From: Saccharopolyspora rhizosphaerae
Lineage (GTDB): Bacteria > Actinomycetota > Actinomycetes > Mycobacteriales > Pseudonocardiaceae
Assembly: GCF_003931915.1 (NCBI RefSeq)
Contig: NZ_RSAA01000007.1
Location: forward strand, 124,001 to 188,000
DNA length: 64,000 nt
Direction of reading: 5' to 3'
Shown: positions 1-64,000 of the stretch, piece after piece
Layout: every line of letters begins with the position of its first letter
Numbering within the stretch: the stretch's first letter is position 1
The notes under the pieces: model-generated
The model's input: only the letters and a program-made list of their open reading frames with translations
Database searches by the model: none
What the model was told of the DNA's origin: nothing
Translations under genes and position numbers: made by a program

Positions 1-1382
1 CCGCCGCCGCGCAGGCGTGAGAGCGCGCTGATCACGTCGGTCTCACCGGTGAGGCCGTCGTCGTCGAGCAGAGCGACCACCTCGGCGGCGAGCTGCCCGC
101 CGACGCTGTCGGCACCGTCGAGCAGCGCCCGCGCCAGCCGCGGGTGCAGGCCGAGCTCGGCCATCCTGCGGCCGCGGTCGGTGACACCACCGGAGTCGTC
201 GAGCGCGCCGAGCCCGCGCAGCACCTCGCGCCCGGCGGCCAGGGCCCCGCTCGGCGGCGGGTCCCACCACGACAGCGCCGAGCCGTCAGGCGTGCCCCAA
301 CAGGCCAGTTCCAGGGCCAGCCGGGTGAGTTCGGCGACGCGGATCTCGGGCTCGGGGTAGGCGGGCAAGGTGGAGTGCTCGTGCTCGGGCCAGCACCGGT
401 ACACCACGCCCGGCCCCTGCCTGCCCGCGCGACCCGCCCGCTGCTCGGCGACGGCAGCGGACACCCGGACCGTGGCCAGCCCGGACAAGCCGCGCCGGGT
501 GTCCACCCGAGAGACCCGGGCGAGCCCGGAGTCGACCACGGCCCGCACGCCGGGCACGGTCAGGCTCGACTCCGCGACCGCGGTGGCCAGCACGACCCGT
601 CGCCGCTCACCCTGGCGCAGCGCGCTGTCCTGCTGGGCGTGGGGAAGCCTGCCGTGCAACGGCAGCACGTCCACCTCGGACAGATCGGCGAGCTGCTCGG
701 TGACGCGCCGGATCTCCCCGGCACCCGGCAGGAAGACGAGCACGTCACCGTCCTGTTCGGACAACGCGGCGCGGATGGCGCGGGAGACGACCGGTTCGGT
801 GCGCTCGCCGCGATGGGGAGCCACGTGCTCGACCCGGACCGGGTGCGTGCGGGCGTGCGCGTGCAGCACCGGGGCCTCGCCCAGAAGGTCGGCGACGCGC
901 TCGGCGGCCACGGTCGCCGAGGTGGCCAGCACCCCCAGGTCGGGGCGCAGTCCTTCGCGCGCGTCCAGCAGCAGCGCGAGCAGCAGGTCGGCGTCGAGGT
1001 GGCGTTCGTGGCACTCGTCGAGCACCACGACATCCACACCGGCCAGCTCCGGATCGGCCTGCAACCGGCGCACCAGCAGACCCGAGGTCACCACCTCGAC
1101 GACGGTGTCCCGGTTGCGCTTGCGCTCGCCGCGCACCGAGTAACCGACGCGCTGCCCCACCCGCTCACCGAGCAGGTCGGCCATCCGGGCCGCGGCGGCG
1201 CGGGTGGCCAGCCTGCGCGGTTCGGCGACCACGACCCGCAACCCGGCCTCGGCCAGCGCCAACGGCACCAGCGTGGTCTTGCCGGTGCCGGGCGGGGCGA
1301 CGAGCACGGAGGTGCCGTGCCCGGTCAGCGCCGAGGTGACCTCGCCCAGGACCGGACGGACCGGGAGATCGGGGAACTCCAT
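1..1382 (-). CDS. hrpB: ATP-dependent helicase HrpB, 3' end beyond window
   Basis: About 460 N-terminal residues of a DExH-box ATP-dependent helicase of the HrpB family are present. The family is usually a little over 800 residues, so roughly the C-terminal half lies outside the window. The frame opens with ATG at 1382 and runs open to base 1. Walker A is APPGTGKTT at residues 29-37 and the DECH box is at 122-125, followed by ERHLDADL as in HrpB. The HrpB family is assigned to RNA-helicase activity, but its physiological role in Actinobacteria is not settled. It starts 13 bp after the stop of the upstream amidohydrolase on the same strand, so the two are probably co-transcribed. Confidence 0.9.
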   Translation of the reverse strand, partial: MEFPDLPVRPVLGEVTSALTGHGTSVLVAPPGTGKTTLVPLALAEAGLRVVVAEPRRLATRAAAARMADLLGERVGQRVGYSVRGERKRNRDTVVEVVTSGLLVRRLQADPELAGVDVVVLDECHERHLDADLLLALLLDAREGLRPDLGVLATSATVAAERVADLLGEAPVLHAHARTHPVRVEHVAPHRGERTEPVVSRAIRAALSEQDGDVLVFLPGAGEIRRVTEQLADLSEVDVLPLHGRLPHAQQDSALRQGERRRVVLATAVAESSLTVPGVRAVVDSGLARVSRVDTRRGLSGLATVRVSAAVAEQRAGRAGRQGPGVVYRCWPEHEHSTLPAYPEPEIRVAELTRLALELACWGTPDGSALSWWDPPPSGALAAGREVLRGLGALDDSGGVTDRGRRMAELGLHPRLARALLDGADSVGGQLAAEVVALLDDDGLTGETDVISALSRLRGG

Positions 1383-1395
1383 GCGGGGACCGGAG

Positions 1396-3015
1396 TCAGA
1401 CGAGTTCGTCGTCTTCGGGGTCGTGCTTGAAGATCGTCCGGCCGCGCAGCACCGTGCGCAGGCAGCGCGGCATCGGCGCCTGCGGCGAGAGGTCCGGCAG
1501 CGGCGGTACGCCCGAACGCGGATCGGTCGACCAGCGCTGCACCCGCGAATCGGAACCGGCCGCCACCAGCTCACCGGCGTCCCACACGGCGTAGGTGGCG
1601 GGAGCGCCCGGCACCAGGGTGCCGGTCACGCCGTCGTCGACACCGGCGGCCCGCCACCCACCGCGGGTGTGCGCCGTGAAAGCAGCGCGCGGCGAGATGC
1701 CGAAGCCGTCGGTGCGGTGGTTGACCGCGGCCTGCACCGAACGCCACGGGTCGACCGGGGTCACCGGCGCGTCCGACCCCAGGGCGAGCAGCACACCGTT
1801 CGCGGCGAGCTGGGAGAACGGGTTCAGCCGCGCACCGCGCGGAAGGCCCAGGCGACGGGCGTACATGTCTTCGGTGCCGCCCCAGGAGGCGTCGAAACCG
1901 GGCTGCACGGAGGCGACCACGCCGAAGGACCCGAGCTCGGCGGCCTGCTCCGGGTCGATCATCTCCAGGTGCTCCAGGCGGTGCCGCACGCTCGCCAGCG
2001 CGGGAGTGCCCACGACCTCGGCCGCTTTGCGGAACCCCGCGCACACCTCGGCGACCCCGGCGTCCCCGATCACGTGGAAGCCGGCCTGCAGGCCGGCGCA
2101 GGTGCAGGCCACGAGGTGCTCGGCGACCGCTTCGGCATCGAGGTAGAGCACCCCGGCCGTGCCCGGGTCGTCGGTGTAGGGCTCGCGCAGCGCGGCGGTG
2201 CGCGACCCGACCGCACCGTCGACGAACAGGTCACCGGCCAAGCCCCGGGCTCCGAGCTCCCGGGCGCGGTCGACCGCACCCAGCTCGCCCCAGTAGCCGA
2301 CGACCTCGGGGACACCGCCCTGATCGGACAGCGCCAGCAGCTCGACCAGGTCGTCGGCGCCGGAGATGTCCGGTCCGGCGCACTCGTGGACGCAGGCCAC
2401 GCCGCGGGAGGCGGCCTGCTGCAGGAACGCCAGCTGCGCTTCCTTGCGCTGCCCCGACCCCAGGGCGTCGCGGGCGGCGCGGCGCACGTGGTGGTGGGCG
2501 ACGCGGGTCAGCGGACCGTCCTCGCTCCAGCCCTCGGCGCTGCGCGCCAGCGGGGCCAGGTTCACCAGCGCGGTGGAGACCAGCGCGGAGTGCACGTCGA
2601 TCCGCGAGAGGTACACCGGAGCGCCGCCGGAGGCGGTGTCGATCTCCTCGCGCGTCGGGGGCCTGCGCTCGGGCCACCAGGTCTCGTCCCAGCCGTGGCC
2701 CCACACCAGGGCACCCGGGTACTCGGCCACGTGGTCGCGCAGCGCGTGCAGGAACTCCGTGAGCGAAGCGCACCCGGTCAGGTCCAGCCCGCGCAGCAGC
2801 AGTCCGGTGGAGGTGGCGTGCACGTGGGAGTCGACGAAGGCTGGCGTGATGAACGCCCCGTCGAGGTCGACGACCTCGGCATCGGGGTGCAGCGCACGGC
2901 CGACCTCGTCGGCGCCGAGCCACGAGACGAGTCCGTCGGTGACGGCCATCGCGGTGGCGGCGGCGTCGGCGGGCGAGTGGATGCGGCCGCCGAGCAACAA
3001 CGTGGTCTCGGGCAT
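1396..3015 (-). CDS. Amidohydrolase family protein (YtcJ-like)
   Basis: A 539-residue metal-dependent hydrolase of the amidohydrolase superfamily, YtcJ/NfdA-like branch. The first metal-binding motif is visible as VDSHVHATSTG near residue 60. Further superfamily features are the HVIGDAG stretch, the HRLEHLEMID segment and ALGSDAPVTPVDPW near the C-terminus, which carries the catalytic Asp. The substrate cannot be told from sequence; relatives act on amides or N-acylated compounds. I chose the ATG at 3015 over an in-frame TTG at 3048, because it is preceded by purine-rich GGAAAGCACGAAGGA and yields the usual N-terminus (MPETTLLLGG). It is the first gene of a pair with hrpB. Confidence 0.88.
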   Translation of the reverse strand: MPETTLLLGGRIHSPADAAATAMAVTDGLVSWLGADEVGRALHPDAEVVDLDGAFITPAFVDSHVHATSTGLLLRGLDLTGCASLTEFLHALRDHVAEYPGALVWGHGWDETWWPERRPPTREEIDTASGGAPVYLSRIDVHSALVSTALVNLAPLARSAEGWSEDGPLTRVAHHHVRRAARDALGSGQRKEAQLAFLQQAASRGVACVHECAGPDISGADDLVELLALSDQGGVPEVVGYWGELGAVDRARELGARGLAGDLFVDGAVGSRTAALREPYTDDPGTAGVLYLDAEAVAEHLVACTCAGLQAGFHVIGDAGVAEVCAGFRKAAEVVGTPALASVRHRLEHLEMIDPEQAAELGSFGVVASVQPGFDASWGGTEDMYARRLGLPRGARLNPFSQLAANGVLLALGSDAPVTPVDPWRSVQAAVNHRTDGFGISPRAAFTAHTRGGWRAAGVDDGVTGTLVPGAPATYAVWDAGELVAAGSDSRVQRWSTDPRSGVPPLPDLSPQAPMPRCLRTVLRGRTIFKHDPEDDELV

Positions 3016-3046
3016 GTCCTTCGTGCTTTCCGCTGTTCCGGGGTTC

Positions 3047-3058
3047 AACTGCGCAGTT
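3047..3058. promoter_or_regulatory. 12-bp perfect palindrome upstream of amidohydrolase
   Basis: AACTGCGCAGTT is a perfect dyad 32 bp upstream of the amidohydrolase ATG. Its position fits a repressor operator, but a 12-bp palindrome in high-GC DNA can arise by chance and I see no second copy nearby. Confidence 0.25.
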
Positions 3059-3236
3059 CGCTCTCGGCAGGGCGGCTTGAGGCGCCTGGTCCCGTGCTCG
3101 AACTCAGCCCCCGATCCGCCCCGGCAACGATCGTTCTGGCGAGCTTACCCGCACTGAACGCCCGGCCTTGAACCTGTCGCGCCTATCGCGGACGCCGGTG
3201 CCCTCGCGCCGCGGCTCGCGACGCGGTTCGTGCTCG

Positions 3237-3779
3237 TCAGCGCTGCGGCGGCTCGTCGATGCGTTCCGCGCGCGCCGACTGCGGCGGCAGGATGATCGGT
3301 GTCGAACTAGCGGACGGCGGGTCGTCGGTCTCGTCGACCACCTCACCGTCGATGAAGTCACCCGAGCGGCCGCCTCCGCGCCCGAACCGCTGCTGGTGCA
3401 GCCACACCTGGTCCTGCACCTTCTTCGCCCGCTCCTCGGCCGCGCGCATCATGCGCTTGCGCACCAGCGCCCGGGTGGGCGGCAGGAGCAGCAGGAGCCC
3501 GGCGACGTCGCTGAGGAACCCGGGCAGCACGATCAGGAGGCCACCGGCGGCGATGAGCATGCCGTCGGAGATCTCCCGCTCCGGAGGCCTGCGCAACCGG
3601 GCGGCCTCGCGGAACTCGCCGAGCGTGCGGCGCCCTTCTCGGCGCAGCAGCCAACTGCCCAGGACAGCGGCCAGCACGAGCAGGCCGATGGTGGGCAGCA
3701 GCCCGATCGCCTGACCCAGCGCGACCAGCACGGCGAGTTCGGCGACCCCGGCGATGAGGAGCAGCACGAGGATCGGCAC
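3237..3779 (-). CDS. FxsA family membrane protein
   Basis: A 180-residue cytoplasmic-membrane protein of the FxsA family, named for suppression of phage T7 exclusion by F plasmid in E. coli. Its normal role is unknown. Hydrophobic helices lie near residues 3-25 and 28-45, with a longer hydrophobic stretch at about 75-105 (DGMLIAAGGLLIVLPGFLSDVAG). A charged, disordered tail of about 70 residues follows. I chose GTG at 3779 because GGAGG lies 6 bp upstream and the protein then begins directly with the first helix. An in-frame extension to 4004 has no recognisable domain and would overlap the divergent SGNH gene. The 221 bp between its stop and the amidohydrolase start hold no gene I can support. 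Confidence 0.85.
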   Translation of the reverse strand: MPILVLLLIAGVAELAVLVALGQAIGLLPTIGLLVLAAVLGSWLLRREGRRTLGEFREAARLRRPPEREISDGMLIAAGGLLIVLPGFLSDVAGLLLLLPPTRALVRKRMMRAAEERAKKVQDQVWLHQQRFGRGGGRSGDFIDGEVVDETDDPPSASSTPIILPPQSARAERIDEPPQR

Positions 3780-3969
3780 CCAGGACCTCCAGTCGTGGAA
3801 CGTTCCACCCCCTCCAACGAACGGGGGGCTCGGAATTCTCCCAAACCGAACAACCCGGTTGCCGAGGAACCTCACACCAGCCTCGGCGAGGAGCGGCACG
3901 CCGGGCCGACACGGCGGGGGAGCTTCCACTACCTGGAACGCCGCCCGGCCCGACCACTTCGTAGACTCC

Positions 3970-5043
3970 GTGATGATGCGGGCGCACAAGTCGAAATCGC
4001 TCATCCTCCTGCTCGTGGGCAGCCTGCTGGCGCTCGCGGTGTTGATCAGCGATCAGTACCTGCCGGGTCTGCCGATGCAGCCCAAGCAACTGCCGGCCGC
4101 CGTGGTGACGGTCGGCGACTCGACGCTGTCCGGCGAGGGCGGCGGCAACTACGTGGCGGGCACCAACGGCGAAGGCGACAACTGGTGCCACCGCTCCCCC
4201 GCCGCGCCGGTGCACCAGCTGCGGCTGCCGCCTGACGTGACCCGCGTCAACCTGGCCTGCTCGGGTGCCCGCACCGAGGCGCTGCGCACCGACCAGGAGC
4301 AGGTCGGGGCGGAGAAGTCGCAGACGGCGCAGCTGGCCGAGCTGGCCCAGCGCTACCGGATCACCGACGTCGTGGTGCAGATCGGCGCCAACGACGACCC
4401 CGGCTTCCTCGACGTGGTCAACCAGTGCGTGGAGGCCTGGGCTCGCCGCTCCCCGATCGGCTGCTCGGCGCAGCTGGAGGGCCAGTGGCAGCAGCGCGTC
4501 GAGCAGATGGAGCCCAAGGCGCTGGCCGCGGTGCGCGACATCCAGGCCGCGATGGACGGCGCCGGGTACACGCCCGGCAGCTACCAGCTGATCGTGCAGT
4601 CCTACGCCTCGCCCGTCGGCCCGGACGTGCGCCCGGAGCTGCAGGGCCTGTCCGGCTGCCCGTTCCTGCCCAGCGACCTCCGGTGGATCCGCGATGTCGG
4701 GGTGCCGCAGCTCTCCGACGGCCTGCGGGACGTGGCCCGCGAATCGGGCGCGCGGTTCCTCGACCTGTCCCGCGCGGGCACCGGCCACGAGGCGTGCACG
4801 GGTGACCCGAAGACGGCCGAAGGCGAGTGGTTCACGCGGCTCACCGTGGACTGGGAAGCGCTCAAGGACGAGAAGCGCGCACCGCACGCGATGCAGGAGT
4901 CCTTCCACGCCAACGCCACCGGCCACGCCCAGTTCGCCCGCTGCCTCGGCGAGTTCCTGGACATCCCGGAACCCGGCGCCGCCTGCTTGCCGGACGACCG
5001 GGGCAACCTCACCGCCGTCCCCCTGGCCGACGCCCACCGCTGA
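3970..5043 (+). CDS. SGNH/GDSL hydrolase, membrane-anchored or secreted
   Basis: A protein of about 356 residues with one N-terminal hydrophobic segment (LILLLVGSLLALAVLI, roughly residues 10-25) followed by an SGNH-hydrolase domain. Block I is VGDSTLSGEGG with the nucleophilic Ser. Block III is IGANDDPG, with the oxyanion-hole Asn. Block V is SFHANATGH, with the catalytic His. Several Cys residues suggest disulfides outside the cell. Members of this fold are esterases, lipases or sugar-ester deacetylases; the substrate here is unknown. The start is GTG 3970 or ATG 3973; upstream in-frame codons extend into low-similarity sequence. It is divergent from fxsA and convergent with the Lrp gene, from which repeat copy A separates it. 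Confidence 0.85.
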   Translation: MMMRAHKSKSLILLLVGSLLALAVLISDQYLPGLPMQPKQLPAAVVTVGDSTLSGEGGGNYVAGTNGEGDNWCHRSPAAPVHQLRLPPDVTRVNLACSGARTEALRTDQEQVGAEKSQTAQLAELAQRYRITDVVVQIGANDDPGFLDVVNQCVEAWARRSPIGCSAQLEGQWQQRVEQMEPKALAAVRDIQAAMDGAGYTPGSYQLIVQSYASPVGPDVRPELQGLSGCPFLPSDLRWIRDVGVPQLSDGLRDVARESGARFLDLSRAGTGHEACTGDPKTAEGEWFTRLTVDWEALKDEKRAPHAMQESFHANATGHAQFARCLGEFLDIPEPGAACLPDDRGNLTAVPLADAHR

Positions 5044-5149
5044 ACAACCACTCCCCCAGCCGCCCCCGCGCCACGAGGCAGTGCGCGAAGACCTCTAGAG
5101 GAAGCGGCGAAACCACCGTTCCAGGCGAGGCACCCCACCCGCACCGCCA

Positions 5150-5450
5150 CAGAGTCGCGACGACCCAAGACGGCAGCCCCTCCAAGGCGAGCGCTCAACC
5201 GGCCCCACCGCACGATCCAGCCAGCCCGCGGCGGCAGCCGCCCTTCCAGGTGAGGGACTCAGCCCGCACCGCCGCAGGTGCGAGGCCGCCCGCGGCGGCA
5301 GCCGCGTCTTCAGGTGGGGCGATCAACCGGCACCGCCGCAGGTTCTGAGCGGCTTCGTGGCGAGTACGCCGCGACGCCGCGTACGGCATGCTCAAGGAGC
5401 GGCGCACGGAGACCACGAAGCCGCTCAGGTTCTGCCACCCGCACCGCCAT
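5150..5450 (+). repeat. Dispersed structured repeat, copy A
   Basis: This fills most of the 432-bp gap between two convergent genes (SGNH hydrolase and Lrp). It has two parts. At about 5150-5344 there are three imperfect units of about 65 bp, each containing a GCGGCGGCAGCC-type stretch and ending in CACCGCCGCAGG or similar. The hairpin core follows: arm CTGAGCGGCTTCGTGG (5345-5360), 52 nt apical segment, and the exact reverse complement (5413-5428), then a shared GTTCTGCCACCCGCA flank. The perfect 16-bp stem and three other copies in this window (near 25.3, 38.0 and 51.0 kb) show it is a family. Peptide frames are not conserved between copies, so it is not coding. Confidence 0.85.
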
Positions 5451-5475
5451 GCACAGCAAACCCCGAACAAGAAGA

Positions 5476-5946
5476 TCAGATCGCGGGAGGGCGGTTCTCG
5501 AAGGGGGTGGAGAGCACCACGGTCGTCCGGGTGGACACCTTGGCCGCTTCGCGGATCTGCCGGAGCAGCTCCTCCAGGCCCAGTGGCGAGGCCACCCGCA
5601 CCTGGAGGATGTAGGACTCGTCGCCCGCCACCGAGTAGCAGGACTCGATCTCGGGGAGGTGCTGCAACCGCTGCGGGTAGTCGTCCGGGGCGGCCGGGTC
5701 TATCGGCGTCAGCGAGATGAACGCGGTCAGCGGAAGGCCGATCTGGTCACCGTCCACTTTGGCCGTGTAGCCCTGCAGCGCACCGCGCTGCTCCAGCCGC
5801 CGGACGCGCTGGTGCACGGCGGACACGCTGAGCCCGACGCGCTCGGCGAGTTCGGTGAAGCTGCACCTGCCGTCGCGCGCGAGTTCGCGCAGGATCGCCC
5901 GGTCGGTGGCCTCCAGGGGCCCCGGGCTGGTCGCCCGTTCGCTCAC
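5476..5946 (-). CDS. Lrp/AsnC family transcriptional regulator
   Basis: A 156-residue regulator. An AsnC-type helix-turn-helix spans about residues 12-62 (DRAILRELARDGRCSFTELA... VSAVHQRVRRLEQ). A RAM ligand-binding/oligomerisation domain spans about 75-150 (LTAFISLTP... YSVAGDESYILQVRV). The GTG start at 5946 overlaps the stop of the upstream M24 peptidase by three bases, so the two are probably translationally coupled. Lrp-type proteins usually respond to amino acids; pairing with a peptidase suggests control of peptide or amino-acid turnover, which is inference. Confidence 0.93.
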   Translation of the reverse strand: MSERATSPGPLEATDRAILRELARDGRCSFTELAERVGLSVSAVHQRVRRLEQRGALQGYTAKVDGDQIGLPLTAFISLTPIDPAAPDDYPQRLQHLPEIESCYSVAGDESYILQVRVASPLGLEELLRQIREAAKVSTRTTVVLSTPFENRPPAI

Positions 5947-7076
5947 GCCGGCAGCACCACCAGCTCGTGCGGCTGGTTGTTGACGCTCTCCACACCGCTC
6001 TCGGTGACGATCACGATGTCTTCGATGCGAGCCCCCCAGTGGCCCTGCTGGTAGATGCCGGGCTCGACGCTGAAGGCCATGCCCGCTTCGAGGACCAGCT
6101 CGTTGCCGCCGACGATGTAGGGCTCCTCGTGCACGTCGAGACCGATCCCGTGGCCGGTGCGGTGCACGAAGTTCTCTCCGAACCCGGCGGCGGCGATGGG
6201 CTCGCGGGCGGCGGCGTCGACGGACTCCGCGGTCACCCCCGGGCGAACGGCGTCGACCGCGGCGCGCTGCGCGGCCTGCAGCACGGCGTAGGTCTCGCGC
6301 ACGTCCGGCTGGGCGGGTTCGCCGACGGCGTAGGTGCGGGTGCAGTCGGAGTTGTAACCGCTGGCGATCGGACCGCCGATGTCGATCACGACGACGTCAC
6401 CGCGTTCGACAACCCGGTCGGACAGCGAGTGGTGCGGGCTGGCGCCGTGGGGCCCGGACCCGACGATGATGAACGCGGCCTCGGTGTGGCCCTCGGCGAG
6501 GATGGCCGCTTCGATGTCGGCACCCACCTCGGCTTCGGTGCGACCGGGCTTGAGGAACTCCGCCATCCGCGCGTGCACGCGGTCGATCGCCGCACCGGCG
6601 TCGCGCAGCGCCTGCAGCTCGGTGGCGTCCTTGCGCATCCGCAGCTCGCGCAGCACCGGCGAAGCCAGCACCTGCTCGGTGCGCGGCAGCTTGCCGCGCA
6701 GCGGCAAGGTGTGCAGCGCGGGCATCGCGTCGGCGAGCGCGACCCGGGAGGGCGCGCCTAGCAGCTCGGCCACCACCCCGTGCGGGTCCTGCCCGTCGAC
6801 CCAGGTCACGACCTCGATGCCGAGTTCGGCGAGCGGCACGTCGGCGTACCCGGGCGCCTCCAGCTTGGGCACCACCAGCGCGGGCGTGCCGTCGGCCGGC
6901 AGCACCAGGCAGGTCAGCCGCTCGTGCGACTCACCACCGGCGCCCAGCAGGTAGCGGAGGTCGGATCCAGGCGTGATCAGCAGCGCGTCCAGGTCGGACG
7001 CGGCAGCGGTTTCCGCGGCACGGGTGAGGCGCGCGGCGAGCACGGTGGGGTCCTGCTTCAACGGGACAGTGGCCAT
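5943..7076 (-). CDS. M24 family metallopeptidase (Xaa-Pro dipeptidase-like)
   Basis: A 377-residue pita-bread-fold peptidase, related to Xaa-Pro aminopeptidase/prolidase and, by position, to M. tuberculosis PepE (Rv2089c). The N-terminal creatinase-like domain covers about residues 1-140. The catalytic domain shows all five expected metal ligands: Asp in VVVIDIGGP, Asp in YNSDCTRTY, His in HRTGHGIGLDVHEEP, Glu in VEPGIY and Glu in ARIEDIV. It probably cleaves dipeptides or N-terminal residues ahead of proline in the cytoplasm, though the exact specificity is not shown. The start is ATG 7076. It is translationally coupled to the downstream Lrp regulator. Confidence 0.92.
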   Translation of the reverse strand: MATVPLKQDPTVLAARLTRAAETAAASDLDALLITPGSDLRYLLGAGGESHERLTCLVLPADGTPALVVPKLEAPGYADVPLAELGIEVVTWVDGQDPHGVVAELLGAPSRVALADAMPALHTLPLRGKLPRTEQVLASPVLRELRMRKDATELQALRDAGAAIDRVHARMAEFLKPGRTEAEVGADIEAAILAEGHTEAAFIIVGSGPHGASPHHSLSDRVVERGDVVVIDIGGPIASGYNSDCTRTYAVGEPAQPDVRETYAVLQAAQRAAVDAVRPGVTAESVDAAAREPIAAAGFGENFVHRTGHGIGLDVHEEPYIVGGNELVLEAGMAFSVEPGIYQQGHWGARIEDIVIVTESGVESVNNQPHELVVLPA

Positions 7077-7164
7077 GGTCCAAGCCTAATCCCGGAGGGT
7101 TCCTCCGCCGCTCGCGCGGTCCGGGCGCGGCGGGCCGCACTCGACGACCCCGATCCACCGGCAC

Positions 7165-7545
7165 GGTGCGGTCACCACCCTCGCCAGGGAACGCAGCGCA
7201 CGCCGTCTTCGGGAGTCCGCCGAACTGCCCTCGAACCCGGAGCTCTTCTCGGACTCGGAACCCGCTGAACCGACCGGACCGCCGCAGACCCGCGTGGACC
7301 GAGCAGCCGCGGCCCGAGCGCGACCGACCCGATCCCCTGGGTCAGGTCGGTCGCCGCCCTCGCCCCGGAACACGGGTGCACGCCCGTCTTCGGGACCTAC
7401 CGTGGCAGCGAGCTGCGATCCTCGGACCTGCTGGACCGGGATCGTCGTTGCCCGCCTCGACCCAGCGGCCGCTCGGTCGGTCGCCACTGTGGCGGGAACC
7501 GGGCTGCACGCCCGCCTTCGGGACATCCACTGCGGACCAGGACCC
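7165..7545 (+). repeat. Three imperfect repeat units in a long gene-free gap
   Basis: The 554 bp between the M24 peptidase and the exonuclease contain three diverged copies of a unit of about 50 bp, at roughly 7167-7217, 7347-7400 and 7475-7530. Shared segments are GGTCGGTCGCC, then CGGAAC...GGTGCACGCCCG, and CTTCGGGAC. The second and third are the most alike; the first lacks several bases. Spacing is about 180 and 128 bp. No gene is apparent in this stretch. The unit differs from the dispersed hairpin family. Confidence 0.6.
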
Positions 7546-7630
7546 GGAACTGAGATCGCGGGCGGTCCGGCCGTGGACGGCCCCGGCAGGTCGAGCGCGT
7601 GCTGCGGGCTCCACGTGACAAGCTGGATCC

Positions 7631-8566
7631 GTGACCGGACCTCTCATGCTCGTGGACTCCGCCGGGTTGTGGTTTCGCTCGTTCTACGCGTTGCCCGATT
7701 CGCTGACCGCTCCCGACGGCACGCCGGTGAACTCGGTGCGCGGCTTCTGCGACATGCTCGCGAAGCTGATCACCGACCGTCGGCCGTCGCGGTTGGTGGC
7801 GTGCTTGGACAACGACTGGCGCCCGCAGTTCCGGGTGGACGCGCTGCCGTCGTACAAGACGCACCGGGTGGCCGTCGAGGACCCGGAGGCCGAGGACGTG
7901 CCGGACACGCTGTCCCCGCAGATCCCGGTGATCCTGGAGGTGCTCGACGCCGCGGGGATCACCACCGCCGAGGCCGAGGGATACGAAGCCGACGACGTGA
8001 TCGGGGCGCTGGCCGACCGCGAGCGCACCGACCCGGTGGAGGTCGTCACCGGCGACCGCGACCTCTTCCAGCTGGTGCGCGCCGAACCGCAGGTGCGGGT
8101 CATCTACATCGGCGCCGGCCTGGCCAAGGCGCAGGACTACGGCCCGGAGGAGCTGGCGGCGAAGTACGCGCTGAGCCCGCAGCGCGCGGGGGCCGACTAC
8201 GCGGAGATGGCCGTGCTGCGCGGGGACCCGTCGGACGGGCTGCCGGGCGTGGCCGGCATCGGTGAGAAGACCGCGGCGAAGCTGATCACCCAGTTCGGCT
8301 CGCTGGAGGCGCTGCTGGCGGCGGCCGCCTCCGGTGACGCACGCCTGACCTCGCGGATCCGCGCCAAGCTCTCCGAGTCCGCCGAGTACCTCGCGGCGGC
8401 GCCCGCGGTCGTCAACGTCGTCCGCGACGCCCCGGTGGTCGCCGACCGCGACACCGACGTCCTGCCGGCGGCACCCGACCTGGACCGGCTGCACGACCTC
8501 CAGTCCCGCTGGGGCCTGGGCGCCAGCATCGACCGCCTCATCGCCGCCCTCGCCCCTCAGGCCTGA
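7631..8566 (+). CDS. 5'-3' exonuclease (FEN-like nuclease)
   Basis: A 311-residue stand-alone 5'-nuclease, homologous to the N-terminal domain of DNA polymerase I and to ExoIX; positionally it matches Rv2090. Acidic metal-site residues are visible in LMLVDSAGLWFRSFYA, YEADDVIGAL and VVTGDRDLFQLV. DNA-binding helix-hairpin-helix residues appear in RGDPSDGLPGVAGIGEKTAAKL. It probably removes 5' flaps or RNA primers in replication and repair. The start is GTG 7631; no strong ribosome site is seen, but the start fits the family N-terminus. It is divergent from the peptidase/Lrp pair. Confidence 0.93.
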   Translation: MTGPLMLVDSAGLWFRSFYALPDSLTAPDGTPVNSVRGFCDMLAKLITDRRPSRLVACLDNDWRPQFRVDALPSYKTHRVAVEDPEAEDVPDTLSPQIPVILEVLDAAGITTAEAEGYEADDVIGALADRERTDPVEVVTGDRDLFQLVRAEPQVRVIYIGAGLAKAQDYGPEELAAKYALSPQRAGADYAEMAVLRGDPSDGLPGVAGIGEKTAAKLITQFGSLEALLAAAASGDARLTSRIRAKLSESAEYLAAAPAVVNVVRDAPVVADRDTDVLPAAPDLDRLHDLQSRWGLGASIDRLIAALAPQA

Positions 8567-8605
8567 CCGGCTGCGCTCCTCCCGCGCGCCCCGGAACAGG
8601 CACCG

Positions 8606-9787
8606 TCAGAAGTTCGTGCCGCACCAGGGTGGGCGGGCGGTGGCGAACAGGTGGTCCGCCGAGGTCAGGGCGTTCGCGGTGTGGGCTTCGACGAGCCCCG
8701 CCGCGGCCAGGGCCGAAGCGGGCTGGTCGCCGAGGTAGAGCGCCGCGAGGGCGGCGGCGCTCATCGTCAGCTGCGCGCTGTCGTCGCAGGTCGTGACCCC
8801 GGCTGAGCTGATCCGGTAGCGCCCGGAGTTGGCCGGGAGGACGTCGTCGACGACCTCCACGACCACGGGGTCGCCGGGGCCGTAGGTGCGCGCGCGCAGG
8901 GCTACCGGGACGTCGACGAGGCGGACCCACAGGTCGTCCTCGACGCTCGTGGTCCGGCAGGTGCGGCGGTCGGCCAGCAACCACTCCAGCGGCTCGTCCA
9001 CCGGGCGGTCGAAGGCGGCCAGCGTCGTGATCAGGTCGAGGTCGACCAGGAAGCGCCACAGCTCCCCCGCGGCGAGGTCGTTGGCGGCCACCAGGTCCCG
9101 CACGTCCACCGTGGAGCTGTGGCCTCGCGGCTGGTAGACGACGAACCCGTCGTCGGCGCCCTCGTCGTCGGAGTGCACGGCGATCGTGCGGCTCTCACCC
9201 ATCGCGACGTCCCGCCCGGGCCACCACCCGTCGGGGCGATGCACCCGGCCGGCTCGTCCCGTCCGGCACCGCCGGTAGATCGCGGGCAGCAGGTCGCGAG
9301 CCCGCTCCTGGGTGACCAGGCGGACCCGCCCGCTGCGCGGTACCGAGCTGCGCATGTGGGCGCGCTGCAGCTCCACGCTGCGCGTCCTGGTGGCCACCCC
9401 GTAGCCGAAGCGCTCGTAGATCCCGGCCTCGCTGGCGTGCAGCACCGCCACCGCCTCGCCGCGCCGGGCGGCGTCGTCGAGCTGGTACCGCATCATCCCG
9501 GTGAGCAGGCCGCGCCGGGTCGAATCCGCCCGCACCGCAACGCCCGTCACCGCAGCCGCGGGCAGCTCGGCACCGCCCGGAACGGTCAGCGCGCTGGTCA
9601 TCGACAAGGCCGTGCCGACCACCTCGTCGTCGACGAAGGCGCCGAGCACCCGGCCCGCTTCCACGCGCTGCGCGGTGGCAGCCCACGTGTCCTCATCGGC
9701 CGGCGGGAGGAAGATCGCCCGCCGGAACAGCTCGTCGGCCTGTCGGTGCTCCGCCGGGGACAGCACGCGCACGTCGGATTCGCCCAC
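8606..9787 (-). CDS. Eis-like GNAT N-acetyltransferase
   Basis: A 393-residue protein with the Eis architecture: an N-terminal GNAT domain (acetyl-CoA loop near TGVAVRADSTRRGLLTGM), a second degenerate GNAT-like domain, and a C-terminal sterol-carrier-like domain. It ends in CGTNF; in M. tuberculosis Eis the C-terminal Phe carboxylate acts in catalysis, and this protein also ends in Phe. Eis enzymes acetylate amines of varied substrates, including aminoglycosides and protein lysines; the native substrate here is unknown. I chose GTG 9787 because GGTGAGGATC precedes it and because it fits the short Eis N-terminus. GTG 9823 is an in-frame alternative lying 3 bp after the DUF4333 stop. Confidence 0.88.
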   Translation of the reverse strand: MGESDVRVLSPAEHRQADELFRRAIFLPPADEDTWAATAQRVEAGRVLGAFVDDEVVGTALSMTSALTVPGGAELPAAAVTGVAVRADSTRRGLLTGMMRYQLDDAARRGEAVAVLHASEAGIYERFGYGVATRTRSVELQRAHMRSSVPRSGRVRLVTQERARDLLPAIYRRCRTGRAGRVHRPDGWWPGRDVAMGESRTIAVHSDDEGADDGFVVYQPRGHSSTVDVRDLVAANDLAAGELWRFLVDLDLITTLAAFDRPVDEPLEWLLADRRTCRTTSVEDDLWVRLVDVPVALRARTYGPGDPVVVEVVDDVLPANSGRYRISSAGVTTCDDSAQLTMSAAALAALYLGDQPASALAAAGLVEAHTANALTSADHLFATARPPWCGTNF

Positions 9788-9826
9788 GGGCAGATCCTCA
9801 CCGAAACCGGGTCGCCGGTCCACTGG

Positions 9827-10414
9827 TCACTTCGGGTGGCCGACCTCGTAGACGCCGTCCTCGTTCTTCACCGTCACGGTGACGACCTTCGTCGCGCCGT
9901 TGATGCTCACCTGGCAGTCGAACCGGTGCCGGACCTCGACGGGCTGCCCGTCCGGGCAGGTCACCGCGCCGACCCCGGCGATGTTGTAGGAGCCCTTGAG
10001 GGTCTGGGTGACGCCCTTCGCCACGCTGGCAGCGTCGAACACCGAGCGGGTGAAGAAACCGGGCGCCACGAAGCCGAGCACCAGCACCACGGCGATCACC
10101 AGCAGCGCTCCCGCACCGCCGAGCACCCACGGCAGCTTCGAGCGCTTGCGCTCATGCGGGACCGGCGGGAAGGCGAACCCGCCCGGCGACGGGTAGTACG
10201 GCTGGGGCTGCCCCCAGCCGTAGGGGTGCTGGCCGAAGGGAGGCTGACCGTAGGGCTGGCCGTACTGGGGCTGCTGGATCGGCTGCTGCTGCACCGGCTG
10301 CGCCGCGACCGGGTGCTGGCCCGGACCCTGCGGAGACCCCGGCGGCATCCCAGGGCCCTGGGGCTGCTGCCCCCACTGGGGGTGACCCCCGGGCGGCCCG
10401 TAGGGCGACGACAT
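9827..10414 (-). CDS. Pro/Gln-rich membrane protein with DUF4333 domain
   Basis: 195 residues. A low-complexity Pro/Gln/Gly N-terminus (about residues 1-88) is followed by a basic stop-transfer patch (ERKRSK), one transmembrane helix (about 95-118), and a DUF4333 domain outside the cell with two Cys (VTCPDG, FDCQV) that could form a disulfide. It occupies the place of Rv2091c in the syntenic M. tuberculosis block. A strong ribosome site, GGAGG, stands 5 bp before the ATG. It lies 61 bp after helY on the same strand and may be part of that transcript. The function is unknown. Confidence 0.85.
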   Translation of the reverse strand: MSSPYGPPGGHPQWGQQPQGPGMPPGSPQGPGQHPVAAQPVQQQPIQQPQYGQPYGQPPFGQHPYGWGQPQPYYPSPGGFAFPPVPHERKRSKLPWVLGGAGALLVIAVVLVLGFVAPGFFTRSVFDAASVAKGVTQTLKGSYNIAGVGAVTCPDGQPVEVRHRFDCQVSINGATKVVTVTVKNEDGVYEVGHPK

Positions 10415-10475
10415 CTACACCTCCGGATGAATTCAGCTGGCGCAGCCGACGATCAGTGATCCAACCACAACCTGG

Positions 10476-13283
10476 TCACACCCCACCGGCGGCCACCACA
10501 CCACGGCGGATCGCGGTGACGGCCTTCGCCGCGGCCGAACCGACCTGGTCCTTGGTGCCCATGACCTCGCGGACCTGGTCGAGCAGGTCGATCACCTGGC
10601 GGCACCAGCGCACGAAGTCCCCGGCCGAGAGCTCGTGGCCACTGGCCTCGGAGGTGGTGAGGACCTTCTCCAGCGACTCGCCGCGCGCCCACCGGTAGAC
10701 CGGCCAGGCGAACCCGGCGTCGGGCTCACGGGTGCGGTCGAGCTTGTGCCGCCGCTCGTCGTCCTCCAGCTCCGCCCACAACTGCCAGGTGGAGGTCAGC
10801 GCGTCGGTGATCGGCCCGGACGGGACCTGCGGCGCAGGTCCTTCCCGGCGCGACTCGAAGACCAGGGAGGACACCACCGCGGCCAGCTCAGCCGGTCCGA
10901 GGCCCTTCCAGGTGCCGACCCGCAGGCACTCCGCGGCCAGCAGGTCCGACTCGCTGTAGAGCCGGGACAGCCGCCGCCCGTGCTCCGTGACCTGCCCGGC
11001 CTGCGTCTCGGGCTCGTCGTCCCCGGGCTTGCCGTCGGGGGCGGGCAGGTAGTCGCGCTCGGTCAGCAGCGCCACGATCCGGTCGAACGAGCGGGCCAGC
11101 GAGTGGGTGGTGCTGTTGACCTTGCGACGCAGGTTCTCGGTCTCGCTGCGCAGCCGCTCGTAGCGCTCCGCCCAGCGCGCGTGCGCTTCGCGCTCGTCGC
11201 AGCCGTGGCACGGGTGGGCCTTGAGCGCCCGCCGCAGGCTCGCCAGCTCGGCGTCGTCGGCGGCGCCCGAGCGCTTGCGCCCGCGCCCGCCGTTCGAGCC
11301 CAGGCCCGTGTTGCGCAGCGAGGACGCGAGGTCCCGGCGCGACTTCGGGGACCGGGTGTCGACGTGCTTGGGCAGCTTGAGCTTGCCGAGCGCCTCCACC
11401 GGCGAGGTGAAGTCGGCGACCGACAGGCGACCGGACCAGCGGTCCTCGGTCACCACCAGCGGCCGCGGCTCGCCCATCGGCTCCAGGCCGGGATCGATCA
11501 CCACCGCCAGCCCGGACCGCCGACCTGCGGGCACCGAGATCACGTCGCCTTTGCGCAGCTTCTCCAGCGACTTGGCCGCCTCCGCGCGGCGCGACTGGCG
11601 GTTCTGCCTGGCCAGCGCCTTCTCCCGCTCGGAGATGCGGCGCCGCAGGTCGAAGTACTCGGCGAAGTCGCCCAGGTGGCACTCCATCGCCTCGGTGTAG
11701 CCCGTCAGCGCCTCGGCGTTGCGCTCGACGCGGCGCGAGAGCCCCACGACCGACCGGTCGGCCTGGAACTGCGCGAAGGACTGCTCCAGCAGGTCCCGCG
11801 CGGCGTCCTTGCCGACGCGCTGCACGAGGTTGACGGCCATGTTGTAGCCCGGCCGGAACGAGGAGCGCAGCGGGTAGGTGCGGGTGGAGGCCAGACCGGC
11901 GACCTGCTTGGGGTCCACTCCCGGCTGCCAGAGCACGACCGCGTGGCCCTCGATGTCGATGCCGCGCCGCCCGGCACGGCCGGTGAGCTGCGTGTACTCA
12001 CCGGGGCTGAGGTCGACGTGCGACTCGCCGTTGAACTTCACCAGCCGTTCCAGCACGACCGTGCGCGCCGGCATGTTGATGCCCAGCGCCAGCGTCTCGG
12101 TGGCGAACACGGCCTTGACCAGGCCGCGCACGAACAGCTCCTCGACGGTCTCCTTGAACGCCGGCAGCAGTCCGGCGTGGTGCGCGGCCACGCCCCGCTC
12201 CAGCGCCTCGCGCCACTCCCAGAAGCCCAGCACCCCGAGGTCGGAGTCGGGCAGGTTGGCGGTGCGCTCGTCGATGACCTCGCGGATCTCCTCGACCTCC
12301 GACTCCGAGGTCAACCGGAGCCCGGCCCGCACGCACTGCGCCACCGCCTGGTCGCAGCCGTTGCGGCTGAAGATGAACACGATCGCCGGCAGCAACCCGG
12401 CGGCGTCGAGGCTGGTGAGCATCTCCAGCCGGGACGGCGGGGAGAACCGGGGCGGGCGGGGGCCCTTGCGCTTCTGCGGTGGTCCGCCGCGGCCCCGCCC
12501 TCCGTAGGGCAGGTGGGTGCGGGCGAGCTCCTGGGTGTGCCGCAGCAGCTTCGGGTTCATCTTCAGCTCGTGGTCGTCGGTCTCACCGCCGAAGAGGTCG
12601 AACATCCGGGGACCGACCTGCATGTGCTGCCACAGCGGCACGGGCCGGTGCTCGTCGACGACGACCGTGGTGTCGCCGCGCACCTCCTGCAGCCACTCGC
12701 CGAACTCCTCGGCGTTGCTGACCGTCGCCGACAGGCTCGCGACCTGCACGTAGTCCGGCAGGTGCAGGATCACCTCTTCCCACACCGCGCCGCGGAAGCG
12801 GTCGGCCAGGTAGTGGACCTCGTCCATCACCACGTAGCCGAGCTGGTCGAGCCCGCGCGAACCGGCGTAGAGCATGTTGCGCAGCACCTCGGTGGTCATC
12901 ACGACCACCTGGGCGTCGCCGTTGATCGAGGTGTCGCCGGTCAGCAGGCCGACCGCGTCGTTGCCGTAGCGCTCGCACAGGTCCGCGAACTTCTGGTTCG
13001 ACAGCGCCTTGATCGGCGTGGTGTAGAAGCACCGGCGGCCCTCCGACAGCGCCAAGTGCACGGCGAACTCGCCCACCACGGTCTTGCCGGCACCGGTCGG
13101 CGCGCACACCAGCACGCCTCGACCGGCTTCCAAGGCCTGGCACCCGGTGCGCTGGAACGGGTCGAGTTCGAAGGAGAGCTCCGCGCTGAAGTCCGCCAGT
13201 TTCGGATGTGCGCTGCGGCGGGTGTGCGCCGCGTACGCGTCGGCCGGCGGGAGCTGGGTCGGGTTGGAACGGCTGGCAGCCAC
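10476..13283 (-). CDS. helY: Ski2/Mtr4-like DEAD/DEAH RNA helicase HelY
   Basis: A 935-residue superfamily 2 helicase. Motif I is APTGAGKT near residue 60, motif II is DEVHYL, and motif III is LSATVSN. The second RecA domain carries GINMPARTVV and the motif VI stretch QLTGRAGRRGID. A long C-terminal region contains a CxxC-type zinc-like segment (HPCHGCDE) and the helical DSHCT-like domain of Mtr4/Ski2 relatives. It probably unwinds RNA in processing or decay; partners in bacteria are not established. GTG 13283 follows a CTTGGGG purine run. It is 34 bp downstream of the diacylglycerol-kinase gene in the paf-tat operon. Confidence 0.93.
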   Translation of the reverse strand: MAASRSNPTQLPPADAYAAHTRRSAHPKLADFSAELSFELDPFQRTGCQALEAGRGVLVCAPTGAGKTVVGEFAVHLALSEGRRCFYTTPIKALSNQKFADLCERYGNDAVGLLTGDTSINGDAQVVVMTTEVLRNMLYAGSRGLDQLGYVVMDEVHYLADRFRGAVWEEVILHLPDYVQVASLSATVSNAEEFGEWLQEVRGDTTVVVDEHRPVPLWQHMQVGPRMFDLFGGETDDHELKMNPKLLRHTQELARTHLPYGGRGRGGPPQKRKGPRPPRFSPPSRLEMLTSLDAAGLLPAIVFIFSRNGCDQAVAQCVRAGLRLTSESEVEEIREVIDERTANLPDSDLGVLGFWEWREALERGVAAHHAGLLPAFKETVEELFVRGLVKAVFATETLALGINMPARTVVLERLVKFNGESHVDLSPGEYTQLTGRAGRRGIDIEGHAVVLWQPGVDPKQVAGLASTRTYPLRSSFRPGYNMAVNLVQRVGKDAARDLLEQSFAQFQADRSVVGLSRRVERNAEALTGYTEAMECHLGDFAEYFDLRRRISEREKALARQNRQSRRAEAAKSLEKLRKGDVISVPAGRRSGLAVVIDPGLEPMGEPRPLVVTEDRWSGRLSVADFTSPVEALGKLKLPKHVDTRSPKSRRDLASSLRNTGLGSNGGRGRKRSGAADDAELASLRRALKAHPCHGCDEREAHARWAERYERLRSETENLRRKVNSTTHSLARSFDRIVALLTERDYLPAPDGKPGDDEPETQAGQVTEHGRRLSRLYSESDLLAAECLRVGTWKGLGPAELAAVVSSLVFESRREGPAPQVPSGPITDALTSTWQLWAELEDDERRHKLDRTREPDAGFAWPVYRWARGESLEKVLTTSEASGHELSAGDFVRWCRQVIDLLDQVREVMGTKDQVGSAAAKAVTAIRRGVVAAGGV

Positions 13284-13317
13284 ACCCCAAGGTTTTCACA
13301 CCACACCGACCGATGTC

Positions 13318-14229
13318 TCACAGCTCTTCGGCGCCCGGGCCTCCCCGAGTGGCGCACACCACGCTCAACGCGCCTGGAGCGCAGCGGATCGTGAGCGGTA
13401 ACCGGGCCTGCGGTTCGCCATCGGCGTAAGCCAGCCAGCCGTGGGCACCGCCGAGCCGGACGTTCTTGGCGCGGAGCGTGCTCACCGCCGGGTGGTCCAC
13501 GTGCCGTCCGGTGCGCAGGCTGGGCAGGATCCGCACCAGCTCCCGGCGCGGCACCCGGCCCACCACCGTCACGTCGAACTGGCCGTCGTCGTCCACCGCG
13601 TCCGGGCAGATCGGGATGCCGCCGCCGTAGTAGGAGGTGTTGGCGACGGCGACCAGCGTGGCCTCGGTGTCGAGCACGCCGTGCTCGGTCTCCACCCGGA
13701 CCGACCCGGTGCGCAGCCCCAGCAGCTCCCGGACCAGCGCGATGTCGTAGCGGCGCTGCCCGCGCGGCCAGCGCATCCGGTTGGCGCGGGCGTTGACCTT
13801 CGCGTCGAAGCCGGCGCACAGCACGGTCGCGAACCAGCCAGTGCCGGCGATCTTGCCGAGGTCGACGTGCCGCCTCGCGCCGGCGGCGATGGCCCGGGCA
13901 GCCGCGCGTGCCGCGGCGACCGGTTCCCGCGGGATGTCCAGGCTCCGGGCCAGGTCGTTGCCGGTACCCGCGGGGATGATCGCCAAGGCGGTGGCGGACT
14001 CGGCGCAGGCCTGCACGGCCAGGTGCGCGATGCCGTCGCCGCCGACCACCGCCAGCACGTCGGCCCGGTCCTCCACCGCGCGGTGCACCGCCGCCTCGGT
14101 GCCGGCCGGATCGGTGGCGACCACCGTCCGCACCTCGCAGACAGCGCGAAGGTGGTCGGTGACATCACCGACCACCTTCGCGGGAAGACCTCCACCAGCC
14201 GCGGGGTTGATCACCAGGACGCAACGCAT
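13318..14229 (-). CDS. Diacylglycerol kinase family lipid kinase
   Basis: About 303 residues of the DagK/YegS lipid-kinase fold. The N-terminus is VLVINPAAGGG. The nucleotide-binding loop is GGDGI rather than the more common GGDGT. The following conserved motif is PAGTGNDLARSL, and the C-terminal domain includes YADGEPQARLPL. It likely phosphorylates diacylglycerol or a related lipid at the inner membrane face. ATG 14229 is preferred for its match to the family N-terminus; GTG 14235 is two codons further upstream, and neither has a clear ribosome site. It lies between tatC and helY on the same strand. Confidence 0.9.
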   Translation of the reverse strand: MRCVLVINPAAGGGLPAKVVGDVTDHLRAVCEVRTVVATDPAGTEAAVHRAVEDRADVLAVVGGDGIAHLAVQACAESATALAIIPAGTGNDLARSLDIPREPVAAARAAARAIAAGARRHVDLGKIAGTGWFATVLCAGFDAKVNARANRMRWPRGQRRYDIALVRELLGLRTGSVRVETEHGVLDTEATLVAVANTSYYGGGIPICPDAVDDDGQFDVTVVGRVPRRELVRILPSLRTGRHVDHPAVSTLRAKNVRLGGAHGWLAYADGEPQARLPLTIRCAPGALSVVCATRGGPGAEEL

Positions 14230-14277
14230 GAGCACGCATCTAAGCCCACGCGAGCCCCGCTTGGCCAGAGCCGGCCG

Positions 14278-15231
14278 TCAGGTGGCGTCGTCGTGCTTCG
14301 GCGGCGCCGACGGCGTCGTGTCCAGCTCCGATGCGAGCGGGTCGACCTGGGAAGCCTCGTCGAGGCCAACCCCGCTCAACCCCTGGGCGGCCAGCTTCTT
14401 CTCCTTGCGCCGGTCGTGCGAGCGGCAGATCAGCACCGCGATCCCGAACAGCACCGACAGCGCCGCCGACAGCGCCAGCATCGAGAACGGGTCCTGGCCG
14501 GGCGTGGCGATCGCGGCGAAGACGAACAGCGCGAACACCAGGCCCCGCCACCACCGGCGGAGCTTCTCGTAGGTGACGACGCCCGCGCGGTTGAGCATCA
14601 CCAGGATCAGCGGCAGCTCGAAGCTCACCCCGAAGATCACCAGCAGCAGCAACATGAAGTTGATGTACTTGCCACCGGTGAGCGCCGTGAAGAACGCCTC
14701 GCCGCCGAAGCCGGCCATGAAGCTCAGCGCCTCGGGGACGACGTAGTAGGCCAGCACCGCGCCCGCGACGAACAGGATCGTCGCGAAGAACACGAAGGAG
14801 CGGGCGTACTTGCGCTCGTGGGCGTAGAGGCCGGGCGTGATGAACGCCCACAGCTGGTACAGCCACACCGGGCTGAACAGGATCGCACCGACCGACAGGC
14901 CGACCTTCATGCGCAGCATGAAGATCTCGAACGGCTCGGTCTGCAGCAGTTGGCACGTGCCGTTCGGGCTCAGGCGCTGCTCGGTCGGCAGCGCGCAGTA
15001 GGGCCCGAGCAGCACGTCGGAGAGCGTCGGCCACCCGAACGGTGCGCTGGAGAACCAGATGAACCCGAGGACGGCCCCGATGATCACGAACGTCATGGCC
15101 ACCCCGAGCCGGTACCGCAGCTCGAAGAGGTGGTCGATGATCGTCATGGTGCCGTCGGGGTTGTGCCTGCGTCCCCACCGACGGCGATCACTCCGGAACG
15201 GGTTCAGGCGACGCAGTGGACTGGCACCCAC
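14278..15231 (-). CDS. tatC: Sec-independent protein translocase TatC
   Basis: 317 residues with six predicted membrane helices. Family motifs are the cytoplasmic DHLFELRYRL near residue 33, where the Glu contacts the twin-arginine signal, and FEIFMLRMK in the first periplasmic/helix segment. With TatA it exports folded proteins bearing twin-Arg signals. It carries an extended charged C-terminal tail of about 60 residues after the last helix. The start is GTG 15231, only 20 bp after the tatA stop, so the two are surely co-transcribed. Confidence 0.96.
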   Translation of the reverse strand: MGASPLRRLNPFRSDRRRWGRRHNPDGTMTIIDHLFELRYRLGVAMTFVIIGAVLGFIWFSSAPFGWPTLSDVLLGPYCALPTEQRLSPNGTCQLLQTEPFEIFMLRMKVGLSVGAILFSPVWLYQLWAFITPGLYAHERKYARSFVFFATILFVAGAVLAYYVVPEALSFMAGFGGEAFFTALTGGKYINFMLLLLVIFGVSFELPLILVMLNRAGVVTYEKLRRWWRGLVFALFVFAAIATPGQDPFSMLALSAALSVLFGIAVLICRSHDRRKEKKLAAQGLSGVGLDEASQVDPLASELDTTPSAPPKHDDAT

Positions 15232-15251
15232 TTCGTTAGCCCCGTCCTGTG

Positions 15252-15524
15252 TCAGTTCTTCTGTTCGTTCTGCTGCTTGTCCTCGACCGGTGCGGCCGCC
15301 GGGGGCGTGCTCGGCTCACCCGCCGACAGCTCCGGCTTCTGCTCCCTCTCGGACTGAGCCTTCTTGGCAGCTTCCTCGTCGGCCTTCATGCCGCGCGCCT
15401 CGGCCTTGAACACCCGAGCGGACTGTCCCAGAGAACGGGCCATCTGCGGGAGCTTGGTGGCGCCGAACAGCAGCACCAGCACCAAGACGATGAGGACCAG
15501 CTCCCAGCCACCTGGCAAACCCAT
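15252..15524 (-). CDS. tatA: Twin-arginine translocase subunit TatA
   Basis: 90 residues: a single N-terminal helix (GWELVLIVLVLVLLFGATKLP), the FGATKLPQMARSLGQSARVFK hinge/amphipathic helix typical of TatA, and a charged Glu/Lys/Pro-rich tail. It forms the oligomeric translocation site with TatC. The start is ATG 15524, with AAAGG upstream. It sits within the paf-tat run, as in other Actinobacteria. Confidence 0.96.
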   Translation of the reverse strand: MGLPGGWELVLIVLVLVLLFGATKLPQMARSLGQSARVFKAEARGMKADEEAAKKAQSEREQKPELSAGEPSTPPAAAPVEDKQQNEQKN

Positions 15525-15610
15525 CCGTACACAACCTTTCGTGATGTCCCTGCTAGGCGCTCATGGTACGCGGGGCAGGGGTCGGCAAGTAGAGCCGTTT
15601 CTCCTTCTGA

Positions 15611-15820
15611 TCAACCACGGCGGCGCTGCGAGATCGCCACCTTGAGGCCGGCGGCCCGCGCCTTGACCATTCCGCTGCGGTCGGCGAGGTCGTGGGCTGC
15701 GCTCCGCTGCGCCCGCTTGAAGCGGCGTACCTCCAACACGGTCCTGACCAGCAGGAACACCAGCAGGACGAGGCCTACGGCCAGCAGCACGAGAGTCCAC
15801 ACGAACGGCACGTCGTTCAC
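15611..15820 (-). CDS. Small single-pass membrane protein of unknown function
   Basis: 69 residues: one membrane helix near residues 7-28 (VWTLVLLAVGLVLLVFLLV) then a basic, helical cytoplasmic tail (LEVRRFKRAQRSAAHDLADRSG...). I do not recognise a named family. Its tight placement (10 bp after the pafC start region, 86 bp before tatA) and clean codon pattern make it a real operon member. A link to membrane trafficking or Tat function would be pure inference. Confidence 0.7.
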   Translation of the reverse strand: MNDVPFVWTLVLLAVGLVLLVFLLVRTVLEVRRFKRAQRSAAHDLADRSGMVKARAAGLKVAISQRRRG

Positions 15821-15830
15821 CGTATCGGGC

Positions 15831-16799
15831 TCAGGTTGACGGAAGGTGACGGGTCCGCCTCAACGCGGCCTGGGCTCGTTGACGCACGTCATTCCCCAGT
15901 TCCGGAGGGCTCAGCGCAGTCACCTGGCCGCCGAGGCCGAGCAGCAGCCGCACCATCCAGGAGTGGTCGGCGTAGCGCATCCGCACCCGCGCGCGGCCGC
16001 CGGGCAGCTCGGTGACCTCGTCGACCTGGTAGTACTCGGCGACCCAGCGCGCGTCGGGCTCCAGCTCCAGCTCGGCCACCTGCTGGTCGGGCGCGGGCTG
16101 GAACAGACCTGCGGAAACGTCCGTCGGCTCGGCCTCCGGGGGCGGCTGCGCCGGCTCGTCGAGCTGCTGCGCCTCGTCGATGCGGTCCAGCCGGAACATC
16201 CGCACGCCGTGCGCGCTGCGGCACCAGGCCTCGAGGTAGCTCCGGCCGTCGAGCAGCAGCAACCGCATGGGATCGACCGTCCGCTCGCTGATCTCGTCGC
16301 GCGAGGCCGTGTAGTAACGGATCCGCAACGCTTTGCCGCCAGTCGCAGCGGACTGCACCGTCCGGCGGACGCCGGGGTCCACCGAATCCTCGGCGCCAAG
16401 GCCGATCACCACCCCGGACGGGCGGGCCTGCCCGACGGCGTTCTCCACCTTGGCCAGCGTGCGCTCCACCGCGTCGGAGTCCGGCACGCCCGGGGTCTCG
16501 GCCAGCGCCCGCAGCGCGACCAGCAGGGAGGTGGCCTCGGAGGCGGTGAGCCGCAGCGGGCGGCGCATGCCGGCGTCGTAGGTGACGGTGATCGAGTCGC
16601 TGTCGAAGGACAGGTCGATCAGGTCGCCGGGCCCGTAGCCGGGCAGTCCGCACATCCACAGCAGCTCCAGGTCCTTGCGCAGCTGCTGCGGGGTGACGCC
16701 GAAGTCGGCGGCGGCGTCGGTGATCGGGATGCCGGGGCGGCTGAGGAGGTAGGGCACCAGGGCCAGCAGCCGGGGCAGGCGTCGCGTCGCGCTGGTCAT
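15831..16799 (-). CDS. pafC: WYL-domain transcriptional activator PafC
   Basis: 322 residues: an N-terminal winged-helix domain (RRLPRLLALVPYLLSRPGIPITDAAADFGV), a WYL domain in the middle and a C-terminal extension. PafB and PafC act together as the mycobacterial/actinobacterial PafBC activator of the LexA-independent DNA-damage response. Despite the name they are not needed for pupylation itself. Its ATG overlaps the pafB stop by 4 bp, which suggests balanced, coupled synthesis of the two subunits. Confidence 0.95.
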   Translation of the reverse strand: MTSATRRLPRLLALVPYLLSRPGIPITDAAADFGVTPQQLRKDLELLWMCGLPGYGPGDLIDLSFDSDSITVTYDAGMRRPLRLTASEATSLLVALRALAETPGVPDSDAVERTLAKVENAVGQARPSGVVIGLGAEDSVDPGVRRTVQSAATGGKALRIRYYTASRDEISERTVDPMRLLLLDGRSYLEAWCRSAHGVRMFRLDRIDEAQQLDEPAQPPPEAEPTDVSAGLFQPAPDQQVAELELEPDARWVAEYYQVDEVTELPGGRARVRMRYADHSWMVRLLLGLGGQVTALSPPELGNDVRQRAQAALRRTRHLPST

Positions 16800-17773
16800 C
16801 GCTGCCCCTCCCCCGCGGCGTCCAGGTGGATCTCGTTGACGGCCTTGCGCAGCGTGTCGGGCTGCAGCACGGCGACGTCCGGCCCGTACCCGGCCAGCCA
16901 GCTCGCGGCCGACTCCGGGTACTTCACGTCCAGCTCCAGCACCTCGCCGGGATCACCGTCGATCTCGCGGCGCTCGACGACCGTGCCGATGCGCCGCACC
17001 CCGCTCGCGCGCCCCTCGGCGACCCACACCCGGGCCGGGGTCGGCGGCGGCGGTTCGCGGTGCTCACCCGCGACCATCTGCAGCAGGTCGACCTCGGGCG
17101 GGCGCTGCACCACGCCGGTCTGACCGACCGCGTGCACCTGGCCCTGGATGCGCGACAGCCGGAAGCATCGCGGCGCCTGCCGGTCGCGGTCGTGGCCGAC
17201 GACGTACCAGCGGCCGCGCCAGGACACCACGCCCCAGGGTTCGACGGTGCGGTGCCGCACCTCCGCGCTGCTGGGCCGCCGGTAGTCGAACTCCACGACC
17301 TGCCCGGCCTGCACGGCGGCGTGCAGCACGCCGAAAGCGGGTTCGGTGGTGCGCACCTTGGGTTCCACGGCCGCCGACGCGCGCTCGTCCACGTCGACGC
17401 CGGCCGCGCGCAGCTTCAGCAGCGCGCCACGGGCGGCGGAGGTGAACTCCGGCGAGTCCCACAGCCGCACGGCGAGCGCGACGGCGGCGGCTTCGTCGGG
17501 CTCCAGGTCGATGTCGCCGAGCTCGTAGTCGCGGCGGGCGATGCGGTACCCCTCCGCGCTGTCGAAGGCCGAGTTGCGGCCGGTCTCCAGCGGGATCCCC
17601 AGGTCCCGCAGCTCGGCCTTGTCGCGTTCGAAGGTCCGGAAGAACGCCTCGTCCGAGGGCGCGTCGGCGTAGCCCGCAACGATGTGCCGGATCCGCTCTG
17701 CGGTGAGGTACTGCCGGGTCGACAGCAAGCAGAGCACCAAGTTCACCAAGCGTTCAGCACGCGCAGTGGCCAC
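16796..17773 (-). CDS. pafB: WYL-domain transcriptional activator PafB
   Basis: 325 residues: a winged-helix DNA-binding domain (ERLVNLVLCLLSTRQYLTAERI), then a WYL domain with the family GRWYVVGHDRDR segment near residue 190. It is the PafC partner in PafBC, which is thought to switch RNA polymerase to damage-inducible promoters. It is the first gene of the long minus-strand run. Upstream lies a 320-bp divergent intergenic region with two overlapping palindromes. Confidence 0.95.
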   Translation of the reverse strand: MATARAERLVNLVLCLLSTRQYLTAERIRHIVAGYADAPSDEAFFRTFERDKAELRDLGIPLETGRNSAFDSAEGYRIARRDYELGDIDLEPDEAAAVALAVRLWDSPEFTSAARGALLKLRAAGVDVDERASAAVEPKVRTTEPAFGVLHAAVQAGQVVEFDYRRPSSAEVRHRTVEPWGVVSWRGRWYVVGHDRDRQAPRCFRLSRIQGQVHAVGQTGVVQRPPEVDLLQMVAGEHREPPPPTPARVWVAEGRASGVRRIGTVVERREIDGDPGEVLELDVKYPESAASWLAGYGPDVAVLQPDTLRKAVNEIHLDAAGEGQR

Positions 17774-17905
17774 CCCGAAACTCTAGCCCCGACGTGTTCG
17801 ATCATGCGTTCGGGTACCGGCGTGTCGCCACCAGCACACCCATTCGAAGGACCACCCCGGCGAGCAGCGCAGCACCGTCCCAGGTCGGGAGCCCCAGCAC
17901 CGCGG

Positions 17906-17956
17906 CCCCCACCCGGCCGGGTGGGGGCGGACATGTCGCGCGACATGTCCGCCCCC
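17906..17956. promoter_or_regulatory. Two overlapping perfect palindromes between pafB and SDR
   Basis: In the 320-bp divergent region, 17906-17927 is a perfect 22-bp palindrome (CCCCCACCCGG then its complement). 17923-17956 is a perfect 34-bp palindrome whose arms contain GGGGGCGGACATGTCG with central CG. The GGGGG at 17923-17927 belongs to both, so as RNA it could pair either way but not both. No U-run follows, and both neighbours point away from it. This favours an operator or a 5'-leader switch over a terminator. The rest of the gap shows no gene. Confidence 0.6.
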
Positions 17957-18093
17957 GTCCGACCGGGTGATGCGGACGCCGTGTCGGCGTGCCACGGCAG
18001 CGGGGCGCGGAGTCCGCTGAGGCGCTCACCCGCACCGCTGAGCTGAGCGCTGCGCGACCGTGCGGGCCGCGTCCGGGACCCTAGGCTGAGGTC

Positions 18094-18789
18094 ATGTCCG
18101 TCCTGATGATCACCGGTGCCTCGCGCGGGATCGGTGCGGCCACCGCGCGCCTCGCCGCCGCCGAGGGCTACCGGCTGGCCCTCGTCGCCCGCGACACCGA
18201 AGCCCTCTCCGGTCTGGTCGAGGAGCTCGGCGAGGGCACGGCCCTCGCGCTGCCCTGCGACATCACCGACTACACGAGCCTGACGGAGGCCGTGACCAGC
18301 ACCGAGCGGCGCTACGGTTCGCTGGACGCCGTGCTGGCCAACGCGGGGATGAGCGTGCCCACCTCGTTCCTCGGCACCGACGGCGCCGAGCCCGACCAGT
18401 GGCGGGACATGGTCCTCACCAACGTCTACGGCATGGCCATCACAGCGCGTGCCGCCCTGCCCGCCCTGGTCCGCAGCCGCGGCCACCTGGCGATGACCGG
18501 CTCGAACGCCGGCCGCGGCATCCGCCCCGGCAACCTCTACTCGGCCACCAAGTGGGCGGTGACCGGCATGGCGCAGAACATCCGCGCGGAGTGCGTGGGC
18601 ACCGGGGTGCGGGTCACGCTGGTGCAGCCCGGCATGGTCGAGACCGACATGACCGCCGACCGCCCCGACGTCCCCAAGCTCCGCGCTGAGGACATCGCCC
18701 GCGGCATCCTCTACGCCTTCGCCCAGCCGAGCACGGTCGACGTCAACGAGATCACCATCCGCCCGACCGGCCAGGCACCGCACAGCTGA
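18094..18789 (+). CDS. Short-chain dehydrogenase/reductase
   Basis: 231 residues, a classical SDR. The cofactor loop is TGASRGIG (residues 7-14), NAG follows at the LANAGMS strand, the catalytic Ser is in MTGSNAG, and Tyr/Lys are in YSATK. Substrate is unknown. In M. tuberculosis an SDR (Rv2129c) lies further along the syntenic block, but I cannot claim orthology. The start is ATG 18094 with GAGG 4 bp upstream. It is a lone plus-strand gene set between pafB and pafA, bracketed by a shared 16-bp sequence. Confidence 0.93.
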   Translation: MSVLMITGASRGIGAATARLAAAEGYRLALVARDTEALSGLVEELGEGTALALPCDITDYTSLTEAVTSTERRYGSLDAVLANAGMSVPTSFLGTDGAEPDQWRDMVLTNVYGMAITARAALPALVRSRGHLAMTGSNAGRGIRPGNLYSATKWAVTGMAQNIRAECVGTGVRVTLVQPGMVETDMTADRPDVPKLRAEDIARGILYAFAQPSTVDVNEITIRPTGQAPHS

Positions 18790-18894
18790 CCGCGTGCGTG
18801 TCCACCCAACGAGACGCAGTCCGGGCGCGGCGGACCCGCTGTTCCAGCTCCGGGGCTCGGTCGCACCGCCGAACCCCACCTGAACGAGGGAGGA

Positions 18895-18910
18895 GCGGAC
18901 ATGTCGCGCG
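18895..18910. repeat. 16-bp direct repeat of the pafB-SDR palindrome arm
   Basis: GCGGACATGTCGCGCG here is identical to 17927-17942 inside the large palindrome, on the other side of the SDR gene 968 bp away. Only this half is present; the following bases (CACTGTTC) do not complete the dyad. It lies in the convergent gap between SDR and pafA, which otherwise holds nothing I recognise. Confidence 0.55.
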
Positions 18911-19014
18911 CACTGTTCTCCCCTCACTCGACCGGGTTACGTCGAAGCTCGTGCCCGAGGAGCGATCCGCGGAGCCGCTCCCGTGCGCCGCGCGACGTGA
19001 CCGCGGGACAGCAC

Positions 19015-20373
19015 CTACAGCGAGCTGATCAAGCGCTCGACCCGCTCGTCCACCGCGCGGAACGGGTCCTTGCACAGGACCGTCCGCTGAGCCTGGTCGT
19101 TGAGCTTGAGGTGCACCCAGTCGACCGTGAAGTCCCTGCCTGCGGCCTGGGCAGCGGCGATGAAGTCACCGCGCAGCTTCGCCCGAGTGCTCTGCGGCGG
19201 GGTGTCCTTGGCGGCCTCGATCTCCCCGTCCTCGGTGGCCCGGTCGACCAGGTCCTTGCGTTGGAGCATGTCGAACAGCCCGCGGCCGCGCCGGATGTCG
19301 TGGTAAGCGAGGTCGAGCTGCGCGATGCGCGGGCTGGACAGCTCCAGGCCGTGCTTGCTGCGGTAGCGCTCCAGCAGGCGGAGCTTGATCGCCCAGTCGA
19401 CCTCCCGGTCGATCAGCGAGTAGTCCTCGGTCTCGACGGCGTCGAGCGCACGGCCCCACAGGTCGAGGATCCGCTCGGACATCGGGTCCGAACCGCGCCG
19501 GGCGACGTGGTCGACGGCCCGGCTGTAGTACTCGCGCTGGATGTCCAGCGCCGAGGCCTCCCGGCCGCCGGCCAGCCGCACGGTGCGGCGCCCGGTGAGG
19601 TCGTGGCTGATCTCGCGGATCGCGCGGATCGGGTTGTCCAGGCTGAAGTCCCGGAACTGGACGCCCTGCTCCACCATCTCCAGCACCAGGTGCGCCGTCC
19701 CCACCTTGAGCAGGGTGGTCACCTCGGACATGTTGGAATCGCCGACGATGACGTGCAGCCGCCGGTAGCGCTCGGCGTCGGCGTGCGGTTCGTCGCGGGT
19801 GTTGATGATCGGCCGCGAGCGGGTGGTGGCGCTGGAGACGCCTTCCCAGATGTGCTCGGCGCGCTGCGACAGGCAGTACACGGCACCGCGCGGCGTCTGC
19901 AGGACCTTGCCCGCCCCGCAGATCAGCTGCCGCGTGACCAGGAACGGCAGCAGCACGTCGGCGATGCGGGAGAACTCCCCGGACCGGCCGACCAGGTAGT
20001 TCTCGTGGCAGCCGTAGGAGTTGCCCGCGGAGTCGGTGTTGTTCTTGAACAGGAAGATGTCGCCACCGATGCCCTCGTCGGCGAGCCGGCGCTCGGCATC
20101 GATGAGCAGGTCCTCCAGGATCCGCTCGCCGGCCTTGTCGTGCGTGACCAGCTGCGTGAGGTCGTCGCACTCGGCCGTGGCGTACTCCGGGTGGGAGCCC
20201 ACGTCGAGGTAGAGGCGGGCACCGTTGCGCAGGAAGACGTTCGACGACCTTCCCCACGACACGACCCGCCGGAACAGGTACCTGGCCACCTCGTCCGGGG
20301 ACAGTCTGCGCTGCCCGTGGAACGTGCAGGTGACCCCGAACTCGGTTTCGATGCCGAAGATCCGCCGCTGCAT
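19015..20373 (-). CDS. pafA: Pup-protein ligase PafA
   Basis: 452 residues, the standard length. PafA activates the C-terminal Glu of Pup with ATP and joins it to substrate lysines. The glutamine-synthetase-like site is visible: GIETEFG (residues 7-13, metal-binding Glu), [14 protein letters not shown] with catalytic Asp57, and the [16 protein letters not shown] segment shared with Dop. The start is ATG 20373 with GGAGAC immediately upstream. It is separated from prcA by 243 bp including a strong terminator, so it probably has its own promoter. Confidence 0.97.
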
Positions 20374-20565
20374 GTCTCCACACTAGGCGCAAAACCGCCC
20401 TCGCGGCGGTCCGCCGTTCGGGCAACTGTCGAATCGACTTCGCAGATTTCCAGTAGCAGGCGGTCACGGCTGGATCTGCGCACGCACCCGCACGGAGCAG
20501 CGGAAATCGCCGTACACCCGTACGACTTCCCGGGATGTGGAACCGGGACCACCCCCCAGAACGAC

Positions 20566-20600
20566 ATCGCTCCCGCACCCGGAGCGGGTGCGGGAGCGAT
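20566..20600 (-). terminator. Strong hairpin after prcA
   Basis: A perfect 15-bp stem (arm ATCGCTCCCGCACCC, 20566-20580) with a 5-nt loop lies 16 bp beyond the prcA stop. No U-run follows, as is common for high-GC terminators. It probably ends the dop/pup/prcBA transcript ahead of pafA. Confidence 0.75.
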
Positions 20601-20616
20601 CAGCGGGAACGCCGGG

Positions 20617-21360
20617 TCATCCGCCGGCCGGGGACTCCCCGTCGCCCTTCGACTTGCCGGAGTCCTCAGTCGACTCCGGCAGCAGGGACGTGAGCGCAGC
20701 ACCGCGGACGCGGCGGAACGTCCGGTTCGGACGGGAGCGGTCGAGCACCGCGACCTCCAGGGCCTTGGTCCCCAGCTCCCGGTTGGAGTCCCCGCTGGAC
20801 GAAAGTCCCTTGACAGCCACGCGGATGGCGTCTCCCAGTTCCATCCCGTCCTGGTAGGAATCCTTGAGCGAGCTGGTGATGGTGTCGGCCTGCCCGCCCA
20901 TCACGACGTACTGGGGTTCGTCCACGATGGATCCGTCGTAGGTCAGCCGGTACAGCTGGTCGCTCTCGGCGGTCGCACCGACCTCCGCCACGCAGATCTC
21001 CACCTCGAACGGCTTGATCTGCTCGGTGAAGATCGCGCCCAGGTGCTGGGCGTAAGTGTTGGCCAGCGACCGCCCGGTCACGTCGCGCCGGTCGTAGGAG
21101 TACCCGCGCACGTCGGCGATGCGCACGCCGGCCACCCGCAGCGCTTCGAACTCGCTGTAGCGGCCCACCGCGGCGAAACCGATGCGGTCGTAGATCTCGG
21201 CGACCTTGTGCAGGGTCGGAGACGGGTTCTCGGCGACGAACAAGATCCCACCGGCGTACTTGAGCACCACCACGCTGCGGCCCCGGGCGATGCCCTTGCG
21301 GGCGAGCTCGGAACGCTCCCGCATCAACTGCTCGGGGGAGGTGTAGAACGGCATCGTCAC
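20617..21360 (-). CDS. prcA: 20S proteasome alpha subunit PrcA
   Basis: 247 residues. The N-terminal [28 protein letters not shown] is the actinobacterial alpha signature, with the gating N-terminus before it. The segment [11 protein letters not shown] and the [12 protein letters not shown] region follow. Seven copies cap the beta rings and dock the Arc ATPase. GTG 21360 lies 10 bp after AGGAG, while ATG 21354 would be 16 bp away, so I prefer GTG. It follows prcB by 58 bp on the same strand. Confidence 0.96.
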
Positions 21361-21418
21361 GGCTTCTGCACTCCTGAATCTGCTCGCTGTGGCAGGCGGG
21401 GTCGTGGGACGGCGCTGA

Positions 21419-22273
21419 TCAGCCGCCCGGGTTCTCCAGGCGTCCGTTCACCACAGCGGTGGCGATCTCGCCGGTGCGCTCCTCGGTGAACCGCACGGCG
21501 CCCTCCTCCGCGGTGATGGAGATGACCGACGGGTAGATCCGCCGGGACACGTCCGGCCCGCCGGTGGCGCTGTCCTCGTCGGCCGCGTCGTAGAGCGCTT
21601 CCACCGCCGTGCGCGCCGCGGTCTCCAGGTCGGCGTCCGGGTCGTAGCGCTTCTTCAGCGCGGACTTGGCGAACTGGGAACCCGAACCGACCGCGTGGTA
21701 GCCGCCGGCCTCGTTGTAGCGCCCGCCGACCACGTCGTAGGAGACGATCCGGCCCGCGCGGTCGGGGTCCTCGGCGTCGGTGTCGTAACCGGCGAACAAC
21801 GGCACGACCGCCAGGCCCTGCATCGCCGCGGAGAGGTTGCCGCGCAGCATCGTGGCCAGCTTGTTGGCCTTGCCGTCCAGCGAGAGGGAGATGCCCTCGA
21901 GCTTCTCGTAGTGCTCCAGCTCCACCGCGTAGAGCTTGACCAGCTCCTGCGCGATCCCGGCCGTTCCCGCGATGCCCACCGCCGAGTAGGCGTCGGTGAC
22001 GAAGAGCTTCTCCATGTCCCGCTGGGCGATGAGGTTGCCCATCGTCGCCCGGCGGTCACCGGCCAGCAGCACGCCGCCGCGGAAGGTCACCGCGACGATG
22101 GTGGTGCCGTGCGGGGCCTCGACCGTGCCCTCGGGCGCTTTGCGGCCGCCCGGCAGCAGTTCCGGTGCGGCAGCTTGGAGGAAGTCGGTGAACGACGAGG
22201 ATCCGGGGGTCAAGTAGGCGGCGGGAAGCGCCTGCCCGGGGAACTGGGCCGAGCTCTGGTCCATCAGCGACAT
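21419..22273 (-). CDS. prcB: 20S proteasome beta subunit PrcB (precursor)
   Basis: 284 residues including a propeptide of about 56. Autocleavage before the first Thr of HGTTIVAV exposes the nucleophile Thr57. Other active-site features are GDRRATMGN and the Lys/Asp environment of the beta fold. The propeptide keeps the SSFTDFL...APELLP motif seen in M. tuberculosis PrcB. I chose ATG 22273 because GGAGACG abuts it; a longer in-frame extension to 22642 is antisense-like sequence without conserved residues. It lies 146 bp after pup, with a hairpin in between. Confidence 0.96.
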
Positions 22274-22341
22274 CGTCTCCGTTCTCACAGGACTCCTGCG
22301 ACAGGATGCACTGTAGTCATGATCGAGTGCGCAGCGAGGGA

Positions 22342-22372
22342 CACCGGGCCGGTGTTTTCCGCCGGCCCGGTG
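22342..22372 (-). promoter_or_regulatory. Intercistronic hairpin between pup and prcB
   Basis: A perfect 11-bp stem (CACCGGGCCGG, 22342-22352) with a 9-nt loop containing TTTT sits midway in the 146-bp pup-prcB gap. It could be a partial terminator or an mRNA-processing/stability element that lets pup be made in excess over the proteasome core. No experimental evidence is available. Confidence 0.55.
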
Positions 22373-22419
22373 ACCGGTTCTCGCAGGGTCACCGCCTGGG
22401 CGCACCGGCGGCAGGGGGC

Positions 22420-22611
22420 CTACTGGCCGCCCTTCTGCACGTAAGCGCGCACGAAGTCCTCGGCGTTCTCCTCCAGGACGTCGTCGATCTCGTCCAGGAT
22501 GGCGTCGACATCTTCGCCGAGCTTTTCGCGACGTTCCTGACCGGCGGCCTCCGGACCGTTCTCTTCCTCGCCGTCGCCGCCGCCCTGCCGCTGAGCCTTC
22601 TCCTGAGACAT
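22420..22611 (-). CDS. pup: Prokaryotic ubiquitin-like protein Pup
   Basis: 63 residues, highly acidic and mostly disordered, with the Arc-binding helix region ([31 protein letters not shown]) and the C-terminal GGQ. The terminal Gln must be deamidated to Glu by Dop before PafA can use it. I chose ATG 22611 because GGGAGGCGAG precedes it directly; an in-frame upstream start adds residues unlike any Pup. It lies between dop and prcB. Confidence 0.97.
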
Positions 22612-22774
22612 CTCGCCTCCCGGTGGTTGAAGTCCCGAACACCCCCGGAACCGGGGACGTCCTGCCTTGAACACTACCTATCCGACCACTCGTTCGCCCA
22701 CGCCCAGCCGGGCGTCTTTGACGATCTTCTCCGCTACCTGACGTGCGCGGGACGAGCTCGTGGCAGGCGTCGCG

Positions 22775-24274
22775 TCACCCCTTCGTCAGCGAATCGACCA
22801 GTTCTTCGGCACTGCTGCTGGCCTCCAGCAGCGCGCCGACGTGGGCCTTGGTGCCGCGCAGCGGTTCCAACGTCGGGATGCGCACCAGGGATTCCCTGCC
22901 GAGGTCGAAGATGACCGAGTCCCAGGACGCGGCGGCGACCTCCGCCGGGTAGCGCTCCAGGCAGCGGCCGCGGAAGTAGGCGCGGGTGTCCTCCGGCGGG
23001 GCCGTGACGGCCTCCTGGACCTCCTCCTCGCTGACCAGGCGCTTCATCGAACCGCGGGTGACGAGCCGGTTGTAGAGGCCCTTGTCCAACCGCACGTCGG
23101 AGTACTGCAGGTCGATCATGTGCAGCCGCGGCGAGGCCCAGCCCAGGTTGTCGCGGTTGCGGTAGCTCTCCATCAGCCGCAGCTTGGCCGGCCAGTCCAG
23201 GCGGTCCGCGCAGGACATCGGATCGGTGCCGAGCATGTCGAGCACCTCGCCCCAAGTGTTGAGCACGTCGCGGGAGGCCCGCTCGGCGCCGTGCGAGTCG
23301 AGGAAGTCCGCGGCCCGCTCGTGGTAGGCCCGCTGCAGGTCCAGACCGGTGAACCGGCGGCCGTCGGCGAGTTCCACGGACTGCTTCAGCGACGGGTCGT
23401 GGCTGATCAGGTGCACCGCCTGCACCGGGTCGGCCAGCTTGAGGTCGTCGAAGCGCAGCCCGTTCTCGATCATGTCCAGCACCAGCGCGGTGGTGCCCAG
23501 CTTGAGGTAGGTCGCGGTTTCAGCGAGGTTGGCGTCGCCGATGATGACGTGCAGCCGCCGGTACTTGTCGGCGTCGGCGTGCGGTTCGTCGCGGGTGTTG
23601 ATGATGCCGCGCTTGAGCGTGGTCTCCAGGCCGACCTCGACCTCGATGTAGTCCGCGCGCTGGGAAAGCTGGAAACCGGCCTTCTCGCCGGCCTGGCCGA
23701 GGCCGACCCGGCCGGATCCGCACATCACCTGGCGCGAGGCGAAGAACGGGGTCAGGCCGCCGATCACCGAGGTGAACGGGGTGTTGCGGGCCATCAGGTA
23801 GTTCTCGTGGGTCCCGTAGCTGGCGCCCTTGCCGTCGACGTTGTTCTTGTACAGCTGGATGGCGGCCGTGCCGGGCACGCTGGCCGCGCGCATGGCGGCC
23901 TCCTCCATGACCCGCTCGCCGGCCTTGTCCCAGATCACGGCGTCGCGCGGGTTGGTCACCTCGGGCGCGGAGTACTCGGGGTGTGCGTGGTCGACGTACA
24001 GGCGGGCGCCGTTGGTGAGGATGACGTTGGCCGCGCCGAGGTCGTCGCCGTCCGAGCCGTTGGACTGCTGAGCCGTCGAGCTCAGGTCGAACCCGCGCGC
24101 ATCGCGCAACGGCGACTCGACCTCGTAGTCCCACCGCGCCCGCCTGGCTCGTGGTATCTCGGCCGCCGCCGCGTACGCCAGCACGATGTGGGTGGAGGTC
24201 AGCACCGGGTTGGCGCTGGAGTCGCCCGGTACGACGATGCCGTACTCCACCTCGGTTCCCATGATCCGCCGCAT
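22775..24274 (-). CDS. dop: Pup deamidase/depupylase Dop
   Basis: 499 residues. It converts the Pup C-terminal Gln to Glu and removes Pup from substrates. The N-terminus [13 protein letters not shown] carries the metal-binding Glu. Asp95 in [10 protein letters not shown] is the catalytic nucleophile position known in M. tuberculosis Dop. The segment at about 40-80 ([20 protein letters not shown] onward) is the Dop loop that PafA lacks. The start ATG 24274 matches Dop homologues; an in-frame run upstream to 25000 is antisense to the NUDIX gene and is not part of Dop. Confidence 0.97.
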
Positions 24275-24369
24275 ACTTCGCAGCGTACGGGGTGGGGGCG
24301 ATTTCTCAAGAAAAGCGAGGCGAACACCGCTCTCGGCACACCTCTTCCACGGGTGACACGATCGAGCGC

Positions 24370-24924
24370 GTGGACGCGGGTGAGGAGCAGGTCGCGCTGT
24401 ACGACGCGGCCGGGTGTGCCGTGGGTGAGGCGACGAGGCGCGAGATGCGGGAGAGGGGCCTGTGGCACGCCGCCGCGGTGGTCTTCCTGCTCTCCGGCGA
24501 CGGGGAGCGCGTCTACGTGCACCGGCGGACCGACACCAAGGACGTCTACCCCGGTCTGCACGACTGCGCCGCGGGCGGGGTGGTCGCCGCGGGTGAGGCC
24601 CCGCGTGACGCAGCCCGCCGTGAGCTCGCCGAGGAGCTGGGCGTGCGCACCGCACCGGAGTTCCTGTTCCGCCAGGTGTTCGAGGAGGACACCGTGCGCT
24701 ACCACGGTTTCGTCTTCCAAGCCCGCTGGGACGGCCCCGTGGTGCACCAGCCCGAGGAGGTCGCCGAAGGCTGGTGGATGCCCCTTCCCGAGCTGCGTCG
24801 GCGCCTCGACGACCCGCTCTGGCCCTTCGTCCCGGACGGCCGCGCCTTCGCCCGCCGATGGCTGCAGGACCACGCCCCCGGCCCCGCTCAGCCCCGGGAA
24901 CGCCCCAGCCCCCACCAACCCTGA
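24370..24924 (+). CDS. NUDIX hydrolase (YfcD/IPP-isomerase-like)
   Basis: 184 residues. The Nudix box lies at about residues 70-92, with the metal-binding core REL.EE ([10 protein letters not shown]). N-terminal to it is [15 protein letters not shown], typical of the YfcD branch. Such enzymes hydrolyse nucleoside-diphosphate-linked substrates; the substrate here is not known. I chose GTG 24370 since the family begins close to the LYDAAG motif; an in-frame GTG at 24292 would add 26 residues without similarity. It is divergent from dop and unrelated to the proteasome by sequence. Confidence 0.88.
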
Positions 24925-25124
24925 CACCCGACGCGGAGGGCGATGCCCAGCGGGCACCAGAGGAGGAACGACCTCTAGAACGGACGTTCCCCACGGACAA
25001 GGGCTTTCAGCTCGAACCCGCACTTCCCGACACAGGCGAAGACGTTTCAACCGGAACTGACGTACCCGAACGCATCGGCTTCAACCCGAACTGAGACCGG
25101 GCTGTTCACCAGCTCTTACCCGCA

Positions 25125-25412
25125 CGCAGCCGGTGCGGACAACCACCGTCGCCAGGTTCGGGACTCAGCCCGCGCCGACGCAGGTTCGAGGCGCCCGCGG
25201 CGGCGGGACCCACCCGGCACCGCCACAGACTCGAGGCGGCCCGCGGCGGCAGCCCCGTCTTCAAGTGCGGGCCTCGGCCAACCCCGGCACAGGTTCTGAG
25301 CGGCTTCGTGGCGAGCACGCCGCGACGCCGCGTGCAGAGACATGGTCGAGGAGCGGCGCACGGAGCCACGGAGCCGCTCAGGTCCTGCCACCCGCATCCG
25401 CCACGCACAGCA
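25125..25412 (+). repeat. Dispersed structured repeat, copy B
   Basis: Same orientation and layout as copy A. Imperfect tandem units occur at about 25125-25290 (ACTCAGCCCGCGCC, GGCGGCCCGCGGCGGCAG). Then comes arm CTGAGCGGCTTCGTGG (25296-25311), a 54-nt apical segment, and CCACGGAGCCGCTCAG (25366-25381), which pairs throughout if one G-U is allowed. The flanks AGGTTCTGAG and CCTGCCACCCGCA match copy A. It occupies the 511-bp gap between the convergent NUDIX and aldo-keto reductase genes, within the Pup-proteasome locus. The sequence on either side of the repeat shows no gene. Confidence 0.85.
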
Positions 25413-25435
25413 ACCCCGCCCCCGAACCCCACGAA

Positions 25436-26386
25436 TCACCGCCAGGGAAGTTCGGCTCTTTCTCCCCAGTAGGTCGCCGGGTCCCGGGCGAGGGACTGCA
25501 GGGTGGCGCGGTCCTGGTCGGTGAGCTCGACGCGGAGGGCGGCGAGGTTGCTCTCCAGCTGCTCGACGCTGGCCGGGCCCAGCAGCACCACGTCCGCCCA
25601 GGGCTGGTCGAGCGCGTGGGCGAGGGCGAGGGCGTCCGGTGCAACGCCGTGCCGCCGGGCGATGGCGGCGAACTCCTCCGGCGGGTCGAGCGCGAGTCGG
25701 CCGTTGGCCAGCGTCTCCTTCAGCAGCACCCGCCAGCCGCCGGTGTGCACCTCGTTGAGGACGCGCCCGACGGAGGGCTCCGTGGTGTTCCAGGTGGATT
25801 GCACGGCGCTGAACAGCTGCCTGCCGCCGATTTCCAGTTCCCAGGCCCGCTCGATGCTCTCGGCCTGCCCGGCGCCGCTGGTGGAGAACCCGAGCCGCAC
25901 TCCGGCGTCGCGGATGCGCGCGAGCTCGTGCTGCAGCTCCAGGTCGTCGAACAGCGGGCTGGAGTTGGTCAGCGAGTGCACCTGGTAGAGGTCGATGCGG
26001 TCGCCGAGCAGCGTGCGGGTCTCCGCCCACTGGCTGCGCAGCCGCTCCACCGAGTGCTCCTTGACCTCGTGCACCTCGGTCTCGATGCGCCACTGCGCGA
26101 CGTAGGCGTAGCCCCACTTGCTGGAGACGCTGACGTCCTCGTGGCCCCGCTCCCCCAGCCAGTCCGCCAGGAACTGCTCCGCGCTGCCGTAGGAGCGGGC
26201 GGTGTCGACCCAGCGGATCCCGTGGGCGTAGGCGGCGTCCAGGACGGCCCGGGTGCGCTCCTTCATGGCCTGGGCGGTGCGCTGCTGCGGCAGGGCCTCG
26301 ACGCGACCGACGTTGATGTAGGCCGGCCTGCCCAGCGCGGCCAGCCCGAGCCCCAGCCGCTGCACGGGGTTCTGAGCGGGGATCAT
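25436..26386 (-). CDS. Aldo/keto reductase
   Basis: 316 residues, a TIM-barrel NADPH-dependent oxidoreductase. The catalytic tetrad is visible: Asp61 and Tyr66 (VDTARSYG), Lys90 (SSKWGY) and His137 (YQVHS). The substrate, probably a small carbonyl compound, cannot be inferred. It lies between dop and arc on their strand, with 86 bp to the arc stop and a hairpin there. Its presence breaks the usual arc-dop adjacency. Confidence 0.92.
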   Translation of the reverse strand: MIPAQNPVQRLGLGLAALGRPAYINVGRVEALPQQRTAQAMKERTRAVLDAAYAHGIRWVDTARSYGSAEQFLADWLGERGHEDVSVSSKWGYAYVAQWRIETEVHEVKEHSVERLRSQWAETRTLLGDRIDLYQVHSLTNSSPLFDDLELQHELARIRDAGVRLGFSTSGAGQAESIERAWELEIGGRQLFSAVQSTWNTTEPSVGRVLNEVHTGGWRVLLKETLANGRLALDPPEEFAAIARRHGVAPDALALAHALDQPWADVVLLGPASVEQLESNLAALRVELTDQDRATLQSLARDPATYWGERAELPWR

Positions 26387-26427
26387 GCCTGGAAACTATC
26401 CCGTCGCGGGCCTGCCCGCACGAGCGC

Positions 26428-26460
26428 GGGGCCGCCATCCCGGAAGGAGATGACGGCCCC
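26428..26460 (-). terminator. Hairpin after arc
   Basis: A 12-bp stem with one mismatch (GGGGCCGCCATC / GATGACGGCCCC) and a 9-nt loop begins 12 bp beyond the arc stop. It probably terminates arc ahead of the aldo-keto reductase gene. Confidence 0.65.
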
Positions 26461-26472
26461 GGTTCGGTCGAC

Positions 26473-28263
26473 TTACAGGTACTGACCCGTGTTGGTCGCC
26501 GTGTCGATCGCTCGACCGGACTCCTGGTTCTTCCCGCTGACCAGGGTGCGGATGTAGACGATCCGCTCGCCCTTCTTGCCGGAGATGCGGGCCCAGTCGT
26601 CCGGGTTGGTCGTGTTGGGCAGGTCCTCGTTCTCGGCGAACTCGTCGATGATCGCGTCCTGCAGGTGCTGCACCCGCAGACCGGGCTGGTTGGTCTCCAG
26701 CACCGACTTGATCGCCGCCTTCTTGGCCCGGTCCACGATGTTCTGGATCATGGCGCCGGAGTTGAAGTCCTTGAAGTACAGGACCTCCTTGTCACCGTTG
26801 GCGTAGGTGACCTCCAAGAACCGGTTCTCGTCGGTCTCGGCGTACATCCGCTCCACCGTGGCCTGGATCATCGCGTCCAGGCACGCGGCGTTGTCGCCGC
26901 CGAACTCCTTGAGGTCTTCCTCGTGGATCGGCAGTTCCTTGGTGAGGTACTTGGAGAAGATGTCCTTCGCCGATTCCGCGTCCGGACGCTCGATCTTGAT
27001 CTTCACGTCGAGCCGGCCGGGCCGCAGGATCGCCGGGTCGATCATGTCCTCCCGGTTGGAGGCACCGATGACGATGACGTTCTCCAGGCCTTCCACACCG
27101 TCGATCTCGCTCAGCAGCTGCGGGACGATGGTGGTCTCCACGTCGGAGGACACACCGCTGCCGCGGGTCCGGAAGATCGAGTCCATCTCGTCGAAGAACA
27201 CGATCACCGGCGTGCCCTCGGAGGCCTTCTCCCGAGCGCGCTGGAAGATCATCCGGATGTGCCGTTCGGTCTCACCGACGAACTTGTTCAGCAGCTCGGG
27301 GCCCTTGATGTTCAGGAAGTAGGACTTGGCCTGACCATCGTCGTCACCCCGCGCCGCGGCCACCTTCTTGGCCAGCGAGTTCGCCACCGCCTTGGCGATG
27401 AGCGTCTTCCCGCAGCCCGGAGGCCCGTAGAGCAGGACGCCCTTCGGCGGGCGCAGCTGGTACTGCACGTAGAGATCCGAGTGCAGGAACGGGAGCTCCA
27501 CAGCATCGCGGATCTGCTCGATCTGCCCGGCGAGGCCACCGATGTCCTGGTAGCCGACGTCCGGCACCTCTTCGAGCGTGAGGTCCTCGACCTCGGCCTT
27601 GGGAACCACGTCGTAGGCGTACCCGGCCTTGGTGTCGACCAGCAGCGAGTCACCGGCCTTCAGCCCGGAGTCCGCCAGCGGCTCGGTGAGCCACACGACG
27701 CGCTCCTCGTCGGTGTGCCCCATGACCAGGGCACGTGGGCTCTCGCCCTCGGCGTAGGACAGGATCTCCCGGAAGGTGCACACCTCACCGGTCTGCTCGA
27801 ACGCACCCGCCTCGACCACCGTCAGTGCCTCGTTCAGGCGCACCGACTGACCCAGTCTCAGGTCATCGGTCTCGACGTTCGGCGACACCGCCACCCGCAT
27901 CTTGCGACCGGAGGTGAACACGTCGACCGTGCCGTCCTCGTAGCGCTGCAGGAACACGCCGTACCCGCTCGGGGGCTGGGCGAGTCGGTCGACCTCCTCG
28001 CGCAGTGCCGTCAACTGGCCCCGCGCTTCCTTCAGGGTTTCGGTGAGTTTGGCGTTCCGTTCGGTGAGCTGGCTCACTCTCTCGGATGCCTCGGCCAGCC
28101 GCTTTTCCAGCAGGCGAACCTGTTGAGGGGACTCGTTGAGCCTGCGGCGAAGCAGTGCGACCTCGTCTTCGAGAAGACGGATCTGACTGCGGAGCTCCGC
28201 GGAGCCCGCACCCTGCTCGCCGTCGCCCTCCTCAGGCCGGCTGCCGGGACGGTCGTGCTGCAT
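26473..28263 (-). CDS. arc: Proteasome-associated AAA ATPase Arc/Mpa
   Basis: 596 residues. A coiled coil at about 20-95 binds the Pup helix. Two OB-like segments (about 98-230) form the interdomain ring. The AAA domain has Walker A GPPGCGKT (280-287), Walker [11 protein letters not shown] (353-362) and the arginine-finger region [15 protein letters not shown]. The chain ends in GQYL, the penultimate-Tyr motif that docks into the PrcA ring. ATG 28263 follows GGAGGAGGG and matches homologues; upstream in-frame codons add nothing conserved. It unfolds pupylated substrates for the 20S core. Confidence 0.97.
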
Positions 28264-28787
28264 ATCGGCACCCTCCTCCCGTGCTCGTACCACCACGGTA
28301 CCGGCGATCACCGACGACGGCGGCGTCGTGAGGTTCCGCCGGATCGCCCAGCGTGCCACAGAATTCCCCGAACACACACGGTCTAAAGACGTTTGTTCCC
28401 GGTGCGTTGCGTCGTGGCTGGTCGACGCGGACACGGTGGGTTGTCGATCATGGGCCGTTCGATACTTCACCGCGCCTCTCCAGAACCCCTGCGCAATACC
28501 CGCGACCACGGGTTTTTCCGTTGCGCCACAGCGTTCGCTCGCTGTCTGCGATCAACCGGGTTAACGACTCCGGCAACCGGGTGGCATTTTCCTGTCTTCC
28601 GACGGCACTTCTCCCATCATTTGGAACAACTCGGGGAGCTCGGACATTCCGGACCCCCACCCTGGTTTTTCGACCGAGGTCGTAATCCGGTCACTCCGCA
28701 CACGCAGGACTGAAGACTCTGGTCTACTTACCGCCGCCAGTGCAGAAACCGGCGTCGCCGCCGCGTGAACACTCCTGGGAGGAGTCC
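28264..28787. promoter_or_regulatory. 524-bp divergent intergenic region
   Basis: No gene is supported here. It must carry promoters for arc (leftward) and the Pro/Gln-rich gene pair (rightward). It is less GC-rich than its neighbours, with runs such as GGGTTTTTCC, GGCATTTTCC and GGTTTTTCG, and has a small dyad CGACCGAGGTCG near 28669-28680. I cannot place -35/-10 elements with confidence. Confidence 0.4.
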
Positions 28788-29456
28788 ATGACCTATCCGC
28801 CGCAGCAGCCTGGTCAAGGCGGGTGGGGGCAGCAGCCCGCGGGGAACGGACACACCTCTCCTCAGCAGCAGCAGCCCAACTGGTACGGCAACCAGCACAC
28901 CGGGTGGGGCCAGCAAGGCCGGGAGCAGGGACGACCCGGCCAACCGCAGCCGGGTCAGCCGCAGCCGGGTCAGCCGCTGCCGCCGCAGTGGGGCAGCGAG
29001 CACGGCCCCGGGTCGTGGCTGAGGGAGCCCGAGGGCTTCGGCGACGTCGAGCCACCGGCTCCGCAGAAGTCGAAGCTGCCGCTGGTCGTGGGGGTCGTCG
29101 CGGCCGTGCTGGTGCTGGTCGGCGCCGGTGTCGGCGTCTACACCTGGGTCGGCAGCGGACCGGGCGAGCCGCGCCCGGTGGCCCAGGAGGTCGTGGCCAA
29201 GGTCAACGCGGGGGACTTCGGCACCGTCGGGGAACTGTTCTGCGAGGCCAACAGGACCCAGCTGGACGCCGCGATGGCCCAGCTCAGCCAGTGGAAGTTC
29301 GACGTCGATCTCGGTGACGTCACCCGCACCGGCGACAAGGCCTCGGCGGAGCTCAGCGGAACCTACGAGGCCGGCGGGGCGTCACAGCCGGTGGACCAGA
29401 CGATGGGCCTCGTCGTCGAGAAAGGCGAGTGGAAGGTCTGCGACCTCGGGCAGTAG
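28788..29456 (+). CDS. Pro/Gln-rich single-pass membrane protein (paralogue 1)
   Basis: 222 residues: a low-complexity N-terminus (about 1-95) including PGQPQPGQPQPGQPLPPQ, one membrane helix at about 100-122 (LPLVVGVVAAVLVLVGAGVGVYTW), then an extracellular domain of about 100 residues. That domain has two Cys (LFCEAN and KVCDLG) and a WKVC-type end, like lumazine-binding/DUF4878-type folds. ATG 28788 has a perfect GGGAGGAG ribosome site. Function is unknown. The next gene has the same layout and is 42 bp away, so they are tandem duplicates. Confidence 0.8.
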   Translation: MTYPPQQPGQGGWGQQPAGNGHTSPQQQQPNWYGNQHTGWGQQGREQGRPGQPQPGQPQPGQPLPPQWGSEHGPGSWLREPEGFGDVEPPAPQKSKLPLVVGVVAAVLVLVGAGVGVYTWVGSGPGEPRPVAQEVVAKVNAGDFGTVGELFCEANRTQLDAAMAQLSQWKFDVDLGDVTRTGDKASAELSGTYEAGGASQPVDQTMGLVVEKGEWKVCDLGQ

Positions 29457-29498
29457 CCGGGGCGCGTTCACAAGAGAAGAGAAGCAGGGGGACATCCA

Positions 29499-30224
29499 GT
29501 GACGTACCCACCGCAGCAGCCGCCCGGCCAGGGCGGATGGGGGCAGCAGCCCGGTGGTCAGCACCCGCAGCAGCCCGGCGGGCCGTTCCCGCCGAGCGGC
29601 GGTCAGCCGTACCCGCAGCCCGGCGGCGCGCAGCCGCCCACCGGCGGCCAGCAGTACCCGCAGCCCGGCTACCCGCAGCAGCCGCAGGCGGGCTACCCGC
29701 AGCAGCCCTTCCCGAACCCCTACGGCGGGTACGGCCCGCCGCCGAAGAAGAAGTCCCCGCTGCCCTGGATCCTCGGGGGAGTCGGCGGCCTGGTCGTCCT
29801 CGGCGCGATCATCGCCCTCGTCGTCGCCTTCACCGGCGGCCCCGGCGATCCCCGACCGGTGGCGCAGCAGGCAGTGGACATGATGAACGCCAAGGACTTC
29901 GCCGGCGTGCAGAGCATCACCTGCGACCGGGCGAGCACCAAGGTCCAGGACATGGTCGACATGATGGAGGGCAAGGGCTCCCAGTTCGACGAGCTGGAGA
30001 GCATGGGCGTTCCGAAGGCCGAGATCCAGAAGATGGTCGAGAGCCTCGAGGTGAAGTTCACCCTCGGCGAGGTGACCGACAACGGCGACAACACCGCCAC
30101 CGCGCACTTCAACGGCACCATGTCGCTCCACATGGACGTCATGGGCCAGCGCATGGACCAGGACGTCCCGATCAACGAGACCAACGACCTGATCGTCGAG
30201 GACGGCGAGTGGAAGCTCTGCTGA
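29499..30224 (+). CDS. Pro/Gln-rich single-pass membrane protein (paralogue 2)
   Basis: 241 residues with the same order as its upstream neighbour: a Pro/Gln/Gly tail with YPQPG and YPQQP repeats (1-82), a basic KKK stop, one helix (about 88-112), and a folded outer part beginning GDPRPVAQQAVDMMNAKDF. The last part parallels GEPRPVAQEVVAKVNAGDF in paralogue 1. It ends in GEWKLC. The start is GTG 29499, with AGAAGCAGGGGG upstream. Probably co-transcribed with paralogue 1. Function unknown. Confidence 0.8.
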   Translation: MTYPPQQPPGQGGWGQQPGGQHPQQPGGPFPPSGGQPYPQPGGAQPPTGGQQYPQPGYPQQPQAGYPQQPFPNPYGGYGPPPKKKSPLPWILGGVGGLVVLGAIIALVVAFTGGPGDPRPVAQQAVDMMNAKDFAGVQSITCDRASTKVQDMVDMMEGKGSQFDELESMGVPKAEIQKMVESLEVKFTLGEVTDNGDNTATAHFNGTMSLHMDVMGQRMDQDVPINETNDLIVEDGEWKLC

Positions 30225-30382
30225 CGGCACCGGGCTGAGGCCTTCCGGGCGAGCACGTGCGAGGTGTCCACGACGCTGTTCGTGGAGCTGGCGTGATCTC
30301 GCCGGACCTGCTCGCACGGTCACGGGCCACGACTTCGAACCGCTAGCGTTCACTCGTTCGTCCGTTCGACACGAGGACAGAC

Positions 30383-30670
30383 CTGCGGAAGATCGCGAAG
30401 CGACTCGTGGCCATGTCAGGCACAACGGCTTCGGTCACAGCGCTGACGCTGGTGAGGGCAGCGCCCGCCGCTGCCACGGCCGCGGAGCGTCAGTCCTACT
30501 TGGCCGACATGGGGTACGTCCTCGGGCCCGTCGTCGTCAACACCTGCGCTGCGATCGCCAGTGCTGACTTCCCGGATGTGCCCGTGGAGAGGGGACCTCC
30601 GCGTCGGAGCACTGAACCAGGGTGTTCTGGGCGAGCAGGCCGCAGGGGCGTGCTCGCGCGGCCAGGGTGA
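30383..30670 (+). CDS. Possible small secreted protein with a non-standard start (or remnant)
   Basis: The frame reads RKIAKRLVAMSGTTASVT then ALTLVRAAPAAATA, an excellent Sec signal peptide, then ERQSYLADMGYVLGPVVVNTCAAI. It would be 95 residues from CTG 30383, which follows AGGACAGAC; the first ATG/GTG starts (30407 GTG) lie inside the signal. Either CTG is used, or an ATG has been lost and this is a decaying gene. It ends just before the trmI terminator, as a real gene would. The later part (after about residue 60) is Arg/Gly/Pro-rich and looks non-coding. Confidence 0.35.
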   Translation: MRKIAKRLVAMSGTTASVTALTLVRAAPAAATAAERQSYLADMGYVLGPVVVNTCAAIASADFPDVPVERGPPRRSTEPGCSGRAGRRGVLARPG

Positions 30671-30696
30671 GCACAGCTCTCCGGCCGGCGGAACGA

Positions 30697-30733
30697 GAAC
30701 GGGCCCGCACCGGATGCCGGTGCGGGCCCGTTC
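30697..30733 (-). terminator. Very strong terminator hairpin after trmI
   Basis: A perfect 17-bp stem (arm GAACGGGCCCGCACCGG) with a 3-nt loop begins 10 bp beyond the trmI stop. It may also serve rightward transcription from the Pro/Gln-rich gene pair. Confidence 0.85.
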
Positions 30734-30743
30734 CGCCTCGTGG

Positions 30744-32810
<2,067 letters not shown>

Positions 32811-32911
32811 TCAGGTGAGGAGGGTGTGATGCCCGCCCGCGCTCCACTGATCCGCTCACCACCTGACGTGGGGTGATCTGGTGTCGGTGGCCTTCGTTAG
32901 GGTCAGTGCCC

Positions 32912-33799
32912 ATGACCGAGATCGCGCAGGAGCCGGTGAAGCCGGAGGAGACGACCCGTCGGCGTCCAGCGCTCTCGCCGTCGCGGGCCGGCGACTTCAA
33001 GCAGTGCCCGCTGCTGTACCGCTTCCGCGCGATCGACCGGATCCCGGAGAAGCCCACGCGGGCGCAGGTGCGCGGCACCGTCGTGCACGCGGTGCTGGAG
33101 CGGCTCTACGCGCTGCCGACCGAGCAGCGCGACCGGTCCACGGCCGGCGAGATGCTGACCCCGGCGTGGGAGGAGATCCTCGCCGAACAGCCCGAGCTGG
33201 GCGAGCTCTTCGACGGCCCGAGCGACCCGGAGCTGGAGAAGTGGCTGTCCTCGGCGAGCAGCTTGCTGGACGCCTACTTCGAGATGGAGGACCCGCAGCG
33301 GCTGCAGCCGGAGGCGTGCGAGCTGCGGGTCGAGACGGAACTGCCGTCCGGCGTGCTGCTGCGCGGGTTCATCGACCGGGTCGACGTCGCGCCGACCGGC
33401 GAGGTCCGCTTGGTGGACTACAAGACCGGCAGGGCTCCCGGCGAGATCGGCGAGGCCAAGGCGATGTTCCAGATGAAGTTCTACGCCTTGGTGCTGTGGC
33501 GCTTGCGGGGCGAGATCCCGCGCCAGCTGCTGCTGATGTACTTGGCCAACAAGCAGAAGCTCGCCTACTCCCCCGACGAGGAGGAGCTGCGCCGCTTCGA
33601 GCGCACCTTGGAAGCGATCTGGCAGGCGATCCTGCGCGCGGGCAAGACCGGGGACTTCCGGCCCAGTCCCAGCAAGCTCTGCGACTTCTGCGACCACAAA
33701 GCCCTCTGCCCGTCCTTCGGCGGCACCCCGCCGCCCTACCCGGGCTGGCCCGAAGCGCTGGCCACCGGCGAGGAGTCCTTGCTGGACCGCACGGACTGA
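32912..33799 (+). CDS. RecB-like PD-(D/E)XK exonuclease with Fe-S cluster motif
   Basis: 295 residues, similar to AddB/Cas4-type nucleases and positionally to Rv2119. The nuclease motifs are GTVVHAVLE (His59), an acidic FIDRVDV strand, and VDYKTG. Four Cys are set as in Fe-S nucleases: one at 32 (DFKQCPLLY) and three in CDFCDHKALC near residues 255-265. It probably degrades or trims DNA ends in repair. I chose ATG 32912; the upstream in-frame segment lies in the promoter area shared with the site-2 protease gene. Confidence 0.92.
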   Translation: MTEIAQEPVKPEETTRRRPALSPSRAGDFKQCPLLYRFRAIDRIPEKPTRAQVRGTVVHAVLERLYALPTEQRDRSTAGEMLTPAWEEILAEQPELGELFDGPSDPELEKWLSSASSLLDAYFEMEDPQRLQPEACELRVETELPSGVLLRGFIDRVDVAPTGEVRLVDYKTGRAPGEIGEAKAMFQMKFYALVLWRLRGEIPRQLLLMYLANKQKLAYSPDEEELRRFERTLEAIWQAILRAGKTGDFRPSPSKLCDFCDHKALCPSFGGTPPPYPGWPEALATGEESLLDRTD

Positions 33800-33861
33800 A
33801 AGTCCCCGCCCGCGTGGCGGACCGAGCGCCGCACGAGGTGCGGTACCTGAACACCGGGCGT

Positions 33862-33929
33862 CGCCGCGGGTTCTCGAACCCGGGAACCCGCGGCGGCGGA
33901 CCTGTCCCGCTCAGGGTCCTGAGCGGGAC
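33862..33929. terminator. Two back-to-back terminator hairpins between convergent genes
   Basis: The first stem is CGCCGCGGGTTC (33862-33873) with its complement at 33884-33895 and a 10-nt loop. The second stem is GTCCCGCTCAGG (33904-33915) with its complement at 33918-33929 and a 2-nt gap. Both are perfect 12-bp stems. They lie between the RecB-like nuclease and the VOC gene, and so probably serve both strands. Confidence 0.7.
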
Positions 33930-33943
33930 CTCCGCGGCCCGGC

Positions 33944-34789
33944 TCAGTCCTCGTACGGGTCGTAGTTGGCGGCCGTGCCGTACTCGCCCGCCTGCGTCTG
34001 GTCGATGACCGCGAACCGCGCGCCGGTCGGGTCCCGCAGCACGGCCATTCGCCCGATGCTGGAGTCGTAGGGGTCGACCCGCACCCGCCCGCCGTTGGCG
34101 ATGGCGGTGCGCACGAGCTCGTCGGTGCCGATCTCGGCGTCGACGCCGAGGTACAGCAGCCAGTGCGGGTGGGTCGACTCGGTGATGAAGTCGCGGAGCA
34201 TGCTGACCCGCGCCAGCACCGACTCCTCGCCGAGGTACCAGACGGAGTAGTCGGACCGGTGCTCCGTCCCGAACTGCTCGGCGGTGTAGCCGAACAGCTC
34301 CTGGAAGAAGTTGTCGGCGGTCTGCGCCTTGATGGTGACCAGCTCGGCCCACATCAGCGTGCCCGGCAGCCCGACGTCGAACTGCCAGGACTCCTCCGGT
34401 TCGAGCAGCCCGAACTCGGCGTCCGAGGGCCCGACCAGCACGGCCTTGCGGCCGATCTTCGGGACGCTGTTCATCGGCACGGTCCGCACCGCGCCGTGCG
34501 ACTCGGCCTCGGCAACCTTCTCGGCGCAGTCGGCGGCGGCCAGGTAGAGGCGCCACGCGGACTGGTCACCGGAGGCCGCGCGCAGGCTCGCCACCGGGAA
34601 CCCCTCGCGCAGCGCGATCACGTGCTCCCCGGAAGCCGGGTCGGAGTGCCGCTCGTACTCCCAGTCGAAGAGGTTCGCGTAGAACTCGCAGGCCTTGTCG
34701 AGGTTCGTGGTGATCAGCTCGATCCAACAGGGCATGCCCGCGTAGAGCTGCCACTGCGGCGGCGTTTTCCCCGGGACCACAACTGCCAT
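33944..34789 (-). CDS. VOC (glyoxalase/dioxygenase) superfamily protein, two domains
   Basis: 281 residues with two glyoxalase-like beta-alpha-beta-beta-beta modules. The first starts at PCWIELITTNLDKACEFYANLF (about 18) and the second at LMWAELVTIKAQTADNFFQELFG (about 140). The protein resembles the Rv0577 group of actinobacterial VOC proteins. Metal-binding residues are not certain, and no substrate can be given. ATG 34789 has GGGGGTGG upstream; ATG 34804 is an in-frame alternative. It lies beyond the hisG terminator and is probably a separate unit. Confidence 0.85.
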   Translation of the reverse strand: MAVVVPGKTPPQWQLYAGMPCWIELITTNLDKACEFYANLFDWEYERHSDPASGEHVIALREGFPVASLRAASGDQSAWRLYLAAADCAEKVAEAESHGAVRTVPMNSVPKIGRKAVLVGPSDAEFGLLEPEESWQFDVGLPGTLMWAELVTIKAQTADNFFQELFGYTAEQFGTEHRSDYSVWYLGEESVLARVSMLRDFITESTHPHWLLYLGVDAEIGTDELVRTAIANGGRVRVDPYDSSIGRMAVLRDPTGARFAVIDQTQAGEYGTAANYDPYED

Positions 34790-34980
34790 TGCTGCCACCC
34801 CCATCGGCGTCGTCCAAGATCGTCTCACCGAAGGTACGCCTCGGGTACGACAGTCGGGGACGCACCGGCCGATCTCGTGCTCACCGCGTTCCAGCCTCCT
34901 CCAGCGCGGGAGGGGCGCACACGGAAGGCACCTCGGTTCCGCCCGAATGGAGCAGTCCGAAGCGGCTTCTGCCGCAGCAG

Positions 34981-35019
34981 GCGACGAGCACCGCCCGTGC
35001 CCCGGGCGGTGCTCGTCGC
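34981..35019 (-). terminator. Terminator after hisG
   Basis: A perfect 16-bp stem (arm GCGACGAGCACCGCCC) with a 7-nt loop, beginning 11 bp beyond the hisG stop. It closes the hisE-hisG transcript. The rest of the 241-bp gap before the VOC gene shows no coding potential I can support. Confidence 0.85.
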
Positions 35020-35030
35020 GGAACGGTCGG

Positions 35031-35879
35031 TCAGAGGCGGCAGGCGCGGATGTCCGAGGACAGGATCGCCTTGGCGCCCACGGAGGCGAGGCGGTCCATG
35101 ATCGCCGGGGCGTCCTTGCGGGACACCATGGCGCGCACCGCGACCCAGCGCTCGTCGGCCAGCGGCGACATCGTCGGCGACTCCAGGCCCGGGGTCATCT
35201 TCGTGGCGTCGTCGAGCAGGTCCTTGGGGCAGTTGTAGTCCAGCATCACGTACTGCTGGGCGAACACGACGCCCTGCAGCCGCGCGATCAGCTGGCTCTT
35301 GGCCTGCTCGTGGTCGGAGTCGCGACGCTCGATGACCACGGCCTCGGACTTGCAGATCGGGTCGGCGAAGGCCACCAGGCCGTGCTGGCGCAGCGTGCGC
35401 CCGGAGCCGACGACGTCGGCGATGGCGTCGGCGACCCCGAGCTGGATGGAGATCTCCACCGCGCCGTCGAGCCGGATGACCTCGGCGGTCACGCCGTAGC
35501 GGGCCAGGTCGTCGGAGACCAGCCGCGGGTAGGAGGTGGCGATCCGCTTGCCCTGCAGGTCGGCCACGGTCCACTCGCCGGCGCTGGCGGGAGCGGCGTA
35601 GCGGAAGGTGGAGCCGCCGAAGCCCAGCGCGAGCCGCTCGTCGACCGGGGCACCGGAGTCCAGCGCCAGGTCGCGGCCGGTCAGGCCGAGGTCGAGCTCT
35701 CCGGAGCCGACGTAGATCGAGATGTCCTTGGGTCGGAGGAAGAAGAACTCCACCTCGTTGGCGTTGTCGATCACGGTCAGGTCCCGCTGCTCATGGCGCT
35801 GCCGGTACCCGGCTTCCGCGAGCATCTCAGAAGCGGGACCGGCAAGCGTGCCCTTGTTGGGCACTGCGACGCGCAGCAT
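35031..35879 (-). CDS. hisG: ATP phosphoribosyltransferase (long form) HisG
   Basis: 282 residues, the long form with a C-terminal regulatory domain that binds histidine. It catalyses the first step of histidine synthesis, ATP + PRPP to phosphoribosyl-ATP. The family motif [19 protein letters not shown] (PRPP binding) lies at about residues 145-165. The start is ATG 35879, where [10 protein letters not shown] is the standard N-terminus. It is 31 bp downstream of hisE; the next enzyme in the pathway is thus beside it. Confidence 0.97.
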
Positions 35880-35910
35880 GGAACCTGTTCTCCTCGTCCT
35901 CGGTGGTGAT

Positions 35911-36192
35911 CTACAGGTAGCGGTAGACGTCCTCTGGGGACAGTCCACGCCCCAGCATGACGACCTGCAGCCGGTAGAGCAGCTGCGAGATCTCCTCCGC
36001 GAGTTCCTCGTCGGACTCGTGCTCGGCGGCCAGCCACACCTCACCGGCCTCCTCCAGGACCTTCTTGCCCTGGGCGTGCACACCGGCGTCGAGCGCGGCC
36101 ACCGTCGAGGACCCCTCTGGGCGGGTCCGGGCACGTTCCTGCAGCTCGGCGAACAACTCGTCGAAGGTCTTCACAGCTCTCGATCCTTGCAT
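35911..36192 (-). CDS. hisE: Phosphoribosyl-ATP pyrophosphatase HisE
   Basis: 93 residues, a stand-alone MazG-fold enzyme that hydrolyses phosphoribosyl-ATP to phosphoribosyl-AMP, the second step of histidine synthesis. Acidic metal-binding residues are seen in [24 protein letters not shown] 36192 gives [10 protein letters not shown], like the M. tuberculosis MQQSLAVKTF N-terminus; GTG 36174 is an alternative. It lies between the homoserine dehydrogenase-like gene and hisG. Confidence 0.96.
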
Positions 36193-36248
36193 CCGTCCTG
36201 AACGGGTTCACACCGGACCCGTCCGTGTGCGGGCCGGATCACGGCCGA

Positions 36249-37187
36249 TCAGCCGAAGCCGGTGGTGGCTTCCAGGACCGCGCCGAGCGTGTCCTTCACC
36301 ATCGCCAGCGCGGCGCCGTGCGGGCTGGAGCGCCCACCGGAGACCGCCACCTGCCCGGCTTCACCGCAGTCGTAGCGGACCGCCTTCTCCGGCCCGCGCA
36401 GCGCGCCCAGCACCGAGGACTCCGGTTCGGCCGACAGCGCCACCTGCACGACACCGGGCTCGTCCCGCACCGCCCGCGCGACCTGGCGGAGCCGATGACC
36501 TGCGGGAACGTCGGGCAGTCGGCTGATGGGCTCGGTCTCGACCCGGGTCCGCGCCGGGCCCCAGCCCCACAGCAGGGCGCTGAGCAGGCGGAACTTGGTC
36601 GCCGCGTCGGCGCCGGAGAGGTCGTTGCTCGGGTCCGCCTCGGCGATGCCCGCCCGCTGCGCTTCGGCGACCGCGGTGTCCAGGTCGGTGCCCTCGGCGA
36701 GGCGGTCGAGGACGAAGGTCGCGGTGCCGTTCACGCAGCCCACGACCTCGGCGACGTCGAAGCCGCGCAGCACCGACCGGGCGAGGTCGCCGGCGGGCAT
36801 CGCGGCGCCCGTGGCTCCGGACAGGCGCACCGACCGACCCGCGGCCGCAGCGGTCTGCGCCAGCTGGTCCCAGTGGGTGAGCAGGTGCGACTTGGTCGCG
36901 GTGACCACGTGGGCACCCGCGTCGAGCGCCTGCAGCGCCTCCCGCGCCGCGCGGTCGTCGCCGTCGGACGGGACGGCCTGGGCGAACACCTGCGCACCCG
37001 TGCGCTCGAGCAGCTCGGGCAGGTCGGTGAGCGGTCCCCACTCCCCCGCCTCGCGCTGCCGGTCCCGGCCGCGGACGGCCACCACGCGCAGGTCCACGCC
37101 GTGCCGGCGACCGCGCTCGGTGACCAGCTCCGCGTAGGCGCGGCCGACCGGCCCGTGGCCGGCCAGGACGATCGGGACCGGGGTCAC
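36249..37187 (-). CDS. Short homoserine dehydrogenase-like protein
   Basis: 312 residues. The NAD(P)-binding motif GHGPVGRAYAE is near residue 8, VVTATKSHLL follows, and the homoserine-dehydrogenase signature is present as CVNGTATFVLDRL with AGIAEADPSNDLSGADAATK. It lacks the C-terminal ACT domain of the usual 430-residue enzyme, so it would not be feedback-regulated in that way. It may be a paralogue with another substrate. GTG 37187 overlaps the HAD hydrolase stop, indicating coupling. 56 bp separate it from hisE. Confidence 0.82.
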   Translation of the reverse strand: MTPVPIVLAGHGPVGRAYAELVTERGRRHGVDLRVVAVRGRDRQREAGEWGPLTDLPELLERTGAQVFAQAVPSDGDDRAAREALQALDAGAHVVTATKSHLLTHWDQLAQTAAAAGRSVRLSGATGAAMPAGDLARSVLRGFDVAEVVGCVNGTATFVLDRLAEGTDLDTAVAEAQRAGIAEADPSNDLSGADAATKFRLLSALLWGWGPARTRVETEPISRLPDVPAGHRLRQVARAVRDEPGVVQVALSAEPESSVLGALRGPEKAVRYDCGEAGQVAVSGGRSSPHGAALAMVKDTLGAVLEATTGFG

Positions 37188-37855
37188 GCCGCGCGGGTGA
37201 ACAGGTCGCCGAGCGCGGCGAAGTCGACTTCGGCCAGCGAGTCGCGCAGCGTGCGCAGCGGCCCGGGCTCCAGCGGCACCTCGCACGGGACCGCCAGCAC
37301 CGCGCAACCGGCCGCCTCGGCGGAGGCGACGCCGGTGGGCGAGTCCTCGATGGCCACGCAGTCGGCCGGGTCCACCTCGAGCAGGCGGGCGGCCTTGAGG
37401 TAGGGCTCCGGGTCGGGCTTGTTCCGGCCGTCGACCTCGTCGCCGCACACCGTGACGTCGAAGGAGTCGTGCCCCAGCGTGTCCAGCGCCAGGTCGGTCA
37501 ACGGCCGGATCGTGGAGGTCACCAGCGCGGTGCGCAGCCCCAGCTCGTTGGCGCTGCGCAGGGCCTCCTGGGCGCCCGGCCGCCACGGCAGGCCCTCGGC
37601 GAACAGCTGCGTCATCCGGCGCGCGACCCAGCTCGCGGCCGCGGCGATCTCGGAGTTGCCGTCGGGCAGGCCGAGGTCGACCAGCAGCAGGCGCATGCTG
37701 CGGGTCATGTTGGAGCCGACCATGTCCTCGCGTGTCCGCTGCGAGAGGCTGCCGCCGCGGTGCGCTGCGTAGTCGTCGAGCGCGATGGTCCAGAGCTTCT
37801 CGGAATCGACGAGCGTGCCGTCCATGTCGAACAGCACAGCTGCGGGCTGAGCCAC
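37184..37855 (-). CDS. HAD superfamily hydrolase (phosphatase)
   Basis: 223 residues, subfamily IA HAD phosphatase. The motif I is FDMDGT with Asp10 (nucleophile) and Asp12. Motif II is LVTST, motif III is NKPDPEPY with Lys, and motif IV is IEDSPTG. Relatives dephosphorylate sugar phosphates; the substrate here is unknown. I chose GTG 37855, 7 bp after GGAG; an upstream extension to 37927 is not conserved. It heads the run HAD-homoserine dehydrogenase-like-hisE-hisG. Confidence 0.9.
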   Translation of the reverse strand: MAQPAAVLFDMDGTLVDSEKLWTIALDDYAAHRGGSLSQRTREDMVGSNMTRSMRLLLVDLGLPDGNSEIAAAASWVARRMTQLFAEGLPWRPGAQEALRSANELGLRTALVTSTIRPLTDLALDTLGHDSFDVTVCGDEVDGRNKPDPEPYLKAARLLEVDPADCVAIEDSPTGVASAEAAGCAVLAVPCEVPLEPGPLRTLRDSLAEVDFAALGDLFTRAA

Positions 37856-37969
37856 GCGAACACTCCGTTTCGATGAGAGGGGGAGGACCGCCCTCCAGTA
37901 CACACCACCGTCTGCATCGATTCCCACACAACGTGCGCGACACCTCGTCAGCCAGGTTCAGCCCCGTGT

Positions 37970-38199
37970 CTTGCGTGGCGGTGCGGGTGGCAGGACCTGA
38001 ACGGCTCCGTGGCTCCGTGCGCCACTCCTGAGGTGCGCCAGCCAGTGCACGGCGTCGCGGCGTACTCGCCACGAAGCCGCTCAGAACCTGCGGCGGTGCG
38101 AGGTGAGTCGGCTCTGCCGCTCGCCACCCGGGTCTCGCGCGGTGCGAGTTGGGCCGCACACCTGAAGACGCGGCTGCCGCCGCTCGCCGCGCACGCGTG
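37970..38199 (-). repeat. Dispersed structured repeat, copy C (inverted)
   Basis: This copy has the opposite orientation to A and B: hairpin first, tandem tail to its right. Arms are CTGAACGGCTCCGTGG (37997-38012) and CCACGAAGCCGCTCAG (38069-38084), with two mismatched pairs and a 56-nt apical segment. Tail units include GGCGGTGCGAG... and CACACCTGAAGACGCGGCTGC, the reverse complement of the copy A unit. It fills the 344-bp gap between two minus-strand genes, HAD hydrolase and the LPG-synthase-like gene. Unlike the other three copies it is not between convergent genes. Confidence 0.85.
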
Positions 38200-40539
38200 C
38201 TAGATGACCTGGTGGTGTTGGAGGTAGCGGAACATGAGGATGCCGGGGAGGACCGGGAGCCAGTAGGTGAGCAGGCGCGAGAGCAGCACGGCGGCGATCG
38301 CTTCGGTGGGCGGGATGCCCATCGCGCCGAGGCCGGCGAGCAGCACGGCCTCGACCGCGCCGAGACCGCCGGGCGAGGGCACGAGGTGACCGAGGGTGTT
38401 GCCCACGACGAACACGATGGTCACCGCGGTCCAGGAGAAGTCCAGCGGGTACAGCGCGGCCAGCGACGCGGCCATCCCGATCCCGGAGACCACCAGGTAG
38501 CCCAGCGCACCACCGATCAGCTGCAGCGACCGGACGGGGTGCCGCAGGGTGTCGAGCATGTCCCGGCTGACCTCCTGCACCGAGGGCAGCAGCCGTCGCC
38601 TGCCCGGGGGTGAGAACAGCACCAGCACCCCGACCAGCACCACTCCGATCGAGGCGACGACGAGCTGCCACCCGGGCAGCGTCAGGTTGCTGAACGTGCC
38701 CGACAGCCCGACCGCGAACACGCCGACGACGGCCACCACGAACGCCACCGCCCCGGTGCCGGCCTGGTTGAGCAGCGTCACCCCGACCGCCAGCGGCCGC
38801 CGCAGCCCGAGCCGTTCGAGGAAGACGACGTTGATGCCGAAGAACCCGGCGCCGCCGGGCGTGGTGCGCCCGGTGAAGGCGGCGGCGATCTGGACCTGCA
38901 GGGTGCGCCAGAACGGCAGCGGGATCCGGCTGGAGCCCTGCACCGAGATCGACGACAGCAGCACCCCGGCGAACCCGGTCACCACCGCCAGGAACATCCA
39001 GCCCCAGTGGGCGCCCCGCAGCGCCCCGATCACGTCGCGCGTGTTGGCCAGCTCCGGGATCAGCAGGTAGACGGCTGCACCGATGAGCACGAGGCCGATC
39101 ACCGTGGTGGGGCGCACGGGCGACCGGAAACCGGGGATCGGCAGGCTCAGCCGGTCGGCGAGGGTCTCGCGGAGCTCGGCCAGGAAGTACCGGCCCCGCT
39201 GGGCCTGCGTGCGGATGCGGCGCGGCAGCGACAGCGGGACGAGGCTGTTCAGCGCGGCCCCCAGCGAGTCGACGGGCAGCGCGGCGATCGCGGTGCTCAC
39301 GGCCCGTTCGACGCCGACGAGCGCGGCCATCGACACCAGCGCTTCGGCGAGGTCCTGGGCGCAGCGGGCCTCGTCGGCACCGGGGTGGCTGAAGGTGAAC
39401 GACAGCACCCACGGTCGTCCCTGGTCGTCGACGAGGATGTTCTTCGCGCGCAGGTCGTGGTGGGCGATGCGGGCTTGGGCCAGCAGCGCCACCTGCTCCC
39501 ACACGCCCGCCAGCAGCGCGTCGTCGACCTCCTCCGGGGCCAGTTCGGTGAGCCGCCTGCCGGGCACCTCGCGCACCACCAGCACCGCAGGCGCGTAGGT
39601 GACGTCGCAGGCGAGCACGACCTCCGGCGTGCGCACACCCGCGCGGGCGGCGAGCAGGGCGGCGTAGGCCTCGTGCTCGACCTCGTGGTGCGGGGTGGAC
39701 AAGCTCGGCTCGTCCTGCACGTCGAGCATCATCAGCAGGCGCTTGAGCTTGTACCAGCCGCCCGCGCGGCGGCTGAGCCTGCGCACGACCTTGACCCGCA
39801 GCGGTGATCCGTCGGCGGTCGTCACGGCCAGCTCGCGCGGCTGCAGCAGCCGGTGCCGCAGCGCGGTGATCGACACCGGCGCGAGCCCGGCCTGCTCCAG
39901 CTCGTCGAAGATGATCAACTCCGAGACCTTCCGGCCCGGGGCACCCCACACCAGGTGGGTCAGCAGCCCGACGCCCCACCCGAGCAGCGCGCCGCCCACG
40001 GCGCCCAGCGGCAGGTGCAGGTCGAGGTGCACGACCGCCACACCGGTCAGCAGCACCAGGGCCCAGCCCAGGTAGCGAGCGACACGCCCGAAGTACGGGG
40101 CGGCGACGACGACCAGCACGGCCACCAGCGCCACCTCGTCGGCCGGGAACGGGTACCCGTCCGGCCTGCCGAGCAACTGGTGCATGAGCAGTGCGACGCA
40201 CCAGGTCACCGCCCCCGCACCGCCGCAGAGCAGCGCGACGCGGATCCAGCCCAGGTAGAGGGTCAGCAGGACCACGCCGGCGATGCCCGCCCAGGAGCCG
40301 AGCCAGGTCAGGGCCACCCAGAAGGGGTCGGCGACACCCGGGAACGCGATCAGCTGTTGGTGAACAGCGATCTCGACCGGGTTCGTCGGGACCAGCGCCA
40401 GCAGGGCGCTCAGCACCAGCAACCCGGCGACCACACCCAGTTTTCCCAGGTCACCGGGATGCCGACCGATGGACAACCGCAGCCGGGAACGCGGGGAGAT
40501 CCCCGTTCCTCCGCTCGGTTCCGCCCGGCTCTGCTCCAC
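38200..40539 (-). CDS. Large membrane protein: PAP2-like, kinase-like and LPG-synthase-like domains
   Basis: 779 residues. Segment 1 (about 30-215) has six hydrophobic helices and a degenerate PAP2 pattern, with VVHLDLHLPLGAVGGALLGWG resembling the H...D loop but lacking the final Asp. Segment 2 (about 216-470) is kinase-like: HHDLRAKNILVDD matches the HxDxxxxN loop, yet the following DFG position reads LSF. Segment 3 (about 485-779) is a UPF0104/LPG-synthase-type transmembrane domain. It could modify or transport lipids, but catalysis by the first two segments is doubtful. GTG 40539 follows GGGGGCC. Divergent from the PAC2 gene. Confidence 0.8.
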   Translation of the reverse strand: MEQSRAEPSGGTGISPRSRLRLSIGRHPGDLGKLGVVAGLLVLSALLALVPTNPVEIAVHQQLIAFPGVADPFWVALTWLGSWAGIAGVVLLTLYLGWIRVALLCGGAGAVTWCVALLMHQLLGRPDGYPFPADEVALVAVLVVVAAPYFGRVARYLGWALVLLTGVAVVHLDLHLPLGAVGGALLGWGVGLLTHLVWGAPGRKVSELIIFDELEQAGLAPVSITALRHRLLQPRELAVTTADGSPLRVKVVRRLSRRAGGWYKLKRLLMMLDVQDEPSLSTPHHEVEHEAYAALLAARAGVRTPEVVLACDVTYAPAVLVVREVPGRRLTELAPEEVDDALLAGVWEQVALLAQARIAHHDLRAKNILVDDQGRPWVLSFTFSHPGADEARCAQDLAEALVSMAALVGVERAVSTAIAALPVDSLGAALNSLVPLSLPRRIRTQAQRGRYFLAELRETLADRLSLPIPGFRSPVRPTTVIGLVLIGAAVYLLIPELANTRDVIGALRGAHWGWMFLAVVTGFAGVLLSSISVQGSSRIPLPFWRTLQVQIAAAFTGRTTPGGAGFFGINVVFLERLGLRRPLAVGVTLLNQAGTGAVAFVVAVVGVFAVGLSGTFSNLTLPGWQLVVASIGVVLVGVLVLFSPPGRRRLLPSVQEVSRDMLDTLRHPVRSLQLIGGALGYLVVSGIGMAASLAALYPLDFSWTAVTIVFVVGNTLGHLVPSPGGLGAVEAVLLAGLGAMGIPPTEAIAAVLLSRLLTYWLPVLPGILMFRYLQHHQVI

Positions 40540-40656
40540 AGGCCCCCTGCCCCGTACAGACTGGTCAGCCCAGCCTCGGACGCTCCGGCGGAGCCGTCAA
40601 ACCGACCCCGGCGTCAGCCGAGCGACGCGCTCCCCACCAAGCGATAGGCTTGCGCA

Positions 40657-41556
40657 GTGACCGATCGCGAACAGACGCCTGAAACGAACGCCGACCTGCC
40701 GCGGTTGACGGACCCGATCGTGGTCTGCGCGTTCGAAGGGTGGAACGACGCAGGGGACGCAGCGAGCTCCGCGATCGAACACCTGCAGCTCATCTGGGAC
40801 GCCGAGCCCCTCGGCGAGATCGACCCGGACCCGTACTACGACTTCCAGGTCACCCGTCCGACGGTCAAGCTCGTCGACGGCATCACCCGCCAGGTCACCT
40901 GGCCGACCACGCGGTTGACCGTGTGCCGCCCGCCGGGGGCCGACCACGACGTGATCCTGGTGCACGGCATCGAGCCGAACATGCGGTGGCGTGCGTTCTC
41001 GGCCGAGCTGGTCGACTGGATCGAGAAGCTGGGCGCGCGCACGGTGGTGACGCTGGGTGCGCTGCTGGCCGACGCGCCGCACACCCGCCCGGTCCCGGTC
41101 AGCGGCACGGCCTACGACTCCGACTCGGCGGAGACCTTCGGCCTGGAGCGCACCCGCTACGAGGGCCCCACCGGCATCGTGGGGATCTTCCAGGACGCCT
41201 GCGTGCAGGCCGGCATCCCCGCGATCTCCTTCTGGGCAGCGGTGCCGCACTACGTCTCGCAGCCGCCCTCGCCGAAGGCGACGCTGGCGCTGCTGCACCG
41301 CGTCGAGGAGGCCTTGGACGTCGAGGTCCCGCTGGGCAACCTGCCGGACCAGGCCGAGGAGTGGGAGGAGACGGTCAGCGAGATGGCCGAGGAGGACGAG
41401 GACGTGCGCAACTACGTCCGCGCCCTCGAGGAGCGCGGCGACGCGGAGGTCCGGCTGACCGAGGCCAGCGGCGACGCCATCGCAGCGGAGTTCGAGCGCT
41501 ACCTGCGCCGCCGAGGCCCGGGAGGCAAGGGCCCGCTGGGCCCCGGCCCCGGCTGA
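40657..41556 (+). CDS. PAC2 family protein
   Basis: 299 residues, the bacterial relative of the eukaryotic PAC2/Pba2 proteasome-assembly chaperone fold; positionally it recalls Rv2125. Conserved features are VCAFEGWNDAGDAASSA (about 20-36), LVHGIEPNMRW, and YVSQPPSPKATLALL. Whether actinobacterial PAC2 proteins help assemble the 20S proteasome is not established. The start is GTG 40657. The C-terminal Gly/Pro tail is low-complexity. Confidence 0.88.
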   Translation: MTDREQTPETNADLPRLTDPIVVCAFEGWNDAGDAASSAIEHLQLIWDAEPLGEIDPDPYYDFQVTRPTVKLVDGITRQVTWPTTRLTVCRPPGADHDVILVHGIEPNMRWRAFSAELVDWIEKLGARTVVTLGALLADAPHTRPVPVSGTAYDSDSAETFGLERTRYEGPTGIVGIFQDACVQAGIPAISFWAAVPHYVSQPPSPKATLALLHRVEEALDVEVPLGNLPDQAEEWEETVSEMAEEDEDVRNYVRALEERGDAEVRLTEASGDAIAAEFERYLRRRGPGGKGPLGPGPG

Positions 41557-41673
41557 TCACCCGCGAGGTGGCCGCGACCCCGGTCGCGGGCCGCTGGAGC
41601 TGAGCCGCCGCCGGAAGTCGGCCACTCGCTCCAGGAGCGGAACCGAGCCGGTTCCACGGGGCCACACGCGGGA

Positions 41674-41703
41674 GGAGGGTGGCCGGGCCCCCGACCACCC
41701 TCC
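41674..41703 (-). terminator. Hairpin after mshC
   Basis: A 9-bp stem GGAGGGTGG/CCACCCTCC with a 12-nt loop lies 12 bp past the mshC stop, in the convergent gap with the PAC2 gene. A second hairpin (CCGCGACC/GGTCGCGG) lies nearer the PAC2 end. Confidence 0.6.
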
Positions 41704-41715
41704 CGGTGGCACTTC

Positions 41716-42954
41716 TCAGAGCTCGACGCCGAGCAGCGCGTCGACCGCCGCGCGGACCGCCCCGGGCGAGCCCTGGTCGTCGCCGCCGGAGATCAGCGCC
41801 GACTCCACCCACGCGTCGACGGCGCGCAACGCGCCTGCGGTGTCCAGGTCGTTCGACAGCGCCTCGCGCAACTCCGCGATCGCCTCCGCGGCCGACGGGC
41901 CGGAGTTCAGCGCGACGGCCTCCCGCCAGCGCGCCAACCGGGCCGTGCCCGCGGTCAGCGCGTCCGCGGTCCACGAGCGGTCCTCCCGGTAGTGGCCGTC
42001 GAGCAGTGCCAGCCGGATCGCCATCGGGTCCACCCGGTCGCCGCGCAGCCGCGAGACGAACACCAGGTTCCCGCGCGACTTCGACATCTTCTCGCCGTCG
42101 AGCCCGATCATGCCGGAGTGCACGTAGTGCTGGGCGAACGGGAAGTCGCCGGAGAGCGCTTCGGCGTGCGCGGCGCTGAACTCGTGGTGCGGGAAGATCA
42201 GGTCCGAGCCGCCGCCCTGCACGTCGAAGCCGAGGCCGAGGCGGTTGAGCGCGATCACCGAACACTCCAGGTGCCACCCGGGGCGCCCGGCGCCGAGCTC
42301 GGACTCCCAGGACGGTTCGCCCTGCCGTGCCATCCGCCAGAGCAGCGCGTCCAGCGGGTGCTCCTTGCCCGCGCGGTCCGGGTCTCCGCCGCGCTCGGCG
42401 AAGAAGGTGTTCATGGTGGCTTCGTCGTAGTTCGACTCGGAGCCGAACCGGCCGGTGGCCTGGTGCCGGAAGTAGATGTCGGGGTGCTCGGGGTCGTCGG
42501 CCCGGTAGGCGGCACCGGAGGCCAGCAGCTTGCCGACGGCCTCGACGATCTCCGGGATGGACTCCACGGCGCCGATGAAGTCGGCGGGCGGCAGCACCCG
42601 CAGCGCCTCCATGTCCTCGCGGAACAGCGCCGTCTCGCGCATCGCGAGGACGACCCAGTCTTCGCCATCCCGATCCGCCCGCTCCAGCAGCGGGTCGTCG
42701 ATGTCGGTCACGTTCTGCACGTAGTGGACCTGATGACCGTTGTCCAGCCACACCCGGTGGATCAGGTCGAACGCCAGGTAGGTCGCGGCGTGACCGAGGT
42801 GGGTCGCGTCGTACGGGGTGATGCCGCAGACGTACATCTTCGCTTCCGGCCCGGGTTCGGTGGGCCTGATCTCACCGGCGGAGGTGTCGAACAGCTGGAG
42901 TGGACGTGGAGTGCCTTCCACCTTGGGGACGGAGACCGATGACCAGGGTTGCAT
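41716..42954 (-). CDS. mshC: Mycothiol ligase MshC (L-cysteine:GlcN-Ins ligase)
   Basis: 412 residues, a cysteinyl-tRNA-synthetase paralogue that ligates Cys to GlcN-Ins in mycothiol synthesis. Zinc-binding Cys43 is in [17 protein letters not shown], the HIGH-type motif is HLGH (52-55), [10 protein letters not shown] supplies a second zinc Cys, and KMSKS is present near residue 290. The anticodon domain of true CysRS is absent. The start is ATG 42954 (MQPWS..., close to the M. tuberculosis N-terminus). It marks the organism as a mycothiol producer. Confidence 0.97.
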
Positions 42955-43157
42955 GCATCCGACCTTAAACTCCCGCGTCGACCCGGTGCCGCCGTGTGGA
43001 CCATCGTCCGTATCACATGCTGGGAGCGCCCTGGTCCAGAACTGCGCGTGGAAATGCGAAACGCCTTCTTCCCCCTTGTCTCCCCCAGTCCCGCCAGGCG
43101 CACTGCACCCGTTCTAGAACTCCTTTCGCCGCCGGACTCCGCACCGCGTCGAGAAGT

Positions 43158-43260
43158 GGGATTATCCCTTCAGGAGAGCCCTGAATCCCAGGTCAACGGG
43201 TCGCACTAGCCACAAGGGCACATCGCGGGAACACCGCGACAACTGCGGGATCGACGATCC
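43158..43260 (+). promoter_or_regulatory. Structured leader upstream of the betaine transporter
   Basis: In the 330-bp gap before the transporter there are three small perfect stems in a row: TTCAGG/CCTGAA (43169-43185), TCGCGG/CCGCGA (43223-43239) and GGATC/GATCC (43248-43260). The stretch GGAGAGC...GAATCCCAGGTC, then CGGGT, recalls part of the c-di-AMP (ydaO) aptamer found before osmolyte-transport genes in Actinobacteria. The match is partial and made by eye. GGAGG, 5 bp before GTG 43285, is the ribosome site. Confidence 0.3.
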
Positions 43261-43284
43261 TCGCCGCGCCGGCTGGAGGCGTTC

Positions 43285-44310
43285 GTGGTTTCGGTACGCG
43301 TGGAACGGCTTTACAAGGTTTTCGGGCCGCAACCGGCCGAGGAGGTCCGGCGTCTCGAACAGGGCGCCGACCCGGCCGACCTCGTGGCCGAAGGCGCGAC
43401 CCCTGCGGTCGTGGACGTCTCCTTCTCGGTCGCCGAGGGCGAGACCTTCGTGGTGATGGGCCTGTCCGGTTCGGGCAAGTCGACGCTCATCCGGATGCTC
43501 AACGGCTTGCTCACGCCCACCTCCGGGCACGTCCACGTCGACGGCACCGACATCACCACGATGTCGGCCCGCGACCTGCGCACCATGCGCCAGCAGAAGA
43601 TGAGCATGGTCTTCCAGCACTTCGCGCTGTTCCCGCACCGCACGGTGCTCGACAACGTGGGCTACGGGCTCAAGATCCGCGGCATGGGCAAGGACGAGAT
43701 CGCCGAGCGGGCCCGCGAGGCACTGAGCATGGTCGGCCTCGAGGGCTGGGAGCAGCGCTACCCGGCGCAGCTGTCGGGCGGCATGCGCCAGCGCGTCGGG
43801 CTCGCCCGAGCGCTGGCCGCGCACACCGACGTGCTGCTGATGGACGAGGCCTTCAGCGCGCTGGACCCGCTGATCAAGCGCGAGATGCAGGACCAGCTGC
43901 TGGAGCTCAACGCGAAGCTCGGCAAGACGATCGTGTTCATCACGCACGACCTCAACGAGGCGATGCGGCTCGGCGACCGGATCGCGGTGATGCGGGCGGG
44001 CCGGATCGTGCAGATCGGCGATGCCGAGCAGATCCTGCGCGAACCCGCCGACGACTACGTGGCCCGGTTCGTGCAGGACGTCGATCGCAGCAGGGTGCTC
44101 ACCGCCGGGGCGATCGCCGACCCCAGCGTCCCGGCCCCGGACGGCGCCGAACCGGTCGAGGCGACCACGCCGCTGCGGGAGCTCTTCGCCCGCATCGGCG
44201 GGAGCGGAGCGGTGCCCGTGGTCGGCGAGGACGGGAAGGTGATCGGGGTGGTGACGCCGCAGGCGGTGTTCACCGCGCTGAGCCACCAGGCCGAGTTCGA
44301 GGAGGCCTGA
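43285..44310 (+). CDS. Glycine betaine/proline ABC transporter ATP-binding protein
   Basis: 341 residues, ProV/OpuAA type. Walker A is GLSGSGKS near residue 63, the signature LSGGMRQRV near 168, and Walker B is VLLMDEAFSALDP. A C-terminal region (about 270-341) is CBS-like and in relatives senses ionic strength. It powers uptake of compatible solutes under osmotic stress. GTG 43285 has GGAGG 5 bp upstream. First of three genes; the stop is one base before the permease ATG. Confidence 0.95.
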   Translation: MVSVRVERLYKVFGPQPAEEVRRLEQGADPADLVAEGATPAVVDVSFSVAEGETFVVMGLSGSGKSTLIRMLNGLLTPTSGHVHVDGTDITTMSARDLRTMRQQKMSMVFQHFALFPHRTVLDNVGYGLKIRGMGKDEIAERAREALSMVGLEGWEQRYPAQLSGGMRQRVGLARALAAHTDVLLMDEAFSALDPLIKREMQDQLLELNAKLGKTIVFITHDLNEAMRLGDRIAVMRAGRIVQIGDAEQILREPADDYVARFVQDVDRSRVLTAGAIADPSVPAPDGAEPVEATTPLRELFARIGGSGAVPVVGEDGKVIGVVTPQAVFTALSHQAEFEEA

Positions 44311-44311
44311 G

Positions 44312-45193
44312 ATGGTCGCGACCCAGTTCCAGCTCCCGCGGGTGCCGGTCGGTGACTGGTTCAGCACCGCGGTGGAGTGGCTCAACGACAACATCGGACC
44401 GGTGTTCGACTTCATCGACCTGGTGGTCACCTCGGCGGTGGCGGCGCTGAGCTTCGCGCTGACCTGGCTGCCGCCCCTGGTGATGGTGCTGGTGTTCACC
44501 GCGCTGGCGCTGTGGCTGCGCAGCTGGCGGTTCGCCCTGTTCAGCCTCATCGGCTTCGGCCTGGTGGTCAGCATCGACGAGTTCGACCCGGCCATGGAGA
44601 CGCTGAGCCTGGTGCTGGTCTCCAGCGTGCTTGCGGTGCTCATCGGCATCCCCCTGGGCGTGCTGGCCGCCCGCAACCGGCACGTCAGCAACGTCGTGCG
44701 GCCGGTGCTGGACCTGATGCAGACCTTGCCTGCGTTCGTCTACCTGGTCCCGGTCATCGTCTTCTTCAACATCGGCGTGGTGCCCGGCGTGGTGGCCACG
44801 GTGATCTTCTCGCTGCCGCCCGGGGTGCGGCTGACCGAGCTGGGCATCCGGCAGGTCGACACCGAGGTGGTCGAGGCCGGCGAGGCGTTCGGCGCTCCGA
44901 CCCGCCAGATCCTCACCGGCATCCAGCTGCCGCTGGCCATGCCGTCGATCATGGCCGGCATCAACCAGGTGATCATGCTGTCGCTGTCGATGGTGGTCAT
45001 CGCCGGCATGGTCGGCGCACCGGGGCTCGGAACCAACATCTACGAGGCGGTGACCCGGGTCCAGCTCGGCCAGGGCTTCGAAGCCGGGCTGGCGGTGGTG
45101 ATCCTCGCGGTCTACCTGGACCGGATCACCGCGGTGCTGTCGGACCGCTCGCCGGTCGCGCGGGCGGAGCGCAGAGCGGCGAAGACCGGGTGA
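44312..45193 (+). CDS. Glycine betaine/proline ABC transporter permease
   Basis: 293 residues, ProW/OpuAB type, with about seven hydrophobic helices. The cytoplasmic EAA loop is visible as EAGEAFGAPTRQILTGIQLPLAMPSI (about 185-210). It forms the membrane channel with the upstream ATPase. It begins one base after the ATPase stop, so coupling is likely. Confidence 0.95.
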   Translation: MVATQFQLPRVPVGDWFSTAVEWLNDNIGPVFDFIDLVVTSAVAALSFALTWLPPLVMVLVFTALALWLRSWRFALFSLIGFGLVVSIDEFDPAMETLSLVLVSSVLAVLIGIPLGVLAARNRHVSNVVRPVLDLMQTLPAFVYLVPVIVFFNIGVVPGVVATVIFSLPPGVRLTELGIRQVDTEVVEAGEAFGAPTRQILTGIQLPLAMPSIMAGINQVIMLSLSMVVIAGMVGAPGLGTNIYEAVTRVQLGQGFEAGLAVVILAVYLDRITAVLSDRSPVARAERRAAKTG

Positions 45194-45221
45194 CCCGGTC
45201 GCCGAGGAAAGGCAGGTTGTC

Positions 45222-46115
45222 ATGGTGCGCACGAGATCGAGGCGACTGGTGGCTGTTCTGGCCGTGCTCGCCGCGCTGATCGTGGTCGCCGCCGGTTGCG
45301 GCGGCCGGGAGCAGCAGACCGGCCAGGAAGCCAAGCAGATCAACATCGGCTACATCGCCTGGGACGAGGACATCGCCGTCACCTACCTCTACAAGGAGCT
45401 GCTGGAGCGGCGGGGCTACCAGGTCAACATCACCGAGCTCGAGGCCGGACCGATCTACGCCGGTCTCGCCCAGGGCAACCCGGACCTGTTCCTGGACGCC
45501 TGGCTGCCGGCCACCCACGAGGACTACTGGAAGCAGTACGGACCCCAGCTGGAGGACCTGGGCGTCTGGTACGACCAGGCCACGCTGAACATCGCGGTGC
45601 CCAACTACATGACCGACGTGAACTCGATCGCCGACCTGCGGGGGCGCGGGGCCGAGTTCGGCGGGGTCATCACCGGCATCGACCCCGGCGCGGGCCTGAG
45701 CCGGACCACCAAGGACAAGGCGATCCCCGCCTACGGGCTGCAGAACGAGTACCAGCTGCAGACCTCCTCGACGACCGCGATGCTCGCGGCGCTGCAGAAG
45801 GCCACCGACGAGCAGCGACCGATCGTGGTGACCCTGTGGCACCCGCACTGGGCCTACGCGCGGTTCCCGATCAAGGACCTGCAGGACCCGATGGGCGCGA
45901 TGGGGACCGCGGAGCAGATCCACGCCGTCGGCCGCCAGGGGTTCAGCCAGGACTTCCCCGAGGTCACCGAGATGGTCAAGCGCTTCAAGCTCAACGACCA
46001 GCAGCTGGCGAGCCTGGAGAACGAGATCAACAGCGCGCCCAAGGGCCAGGAGCAGGCGGCGGCCAAGAAGTGGGCCGACGCCAACCCGAACGTCATCAAC
46101 TCCTTCGCAGGCTGA
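45222..46115 (+). CDS. Glycine betaine ABC transporter substrate-binding lipoprotein
   Basis: 297 residues, ProX/OpuAC type. A basic signal and lipobox VVAAGC with lipidated Cys26 anchor it outside the membrane. Aromatic residues that form the cation box in this family are represented by the YIAWDEDIAV, DAWLPATHEDYW and VTLWHPHWAY segments. It delivers quaternary amines to the permease. The ATG at 45222 follows AGGAAAGGCAGG. A strong terminator follows. Confidence 0.94.
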   Translation: MVRTRSRRLVAVLAVLAALIVVAAGCGGREQQTGQEAKQINIGYIAWDEDIAVTYLYKELLERRGYQVNITELEAGPIYAGLAQGNPDLFLDAWLPATHEDYWKQYGPQLEDLGVWYDQATLNIAVPNYMTDVNSIADLRGRGAEFGGVITGIDPGAGLSRTTKDKAIPAYGLQNEYQLQTSSTTAMLAALQKATDEQRPIVVTLWHPHWAYARFPIKDLQDPMGAMGTAEQIHAVGRQGFSQDFPEVTEMVKRFKLNDQQLASLENEINSAPKGQEQAAAKKWADANPNVINSFAG

Positions 46116-46126
46116 GAGGAGGGACA

Positions 46127-46161
46127 GGAGCTGTCCCCCGCGTGGGGTGGGGGACAGCTCC
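46127..46161 (+). terminator. Terminator after betaine transporter operon
   Basis: A perfect 13-bp stem GGAGCTGTCCCCC with a 9-nt loop begins 11 bp beyond the proX-like stop. It lies in the convergent gap with the vWA gene and probably serves both. Confidence 0.85.
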
Positions 46162-46183
46162 AGTGGAGCCTCCGGCCCTTCTG

Positions 46184-48133
46184 TCAGCGGCGGCGTTTGG
46201 TGCGGAGGTAGTCGCCGACGACGGCGGCGCCGAGGCCGTCGGCGTCCGGAGCCAGGACGCGGCCTCCCCCGCGCTGGGCGACGATCTCGACGAACCGCTC
46301 GAGACGCGGGTCCTCGCCGAGCATGAAGACGCTGAGCGTGGTGCCCAGCCGCTGCAAGACGTCCACTTCGGACAGCGTGACGCCGAGCGTGTGCGGTGTC
46401 GGCGGGTACTGGAAGACCGCCTCTCCGTCGGGTTCCAGGTGCGCCGTGGGTTCGCCGTCGGTGATCACCAGCACGACCGGCTGCGCGTCGGGGTTCCTGC
46501 GCAGGTGGCGGCCCGCGAGCAGCAGGGCGTGGTGCAGGTTGGTGCCCTGCTCCCACACGCCCTCGAGCGCGGCCAGCTCACCGACGTCCACAGTGGACGC
46601 GTAGCGCCCGAAGGTGACCAGTTGCAGGGCGTCCGAGCGGAACCGCGTGGCGACCAGGTGGTGCAGCGCCAGCGCGGTGCGCTTCATCGGTACCCACCGC
46701 CCGTCCTGCACCATCGACCACGAGGTGTCCACGCACAACACCACCGCCGAGCGGGAGCGCTGCTCGGTCTCGGAGACCTCCAGGTCGCCGATGTCGAGCA
46801 TCGGTGAGTCCGGGCCTTCGGCGGCGCGGCGCAGCACCGCCTTGCGGACCGTGCGGGCGGCGTTCCAGGGTTCGCTGTCGCCGTAGGTCCAGGGCCGGGT
46901 CGTGCCGGTCAGCTCGCCCGCGGCCCCCGCGCGGTCGGTGTCGCGCTCGCCCCGGCGCGTCTTGAGCTGCGAGATCACCGCCTGCAGGGCGGTCTCGCCG
47001 AGCCGGCGCAGGGCACGCGGGCTCAACCGCAGGCTGCCGTCCGGGGCGCGCTGCAGCAACCCCTGGTCGCGCAACTGCCGTTCGACGTCGGCCAGCCGTT
47101 GGGCGTCGACCACCGCCTGCGGGCCGAGCTGGCGCTCCAACGCCTCCAGGTCGATGTCCTCCAGGCTCGCGCCCGGGTAGGACTGGCTCAGCTGCTCGGC
47201 CAGCCGGTCCATCTCGCCGAGCTCGGCCATCGCCGCGGTCGCCTCGGCCAGACCCATCGGCTGGTCACCCCGGAAGCGGGCCCGCCCGGTCCAGTCCTCA
47301 CCGGGACGCAGGCCCTGCAGCTGCCGGTCGATCTGCTGCAGCGCCTGCGCGATGCGCGGATCGCCGAACGCCTGCTGGGACAGCGCCATCAGCTCGTCGC
47401 GCTGCTGTTGGCTCATCGAGTTCATCATCCGCTGCGCAGCGGCCGAGCGGGCCGCCAAGGCGTCGATGAGCTCGTCGACGTCGCGCGGGTTCTCCGGGAA
47501 GAACTCGCCGTGCCGCGCCATGAAGTCGTCGAACTTCTGCTCGACGTCGTCGCCGCGGGCGTGCGCGGCCAGCAGGTCCGACAGGTCGTCGAGCATCTCG
47601 CGGACCCGCTCGACGTCCTCGGGCGAGACCTGCTGCATGGCCTCCTTCATGCCCTGGAAGCGCTGCTCGAGGACCTCGGTGCCCAGCATCTGCCGGATCT
47701 CCTCGAAGGTCTCCCGCGCCTCGGAGGAGCGCCAGTCGTACTCGGCCAGCTCGTTGACCTGCCCCGCCGCGTCCGGCGGCAGCGCGCTCAGCTGCAGCTC
47801 GCGGAACCGGGCGTCCTCGGTGGTGTCGGCCGACAGCGCCAGTCGCTCCTGCTCCAGGGCGCGATCGAGCAGCCTGCGGACCTCGGAGAGGGTGCCGTCG
47901 AGCCGGTGCCTGCGCTGCAGCTGGCTGCGCCGCTGCCACAGCCTCCGGGTCAGGTCGTCCAGGCCCGACGAGTCGCGGGTGCCGGTGCGCAGCAGCTCCT
48001 CCAGCGCCGAGCGCGGGGAGGCGCCCTCCATCACGTCCCGGCCGATCTGGTCGAGGGCCTCGCGCAGGTCGACCGGCGGCTGCAGCGGGTCCGGTCCGCC
48101 GTGCCACGCCGAGTACCGGTACCGGGAGCTCAT
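46184..48133 (-). CDS. vWA domain-containing protein (partner of MoxR-type ATPase)
   Basis: 649 residues. A long, charged, helical N-terminal part (about 1-430) is followed by a von Willebrand factor A domain with a full MIDAS: DTSWSM (near residue 460), a Thr in EQGTNLH, and Asp in VITDGEPT. The protein resembles magnesium-chelatase subunit D-like partners. With the upstream ATPase it probably remodels another protein or inserts metal; the client is unknown. Its ATG shares one base with the ATPase stop. Confidence 0.9.
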   Translation of the reverse strand: MSSRYRYSAWHGGPDPLQPPVDLREALDQIGRDVMEGASPRSALEELLRTGTRDSSGLDDLTRRLWQRRSQLQRRHRLDGTLSEVRRLLDRALEQERLALSADTTEDARFRELQLSALPPDAAGQVNELAEYDWRSSEARETFEEIRQMLGTEVLEQRFQGMKEAMQQVSPEDVERVREMLDDLSDLLAAHARGDDVEQKFDDFMARHGEFFPENPRDVDELIDALAARSAAAQRMMNSMSQQQRDELMALSQQAFGDPRIAQALQQIDRQLQGLRPGEDWTGRARFRGDQPMGLAEATAAMAELGEMDRLAEQLSQSYPGASLEDIDLEALERQLGPQAVVDAQRLADVERQLRDQGLLQRAPDGSLRLSPRALRRLGETALQAVISQLKTRRGERDTDRAGAAGELTGTTRPWTYGDSEPWNAARTVRKAVLRRAAEGPDSPMLDIGDLEVSETEQRSRSAVVLCVDTSWSMVQDGRWVPMKRTALALHHLVATRFRSDALQLVTFGRYASTVDVGELAALEGVWEQGTNLHHALLLAGRHLRRNPDAQPVVLVITDGEPTAHLEPDGEAVFQYPPTPHTLGVTLSEVDVLQRLGTTLSVFMLGEDPRLERFVEIVAQRGGGRVLAPDADGLGAAVVGDYLRTKRRR

Positions 48134-49533
48134 CAGCTGTACACCGACCGGTCGTCGTCGGAGTCCTTGGCCAGCCGCTTGGCCAGGTACAACGATTCCA
48201 GCGCGAGCTCCACCGCGCTGGCGATGCGGCCCGGCGGGTCGTCGGGACGCACCCCTGCGCGTTCGGCGACCTGGTGCAGCACCGGCAGTTCGGGCAGCGC
48301 CGTCAGGACGTCCTTGCCGGCGATCTGCTCGCCGGTGGCCACCGGGTGGCCGTCGACGACGGCGTCGGCCAGCGACTGCAGGTCCAGCCCGGCGAACATG
48401 CCGCGGGCGGTGTCGGCCACCGACCGGCGCAGCAGGTAGCCCAGCAGCTCGTCCTCGCGTCCCTCCTCGCCGGCTTCGAACTCGACCTTGCCGCGCAGCA
48501 CGGCGGGCACCGCGCCGAGGTCGACCGGGCGGGCCACGGCGGGCTCCTCACCGGTCAGCGCCGAGCGGTGCAGCGCCGCGGCGGCGACGGTCTCGGCGGC
48601 GGCGATGGCGAACCGCGCGGACACGCCCGACCGCTGGTCCACCGCGCTGGACTCGCGCAAGTGGTCCACGAAGCGCGCCAGCACCTCCAGCAGGTGGTCA
48701 CCGACCTCGGCGGGCAGCTCCGCCTCCTGGCGCATCAACGACACCTCGTCGTCGATCTCCGTCGGGTAGTGGGTGCGGACCTCGGCGCCGAAGCGGTCCT
48801 TGAGCGGGGTGATGATGCGCCCGCGGTTGGTGTAGTCCTCCGGGTTGGCGGTGGCCACGAGCAGCACGTCCAGCGGTAGCCGCAGGCTGTAGCCGCGGAT
48901 CTGGATGTCGCGCTCCTCCATCACGTTCAGCAGCGCCACCTGGATCCGCTCGGCCAGGTCCGGCAGTTCGTTGATGGTCACGATGCCGCGGTGCGCGCGC
49001 GGCACGAGTCCATAGTGGATGGTCTCGGGATCACCCAGCGAACGGCCCTCGGCGACCTTGACCGGGTCGACGTCGCCGACGAGGTCACCGACCGAGGTGT
49101 CCGGAGTGGCCAGCTTCTCGACGTAGCGGTCGTCGCGGTGCCGCCAGGCCACCGGGAGGTCGTCCCCGAGTTCGGCGGCGCGGCGGCGCGAGACCGGCGT
49201 GATCGGTTGCAGCGGGTGCTCACCCAGCTCGGAACCCTCGATGACCGGGGTCCATTCGTCGAGCAGCGAGTGCAAGGCGCGCAACAACCGGGTTTTGCCC
49301 TGGCCGCGCTCCCCGAGCAGCACCACGTCGTGCCCGGCGATCAGCGCGCGTTCCAGCTGGGGCAGCACGGTCCGGTCGAAACCGACGATGCCGGGCCACA
49401 GCGCCCGCCCGGAGCGCAGCGCGGTCAGCAGGTTCGCGCGCATCTCGGCCTTGATGCTGCGGGGCTCGTGTCCGCTGGTGCGCAGCTCCCCCGCCGTGCG
49501 AGGCAGCCCTGGAGGTGGAGTCGGGATCGTCAC
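48133..49533 (-). CDS. MoxR/magnesium-chelatase-like AAA+ ATPase
   Basis: 466 residues. Walker A is GERGQGKTR near residue 67. Walker B lies in GIVTINELPDLAERIQVALLNVMEE, the MoxR/BchI pattern in which the usual DEL becomes NEL, and the sensor region is LLVATANPEDYTNRGRI. I chose GTG 49533, where MTIPTPPPG begins; an upstream in-frame extension overlaps the divergent hydrolase gene and is not conserved. It forms a two-gene operon with the vWA protein. Confidence 0.9.
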   Translation of the reverse strand: MTIPTPPPGLPRTAGELRTSGHEPRSIKAEMRANLLTALRSGRALWPGIVGFDRTVLPQLERALIAGHDVVLLGERGQGKTRLLRALHSLLDEWTPVIEGSELGEHPLQPITPVSRRRAAELGDDLPVAWRHRDDRYVEKLATPDTSVGDLVGDVDPVKVAEGRSLGDPETIHYGLVPRAHRGIVTINELPDLAERIQVALLNVMEERDIQIRGYSLRLPLDVLLVATANPEDYTNRGRIITPLKDRFGAEVRTHYPTEIDDEVSLMRQEAELPAEVGDHLLEVLARFVDHLRESSAVDQRSGVSARFAIAAAETVAAAALHRSALTGEEPAVARPVDLGAVPAVLRGKVEFEAGEEGREDELLGYLLRRSVADTARGMFAGLDLQSLADAVVDGHPVATGEQIAGKDVLTALPELPVLHQVAERAGVRPDDPPGRIASAVELALESLYLAKRLAKDSDDDRSVYS

Positions 49534-49652
49534 CCCACCGACGCTACTCCCGCGTCGGGGTGAACGCCGCCACTGCGACGAGGATTTCGGATCGCGGGCC
49601 GGAGGAGTAGAAATTCGAGGTGACGTCTTCACCGAGCGCAGTGGGAGGCCCT

Positions 49653-50888
49653 GTGGCACTGGAGATCGAGGTGGATCCCGGCGAGGTCGGCTTCGACGCG
49701 GACCGGTTGCAGCGGATCGATCGGCACTTCGAGAACTACGTCGCGACGGGCAAGCTGCCCGGCTGGCTGGTGCTCGTCGCCCGCCACGGCAAGATCGCGC
49801 ACCTGTCCACGCACGGCGCCCGCGACATCGCGAGCGGTGCACCGGTCGAGACGGACACGCTGTTCCGGATCTACTCGATGACCAAGCCGATCACCTCGGT
49901 GGCGGCCATGATGCTCTACGAGGAAGGCGCTTTCGAGCTGACCGACCCGGTCAGCGACTTCATCCCGTCGTTCGCCGACATGCGCGTCTACACCGGCGGG
50001 CCGGCCACCGCCCCGCAGACCCGGCCGGCCGTGGAACCGGTGCGGATCTGGCACCTGCTCACCCACACAGCCGGGCTCACCTACGCCTTCAACCACCTGC
50101 ACCCGCTCGACGAGCTGCACCGCCGCGCCGGCTTCGAGTTCGGCATGGCGTCCGACCTGGACCTGGCCGCCTGCTGCGACGCCTGGGCGGAGATCCCGCT
50201 GCTGTTCGACCCGGGCACGCGCTGGAACTACTCGGTGGCCACCGACGTCCTCGGCCGGGTCGTCGAGGTCGCCTCCGGGCAGTCCCTCGACGAGTTCTTC
50301 CGCACCCGCGTCCTGGAACCGCTGGACATGACCGACACCGGTTTCCAGGTCGCCTCCTCCGACGCCGACCGGCTGGCCTCGCTGTACTCGGCGGACCGCC
50401 AGGGCAAGGCCCGCCTGCACCCGCAGCACGAGAAGATGTGGGCCACCGCGTTCGAGCCGCCGAAGGCGCCCTCCGGCGGCGGTGGGCTGTTCTCCTCCGC
50501 CCGCGACTACCACCGCTTCACCCAGATGCTGCTGCGGCGGGGAGAGCTGGACGGCGTGCGGCTGCTCGGCGCCCGCACGGTCGACTTCATGACCCGCAAC
50601 CACCTGCCCGGCGGCGCCGACCTGGAGACCCTGGCGATGGGCGCCTTCTCCGAGGTCGCCAACGCGGGCAAGGGCTTCGGCCTCGGCTTCTCGGTGGTCG
50701 ACGACCCGCTGGCGGCCAAGGTGCTCAGCTCCACGGGCGAGTTCGCCTGGGGCGGCCTGGCCAGCACGGCCTTCTGGGGCGACCCGGCCGAAGACCTCAC
50801 GGTCCTCTTCCTCACCCAGCTGATGCCCTCCAGCACCCACCCCATCAGGCCCTACCTACACCAACTCGTCTACCAGGCTCTTGTGTGA
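49653..50888 (+). CDS. Serine hydrolase of the beta-lactamase/class C family
   Basis: 411 residues. The SxxK motif is SMTK (75-78), with catalytic Ser75 and Lys78. The second motif is the Tyr of NYSVATD, and GGLASTAFW near the end takes the KTG position. No signal peptide is visible, so the enzyme is probably cytoplasmic, an esterase or transpeptidase-like hydrolase rather than an antibiotic resistance enzyme. GTG 49653 is preferred because GGGAGG lies 4 bp upstream; GTG 49620 is in frame. It is divergent from the MoxR gene. Confidence 0.88.
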   Translation: MALEIEVDPGEVGFDADRLQRIDRHFENYVATGKLPGWLVLVARHGKIAHLSTHGARDIASGAPVETDTLFRIYSMTKPITSVAAMMLYEEGAFELTDPVSDFIPSFADMRVYTGGPATAPQTRPAVEPVRIWHLLTHTAGLTYAFNHLHPLDELHRRAGFEFGMASDLDLAACCDAWAEIPLLFDPGTRWNYSVATDVLGRVVEVASGQSLDEFFRTRVLEPLDMTDTGFQVASSDADRLASLYSADRQGKARLHPQHEKMWATAFEPPKAPSGGGGLFSSARDYHRFTQMLLRRGELDGVRLLGARTVDFMTRNHLPGGADLETLAMGAFSEVANAGKGFGLGFSVVDDPLAAKVLSSTGEFAWGGLASTAFWGDPAEDLTVLFLTQLMPSSTHPIRPYLHQLVYQALV

Positions 50889-50907
50889 TGGTGGGTGGTC
50901 CACCCGC

Positions 50908-51120
50908 GTGGCGGTGCCGGTAGCGGAACCTGGCACGCCTCCTGGACTCCGTGCGCCACGCCTGATGTACGCCAGTACACGGCGTCGCGGCGTACTCGCC
51001 AGGAGACGTCTCAGAACCCGCGGCGTTCCGAACCGAGTCCCACACCTGGAGAAGCGGCTGCCGCCGCACGCCGCCTGGGTCGTGCGGCGGGCCAGTTGAG
51101 TCCCAGAGCGGGAACAGCGG
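50908..51120 (-). repeat. Dispersed structured repeat, copy D (inverted, diverged)
   Basis: Same orientation as copy C. Arms are CTGGCACGCCTCCTGG (50930-50945) and CCAGGAGACGTCTCAG (50999-51014), with a 53-nt apical segment that keeps GGCGTCGCGGCGTACTCGCC from the other copies. Relative to copy A, four stem positions change on both arms so that pairing is kept; two positions mismatch and one becomes G-U. Tail units (CACACCTGGAGAAGCGGCTGC) follow. It lies in the 414-bp convergent gap between the serine hydrolase and the SCO1664-type gene. The remainder to 51302 shows no gene. Confidence 0.8.
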
Positions 51121-51302
51121 CTCTCGCCGCTGGAAGAATGCAGGTCACGCCAGGGCGGACTGCTGGAGGGACGACTGTCCCCACCCTTGCCGCGGGCACC
51201 GCCGCGCATCCGTCGATGCTCACGTCTCGGATCCCGGAGCCAGACGGCGTCTGAGGTTCCGCTACCCGCACCGCTGAGCAAGCCGAGTGGAGCCCGACAA
51301 CG

Positions 51303-52103
51303 CTAGAACGCAGGCCAGGGGATCGCCGGCCAGTCTCCTGAGGGTTGTGGGTAGACGCCTGTGTCCAGCAGCCGGTCGATGCGGGTGCTGACGGCGTGCA
51401 CCTCTTTGACGGTGAGGTGCTCGGACAACCGTTCGGCCAGGTCGCCTTCCATGCGGGCGCGGACTTCGCCAAGGCGTTCGAGCTCGGCCTCGCCGACCGG
51501 TTCGCCGATCCAGCCCCACAGCACCGTGCGCAGCTTGTCGTCGGTGTTGAGGCTGACGCCGTGGTCGACGCCGAGCACGCGGCCGTCCGGGTCGCGCAGG
51601 ATGTGCCCGCCCTTGCGGTCCGCGTTGTTGATCACGATGTCGAGCACCGCGAGCCGGCGCAGCTGCTCGTGGTCGGCGTGCGCCAGCACCACCGGGTCGC
51701 CGTCGGGGTCCTGCGCGCGCAGCACCTGCCGCCACCCGTCGCGAACCTCGCTGGGGTGGGTGATGTCGACCAGCTGCGCGACCTCGTCCGCGTCCTCGTC
51801 GATCCACAGCTGCACCATCCCCGGCCCGAACGGGCCGCTGCGCAGCAGCGTCGGAGGGACCAGCCCCCACCCGGTGGCCTCGGAGACCAGGTAGGCCGCG
51901 ACCTCCCGGCCGGCCAGCGTGCCGTCCGGGAAGTCCCACAGCGGGCGTTCGCCGCGCACCGGCTTGTAGACGCACTCACCGGAGAGGCCGTCGAGTTCGA
52001 CCGAGCAGAACAGCGTGGCGTTGGACGCCTCCACGAGGCGACCCTGGATCTCCAGCCGCCCGTGCCGCAGCAGCTCGCAGGTCGCGGGCTCCTCGACGGC
52101 CAC
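51303..52103 (-). CDS. SCO1664-family protein, kinase-like fold
   Basis: 266 residues of an uncharacterised actinobacterial family related to PI3/4-kinase/HipA-like phosphotransferases. A candidate ATP-anchoring Lys47 is in CVYKPVRGERPLWDF. The catalytic loop reads LDIVINNADRKGGHIL (Asp155, Asn160, Asp162), and the metal-binding motif is VDHGVSLN (Asp180). All key positions look intact, so a real kinase is likely. The substrate is unknown. GTG 52103 starts 5 bp after the DUF3090 stop, so the two are co-translated. Confidence 0.85.
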   Translation of the reverse strand: MAVEEPATCELLRHGRLEIQGRLVEASNATLFCSVELDGLSGECVYKPVRGERPLWDFPDGTLAGREVAAYLVSEATGWGLVPPTLLRSGPFGPGMVQLWIDEDADEVAQLVDITHPSEVRDGWRQVLRAQDPDGDPVVLAHADHEQLRRLAVLDIVINNADRKGGHILRDPDGRVLGVDHGVSLNTDDKLRTVLWGWIGEPVGEAELERLGEVRARMEGDLAERLSEHLTVKEVHAVSTRIDRLLDTGVYPQPSGDWPAIPWPAF

Positions 52104-52108
52104 GGTCC

Positions 52109-52675
52109 TCAGACCTCTTCCGAGCGGCGGTAGCCGTTCTGCCGCGGGCAGATGTGCCCGGCCGGGTCCAGCGGTTCGTTGCACAGCGGGCAGGGCTTGC
52201 GACCTGCGTTGATCACCCGCTCGGCGCGTTCGGCGAAGGCGCGGGCGTGCACCGGGCTGAGGAAGACGCGCAGCGCGTCCGGACCTTCCTCGGTGTCGTC
52301 GAGGACGACCGACTCGTCGATCTCCTCCTCGGTGACCGCGAGCAGTTCGACGACGACGGCCTCGGACTCGGCGTCCCAGCCCAGGCCCATCGTGCCGACG
52401 CGGAACTCCTCGTCCACCGGCACCGCGAGCGGTTCGGTGTCGACGAGGTCCTCGGGCGTGGACCCGGGCAGCTCGGCGTCGAACCGGCGCTGGACCTCGT
52501 CCAGGAGCGCGCTGATCCGCTCGGCGAGGACCGAGACCTGTTGCTTCTCCAATTGCACGCTCACCGTGCGGACGTCCTCGGTCGCCTGCAGGTAGAAGGT
52601 GCGCTCGCCGGGTTCCCCGACCGTTCCTGCGACGAAGCGGTCGGGTTGGCGGAAGACGTGGATGACACGAGCCAT
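52109..52675 (-). CDS. DUF3090 family protein with C-terminal zinc ribbon
   Basis: 188 residues. The N-terminal domain starts MARVIHVFRQPDRFVAGT and has an acidic middle (TEEEIDESVVLDDTEEGPDALRVFL). The C-terminus holds CPLCNEPLDPAGHICPRQNG, a CxxC/H/C zinc site near residues 163-180. Its function is unknown. In other Actinobacteria it is, from memory, the usual neighbour of the SCO1664-type protein and often of mshC, which here is about 9 kb away. The start is ATG 52675. Confidence 0.9.
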   Translation of the reverse strand: MARVIHVFRQPDRFVAGTVGEPGERTFYLQATEDVRTVSVQLEKQQVSVLAERISALLDEVQRRFDAELPGSTPEDLVDTEPLAVPVDEEFRVGTMGLGWDAESEAVVVELLAVTEEEIDESVVLDDTEEGPDALRVFLSPVHARAFAERAERVINAGRKPCPLCNEPLDPAGHICPRQNGYRRSEEV

Positions 52676-52793
52676 GACCCCTCCGACATTAGGCCACCGA
52701 GCGCGCCTGGTGCGCGGGCGGCCCCCGTTTTGGCACATCACCTCCCGGTGCAACACGGTGACCTGCGACGGGTACTCCGCGCTGCGCCGTGGT

Positions 52794-52810
52794 GTTCGCC
52801 ATGGGCGAAC
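52794..52810. promoter_or_regulatory. Inverted repeat resembling a ClgR box
   Basis: GTTCGCCATGGGCGAAC is a dyad with GTTCGC and GCGAAC separated by 5 bp, the spacing and sequence reported for ClgR, the activator of Clp protease genes in Actinobacteria. It lies 79 bp before the LD-carboxypeptidase start and 119 bp before DUF3090, in their divergent region. By-eye match only. Confidence 0.4.
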
Positions 52811-52888
52811 TCCGGCGCGGCGAGCTGACTGCCGATACGCTCGCGGCAAGATCAGCGGTGTTCGAACTGATCGGGATGGAGCACACCG

Positions 52889-53821
52889 ATGAGCACGCGC
52901 GAACTGACCCGCCCACCGAGGTTGCGCCGGGGTGACGTGGTGGCGCTGGTCGCTCCCGCCGGGCCCGTGCCGGAGGACCTGCTGGAGACCGGTCTCGCCC
53001 AGCTGCGGGAGTGGGGCTTGGAGGTGCGGGTCGGCAAGCACGTCCTGGACCGGCACCACCGCCTGGACTACCTCGCGGGCACCGACGCCGACCGGGCCGC
53101 CGACCTGCAGCAGGCCTGGTGCGATCCGGAGGTCTCGGCGGTGTTCTGCGCGCGCGGCGGCTACGGCTCCCTGCGCATGATCGACCACCTGGACGTCGCC
53201 GAGCTGTCCCGGGCGGCACCGAAGGTCCTGGTCGGTTCCAGCGACGTCACCGCGCTGCACGAGGTGTTCGCGGCCGAGCTGGGCCTCGTCACGATCTTCG
53301 GCCCTATGGTGGCGACCCAGGCCTTCACGCAGGACGAGAAGGCGCGTGACCACCTGCGGCGCACCCTGTTCGAGCCGGAGGGCGTGACCATACTGACCGG
53401 CCGCCACGCCGAGACGATGGTGCGCGGTCGCGCGCTGGGCGTCACCTACGGCGGCAACCTGAGCCTGCTGGCGGGGTCGCTGGGCGCGGGCCGGGCGGCG
53501 CGGCCACCGGAGCGCGGGATCGCGCTGCTGGAGGACGTCACCGAGGAGCCCTACCGGCTCGACCGCTTCGTGATCCAGCTGGTCCGCGCGGGCTTCTTCC
53601 GCGGTGCCACCGGGATCGCGCTGGGTTCGTGGACCGACTGCGGCCCGGAGGAGGACGTCCGCGCGATGCTGGAGGACCTGCTCGGCGACCTCGGGGTGCC
53701 GGTCCTCTGGGAGCTCGGCTTCGGCCACTGCGACGCCCAGCGCACGGTCCCGCTCGGCGTCGCGGCCGAGCTCGACGCCGACGCGCAGCGCCTCTCGATC
53801 CTCCAGCCCGCTCTCCGGTAG
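52889..53821 (+). CDS. S66 family LD-carboxypeptidase
   Basis: 310 residues, a Ser-Glu-His peptidase. The nucleophile Ser is in VGSSDVTALH near residue 113, Glu in LLEDVTEEPYRLDR, and His in LGFGHCDAQ. Such enzymes remove the terminal D-Ala from muropeptide tetrapeptides in peptidoglycan recycling, or cleave related microcin-type peptides. ATG 52889 is preceded by GGATGGAG. No signal peptide is seen, consistent with a cytoplasmic enzyme. Confidence 0.93.
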   Translation: MSTRELTRPPRLRRGDVVALVAPAGPVPEDLLETGLAQLREWGLEVRVGKHVLDRHHRLDYLAGTDADRAADLQQAWCDPEVSAVFCARGGYGSLRMIDHLDVAELSRAAPKVLVGSSDVTALHEVFAAELGLVTIFGPMVATQAFTQDEKARDHLRRTLFEPEGVTILTGRHAETMVRGRALGVTYGGNLSLLAGSLGAGRAARPPERGIALLEDVTEEPYRLDRFVIQLVRAGFFRGATGIALGSWTDCGPEEDVRAMLEDLLGDLGVPVLWELGFGHCDAQRTVPLGVAAELDADAQRLSILQPALR

Positions 53822-53869
53822 CGGCCGCTGCCGGGAACCGGAGTCCTGCGCAGTTGGTAGCTTCGGGGT

Positions 53870-54499
53870 GTGCGTGCTCGGCCGATCACCCCGGAAGCCC
53901 TGGTCACCGAGGTGGTGGAGCGGATCGACGCCCTCGCGGGACGCTGGCTGCGGGTGGCCGTGGACGGCGCTCCGGCGGCGAGGACCGGGGAGCTCGCCGA
54001 CCGGCTGGTCTCGCCGCTGCGGGAACGGGGACGCGAGGTCGTGCGGGTGCGCGCGGCGGACTACCTGCGCCCGGCCTCGGTCCGGTTGGAGCACGGTCAC
54101 CGCGACCCGGACTCCTACTACCTGTCCTGGTTCGACACCACGGGCCTGGCCCGCGAGGTGATCGCACCGCTGCGCGAGGACGGCACCGGGAAGGTGCTGC
54201 CGGCGCTGTGGGACCCCGAGGCCGACCGCTCCCCCCGGCTGGACCGCATCGCCCTGCCCGAGCGAGGCGTAGCGGTCGTGGACGGTCCACTGCTGCAGGG
54301 CGTGGGCCTGGACTTCGACCTGGTCGTGCACCTGTGGCTCTCCGACGCGGCGTTGCGCCGCACCACGCCCGAGGACCAGCGGTGGACGCTGCCGGCCTTC
54401 GAGCGCTACGCCGAGGAGGTGGTCCCCGCCTCGCTGGCCGACCTCGTCGTCCGCGTCGACCACCCGGACCGCCCCGCGGTCATCGACAGCGTGGACTGA
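53870..54499 (+). CDS. Uridine kinase-like protein with degenerate P-loop
   Basis: 209 residues, similar to actinobacterial uridine-kinase-annotated proteins. The Walker A position reads VAVDGAPAARTGELA, so the Gly-Lys-Ser/Thr is missing and an Arg stands where Lys is expected. Other features (DYLRPAS, YYLSWFDTTGL, VVDGPLLQGVGLDFDLVVHLW) keep the fold. Kinase activity is therefore uncertain. The start is GTG 53870. It lies 48 bp after the LD-carboxypeptidase stop, on the same strand. Confidence 0.7.
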   Translation: MRARPITPEALVTEVVERIDALAGRWLRVAVDGAPAARTGELADRLVSPLRERGREVVRVRAADYLRPASVRLEHGHRDPDSYYLSWFDTTGLAREVIAPLREDGTGKVLPALWDPEADRSPRLDRIALPERGVAVVDGPLLQGVGLDFDLVVHLWLSDAALRRTTPEDQRWTLPAFERYAEEVVPASLADLVVRVDHPDRPAVIDSVD

Positions 54500-54521
54500 T
54501 CCTCGGCGGCCGCTCCCGGGA

Positions 54522-56102
54522 TCACGCCACGCGGCGCGTGGTGCTCGGGACCGCGGCCAGCAGGGTCTGGGTGTAGTCGTGCTGCGGGTCGAGCAGGACC
54601 TGCTCGACCGTGCCCAGCTCGACGATCTCGCCCTGGTACATCACGGCCACGCGGTCGGCGATGTTCCACGCCAAGCCGAGGTCGTGGGTGATGACCAGCG
54701 TCGACAGTCCCCGGTCCACGCGCAGGCGCAGCAGCAGCGAGAGGATCTCGCCGCGCACCGTGGCGTCCAGCGAGGCGACCGGCTCGTCGGCGATGAGCAC
54801 CTCCGGCTCCAGCACCAGCGCTCCCGCGATGACCACGCGCTGCCGCTGACCACCGGAGAGCTCGTGCGGGAAGCGCGCGAAGTACTGCTCGGCCGGGCGC
54901 AGCTCCGCGGCTTCGAGGGCTGCGGACACCCGGCCCGGTTCGTCGTCGGTGATGCCGTGGATCCGCAGTCCCTCGGCCACCGCCTCGTAAACGGTGTGCC
55001 TGGGGTTGAGCGCACCAGTCGGGTCCTGCAGCACCAGCTGGGCCTTGCGCCGGTACTCCCGCAGCGCCGCGACGCCGGTCGGCAGCGGCGCGCTTCTGAA
55101 CCGCACCTGCCCGCCGGTGGGCCGCTGCAGCCCGAGCAGCGTGCGCGCGAGCGTCGTCTTGCCGGAACCGGACTGGCCGACCAGCGCGACGATCTCGTTG
55201 CGCCCCACCTCCAGGTCGACTCCCCGCACCGCGCGCACGGTCCCGCCGGAGCGGCTGCGGAAGGTCACCTGCACGTCCTCGGCCGTCAGCAGCGGCTCAC
55301 CCACGGGACCGCCCTGGGTGAGCCGGAAACGCGCCTCGCCCACCGTCGGGAACGCGTCGGCCAGCGCCCGGCTGTGCTCGTGCTGCGGGCGGCTCATGAC
55401 CTGCTCGGTCGGCCCGTGCTCGACGAGTTCGCCGCGGTGCATCACCGCCAGCCGCGAGCAGGTCGCCGACAGCACCGACAGGTCGTGGCTGATCACCACC
55501 AGCGCGATGCCACGCTCGGCCACCAGTCGCTTGAGCAGGTCCAGGACCTGCGCCTGGACCACGACGTCGAGCGCGGTGGTGGGTTCGTCGGCGATGACCA
55601 GGCGCGGTTCGCAGGCCAGCGCCATGGCGATCATGACGCGCTGCTTCTGACCTCCGGACAGCTCGTGCGGGTAGGCACCGGCGCGGTCAAGAGGCAGCTC
55701 CACCTGGGTCAGCAGCTCGGCGACCCGCGCGCTGAGGTCCCCCTTGCCGCCGTGCAGCCGGATCGGCTCCGCGATCTGCTCGCCGACGGTGCGCACCGGG
55801 TTCAGCGCGTGCATCGCGCCCTGGAACACCACCGACGCTCCGGCCCAGCGGACCGCGCGCAGCCGGCCGAAGCTCATCTCCCGCACGTCCTCGCCGTCGA
55901 GCAGCACCTGGCCGTCGACGCGTGCGGTGCGCGGCAGCAGCCGCAGCACCGACATCGCCAGGCTCGTCTTGCCGCAGCCGGACTCGCCCGCCAAGCCGAG
56001 GGTGTCACCCGGCTCCACGCTCAGGTCCACACCGGACACCGCGGGTTCGCTCGCGCCGCCGTAGGTGATCGAGACGTCGCGCCACCGCAGGATCGGACTC
56101 AC
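54522..56102 (-). CDS. Peptide ABC transporter ATP-binding protein, two fused ATPase domains
   Basis: 526 residues carrying both nucleotide-binding domains that Dpp/Opp systems often have as separate proteins. Domain 1 has Walker A GESGCGKTS (39-47) and signature LSGGQKQRV. Domain 2 has Walker A GQSGSGKTT (near 330) and LSGGQRQRV. Both have intact Walker B (VIADEP, LIADEP). GTG 56102 overlaps the permease stop by 4 bp. It is the last gene of the transporter operon. Confidence 0.93.
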   Translation of the reverse strand: MSPILRWRDVSITYGGASEPAVSGVDLSVEPGDTLGLAGESGCGKTSLAMSVLRLLPRTARVDGQVLLDGEDVREMSFGRLRAVRWAGASVVFQGAMHALNPVRTVGEQIAEPIRLHGGKGDLSARVAELLTQVELPLDRAGAYPHELSGGQKQRVMIAMALACEPRLVIADEPTTALDVVVQAQVLDLLKRLVAERGIALVVISHDLSVLSATCSRLAVMHRGELVEHGPTEQVMSRPQHEHSRALADAFPTVGEARFRLTQGGPVGEPLLTAEDVQVTFRSRSGGTVRAVRGVDLEVGRNEIVALVGQSGSGKTTLARTLLGLQRPTGGQVRFRSAPLPTGVAALREYRRKAQLVLQDPTGALNPRHTVYEAVAEGLRIHGITDDEPGRVSAALEAAELRPAEQYFARFPHELSGGQRQRVVIAGALVLEPEVLIADEPVASLDATVRGEILSLLLRLRVDRGLSTLVITHDLGLAWNIADRVAVMYQGEIVELGTVEQVLLDPQHDYTQTLLAAVPSTTRRVA

Positions 56103-56998
56103 CGCTGCCCCCGCAACCTCGGGTTGAACACCGCTTCCAGCGCCCGGCCGCACAGCGTGAAACCGAGCACCACCAACACGATTCCCACGCCGGGTGGCAG
56201 CAGGTACCACCAGGCGCCACCGGTGACCGCTCCGGTGTCCATCGCCGACTTCAGCATCGTCCCCCAGGAAACCCGGCTCGGGTCCCCGAGTCCGAGGAAC
56301 GACAGAGTGGACTCGGAGATGATCGAGCTGGCCACCGACAACGTGGTGTTGGCGAAGACCAGCGGCAGCACCGCGGGCAGCACGTGCTTGACGATCACGT
56401 GCCCGTGCCCGGCCCCGAGCGCTCGGGCGCGGTCGATGTAGGGCCGCGCCTCGATGGTCAGCGTCTGCGCGCGCACCACCCGCGCGGTGTGCGGCCAGGA
56501 CGTCACGCCGATGGCCAGCACGATCGTCCACAGTCCCCGTTCGAGCACGGTGGACAGCGCGATCGCCAGCACCAGCGACGGCAGCACCAGGAAGAAGTCG
56601 GTGAACCGCAGCAGGATCCGCGAGGTCCAGCCGCCGAAGTGCGCTGCCGTGACCCCGACGAGCGCGCCGATGAGCACCGACAGCACCGCTGCCGAGAGCC
56701 CGACGACCAGCGAGACCCGCGCTCCCCACCAGCTCAGCAGCAGCACCGACCGACCGGATTCGTCGGTGCCCAGCGGGTTCTCGGCGCTGGGCGCCTGCAG
56801 CGCCGCGCCGGTGGCGCGGGTGACGTCCAGCCCGGACGGGTCGGTGAGCAGCGGCGCCAGCAGCGCGAGCAGGACGATGCCGGCCAGCAGCACCAGTCCG
56901 GCCAGCCCGGCGCGGTCGGCGCGGAAGACCCGCCAGCCCTCGGTGACGCTCTCCTTGCGCCGCGCGCGCACGACCTGGGACGCGGTGGGGGCGCTCAT
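56099..56998 (-). CDS. Peptide ABC transporter permease (DppC type)
   Basis: 299 residues with about six hydrophobic helices and the permease motif DRARALGAGHGHVIVKHVLPAV (about 190-212, the EAA loop). The start is ATG 56998, overlapping the DppB-type stop by 4 bp. It forms the channel with the other permease. Confidence 0.93.
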   Translation of the reverse strand: MSAPTASQVVRARRKESVTEGWRVFRADRAGLAGLVLLAGIVLLALLAPLLTDPSGLDVTRATGAALQAPSAENPLGTDESGRSVLLLSWWGARVSLVVGLSAAVLSVLIGALVGVTAAHFGGWTSRILLRFTDFFLVLPSLVLAIALSTVLERGLWTIVLAIGVTSWPHTARVVRAQTLTIEARPYIDRARALGAGHGHVIVKHVLPAVLPLVFANTTLSVASSIISESTLSFLGLGDPSRVSWGTMLKSAMDTGAVTGGAWWYLLPPGVGIVLVVLGFTLCGRALEAVFNPRLRGQR

Positions 56999-58032
56999 GA
57001 TTCACGCACCCGGGGGTCGATGACCCGGTAGAGCAGGTCGGCCAGCACGTTCATCACCACCACGCTCCCCGCCAGCACGATGAAGATGCCCTGCAGCAGC
57101 GGCAGGTCCGGCACCCGCAGGGCTTCGAAGGTCAGCAGGCCCAGACCGGGCCACGAGAACACCGTCTCCACGGTGATCGCACCGGCGACCACGAGCCCCA
57201 GCCGCAGGAAGATCAACGTCACCGCGGGCAGCAGGGCGTTGGGCACGGCGTGCCTGCTGCGCACCAGGTCCTCGCGGAGCCCCTTGGCGCGCGCGGTGGT
57301 CAGGTACTCCTCGCCCATCTCCTCCAGCAGCGAGGAGCGCATCACCATCAGGTACTCGGCGTAGATCACGGCGAGCATCGTCAGCACCGGCAGCACCATG
57401 TGGTGGGCCACGTCGAGCACCTGCGGCAGCAAGCCCGCGGGCGTGTCCGGGTCGGAGATGCCGCCGACCGGGAACAAGCCCGGGATCGGGCCCACGCCGA
57501 CGCCGAAGGCCATCAGCACGATCAGGCCCAGCCAGAAGGTCGGCACCGACCACAGCGCGAGCGCCACCGAGCTGGTGGTCTTGTCGAACGCGCCGCCGTG
57601 CTTCCACGCCGCGCGCGCCCCCATCCACAGCCCCAGCACGATGGCCAGCACGGTGGCGGTGCCGACCAGCAGCAGGGTCGGGCCGATGCGCTGCAGGATC
57701 AGTTCGCCGACCGGTCGGCTGTAGGTGTAGGAGGTGCCGAGGTCGCCCTGCAGCAGGTTGCCGAGGAAGTCCAGGAACTGCTTCCACAGCGGCTGGTCGA
57801 GGCCGAGCCGTTCCCGCAGGTCGGCGATCTGCTGCGAGGTCATGGGGGCACCGCGGGTCATGGTGCGCACCGGGTCGCCGGGCATCACCCGGAACAGGAA
57901 GAAGCCGAGCACGGCGACCAGCAGCAGGCTCACCAGCCCGCCGCCGATCTTGCCGCCGACGAAGCGCAGGAACCGGCCGCCGCCTCCGGCGGCCGGTTCC
58001 TCGGTGTCCACAGTGGTCAGCAGGTCGGACAC
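56995..58032 (-). CDS. Peptide ABC transporter permease (DppB type)
   Basis: 345 residues, about six membrane helices. The N-terminal FLFRVMPGDPVRTMTRGAP is the DppB signature. The EAA loop appears as EEYLTTARAKGLREDLVRSRHAVPNALLPAVT. I chose GTG 58032, 4 bp after the substrate-binding-protein stop; an upstream in-frame extension is shadow sequence of that gene. Confidence 0.93.
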   Translation of the reverse strand: MSDLLTTVDTEEPAAGGGGRFLRFVGGKIGGGLVSLLLVAVLGFFLFRVMPGDPVRTMTRGAPMTSQQIADLRERLGLDQPLWKQFLDFLGNLLQGDLGTSYTYSRPVGELILQRIGPTLLLVGTATVLAIVLGLWMGARAAWKHGGAFDKTTSSVALALWSVPTFWLGLIVLMAFGVGVGPIPGLFPVGGISDPDTPAGLLPQVLDVAHHMVLPVLTMLAVIYAEYLMVMRSSLLEEMGEEYLTTARAKGLREDLVRSRHAVPNALLPAVTLIFLRLGLVVAGAITVETVFSWPGLGLLTFEALRVPDLPLLQGIFIVLAGSVVVMNVLADLLYRVIDPRVRES

Positions 58033-58036
58033 GCGG

Positions 58037-59830
58037 TCACTCCCGGTCGTCGGCGGTGGCGCGGCGACGCGCGACGACCACCAGGCCCACGAGCACGACC
58101 AGGACCACCGCACCGCCCAGCACCCAGGCGACGGTGGTGTAGTTCGTGCCGCCGGTGCCCTTGATCGCCTGCTCGGTGGGCTCGGCGCCGTAGTAGCCCC
58201 AGTAGCCCTGCTGGCCGGTGATCACGCCGTTGCTGGCGGGTTGCAGGGTGAAGCCGGCGTAGCGGTCGCCGCGGTGGGCCTCCAGCGAGTTGGCGTAGAA
58301 CAGCACCAGCCCGGTGGCCTGGTCGTGGAACCGCTCCTGCAGCTGCTTGACCAGGTCGATCCGCTTGGCGGGGTCGAACTCGGCGAGCTGCTTGGTGTAG
58401 AGGTCGTCGTAGACCGGATCGCACTGCAGCGTGTCCGGGGTGCCGTTGCCGTCGGGCGTCGGGCGGGCGCCGCAGGTCTGCAACCGCAGCACGTAGTCCG
58501 GGTCGGGGTTGGCCGACCATCCGCTGATGACCATGTCGAAGTCACCGGCGGTGGTGCGGTCGTTGAGCTGGTTGTCCGACACCGGCTGCAGTTCGACGGT
58601 GATGCCCAGGTCCGCCAACCAGCGCTTGACGAACTCGCCGACCTGCGAGTCCATCGACTCGTCGCCGTGCAGCACGAAGTCGAAGTTGAGCGGTTCGCCC
58701 TGCGGCGTGCGGCGGATGCCGTCGGGACCGCGGGTGTACCCGGCCTCGTCGAGCATCCGGTTCGCCGTGGCCGGGTCGAAGGTGCGCGGCTGCGGCGGGG
58801 TCCAGTGGTAGTCCTCGAAGATCGGCGGCAGGTATCCCCCACCGACCTGGCCGTAGCCGCCGAGAACGCGGTCGACGAGGACCTGCCGGTCGATGCCGTG
58901 CTCGATGGCGCGCCGGACGCGGACGTCGGTGAGCGCGGGGTGGCCGGTGCCGATCGGCTGGTTCTCGCTGTTGGTGGCGCCGGGGTTGAGGATCATCTCG
59001 TAGAACCGGCGGCCCTGGCCCTTGACCTGGTTGATGTCGGGTTGGTCGGCGAGGGCGTCGAACTGCGCGGGCGTGAGCTTCTGCACCACGTCGACGTCGC
59101 CCTTGCGCAGCGCCTGCACGGCGGCGTCGCTGTTCTTGTACTGGATGAACTGCAGCTCGGAGACCTTCGGCGCGCCCCGCCAGAACTGCGGGTTGGCGGT
59201 GAGCGTGACGTCCTGCTCCGCCCGGTGGTCGGTGAGCACGTAGGGCCCGCTGCCGACGATCGGCATCTGGTCGTTGGCGAAGTTCGCGACGTCGGTGACC
59301 TGGGACCACACGTGCTCGGGCACGATCGGCGCGTCGATGGCCAGCATCGTGGCCTGCGGCGTGCGGGTGCGGATGACCAGCGTGGCGTCGTCCGGTGCGG
59401 TGACGGTCTCGAAGTTCTCGACGAAGTTGCCGTTCGCGGTGGCCGCGGCCGGGTCGGTCATCATCCGGTTGAAGGTGTAGGCGGCGTCGCGCGCGGTCAC
59501 CGGTCGACCGTCGGACCAGGTGACCCCGGGCCGGATGTGGAAGGTCCAGGTGAGCTTGTCCGGTGTGGACTCCCACCACTCCGCCAGCTCCGGTTCCACC
59601 CCGAAGTCGTTGGCGTTGTAGGTGGTCAGCGTCGGGTAGATCGCCCGGAAGATGTCCGTGGCGGCCAACGAGTAACCCAGGAACGGGTTGAGCGAGTCGA
59701 TCTGCTGCTGCAGCCCGACCCGCAGCGCCGCGCCCTCCGGGCGCTCTCCGTCCTCCTGTGCCGACACCGGTGCGGGCAGCAGCAAGCCGACCAGCAACGC
59801 GGCCCCCAGCGCGACGAGTCGTCTACGCAC
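58037..59830 (-). CDS. Peptide ABC transporter substrate-binding protein with C-terminal membrane anchor
   Basis: 597 residues, SBP family 5. A Sec signal with probable cleavage after VSA (residue 24) lacks a lipobox Cys. The large domain includes TWTFHIRPGVTWSDGRPVTA and IVGSGPYVLT. The C-terminus has a predicted transmembrane helix (VAWVLGGAVVLVVLVGLVVV, about 563-583) and a basic tail. It is thus anchored at the end of the chain rather than as a lipoprotein. The start is GTG 59830, with AAGGGGG 7 bp upstream. First gene of the four-gene operon. Confidence 0.9.
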   Translation of the reverse strand: MRRRLVALGAALLVGLLLPAPVSAQEDGERPEGAALRVGLQQQIDSLNPFLGYSLAATDIFRAIYPTLTTYNANDFGVEPELAEWWESTPDKLTWTFHIRPGVTWSDGRPVTARDAAYTFNRMMTDPAAATANGNFVENFETVTAPDDATLVIRTRTPQATMLAIDAPIVPEHVWSQVTDVANFANDQMPIVGSGPYVLTDHRAEQDVTLTANPQFWRGAPKVSELQFIQYKNSDAAVQALRKGDVDVVQKLTPAQFDALADQPDINQVKGQGRRFYEMILNPGATNSENQPIGTGHPALTDVRVRRAIEHGIDRQVLVDRVLGGYGQVGGGYLPPIFEDYHWTPPQPRTFDPATANRMLDEAGYTRGPDGIRRTPQGEPLNFDFVLHGDESMDSQVGEFVKRWLADLGITVELQPVSDNQLNDRTTAGDFDMVISGWSANPDPDYVLRLQTCGARPTPDGNGTPDTLQCDPVYDDLYTKQLAEFDPAKRIDLVKQLQERFHDQATGLVLFYANSLEAHRGDRYAGFTLQPASNGVITGQQGYWGYYGAEPTEQAIKGTGGTNYTTVAWVLGGAVVLVVLVGLVVVARRRATADDRE

Positions 59831-60077
59831 GTGTGGCCCCCTTCGTCCTCGCGCGAATGGAAAGAAGGAACCACCTCCCGCTGCTGTTAGTCAATGCTCC
59901 ACCACGGGTTGTCGTGATCTCGAGTCGCAGGTGGGCACGAAACCGTGACCCGCGGCCACCCACCGGGGTCGCTGGACCGGTGGGCGGCGGCGGGTTCGAG
60001 AGGTGGGCGCGGTCGGCGAGAACGCCGCGGTCGGGCGGCAGAGAGGCCACCCGGAAGGCGTGAGCGCGGGGCTCAGT

Positions 60078-60800
60078 TCACAGGTCGCCCCAGCGGGCCG
60101 GCTGCCACTGCACGCACTGCGGGCGCGCGCCGGTGCGGGTGAACTCGTCGAGGGCGGCGCGCAGTTCGCGGAACGACAGCACGGCGTTGCGCGGGAACTT
60201 CAGCGTGCTGCCCGCGTCGAAGGGCAGCGCAGGTGCGTCCGGCGACGGCCGCGGGTTGCAGGTGTGCCAGGACGTCATCTCGCCCTCGTCGTCCTCTTCG
60301 GTGAAGTTGAGGACTCCGAGCTCGTCCTCGGTGTCGGTGACCACCCGGACCTGCTCGTACGGGCCGGGCGCCTCGGGATCGGAGTGCGGCCGGTCCCAGA
60401 CGTAGACGTGCCCGGCCGCGGGACTCGGGTGACGCAGCAGCTTGTCGACGAGTTCGGCCTTGTCGTCCTCGTTCTGCGCGTAGTGGCGTTCGCCGTCGAC
60501 GACCACGGTGGTGACGGTGACGCCGAGTTCGGTGTTGCGGGCACCGATGGCCTCGGCCTTGAGACCTTCCAGGCAGGTCCGGGCTTCGGTGAGCGCCTTC
60601 ATCGCCGCACCCTGGTGGTACACCAGGTCGCCCCAGTACGGGTGGCCGAGGACCTTGTTGAGGTCGTCGTAGACGGCGCGCGTCTCCTCGATCAGCTTGT
60701 CCACCGCGTCGACCGGCACATCGGTCAGGCGCGCGAAAACCACCGCAGCCGGCTCCAGCGGTGCGTGCGGGTCGGGCTCGTCCTGTGCTGGATTCGACAT
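60078..60800 (-). CDS. Imm1-like immunity protein, orphan
   Basis: 240 residues. The C-terminal half resembles Imm1-family immunity proteins of polymorphic-toxin systems: ending LSFRELRAALDEFTRTGARPQCVQWQPA, preceded by ELGVLNFTEEDDEG and LPFDAGSTLKFPRNAV. The N-terminal half (about 1-90) is a helical segment I do not recognise. It would normally neutralise a cognate toxin, but none is visible in the window. ATG 60800 follows GGGAAGGC. The 247 bp up to the transporter gene hold no gene, but a hairpin (CCCACCGG...CCGGTGGG) near 59956-59981 may act as a terminator. Confidence 0.65.
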   Translation of the reverse strand: MSNPAQDEPDPHAPLEPAAVVFARLTDVPVDAVDKLIEETRAVYDDLNKVLGHPYWGDLVYHQGAAMKALTEARTCLEGLKAEAIGARNTELGVTVTTVVVDGERHYAQNEDDKAELVDKLLRHPSPAAGHVYVWDRPHSDPEAPGPYEQVRVVTDTEDELGVLNFTEEDDEGEMTSWHTCNPRPSPDAPALPFDAGSTLKFPRNAVLSFRELRAALDEFTRTGARPQCVQWQPARWGDL

Positions 60801-60925
60801 GCCTTCCCTGCATCCACTTCGATCACGGGCACCAGCGCGGGCACCCCAACCCCAGCTCGTTCCCACTGAGGCTACCGCGCGTCATGTGGCGGTCCCGCAG
60901 CGCATCGGTTTGATCTCCGACGGGC

Positions 60926-61552
60926 TCAACCAGCCCAGTCGCTGAGCACTTCCAGCGCCTGCTCGTCCCGGATCGCACCCAGGGACAGCAGCGCGCGGGT
61001 GAGCCCCCTGGTGTCGTCGAGGCCGAGGTCGTCGACGAGGTCGGCGGGCAGGCTCAGCGCCGACAGCGCGACCCCGAGCATCCCGGCGTCGAGGAGGCCG
61101 GCACCGCGGCGGCCCATCGGGCGGCCGACGGCCGCGTGCAGTTGCACGGCGGTGTCGACGCTGGCCCGGCTGATCTCGCCCAGCAGGGCGCGCACCTCCG
61201 GGTTGCGCACGCCTTCGAGGTGGAGTTCGAACAGCGCGAGGAAGTGCGAGCGGGCGCTGCCCGACATCCGGCCCAGCATCGCCGCGTACAGCGCGGTGAC
61301 GTCCTCGGCACCGATGTCGTCGGGGACGTTCTCGCAGAGCGCTTCGAGCGCGGCGACGTGGCGTTCGGCGAGGTGGTGCGCGATCGCCTCGAACAAGGCG
61401 TTGCGCGTCGGGTAGTAGTTCTTGGTGGTGCCCTCCGGGACCCGCGCCTCGCGGTCGATCGCGCGGTGGGTCAGCCCACGGCCGCCGTCACGTGCGAGCA
61501 CCTCGACAGCAGCCTCGGCGAGCAGTTCCCGACGGTTTCCTCGCTGCGTCAT
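60926..61552 (-). CDS. TetR family transcriptional regulator
   Basis: 208 residues. The N-terminal helix-turn-helix spans about 8-50 (LLAEAAVEVLARDGGRGLTHRAI... EGTTKNYYPTRNALFEA). The ligand-binding domain is helical and unassigned. A dyad 29 bp upstream (61582-61594) is a candidate operator. ATG 61552 follows AGGGG. It lies on the same strand downstream of the enoyl-CoA hydratase gene. Its effector is not known. Confidence 0.92.
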   Translation of the reverse strand: MTQRGNRRELLAEAAVEVLARDGGRGLTHRAIDREARVPEGTTKNYYPTRNALFEAIAHHLAERHVAALEALCENVPDDIGAEDVTALYAAMLGRMSGSARSHFLALFELHLEGVRNPEVRALLGEISRASVDTAVQLHAAVGRPMGRRGAGLLDAGMLGVALSALSLPADLVDDLGLDDTRGLTRALLSLGAIRDEQALEVLSDWAG

Positions 61553-61581
61553 GCATCCCCTAGGTCCGACTCGACTCGACC

Positions 61582-61594
61582 AAGATCGTATCTT
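61582..61594. promoter_or_regulatory. Possible TetR operator
   Basis: AAGATCGTATCTT is an inverted repeat (AAGAT/ATCTT, 3-bp centre) 29 bp before the TetR gene, in a locally AT-richer stretch. Autoregulation by TetR proteins at such sites is common. The rest of the 206-bp gap shows no gene. Confidence 0.35.
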
Positions 61595-61758
61595 CGCCAC
61601 CACGCCAGTGGTACGAGGGCACGCGGGGTTTCGCACGACGTTCTGCGCCGGACGGCCGAGCCGCCGGCTCCCCCCAGGCGTTGGCCTGCGCGCGGACCAG
61701 GCAGCACGCACTGCTCGCAGGCGCCGGGTACTAGCAGTCGATGATCGTCAGCCGGTGA

Positions 61759-62583
61759 TCACTGCGTCGAGCCGAGCTGCTGGGCCAGCTCGGCGATGCG
61801 GCGCAGCTGCGCGGCGCGCTCGGCCGCGAGCTGCTGCTCCGGGTCGACGGCCTCGTCGGCCAGCGCGAGCAGCGACAGCGTCTCGCGCACCGCTCCCTCC
61901 GGTGGCGCGGACACCGCCTCGACGAGGCCTTCCACCGCGTCGGCCAGCTCGTCGGGTTCGACGACATGGTTGGCCAGGCCGATGCGCAGCGCCTCGTCCG
62001 CAGTGACCTCCCGCCCGGTCACGCAGATCTCCACGGCGCGCGAGTACCCGACCGCGCGCACCAGCGGCAGCGTGCCGCCGAGGTCGGGCACCAGGCCGAG
62101 CCCGGTCTCGGCCATCCGCAGCCGCGCGTCGGTGGTCAGCACTCTGAGGTCGCAGGCCAGGGCCAGCTGGAACCCGGCGCCGATCGCGTGTCCCTGCACG
62201 GCGGCGATCGTGACGCGGTCCGGTTCCCGCAACCAGCTGAAGGCCTGCTGGTAGCCGGCGATCTCGGCGTCGGACTGCTCGGTGGGGCGCTCGGCCAGCG
62301 CCGCCAGTCCCGGAGCCCCGTCCACCCCGTCGGGGCCGAACATCCTCCGGTCCAGCCCGGCCGAGAACGCCCGGCCGGCTCCGCGCAGCACGACGACCTG
62401 GACCTCCGCACCCAGCGACCGGCCGACCTCCCGCAACGCCTGCCAGGTGTGCGGTGTTTGCGCGTTGAGCTTGTCCGGGCGGTCCAGCGTGATGGTGGCA
62501 CGCCGCCCGTGGATCGTGAGCCCCACACCGCCACGATCCAACAGGCCGGCGTCCACTACCGACTCCGCCAAGCGGACCTCCAT
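61759..62583 (-). CDS. Enoyl-CoA hydratase/isomerase family protein
   Basis: 274 residues, crotonase fold. Oxyanion-hole residues are in GRAFSAGLDRRMF and the HAIGAGFQLALACDLRV stretch. The catalytic region is MAETGLGLVPDLGGTLPLVRAVG. A fatty-acid or acyl-CoA substrate is likely. The start is ATG 62583. The regulator gene downstream of it may control it, which is inference. Confidence 0.92.
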   Translation of the reverse strand: MEVRLAESVVDAGLLDRGGVGLTIHGRRATITLDRPDKLNAQTPHTWQALREVGRSLGAEVQVVVLRGAGRAFSAGLDRRMFGPDGVDGAPGLAALAERPTEQSDAEIAGYQQAFSWLREPDRVTIAAVQGHAIGAGFQLALACDLRVLTTDARLRMAETGLGLVPDLGGTLPLVRAVGYSRAVEICVTGREVTADEALRIGLANHVVEPDELADAVEGLVEAVSAPPEGAVRETLSLLALADEAVDPEQQLAAERAAQLRRIAELAQQLGSTQ

Positions 62584-62620
62584 TGCCGACGGCTCGGCCG
62601 TGGGCGGCCGGCCGTCGAGT

Positions 62621-62830
62621 TCACTTCTTCTTGGACCGGGTCGCGCCCCCGCGGCCGCGCAACTGCACGCCTGATTCGCTCAGAACCCGGTGCACGAAGC
62701 CGTAGGACCGACCGGTCGACTCCGCCAGCGCGCGGATGCTCGCCCCCTTCTCGTACTTCTTCCTCAGATCACTGGCCAGCTTGTCGCGCGCGCTTCCCGT
62801 AATGCGCGCGCCCTTCTTCAGCTCAGCCAC
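62621..62830 (-). CDS. Small helix-turn-helix protein
   Basis: 69 residues, basic. A single HTH covers about 20-52 (DLRKKYEKGASIRALAES, then TGRSYGFVHRVLSESG), with a Lys-rich end (RSKKK). It belongs to a conserved actinobacterial group of small HTH proteins that I cannot name more precisely. The start is GTG 62830, with GGAAGGCGGGG upstream. It is 37 bp ahead of the enoyl-CoA hydratase gene on the same strand. Confidence 0.8.
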   Translation of the reverse strand: MAELKKGARITGSARDKLASDLRKKYEKGASIRALAESTGRSYGFVHRVLSESGVQLRGRGGATRSKKK

Positions 62831-63018
62831 GGTGTCCCCGCCTTCCCTCTGAGCAGGTCGGGCCTCGCGACCCCTGTCAGCGCAATGATCGAACAGGAAA
62901 GGCACGAACGCCAGGCGATCATGGAAAAAAGATCGGCCATCGGTCGAGATGTGCACGCGGCGATCACCGGAATGCACTAATCCATCCGTAGTAGCCCGGC
63001 GGCGGGGTGCACGGAGCG

Positions 63019-64000
63019 CTACGCCAACTGGACGAGCTCCAGGTATTCGGCCGACCAGTGGTCTTCCGTGCCGTCCGGCAACAGGATGACCCGTTCGGGC
63101 TCGAGTGCTTCCACCGCACCTGGATCGTGCGTGACCAGCACGACTGCGCCGGTGAAGTTGCGCAGCGCGTCCAGGACCTGCTCGCGGCTGGCGGGGTCGA
63201 GGTTGTTCGTCGGCTCGTCCAGCAGCAGCACGTTGGCCTGGCTGGAGACCAGCCCGGCCAGGGCGAGCCGGGTCTTCTCGCCGCCGGAGAGGGTGCCCGC
63301 CGGTTGCTGCAGCTGCTCGCCCTGGAACAGGAAGGTGCCCAGCAGGGTGCGCAGCTGCTGTTCAGGGGTGTCAGGTGCGGCGGAGCGGATGTTCTGCCAC
63401 ACGGTGGCGTCGTGGTCGAGGGTTTCGTGCTCCTGCGCGAAGTAGCCGATGTGCAGGCCGTGACCTGGGATGACGGCACCCGAGTCGGGCGTCTCCTGGC
63501 CGCCGAGCAACCGCAGGAGCGTGGTCTTGCCGGCACCGTTGAGGCCCAGCACCACGACCTTGGATCCGCGGTCGATGGCCAGGTCGACACCGCTGAAGAT
63601 CTCCAGCGACCCGTAGGACTTCGACAGTCCGTCGGCGGTCAGCGGCGTCTTGCCGCAGGGCGCGGGATCCGGGAAGCGGATCTTGGCGACCTTCTCCTGC
63701 GCCTGCTCGGTCTCGGCCGAGGCCAGCAGCTTCTCCGCGCGCTTGGCCATGTTCTGCGCGGCCACGGCCTTGGTGGCCTTCGCCCGCATCTTGTCGGCCT
63801 GCGACATCAGCGCCGAGGCCTTCTTCTCGGCGTTGGCGCGCTCGCGGCGGCGGCGCTTCTCGTCGGCCGCCCGCGCGTCCTGGTAGCGGGTCCAGTCCAT
63901 GTTGTAGACGTCGGCCTCACCGCGGACGGCGTCGAGGAACCACACCTTGTTGACCACCGCGGAGAGCAGCTCGATGTCGTGGCTGATGACCACCAGACCA
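63019..64000 (-). CDS. ABC-F family ATPase, 5' end beyond window
   Basis: The last 327 or so residues of an ABC-F protein. The end of the first ATPase domain (LVVISHDIELL) is followed by the charged inter-domain linker (AADEKRRRRERANAEKKASALM) and the complete second domain. That has Walker A GLNGAGKTT, signature LSGGEKTRLAL, Walker B VLLLDEPTNNLD and switch His in VLVTHDPG. No membrane domain is present. ABC-F proteins act on ribosomes; some give antibiotic resistance, others control translation. Which subgroup this is cannot be told from the half available. Confidence 0.9.
   Translation of the reverse strand, partial: GLVVISHDIELLSAVVNKVWFLDAVRGEADVYNMDWTRYQDARAADEKRRRRERANAEKKASALMSQADKMRAKATKAVAAQNMAKRAEKLLASAETEQAQEKVAKIRFPDPAPCGKTPLTADGLSKSYGSLEIFSGVDLAIDRGSKVVVLGLNGAGKTTLLRLLGGQETPDSGAVIPGHGLHIGYFAQEHETLDHDATVWQNIRSAAPDTPEQQLRTLLGTFLFQGEQLQQPAGTLSGGEKTRLALAGLVSSQANVLLLDEPTNNLDPASREQVLDALRNFTGAVVLVTHDPGAVEALEPERVILLPDGTEDHWSAEYLELVQLA

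Follow-up and report, generated by a model that had tools for sequence, protein, structure and literature searches.

Organisation of the gene pair

The window analysed here, a 64,000-nucleotide stretch of the Saccharopolyspora rhizosphaerae genome, carries on its minus strand two adjacent genes. The kinase-like gene of the SCO1664 family (TIGR03843; 51303..52103) runs from a GTG start at 52103 to 51303, stop codon included, and encodes a 266 aa protein. Upstream of it, across an intergenic gap of 5 bp that the original prediction had also given and the ORF coordinates bear out, lies an ATG-initiated gene (52109..52675) for a 188 aa DUF3090/TIGR03847 protein, with a predicted PUR-like fold and a putative C-terminal zinc site. 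Both proteins are family members, scoring 384.5 bits with TIGR03843 (cut-off 172.4) and 267.7 bits with TIGR03847 (cut-off 117.25), and the latter also scores 241.4 bits, above the curated cut-off, with Pfam DUF3090 (PF11290). The nearest named relative found was Saccharopolyspora shandongensis, with 77% identity across the kinase.

The suggestion that the pair could be a true undescribed system proved too strong. TIGR03843, TIGR03847 and the histidine phosphatase family TIGR03848 described below are already catalogued in NCBIfam, named and without assigned function, and the linkage of SCO1664 to mshC is in print (PMC4255298); the system is therefore not new in name. New here are the trio as a jointly lost unit and its separateness from mycothiol, together with the placement of the folds and an active site in a histidine variant. 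The literature searched, which included few subscription papers, yielded none on what the DUF3090 or SCO1664 family does.

The flanking genes vary by lineage, and no common theme emerged from the neighbour sequences inspected by eye; a shared pathway read from the neighbours was therefore rejected. In the window the pair is adjoined by genes for a MoxR-like AAA ATPase and a VWA protein (46184-49842, minus strand), which also adjoin the second phosphatase-kinase copy of one genome (G008, locus L076).

Kinase-like protein

In an alignment of 52 kinase homologues (A1; residues counted from the GTG start), K47, E67, D155, N160, D162, R163, K164, H167 and D180 are identical in every sequence, among them the five phosphotransfer residues (Lys47, Asp155, Asn160, Asp162 and Asp180) that had been named beforehand and that lie at the positions then given. 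On the minus strand, the codon of the ATP-site Lys47 is at 51963..51965, the catalytic loop N160-A-D162-R-K-G-G-H167 at 51603..51626 and the codon of the metal-site Asp180, part of a DHG motif, at 51564..51566, while an equally invariant Pro-Trp-Pro (residues 262-264, 52/52) is encoded at 51312..51320, near the end of the kinase gene.

Searches of solved-structure sequences with the single window proteins gave chance matches only, whereas a profile search retrieved PI4-kinase type II-beta (2.5e-4), FAM20A (4e-4) and, weakly, a FAM20B-type kinase. The window protein itself scores 23.9 bits with the PI3/PI4 kinase profile PF00454, below the gathering cut-off of 27.1, and 45 of the 52 homologues match this profile at E 0.01 or better; the HipA_2 profile matches three of the 52, weakly. 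The AlphaFold2 model (pLDDT 90.9) has PI4-kinase type II-beta as its first match among solved structures in Foldseek (E 5e-6), and VIA aligned it with PI4-kinase type II at Z 18.3 over 229 residues (rmsd 3.6-3.9), followed by FAM20 (Z about 15), CtkA (13.5) and HipA (11). Model and alignment together thus place the ATP-site lysine and the metal-site aspartate in a kinase fold. Of the kinase-like character claimed earlier, the fold and the intact active site are supported by the profile and fold comparisons, while activity stays predicted. The likeness to PI4-kinase type II includes the Lys, N-x-D-R and D-x-G motifs, but identity is 18-20% and the window kinase is acidic and differs at one metal site.

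In PI4-kinase type II the Asn of the DRxxxN motif binds metal. According to the register of the profile alignment, this residue, expected in PI3/PI4 kinases five positions past the catalytic Asp, is replaced by His167, and the histidine is present in all 52 homologues. A histidine at a metal site is unusual and could signal altered or lost catalysis. The SCO1664 protein might accordingly be a pseudokinase, a nucleotide-binding scaffold beside which the DUF3090 protein and the phosphatase do the work, and FAM20A, itself a pseudokinase, is among the profile matches. We regard this as rather unlikely, as Lys47, Glu67, Asp162 and Asp180 are all invariant and pseudokinases usually lose such residues.

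With PI4-kinase type II as the nearest solved fold, the enzyme might instead phosphorylate phosphatidylinositol (PI) or an inositol phosphate, a step that the histidine phosphatase would reverse, and an unidentified phosphatase does figure in accounts of mycobacterial PI synthesis (PMC6506517, PMC7502851). Such a role is nevertheless unlikely: pI exceeds 7 in none of the 52 kinases, no lipid-handling domain was seen, FAM20 and HipA match only slightly less well, and the trio has been lost in a genus that, on our assumption, still makes PI. A point in its favour would be PI3P, which has reportedly been described in Actinomycetes; no report of it was found in the literature searched. FAM20 and HipA are protein or sugar kinases, and the SCO1664 family resembles FAM20 and HipA/CtkA in fold (Z 15 to 11), with weak profile matches to FAM20A and a FAM20B-type kinase. 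It differs from HipA/CtkA in that no HipB-like antitoxin was found, the adjacent partner matching DUF3090 only. Unlike toxin-antitoxin genes, it is kept vertically and in single copy in nearly all genomes. A defence role was rejected, and a toxin-antitoxin role seems unlikely, on the vertical-looking tree and on the PADLOC anti-phage defence models, none of which matched either window protein.

DUF3090 protein

The zinc site proposed for the DUF3090 protein in the original prediction, C162-x2-C165-x8-H174-x-C176 (52148..52192, minus strand), is nearly invariant in an alignment of 52 DUF3090 proteins (A2), each cysteine being present in 52/52 and the histidine in 51/52; a putative metal-binding protein is what DUF3090 is termed in PMC9425974. 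R25, E43 and K44 are identical in all 52 proteins. The AlphaFold2 model (pLDDT 85.2) resembles the two-repeat beta-sheet-helix arrangement of PUR-alpha: the top five VIA matches are all PURA repeats I-II (Z 9.1-9.6, the next match reaching 6.5), the best of them with Z 9.6 and rmsd 3.2 over 112 residues (Foldseek E 8e-3). The DUF3090 protein differs from PUR-alpha in its low identity (7%), its acidity and its added zinc site, and Pfam and profile searches gave no sequence-level match to PURA.

A PUR-like protein might bind RNA or single-stranded DNA and bring the kinase to RNA or to an RNA-bound protein. The five PURA matches would fit such a role, but DUF3090 is acidic in every one of the 52 proteins, with a median pI of 4.53 and a median charge of -15 on the PUR-like part, and the likeness to PURA does not extend to sequence. 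Because of this uniform acidity we infer no nucleic-acid binding for DUF3090, and recruitment of the kinase to RNA appears very improbable. In one genome (G240, C1:4373694-4374219) the DUF3090 match is split into two pieces that overlap and differ in reading frame, for which a frameshift or a sequencing error may be the cause.

Histidine phosphatase and gene order

The usual arrangement comprises a third gene, giving the order phosphatase, DUF3090, kinase. The pairing described in the original prediction holds, but this third member, a histidine phosphatase of the TIGR03848 (MSMEG_4193) family, had been missed. Of the 74 phylum-sample genomes matching both, 73 have it upstream of DUF3090, the exception being the window's own genome, in which the phosphatase gene, scoring far above the cut-off, is detached on another contig (C10). 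One of the 74 genomes with the pair (G150) had no phosphatase match, its locus being at a contig end. DUF3090 directly precedes the kinase on the same strand in 72/74 phylum-sample genomes, the other two loci lying where a contig ends. In 41 of 49 loci the kinase start, picked by rule and unproven, overlaps the DUF3090 stop or is no more than 30 bp away from it.

Among 80 named loci, with several kb fetched on each side in most and some cut by contig ends, the kinase is accompanied by phosphatase, DUF3090 and mshC in 56, by phosphatase and DUF3090 in 10, by DUF3090 only in 12, by DUF3090 and mshC in one and by mshC only in one. Since 12 of these loci hold DUF3090 and the kinase with neither phosphatase nor mshC, the phosphatase is the loosest member of the trio by position. 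Histidine phosphatases form a large family, which weakens phosphatase matches as evidence: 13 of 14 control genomes match TIGR03848, 12 of them only below the cut-off.

By gene numbering, M. tuberculosis probably also has the trio, as Rv2133c-Rv2135c; the pairing of Rv2135c with Rv2134c and Rv2133c follows, in this reading, from the gene numbers. Going by family name and gene order, Rv2135c would be the phosphatase partner's orthologue, although what is reported for this homologue is a weak acid phosphatase activity of a generic kind (PMC3866925). The detached phosphatase gene of the window's genome (L001:2224-3102, minus strand) lies beside an ORF that by eye resembles undecaprenyl-diphosphatase, and the same neighbourhood has been reported for Rv2135c/Rv2136c (PMC3866925).

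Co-occurrence and shared loss

Co-conservation of the pair, the lack of which had been named in advance, together with a failure to bind nucleotide, as grounds for abandoning a joint function, was examined in a phylum sample of 178 genomes, which bears it out, and an order sample of 120. In the former, TIGR03843 and TIGR03847 each match 75/178 genomes and occur together in 74; the two unpaired genomes are one with only a marginal kinase match (G165, E 9e-4) and one with DUF3090 alone (G163), whose contig ends five bases past the DUF3090 match. In the order sample each family is present in 115/120 genomes, and the same five genomes lack both: G184, G194 and three members of one genus, G233, G260 and G270. 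TIGR03848 above the cut-off is likewise found in none of these five, compared with all five sister genomes.

In G270 both flanks of the trio still align with those of its sister G227, while the trio stretch itself does not, and no trio matches were found in the corresponding stretches of G233 and G260. All three genomes retain MshC and Pup. MshC is missing from both G184 and G194, and Pup also from G194, so that assembly gaps are a possible cause of the missing trio there. Adjacency, shared presence and shared loss give good support to the joint function proposed for the pair, and the pattern of loss speaks for a single functional unit of all three genes that is separate from mycothiol.

Corynebacterium glutamicum, a control, has kinase and phosphatase above the cut-offs and no DUF3090 match, and the second copy in G008 likewise consists of phosphatase and kinase only; DUF3090, dispensable in these two cases, may thus have only an accessory role. 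The kinase of the G008 second copy clusters with the L094-L097 lineage (93/91 support), which suggests that this phosphatase-kinase pair was acquired by transfer.

Relation to mycothiol synthesis and the proteasome

The mycothiol ligase gene mshC adjoins the trio in many Actinobacteria; in the window it lies about 8 kb from the pair (41719..42948, minus strand; TIGR03447, 686.5 bits). According to PMC4255298, linkage of SCO1664 to mshC is invariable, and the trio proteins could on this ground assist or regulate mycothiol synthesis. The 56 named loci with all four genes together would agree, as would the presence of the pair in all 16 phylum-sample genomes with MshC above the cut-off. However, the pair is not confined to genomes with MshC: 58 of the 74 phylum-sample genomes with the pair lack it above the cut-off. 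Conversely, G233, G260 and G270 keep mshC and Pup with the trio lost, which places the module outside the synthesis of mycothiol. Mycothiol was rejected on these two grounds as the core function, and an assisting or regulatory role in its synthesis is quite improbable.

Pup matches 78/178 phylum-sample genomes, nearly the same set as the pair. A proteasome link was rejected, since clear Pup occurs in four pair-less genomes of each sample (G044, G055, G103 and G168 in the phylum sample, with G039 marginal, and four of the five in the order sample) and since G021 and G169 have the pair and no Pup match; the overlap likely reflects shared ancestry. The window's genome contains, besides the main Pup gene on C32, a second, weaker Pup-like match (G000:C11:143829-143975, E 9.3e-8) above the family cut-off.

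Proposed function

On balance, and with moderate confidence, the best explanation is that the pair supplies two of the three proteins of a phosphorylation module, namely a kinase and its partner, the third being a phosphatase that opposes the kinase. This reading is built on genomic and structural evidence: gene order, co-occurrence, shared loss, the conserved active-site residues and the modelled kinase fold. The SCO1664 protein would be a small, probably active phosphotransferase that uses ATP and belongs with PI4-kinase type II, FAM20 and HipA among the atypical kinases. The DUF3090 protein, with its PUR-like fold and zinc site, would serve as a partner or adaptor in physical contact with the kinase, and the TIGR03848 phosphatase, encoded just upstream in most genomes, would remove the phosphate or recycle the product.

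As the substrate of this module, a protein is a reasonable guess, with a little under an even chance of being right; a small metabolite such as inositol or a sugar is a tentative one. A lipid seems unlikely and a nucleic acid highly so. A more specific proposal, prompted by the unidentified phosphatase of mycobacterial PI synthesis (PMC6506517), is a long shot: the trio would be an actinobacterial phosphoinositide or inositol-phosphate cycle in which a PI4KII-like kinase of the cytosol and a histidine phosphatase, together with an acidic zinc adaptor, control an inositol lipid or its phosphate; if true, it would supply genes for an actinobacterial lipid-metabolism activity that now has none.

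Many Actinobacteria, by gene numbering probably Streptomyces (SCO1664) among them, keep this trio and its active site of the kinase type, and if the proposed cycle of phosphorylation and dephosphorylation is real, bacterial regulation would gain a system of reversible phosphorylation built around a FAM20/PI4KII-type kinase. The shared loss within one genus is a natural knockout for comparison, and the phosphatase and the invariant histidine offer concrete assays. Published clues, which are few, also touch on the probable mycobacterial counterparts. A table of transposon mutants whose sensitivity to sub-MIC rifampicin is altered includes Rv2134c, with a value of -1.42 (PMC11329110). MSMEG_4192, which by gene order would be the DUF3090 protein, appears in a ClpC1 interactome list (PMC10433963), and its mutants are reported as over-represented after dibucaine treatment (PMC10127668).
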